A DNA stretch of 5,319 nucleotides from JACPSX01 sp035288405 [NCBI: bacterium] (GTDB lineage: Bacteria > JACPSX01): the NCBI GenBank assembly GCA_035288405.1, contig DATEAK010000261.1, forward strand, positions 1 through 5,319, written 5' to 3'. Positions 1-5,319 of this stretch are shown piece after piece. How positions within the stretch are numbered: the first letter of the stretch is position 1; the number at the start of each line of letters is the position of its first letter. A program made the translations under genes and the position numbers. The notes beneath the pieces are model-generated. The model was not told the DNA's origin, searched no databases, and saw nothing but the letters and a program-made list of their open reading frames with translations.

Positions 1-612
1 TCCTTCGCCATTTTGCTGGTGGCAAGCGGCGCAGTTCTGATTGTAGATTTGCGCTCCCTTTTCCTGCCAAACGAACGCGCTTTTCATCGCCTCTGCGGAC
101 TTCTGTGATGTCGGTTGTGGCGCCGTCTGAGCCGGCGGAGAAGTCTGGGACGCGATGCCGCCGTACGTAGGGGTGTTGGCAAATTGGGGAGGAGGAGTCC
201 ACTGACTGGTCGCGTACCAGATAGCCCAGGCAACGATCGTTAAGAATAAGACCCAGGCCCAGGTCGGAATGGGTGCGGGGGTTTCGGCGCGCAGGGGTTC
301 AAAGTGGACTTCCCCCTCACCTCCGTAAGCATTGACCAGGATGGAGATTTGTCCTTTTACCTCGTCTCCTTCCGATAGGCCGGAGACGGTGATGGCCGGA
401 CCGTTATGGACGAAAAACTTTACTTCCCGGACGCTCACCACATTGCGCTGATCTTTGGCTTCGATCCGCAGAGTGTGATGGCCATCGGAAAGCTTGCTCG
501 TGTCCAGGGAAAATGTTTGAGGAGGGCTGAACTCGGCAAACGGATCGCTCCCGCCGTCCAGGAATACCTTGACCACGACTACGCTATCGCTTGCTCCGCC
601 TGCTTCAGTCAT
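1..612 (-). CDS. Membrane-anchored cytochrome c with N-terminal Ig-like domain, in the ccoP position (partial, C-terminus off window)
   Basis: Probable electron-transfer subunit of the cbb3-like oxidase encoded upstream. The visible 204 residues contain, in order, a beta-rich Ig-like stretch (about 12-70, with the SLDTSKLSDGHHTLRIEAKD signature typical of bacterial Ig repeats), a second shorter Ig-like stretch (about 71-105, starting NGPAITVSGLSEGDEVKG), one membrane segment (about 117-135, Trp/Ile/Leu-rich), a Pro/Thr/Gln-rich linker (138-175), and the start of a cytochrome c domain with the heme-binding motif CAACH at 194-198. The rest lies beyond base 1. The ATG at 610-612 is forced, because an in-frame TGA lies two codons upstream. 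It overlaps the preceding gene by 8 bp (ATGACTGA), implying translational coupling; no good Shine-Dalgarno is seen. Canonical CcoP has an N-terminal membrane domain of its own and two c-heme domains; this N-terminus looks different. The cytochrome c assignment is firm; the role as CcoP substitute is inferred from position. Confidence 0.85.
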   Translation of the reverse strand, partial: MTEAGGASDSVVVVKVFLDGGSDPFAEFSPPQTFSLDTSKLSDGHHTLRIEAKDQRNVVSVREVKFFVHNGPAITVSGLSEGDEVKGQISILVNAYGGEGEVHFEPLRAETPAPIPTWAWVLFLTIVAWAIWYATSQWTPPPQFANTPTYGGIASQTSPPAQTAPQPTSQKSAEAMKSAFVWQEKGAQIYNQNCAACHQQNGEG

Positions 613-814
613 CTTTCAATACGGTCCGCTTGATGTGGTTTTCTTCTTTTTCTCCCGGCTTCACGGTCATGCGCACAGCCAGGAAAAAGACCCAGGCTAC
701 CGCCACGATAAAAATTCCTAAAATTAGGAATTGTCCTGCCCCCGTGCTGGTTTCTGCACCAGGGTGAATTCCATGAGTTAAACCGCCGGCTGCCGTGAGG
801 AGCGCGCTTTCCAT
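605..814 (-). CDS. Small single-TM protein in the ccoQ position of the oxidase operon
   Basis: A 69-residue protein with a short polar/Gly-rich N-terminus (1-27), one membrane helix (about 28-49, QFLILGIFIVAVAWVFFLAV) and a charged tail of about 20 residues rich in Lys and Glu ending KDD. The tail is basic near the membrane, so by the positive-inside rule it is probably cytoplasmic. I do not recognise a named family. CcoQ is also a short one-helix protein between ccoO and ccoP, so an accessory or assembly role in the oxidase is inferred from position and shape only. The ATG at 812-814 is the only sensible start: an in-frame TAA lies three codons upstream and the two codons between are not start codons. 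The upstream Shine-Dalgarno is weak. The stop overlaps the start of the downstream cytochrome c gene by 8 bp, a strong sign that the gene is real and co-translated. Confidence 0.75.
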   Translation of the reverse strand: MESALLTAAGGLTHGIHPGAETSTGAGQFLILGIFIVAVAWVFFLAVRMTVKPGEKEENHIKRTVLKDD

Positions 815-869
815 GAATATTTATCGCTCAGCCGCCATGGGCTTCTTGCCCATCCATGCATAAGGAAAA

Positions 870-913
870 CTCCCCTCACCCTGTCCCTCTCCCCCCATTG
901 GGGGCGAGGGGAG
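870..913. repeat. GC-rich imperfect palindrome, REP-like, between ccoO and the 69-residue gene
   Basis: The inner hairpin pairs 885-895 (ccctctccccc) with 900-910 (gggggcgaggg), 11 bp with one T/C mismatch and a 4-base loop (catt). A second perfect 8-bp inverted repeat, ctcccctc at 870-877 and gaggggag at 906-913, shares bases with it, so the two stems compete in part. The composition (C-rich then G-rich halves around CCCTCACCC/CCCTCTCCCC) resembles intergenic palindromes dispersed in many environmental genomes. No T-run follows immediately on either strand, so it does not look like a simple intrinsic terminator. It sits within the operon in a 155-bp gap with no other recognisable gene. Confidence 0.6.
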
Positions 914-969
914 GGAAAGGGCGATTTCTTCGCAGCCTTATCACATCTGCAGATCTCATCCTGGCGATA

Positions 970-1560
970 TTACTTTCCGGTACCGGTTGCCGTAGTGCCC
1001 AGGACCGGCTGTTTTAGTGCCAGCAGGTAATCCAACAGCGCCAACGCATCGGGAGTTGCAACGACCGCCTTGCCTTTGGGCTTCCATGGATCAGGAACGG
1101 GAACGACCACGTCGCCGGGGCCGGCTTGATCCTTCAGTTGGAAATACCACCAAAAGGAAGGCATGATTGACTCTTTGACTACAGCCCGTGGGTTATACAG
1201 GTGGATCAGTTGCCAGGTTGAGCTTGGCTGGCGATTTCCGATATTGATCAGGTCCGGCCCCGTCCTCTCGGTCCCCAAGAGTTGGGGAGTGCTGTAGGCG
1301 TAATCTCCTGCGGCCGAGGGCCGCCCAAAGACCTGGTCCGCAGGAATCGGTCGTACCTGCTGGGTATGACAGTAAGAGCACCCCTCGGATACGTAGATTT
1401 CCCGTCCCCTTTGTGCAGTCGAGCTGAAAGGCATCAGACCGGGAGTGGGGGGAACCCGGCTTGCCTCGATGGCGGGAAAGACGGCAATGGCCAGGCTCAA
1501 GGCCACGAAGATGAGAAATGACGTAAGGTACAGGAGTCGCGGGTTCGTGTGAAAGTTCAT
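970..1560 (-). CDS. ccoO: cbb3-type cytochrome c oxidase subunit II (CcoO), mono-heme cytochrome c
   Basis: Membrane-anchored cytochrome c that passes electrons to the catalytic subunit CcoN on the periplasmic side. The protein has 196 residues, close to the usual size of about 200. An uncleaved N-terminal membrane anchor spans about 9-30. The heme c motif CSYCH is at 61-65 within the family hallmark GREIYVSEGCSYCHTQQVRP. Further family motifs follow: RTGPDLINIGNR (99-110), HLYNPRAVVKESIMPSF (120-136), where M133 is the likely distal heme ligand, and a C-terminal helix with ALALLDYLLALK (172-183). The ATG at 1558-1560 overlaps the ccoN stop in the sequence ATGA, so the two are translationally coupled; a purine-rich AGGCGG lies about 7 bases upstream. 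The tail after residue 184 is Thr/Gly-rich and low complexity. Confidence 0.96.
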   Translation of the reverse strand: MNFHTNPRLLYLTSFLIFVALSLAIAVFPAIEASRVPPTPGLMPFSSTAQRGREIYVSEGCSYCHTQQVRPIPADQVFGRPSAAGDYAYSTPQLLGTERTGPDLINIGNRQPSSTWQLIHLYNPRAVVKESIMPSFWWYFQLKDQAGPGDVVVPVPDPWKPKGKAVVATPDALALLDYLLALKQPVLGTTATGTGK

Positions 1561-2999
1561 GCTTGTCCGCCTGCTTCCAGCGCCCGAGCGGCTTTCGCGG
1601 CTGGTCTCATATGAAAGAGGTTGTAAGCAAACACCAGGTGCCCCAGGATCATGAGCATTCCGCCCACGGCTCTCCATAACCAGTAGGGAGCCATGGCGGT
1701 CACCGATTGAATAAACGGGTTCTGAGCAATCCACTGAAACCCCTGGATTGTGCCGCCGATTGACAGGGCCACTACGTAAATGGCTAGACCTACGGTGGAC
1801 ATCCAGAAGTGAACCCCCACCGCCTTCACCGGAGGTTCCTTGCCCGTCAAGCGGGGAAGAAGCCCGTAAATTCCCCCCCAGATCAGGAAGGCCACAAAAC
1901 CGTACATGGTGAAGTGAGCATGGCCCACGGTATAGCCGGTCAGGTGCCAGTAGAGGTTTGCGGTACGGAATGCTTCCGCAGTGCCCTGAGCGGAGGCGAT
2001 TCCATAAGAGACGATTCCCACCAGGAGAAACGGCAAAGAGTAACTGCGGCGGATCAGTCCTCCCATGCCCTTCATGGTGAGAAGAAAATTTCCCGTGCCG
2101 GCCCACACGGGGACCATCATCCCGGCGCTGAAGAGAATCGCGATCGTCTGCAAGAGCCAGGGAATGGGGCTGAAAATGTAATGGTGTGTTCCGATGAGGG
2201 TGTAGAAAACCAACTGAGTCCAGAAGCCCAGAACTCCAAGCGCGTACGAGTAAATGGGACGATTTAAAAACAGAGGAAGGAAGTAGTAGGTGAGACCCAC
2301 GGCGAGCGGGGTGAACCACATTCCTACCCCGTTGTGCATGTAGTAGCCTTGGATCACGGTTTGCCCCAATCCGTGCTGATACCAGGGGAGATAAGCAATC
2401 GTTCCTAAAACCAGGGTCCACAGGAAGGCGGAGAGGATGTACCAGTTGGAGATATAAATCTCCTTCATCTTCCGGCGCACAACCGTATTGTAGAAATTGA
2501 TGAGGTGCAGGATCAGTGTGGCCGCAAAGAGCAGGAACAGGGGCCAAACGTACTCCCGATATTCCTGATTGCCGTTGTTGATTCCACTGGCCAGGGCCAG
2601 GATTCCGGCCAGGACCATCACGTTCCAGATCCACAGAGCCGTCTTCGCGAGCCTGATGCTGTACAATTCCGTCTTGGAAGCTCTGGGGACTGCGTACAGG
2701 GCCAGGCCCATCATGGCCAGAGAAGTCCAACCCCAAAAGACCGTGTTCGTGTGAACCGCCCGCAGCCGTCCGAAGGAGAGGAAAGGAGCGTCGAGAAAAT
2801 CCGGGAAGCGGAATTTGAGGGCCACAAGACCGCCGGCCAGAGTACCCACCACGAGCCAGAAAGTCGCCCATCCCAGATACTGGAAGATGATCCGGGTGAG
2901 AACGGGATCTTCCCGCTGTGAGGTTTCCGCAATGACTCGGGCGATCGACTGTTTATAAAGATCTGCTTCTGGAAGGCGCTCGCTGGTTCCCTTCCTCAA
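1557..2999 (-). CDS. ccoN: cbb3-type cytochrome c oxidase subunit I (CcoN), catalytic heme-copper subunit
   Basis: Catalytic inner-membrane subunit that reduces O2 to water at a heme b3/CuB site. From the chosen TTG start the protein is 480 residues, matching the usual 470-490. About 12 hydrophobic helices span residues 36-464. Ligands visible: H83 (AVHTNTVFWGW, low-spin heme b), H222 (YYMHNGVG, CuB), H272-H273 (GTHHYIFSPIPW, CuB), Y266 six residues before H272 (the position of the His-Tyr cross-link in C-type oxidases), and H360 and H362 (VGHAHF, hemes b3 and b). The conserved Tyr argues for an oxidase rather than a NO reductase. No in-frame ATG exists upstream of the first helix; the TTG at 2997-2999 has AGAAGGA 9 bases upstream and lies below a good promoter. 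The same frame stays open to 3428, but that extension overlaps the SCO gene and lacks family sequence. Overlaps ccoO by 4 bp. Confidence 0.95.
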   Translation of the reverse strand: MRKGTSERLPEADLYKQSIARVIAETSQREDPVLTRIIFQYLGWATFWLVVGTLAGGLVALKFRFPDFLDAPFLSFGRLRAVHTNTVFWGWTSLAMMGLALYAVPRASKTELYSIRLAKTALWIWNVMVLAGILALASGINNGNQEYREYVWPLFLLFAATLILHLINFYNTVVRRKMKEIYISNWYILSAFLWTLVLGTIAYLPWYQHGLGQTVIQGYYMHNGVGMWFTPLAVGLTYYFLPLFLNRPIYSYALGVLGFWTQLVFYTLIGTHHYIFSPIPWLLQTIAILFSAGMMVPVWAGTGNFLLTMKGMGGLIRRSYSLPFLLVGIVSYGIASAQGTAEAFRTANLYWHLTGYTVGHAHFTMYGFVAFLIWGGIYGLLPRLTGKEPPVKAVGVHFWMSTVGLAIYVVALSIGGTIQGFQWIAQNPFIQSVTAMAPYWLWRAVGGMLMILGHLVFAYNLFHMRPAAKAARALEAGGQA

Positions 3000-3008
3000 T
3001 CTTAACTT

Positions 3009-3015
3009 TCCTTCT
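3009..3015 (-). promoter_or_regulatory. Shine-Dalgarno that decides the TTG start of ccoN
   Basis: On the minus strand, AGAAGGA ends 9 bases before the TTG codon at 2997-2999. The other in-frame TTG further upstream (3090-3092) has no comparable purine tract and coincides with the proposed -35 element. This supports the TTG at 2999 as the ccoN start. Confidence 0.6.
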
Positions 3016-3062
3016 AACCCCCCGGATTTGATGGAAGTCCTGCTGAAAGTCTGGCAGAGCGG

Positions 3063-3092
3063 AGTATAGCACTCGAAGTTCTTTTTGTACAA
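3063..3092 (-). promoter_or_regulatory. Predicted sigma70-type promoter for the ccoNO operon (extended -10)
   Basis: On the minus strand, TTGTAC (3087-3092) is followed after 18 bp by TATACT (3063-3068), preceded by TGC to give an extended -10 (TGCTATACT). Transcription would start near 3056, giving a leader of roughly 55-60 bases before the ccoN TTG. It lies between the SCO stop and ccoN, so the oxidase genes could be transcribed independently of SCO. I see no convincing FNR-type box in the immediate area. Confidence 0.5.
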
Positions 3093-3169
3093 GCTGCAAT
3101 GAGAGAGAAGAGCACTGCCCGCGCATCGGGTGGACTCGTTCGGAAAAATTCCTTCAGGTCCGCGGGATT

Positions 3170-3841
3170 TTAGAGAAGCTCGCGGATCCGTTTTTCCAGT
3201 AAGTCGCTTAGAGCGAGCCCCTGCGAGTCTGTTTGTTCCGGCGGAAGGGAGATATACCAGTGCTGCCGTCCCGTCTTGTCGATGAGGTAGACACCGGGAG
3301 TATGCAGGATTTCCCCACCTTCTTTTGGCGAAGGTTCCACCTGGATGAAGTACGCCTTCCAGGTCCTTTCGAGTTCCTTCGGGACGCCGGTCAAGAAATG
3401 CCAAGTTGGAACCTGATTCAGTTGCCACTTCTTGGTGGCTTCAGCCACATCGGTAATCGTGCCGGCCTTCACGTTCACGTTGACTCCTAGGAAAACGACG
3501 GAGTCTCCCCTCTTGCCGAGACTTCGGTAGGTTCTCAGCAAATGCGCGGCGGTGAGCGGACAAACATCCTCGCATTGGGTATCCAAAAAAGTCAGAACGA
3601 CCACTTTGCCGCGCAAGTCTGAAAGGGCCACAGTGGCTCCGTGTTGGTCCACCAGTTGGAAATCTTGGGATGGGCGATCGAGCGTCGTCCCTTGATATAC
3701 CCGATTAGTACCGGGCACCGCCCGGTGTGAACGGATCCACATCAAGGTGATGACAGCGACTGCTCCGGCCAGCAGGAGGAGAAGTACTCCCGTGAGAAAT
3801 TGACGTGGAATCCCGGAACCTTGTTTCAGATGTTTCTCCAT
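3170..3841 (-). CDS. SCO1/SenC family copper chaperone (thioredoxin fold, membrane-anchored)
   Basis: Periplasmic copper chaperone or thiol-disulfide protein used in heme-copper oxidase assembly. The protein has 223 residues: a short basic N-terminus, one membrane anchor (about 14-36), then a thioredoxin-like domain (about 57-223). The copper-binding motif CEDVCP is at 90-95, and the third ligand is H180 in HTPGVYLIDKTG. The segment LSDLRGKVVVLTFLDTQC (73-90) is a typical family beta-strand lead-in. The ATG at 3839-3841 has GGGGTGA ending 4 bases upstream. It lies 170 bp upstream of ccoN on the same strand, consistent with a role in delivering copper to that oxidase, although a separate promoter sits between them. 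No clear promoter or terminator is visible in the 185-bp spacer on its own upstream side (3842-4026). Confidence 0.94.
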   Translation of the reverse strand: MEKHLKQGSGIPRQFLTGVLLLLLAGAVAVITLMWIRSHRAVPGTNRVYQGTTLDRPSQDFQLVDQHGATVALSDLRGKVVVLTFLDTQCEDVCPLTAAHLLRTYRSLGKRGDSVVFLGVNVNVKAGTITDVAEATKKWQLNQVPTWHFLTGVPKELERTWKAYFIQVEPSPKEGGEILHTPGVYLIDKTGRQHWYISLPPEQTDSQGLALSDLLEKRIRELL

Positions 3842-4026
3842 CTGTTCACCCCAGCAGAGGATTCTCTACGATGTGGATTACCTTCTTATGACGGCGCTCG
3901 TCGATGACACGTCGTTCCTTTCCATGGTATCGCAGTGCCGGGACTTCGAATAGCCTAATCGTTGTCGACGTGTTCTTACGCTGAGCGCATTGATCCGTGG
4001 CTTGTGACCCTCGTGAGGATGTACAC

Positions 4027-4500
4027 CTAACAAATCAATTGTGCTGGACCCGCCAGGCGTTCTGTCTTTGGAGTGTTTGGAGAAAAGTAAAAAAGATGAC
4101 TGGCGCAGCCGCGACGACAGTCACCGCAGCCGAACCGGGGGACGATGACCCCGGCTCCTGGAAGAGATTGAACCCGGCGGTTCAATGTGCATTCCCGGCA
4201 CCGCTTTCCGGGGTACAGATACACTCGTTTGAGACGTGCCTGGGGGGCTGACAGGAGGTAATCAATGTGCCAGTACGGGATTTTGTGCTTTGCCAGGTGG
4301 CGGCTTATCCGTCCCTTCAAGCCCGATAGGGCACTGCCTGTATAGATATAGGTTCCTGCCGGGAAGTGAAACTTGCCGAGGCGACCCACGGTGATATGGC
4401 ACGCAGGTTTCAGTTGGATTAAGAGTTGGTAAGAGCCTGGTCCTGACGTGGTTTTGGGCCAGAGGGCGTTTCCTTGCTTGGGGAAGAGTTCCAGGGGCAT
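4027..4500 (-). CDS. DUF123 / GIY-YIG-type nuclease-like protein (Uri superfamily)
   Basis: The 157-residue protein matches the DUF123 branch of the GIY-YIG superfamily, small predicted endonucleases of unproven cellular role. Visible family blocks: GSYQLLIQL (22-30), VGRLGKFHFPAGTYIYTGSA (38-57, containing the GIY-YIG-like strands GTY and YTG), GLKGRISRHL (60-69, with Arg64 or Arg67 a candidate catalytic Arg), YWHIDYLL (76-83), RECTLNRRV (102-110, with E103 as the likely metal-binding Glu) and FGCGDCRRGCASHLFYF (123-139). Cysteines are frequent in the C-terminal half (101, 104, 125, 128, 132), suggesting a metal site. The ATG at 4498-4500 has AAGGA 5 bases upstream, a strong start. About 18 residues after the last family block form an unremarkable tail. 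It is divergent from the Tim44-like gene and upstream of SCO on the same strand; no functional link to the oxidase is apparent. Confidence 0.85.
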   Translation of the reverse strand: MPLELFPKQGNALWPKTTSGPGSYQLLIQLKPACHITVGRLGKFHFPAGTYIYTGSALSGLKGRISRHLAKHKIPYWHIDYLLSAPQARLKRVYLYPGKRCRECTLNRRVQSLPGAGVIVPRFGCGDCRRGCASHLFYFSPNTPKTERLAGPAQLIC

Positions 4501-4534
4501 GATTGTCCTTGTAAGTTGGGAAGTATTAGGAGAA

Positions 4535-4540
4535 AGTATA
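4535..4540 (-). promoter_or_regulatory. Candidate -10 element for the DUF123 gene
   Basis: TATACT on the minus strand, with a poor -35 (TAGAGG) 17 bp upstream. Transcription would begin near 4528, about 28 bases before the ATG at 4500. The -10 is good and the -35 weak, so this is a tentative call. Confidence 0.35.
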
Positions 4541-4573
4541 GCCGATTCACCACTTGTCCTCTAGAAGATGAAG

Positions 4574-4579
4574 TACAAT
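4574..4579 (+). promoter_or_regulatory. Candidate -10 element for the Tim44-like gene
   Basis: TACAAT on the plus strand, one base from consensus, without a good -35 at 16-18 bp upstream. It would give a leader of roughly 105 bases before the ATG at 4691. It lies about 35 bp from the opposing -10 element, so the two genes may share a divergent control region. Confidence 0.3.
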
Positions 4580-4606
4580 CGGGTTGAGCCTTGAGTTGAA
4601 AGATTC

Positions 4607-4626
4607 GCGCCCGGGGCCGGGGGCGC
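4607..4626 (+). other. GC-rich hairpin in the predicted leader of the Tim44-like gene
   Basis: GCGCCC (4607-4612) and GGGCGC (4621-4626) form a perfect 6-bp stem around an 8-base G/C loop. No T-run follows, so it is not a typical terminator. It lies between the candidate -10 and the ribosome binding site and could affect mRNA stability or translation. Confidence 0.4.
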
Positions 4627-4690
4627 CGACAGCAATTTTCTTGGGACAGCTCTCAACATCTGAAATGAACGAACGCGAAGGAGACCGGTA

Positions 4691-5319
4691 ATGGGACGCA
4701 GAACACTGTGGCGCCTGATTGCAGTCGTGGCAACATTTCTTTTTTTCTTCGGCGCACTGCAGGTAGAAACCTGGGCTCGGGCGGGTGGTGGCCGCTCCTT
4801 TGGTGGTGGAAGTTCGCGCTCTTATTCTTCACCGAGAGGGAATCGACCAAGTCAGCAAAACGAGTATCGATCGAGCCAGACGCCAAGACAACCTGCGACA
4901 CCGAGCGCTCCAGCGAACCAGCCTTTGGGCGGTGGTGGATTCCTCCGTGGCCTTGCCGGGGGAATCGCAGGAGGCTTGCTGGGTTCGATGCTCTTCAGCA
5001 GCCTGGGATTTGGCGGCGGTTTCGGAGGGATGGGTGGTGGATTCGGAGGAGGTATCGGTCTCATAGAAATTCTATTGTTTGGTGCCATTGTGTTTTGGGT
5101 GGTGTCCTCGATTCGGCGCCGGAGGCAGGAAGCATTGGCCGGAGCTAACGGTGGCCATTACACAACGGGGGCTGATGTGTACCGTGGGGGAGGTGGCTCC
5201 TCCTACGGAAGAGACACGGATACGGGTGTGGAAGAATTGCCGGGGCAGGTGGATCTCGATCGCGGGCTGGCCAAAGTCAGCATCGTCGTACCGAGTTTCG
5301 AAGCCGAGCGCTTTCCGGA
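4691..5319 (+). CDS. Tim44-like domain protein with signal sequence and Gly-rich region (partial, C-terminus off window)
   Basis: The visible 209 residues have the layout of bacterial Tim44-like proteins. A basic N-terminus and hydrophobic segment (about 6-23) form a signal peptide or anchor, with possible cleavage after WARA at 31. A Gly/Ser/Arg-rich stretch follows (GGGRSFGGGSSRSYSS, 32-47), then a Gln/Pro-rich linker to 78, a Gly/Phe-rich hydrophobic region (80-121), a membrane helix (about 122-140) and a basic cluster RRRR at 142-145. The segment from about 188 (LDRGLAKVSIVVPSFEAERF) resembles the entry to the Tim44 domain, but most of that domain lies beyond the window. The ATG at 4691-4693 has a strong AAGGAGA (4678-4684) 6 bases upstream. 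The bacterial family is named after the mitochondrial import factor, but its bacterial role is poorly defined. It is divergent from the DUF123 gene. Confidence 0.82.
   Translation, partial: MGRRTLWRLIAVVATFLFFFGALQVETWARAGGGRSFGGGSSRSYSSPRGNRPSQQNEYRSSQTPRQPATPSAPANQPLGGGGFLRGLAGGIAGGLLGSMLFSSLGFGGGFGGMGGGFGGGIGLIEILLFGAIVFWVVSSIRRRRQEALAGANGGHYTTGADVYRGGGGSSYGRDTDTGVEELPGQVDLDRGLAKVSIVVPSFEAERFP

What the first reader, a model, noticed from the sequence alone, without database searches (positions are those of the whole stretch)
1..612. Oxidase-linked cytochrome c carrying an Ig-like N-terminus predicted to be cytoplasmic
Seen: about 105 residues of Ig-like sequence, one membrane helix (117-135), a Pro/Thr/Gln linker, then CAACH. 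There is no N-terminal signal peptide. Known: c-type heme is attached in the periplasm, so the C-terminal side of the helix must face the periplasm. Inference: with a single helix the Ig-like part faces the cytoplasm, unusual for Ig-like domains and for a subunit in the ccoP position. It may dock a cytoplasmic partner or replace the CcoP N-terminal membrane domain in holding the complex together.
Basis: partly seen in the sequence, partly recalled or inferred. Interest (0 to 1): 0.7.

Follow-up and report, generated by a model that had tools for sequence, protein, structure and literature searches.

The report
Ig-tailed cytochrome c in respiratory oxidases
An oxygen-using respiratory enzyme of little-studied bacteria carries, in place of its usual third subunit, a cytochrome anchored by one membrane helix with an immunoglobulin-like tail that should sit inside the cell; the same kind of cytochrome is found beside two other respiratory enzymes in Thermus-related bacteria.

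Summary
The gene has an Ig-like N-terminus without signal peptide (Big_7, 26.9 bits, cut-off 24.1, residues 7-49 only), one helix, a linker and CAACH. It is cut by the window edge; a Candidatus Tectomicrobia relative gives the whole 292-residue protein in the same ccoN-ccoO-small-protein operon. In Eremiobacterota 24 of 149 genomes match, 23 beside ccoO, among them the cultured Vulcanimicrobium alpinus. There it and canonical CcoP (9 of 149) never share a genome, and CcoH/FixH mostly goes with CcoP.

Of the kin compared, the nearest is not CcoP but the cytochrome c of the Thermus-type bc complex (hhalign 9e-28, 117 columns); a third form lies in NorC-NorB-cytochrome-cd1 operons, as in Oceanithermus profundus. 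In 4 Eremiobacterota the cytochrome c domain sits at the end of CcoO while the Ig-helix protein remains, so the Ig-helix is a module of its own.

Best reading: an Ig-anchored cytochrome of bc type stands where CcoP stands in this cbb3 oxidase, heme outside, Ig part in the cytoplasm as a structural dock. Topology and docking are inferred; the complete Ig fold is not shown.

The parts
1..612 (-). Ig-helix-cytochrome c subunit in the ccoP position, cut by the window edge after 204 residues
   Evidence: full-length 292-residue relative L001:5865-6743
289..585 (-). Ig-like N-terminal part, residues 10-108; Big_7 matches residues 7-49 only; N70-G71-P72, I74-T75 and R108-A109-E110 invariant in 24 aligned rows
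   Evidence: beta strands in low-confidence models
205..264 (-). single membrane helix, residues 117-136, entered by PIPTW (114-118)
   Evidence: model of the relative; hhalign of the family's helix to the CcoP N-terminal helix
67..204 (-). Pro/Thr/Gln-rich linker, residues 137-182; 57% identical to the relative over 139-182, the lowest of the parts compared
19..33 (-). CAACH heme c site, residues 194-198
605..814 (-). 69-residue single-helix protein, CcoQ position, C-terminal NHIKRTVLKDD; overlaps the next gene by 8 bases
   Evidence: (no Pfam family over its cut-off)
970..1560 (-). ccoO-like mono-heme subunit
   Evidence: FixO 1e-33
1557..2999 (-). ccoN-like catalytic subunit (TTG start assumed)
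   Evidence: COX1 5.7e-79; TIGR00780 246 bits against cut-off 583; 85% identical to L001's
3170..3841 (-). SCO1/SenC-like copper protein upstream of ccoN
   Evidence: SCO1-SenC 6e-20

Best explanation
The gene encodes the electron-entry cytochrome c of a divergent cbb3-type oxidase. Its single helix is an uncleaved signal anchor (N-terminus in, C-terminus out). The C-terminal mono-heme domain reaches over the periplasmic face of CcoO/CcoN on a flexible linker and passes electrons from periplasmic carriers to the heme of CcoO and on to CcoN, as CcoP does elsewhere. The Ig-like part lies in the cytoplasm and, with the helix, forms a conserved docking module that holds the cytochrome to the complex. 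The subunit belongs to a family of Ig-anchored cytochromes c also found in the bc complex of Thermaceae and beside NorCB; in the cbb3 line it stands in for CcoP rather than being CcoP. Shown: gene order, architecture, family kinship, no genome shared with CcoP in one phylum, modularity. Inferred: topology, electron entry, docking of the Ig part.
For: Operon ccoN-ccoO-small-Ig gene in window and L001. In Eremiobacterota 24 of 149 genomes have the Ig-helix match: 23 of 24 beside ccoO and the small gene, 22 of 24 beside ccoN, the rest at contig ends. All 22 genomes with a ccoN of this type (50-57% identical) are in that set; the 9 of 149 with FixP_N over cut-off are a different set. FixH in 8 of 9 canonical-CcoP genomes against 2 of 28 Ig genomes; those two are over the cut-off (25.6 and 23.9 bits, cut-off 23) but partial and on contigs other than that of the Ig gene. 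30 cbb3-linked rows lie on one side of a branch, 100/99, in a 45-row tree. Kinship to the bc type: hhalign probability 99.8, E 9e-28, 117 columns. Modularity: in 4 of 24 genomes the Ig-helix protein has no heme site and CcoO carries a second one (Pfam for two of the four). Sequence constraint on the Ig part: 80% identity, dN 0.095, dS 0.493.
Against: No protein was seen in a complex. The charge bias around the helix is small, mean 1.33 against 0.67 K/R in 20 residues. dN/dS does not single out the Ig part: about 0.19 there, 0.15 in the linker (dS 1.74, unreliable), 0.17 overall, 0.10 in CcoO. The helix does look CcoP-like, and TIGR00782 ccoP aligns in register over residues 107-281 of the V. 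alpinus protein (33.5 bits, cut-off 179.95), so descent from CcoP with a swapped N-terminus is not excluded.
Confidence: 0.62

Rival explanations
1. It is a true CcoP by descent whose short cytoplasmic N-terminal segment was replaced by an Ig-like domain.
For: ExxxP[IL]PxW helix similarity to canonical CcoP, 6e-4 and 2e-3 against 0.11 and 0.19 for two controls; the bc-type helix lacks it, 0.21-0.25; FixP_N at E below 1 in 7 of 24 members, best 0.021; TIGR00782 in register over helix and heme in P0010.
Against: The Ig-helix profile matches the bc type over 117 columns at 9e-28; the heme domain of the Tectomicrobia protein scores 98.6 bits with the best bc domain (the second one of L198; median 65.9) against 39.7 with the best of 9 canonical CcoP rows.
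Confidence: 0.22
2. The Ig part is periplasmic, carried across by an unusual N-tail translocation or a re-entrant helix, and touches periplasmic partners like other bacterial Ig domains.
For: Most known bacterial Ig domains are outside (general knowledge); weak charge bias.
Against: About 115 residues with 9-10 K/R and 17-20 D/E before the helix in the window protein and L001, no signal peptide, one helix only, and the heme domain must be outside.
Confidence: 0.06
3. The Ig-helix protein is mainly an assembly or stability factor that replaces CcoH; the cytochrome is a passenger.
For: CcoH/FixH is not matched in 26 of 28 Ig genomes tested; 4 genomes keep the Ig-helix protein without heme; CcoH is needed for active cbb3 oxidase (passage in PMC7558416).
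Against: 20 of 24 A3 rows carry the heme domain; bc-type and nor-type forms exist where no CcoH is expected.
Confidence: 0.1

Closest known systems
Cytochrome c subunit FbcC of the Thermus bc complex (FbcCDFB operon, Mooser et al. 2005 as cited in PMC3764938)
   Same: Short N-terminus without signal peptide, Ig-like part, one helix, linker, heme c domain; profile match over Ig and helix.
   Different: Lies with a 4-helix protein, Rieske and cytochrome b; two heme sites in 7 of 13 rows; lacks the CcoP-like helix entry. That the fetched rows are FbcC rests on gene order, not on a named Thermus record.
CcoP/FixP, third subunit of cbb3 oxidase
   Same: Operon position after ccoN, ccoO and a small one-helix protein; one heme site in the 9 canonical CcoP of Eremiobacterota too; similar helix.
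   Different: FixP_N and TIGR00782 cut-offs not reached; Ig part added; heme domain nearer to the bc type; mostly without CcoH.
Ig-helix-cytochrome c of NorC-NorB-cytochrome cd1 operons in Oceanithermus profundus and three unnamed relatives
   Same: The gene lies between NorB and the cd1 protein in 4 of 4 loci read; E 2.3e-10 to 1.2e-6 with the cbb3-linked profile for 12 such second copies.
   Different: Second half of the Ig part diverged; role there unknown; NorB/NorC named from COX1 and cytochrome c matches plus gene order.

Membership tests
CcoP/FixP | FixP_N domain (PF14715) over its cut-off | tested here: not met
   12.8 bits against 24.9; 7 of 24 members at E below 1, best 0.021
CcoP/FixP | NCBIfam TIGR00782 ccoP over its cut-off | tested here: not met
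   40.1, 33.5 and 40.0 bits for the full-length relatives P0006, P0010, L190 against 179.95
CcoP/FixP | gene beside ccoN and ccoO | tested here: met
   window, L001, 22 of 24 Eremiobacterota (23 of 24 for ccoO), 6 of 6 Deinococcota of this type
CcoP/FixP | delivers electrons to CcoO in the purified enzyme | not testable with these tools
   needs biochemistry
cbb3-type (C-family) oxidase | ccoN and ccoO homologues in one operon | tested here: met
   COX1 5.7e-79 and FixO 1e-33; TIGR00780 and TIGR00781 match but under their cut-offs
Bacterial Ig domain Big_7 (PF17957) | score over cut-off | tested here: met
   26.9 bits for the window's N-terminal 115 residues; 24.0 for the 204 residues, cut-off 24.1. 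Weaker in relatives: 8 of 24 members at E below 1
Bacterial Ig domain Big_7 (PF17957) | complete Ig/fibronectin-like sandwich | tested here: inconclusive
   six strands 12-77, mean pLDDT 56.7; fibronectin-like rows Z 4.2-5.2 over residues up to 71
Thermus-type bc-complex cytochrome c (FbcC) | profile kinship over Ig part and helix | tested here: met
   hhalign 99.8, 9e-28, 117 columns
Thermus-type bc-complex cytochrome c (FbcC) | gene beside Rieske and cytochrome b | tested here: not met
   beside ccoN/ccoO instead; so a sister branch, not an FbcC

The most novel reading that the evidence does not exclude
A cytoplasmic Ig-like dock is shared by the cytochrome c subunits of three respiratory enzymes (bc complex, cbb3 oxidase, NO reductase). 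It would be a common plug that joins these complexes to one another or to a cytoplasmic scaffold, and the cbb3 oxidases of Eremiobacterota, Tectomicrobia and some Deinococcota would have traded CcoP and CcoH for it.
Probability: 0.15. Interest if true: 0.75.

Novelty: new variant of a known kind. Interest (0 to 1): 0.5.

Why it matters
It describes a cbb3 oxidase whose third subunit is kin to a bc-complex cytochrome, and a respiratory cytochrome family with a probable cytoplasmic Ig-like tail, found in three phyla. Because Vulcanimicrobium alpinus and Oceanithermus profundus are cultured, topology, subunit make-up and the role of the Ig part can be tested. It also warns that a search for CcoP by FixP_N will call these oxidases incomplete.

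Tried and rejected
Circular permutation: the Big_7 match lacks profile positions 1-25 and residues 70-95 read like the start of such a domain, so I scanned N-termini of five rows in native and reordered form (window, L001, L073, L077, L091). No Big_7 or Big_13 score rose by more than 0.9 bits and no match reached profile position 1. Not supported, not excluded.

A solved relative: the 20-row profile gave best E 0.031 (a lectin) and the Thermus-type N-terminus 0.017 (a hypothetical protein). Foldseek with the 114-residue model: 434 matches at E up to 10, none at 0.001. VIA-align gave Z up to 6.2 (Hsp70 domains) and 5.8; no fold is claimed from these.

FixP_N in whole genomes at E up to 1 is mostly noise: 84 of 149 genomes match, 9 over the cut-off; I used only those 9.

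Literature (listings; passages of eight papers read: PMC9758169, PMC8357290, PMC7558416, PMC6431628, PMC3764938, PMC3111992, PMC5748679, PMC4429474): cbb3 + Ig-like + CcoP gave 2 papers, cbb3 + immunoglobulin-like + cytochrome c oxidase 5, Eremiobacterota + cbb3 5, Tectomicrobia + cbb3 3, Thermus thermophilus + FbcC + bc1 1, at least three of Thermus thermophilus/bc complex/Mooser/menaquinol 12; a wider Thermus bc1 search gave 109, ten listed, none read. In the passages read no such subunit is described. The Mooser papers of 2005 and 2006 were seen only as references and may describe the FbcC N-terminus.

Dropped rows and parts not read: L094, L095 and L096 (contig-end fragments) are not in A3. 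L201 and L207 fell out of the 45-row tree because the motif filter picked a wrong frame or none. Start codons of the relatives were picked by a script as the ones nearest the small gene's stop, so the tight coupling is in part built in. Of 65 Deinococcota genomes at 2.4e-16 to 5.9e-24 I read the surroundings of 15; of 12 with a second copy, 4. The other 46 of the 52 matching genomes (E 2e-9 or worse) were not read one by one.

Full report
What is there. On the minus strand the window holds a SCO1-like gene (3841-3170), a ccoN-like gene (2999-1557), a ccoO-like gene (1560-970), a 69-residue one-helix protein (814-605) and the gene in question, 612 to the window edge. The last reads 204 residues. 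Upstream of its ATG, with one codon between, is an in-frame TGA, and further stops follow upstream. Pfam finds Big_7 over residues 7-49, Cytochrom_C from 184, and FixP_N far below its cut-off over 110-134. In 24 of 25 loci a start codon lies within 8 bases of the small gene's stop; the script picked the nearest start, so this is in part built in. In 45 rows no 19-residue window before the helix reaches a mean hydropathy of 1.6 (highest 1.46); the helix itself is Trp-rich and scores 1.18 or more.

The whole protein. The one genome-collection scan returned one relative, 78% identical, in a Candidatus Tectomicrobia MAG (JACPSX010000177.1). It is 292 residues: Ig-like part, helix, linker, one heme c domain, in the same operon. 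Between window and relative the Ig part (10-108) is 80% identical with dN 0.095 and dS 0.493; the linker (139-182) 57%, dN 0.267, dS 1.742; the whole 78%, dN 0.118, dS 0.710. The Ig part is thus constrained, but the dN/dS ratio (about 0.19) is no lower than that of the linker (0.15, with an unreliable dS) or of CcoO (0.10).

How often. A three-row Ig-helix profile matched 24 of 149 genomes of one phylum. Contig C1 of one of them, 3,508,363 bases, has exactly the chromosome length of Vulcanimicrobium alpinus WC8-2, an Eremiobacterota isolate (passage in PMC9758169; NCBI files it under Vulcanimicrobiota). The paper's passages mention its cbb3 oxidase; the words ccoP, ccoN and Ig-like do not occur in the main text. 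In 23 of 24 genomes the gene lies beside ccoO and the small gene, in 22 of 24 beside ccoN; the others are contig ends. The small proteins end in motifs close to GE..P.HPK..IL..DR. A search with the Tectomicrobia ccoN found 29 of 149 genomes: 22 at 50-57% identity, all in the Ig set, and 7 at 34-39%, all in the FixP_N set. FixP_N passes its cut-off in 9 of 149, none of them Ig genomes. FixH matches 8 of those 9 and 2 of 28 Ig genomes tested (Tectomicrobia, 21 Eremiobacterota, 6 Deinococcota; 3 Eremiobacterota not tested); the two are over the cut-off but partial and on other contigs than the Ig gene.

A natural experiment. In 4 of the 24 Eremiobacterota genomes (G174-G177) the Ig-helix protein ends soon after the helix (147-151 residues, no CxxCH), while the CcoO frame carries a second CxxCH and ends like the missing heme domain. 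Pfam, run on two of the four, gives FixO plus Cytochrome_CBB3 (9e-17 and 2.6e-15). The Ig-helix part is thus kept although it no longer carries the heme. That argues for a role of its own in the complex.

Kin elsewhere. A 20-row profile searched in 386 genomes (relatives of the Tectomicrobia genome, kinship not told) matched 52 at E up to 1e-3, but only 6 below 1e-16. Three of these (G020, G315, G453) have an Ig-helix-cytochrome c gene before a 4-helix protein, a Rieske protein and, where the region read reaches that far (G020), cytochrome b (Rieske 2.9e-8 and Cytochrome_B 2.4e-29). In that phylum 75 of 111 genomes match. The G544 contig of 2,303,940 bases is the chromosome of Oceanithermus profundus by length (passage in PMC3111992), so the phylum is Deinococcota. 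Six genomes match at 3e-51 or better and carry the cbb3 operon (6 of 6 read). Sixty-five match at 2.4e-16 to 5.9e-24; of 15 read, 11 lie with Rieske and cytochrome b, three as said above, and O. profundus with the 4-helix protein. This order fits the FbcCDFB operon of Thermus (passage in PMC3764938). Twelve genomes have a second, weaker copy of similar coverage (2.3e-10 to 1.2e-6; two with a stop in the frame); in the 4 read it lies between NorB-like and cytochrome-cd1 genes (Cytochrom_D1 5.6e-115, COX1 5.3e-59).

One family. In a 45-row tree of the Ig-helix part the 30 cbb3-linked rows are one side of a branch (100/99); the window and its Tectomicrobia relative group with the six Deinococcota rows (98/97). 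hhalign joins the cbb3-linked and bc-linked Ig-helix profiles over 117 columns at 9e-28. The heme domain of the Tectomicrobia protein scores 126 bits with a separate cytochrome c of the same genome, 98.6 with the best bc domain (median 65.9) and 39.7 with the best of 9 canonical CcoP. Against this, the helix of the cbb3-linked rows resembles the CcoP helix (6e-4 and 2e-3; small protein 0.19, CcoO 0.11), while the bc helix does not (0.21, 0.25). This may be convergence on the same site of CcoN or a trace of CcoP descent.

Topology and fold. Heme c is attached outside (established knowledge), there is one helix and no signal peptide, so the Ig-like part should be inside; K/R around the helix lean the same way, weakly. 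The fold is not settled: two-row models have mean pLDDT 45.0 and 56.7, strands in the Ig part, and structural matches at Z 6.2 or below.

Verdict. The best reading is an Ig-anchored cytochrome c of the bc/cbb3/Nor family standing in for CcoP. It is a new variant of known respiratory subunits; cytoplasmic docking is the attractive but untested part.

Noticed in passing
window 605-814: The small one-helix protein in the CcoQ position has no Pfam family over its cut-off; its Eremiobacterota and (two seen) Deinococcota counterparts share a C-terminal H[PI]K motif. Probably an undescribed small subunit.
   Followed up: partly
L074:4732-5736, L077:4830-5828, and the CcoO genes of L079 and L080: CcoO with a fused C-terminal cytochrome c domain in four Eremiobacterota, with the Ig-helix protein left without heme.
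   Followed up: yes
L201:2895-7721; also L203, L209, L211: NorC-NorB-Ig cytochrome-cytochrome cd1 gene order in Deinococcota, including Oceanithermus profundus, whose genome paper says nitrite is its only denitrification product.
   Followed up: partly
L198, L199, L200, L202, L204, L205, L208: Seven of 13 bc-linked rows carry two CxxCH sites in one chain, so heme domains seem to have been added or swapped repeatedly.
   Followed up: no
window 4027-4500 (minus): DUF123 protein (2.2e-23), with a weak GIY-YIG match below its cut-off.
   Followed up: no
window 4691-5317 (plus): Gly-rich protein cut by the window edge, without a Pfam family over its cut-off.
   Followed up: no
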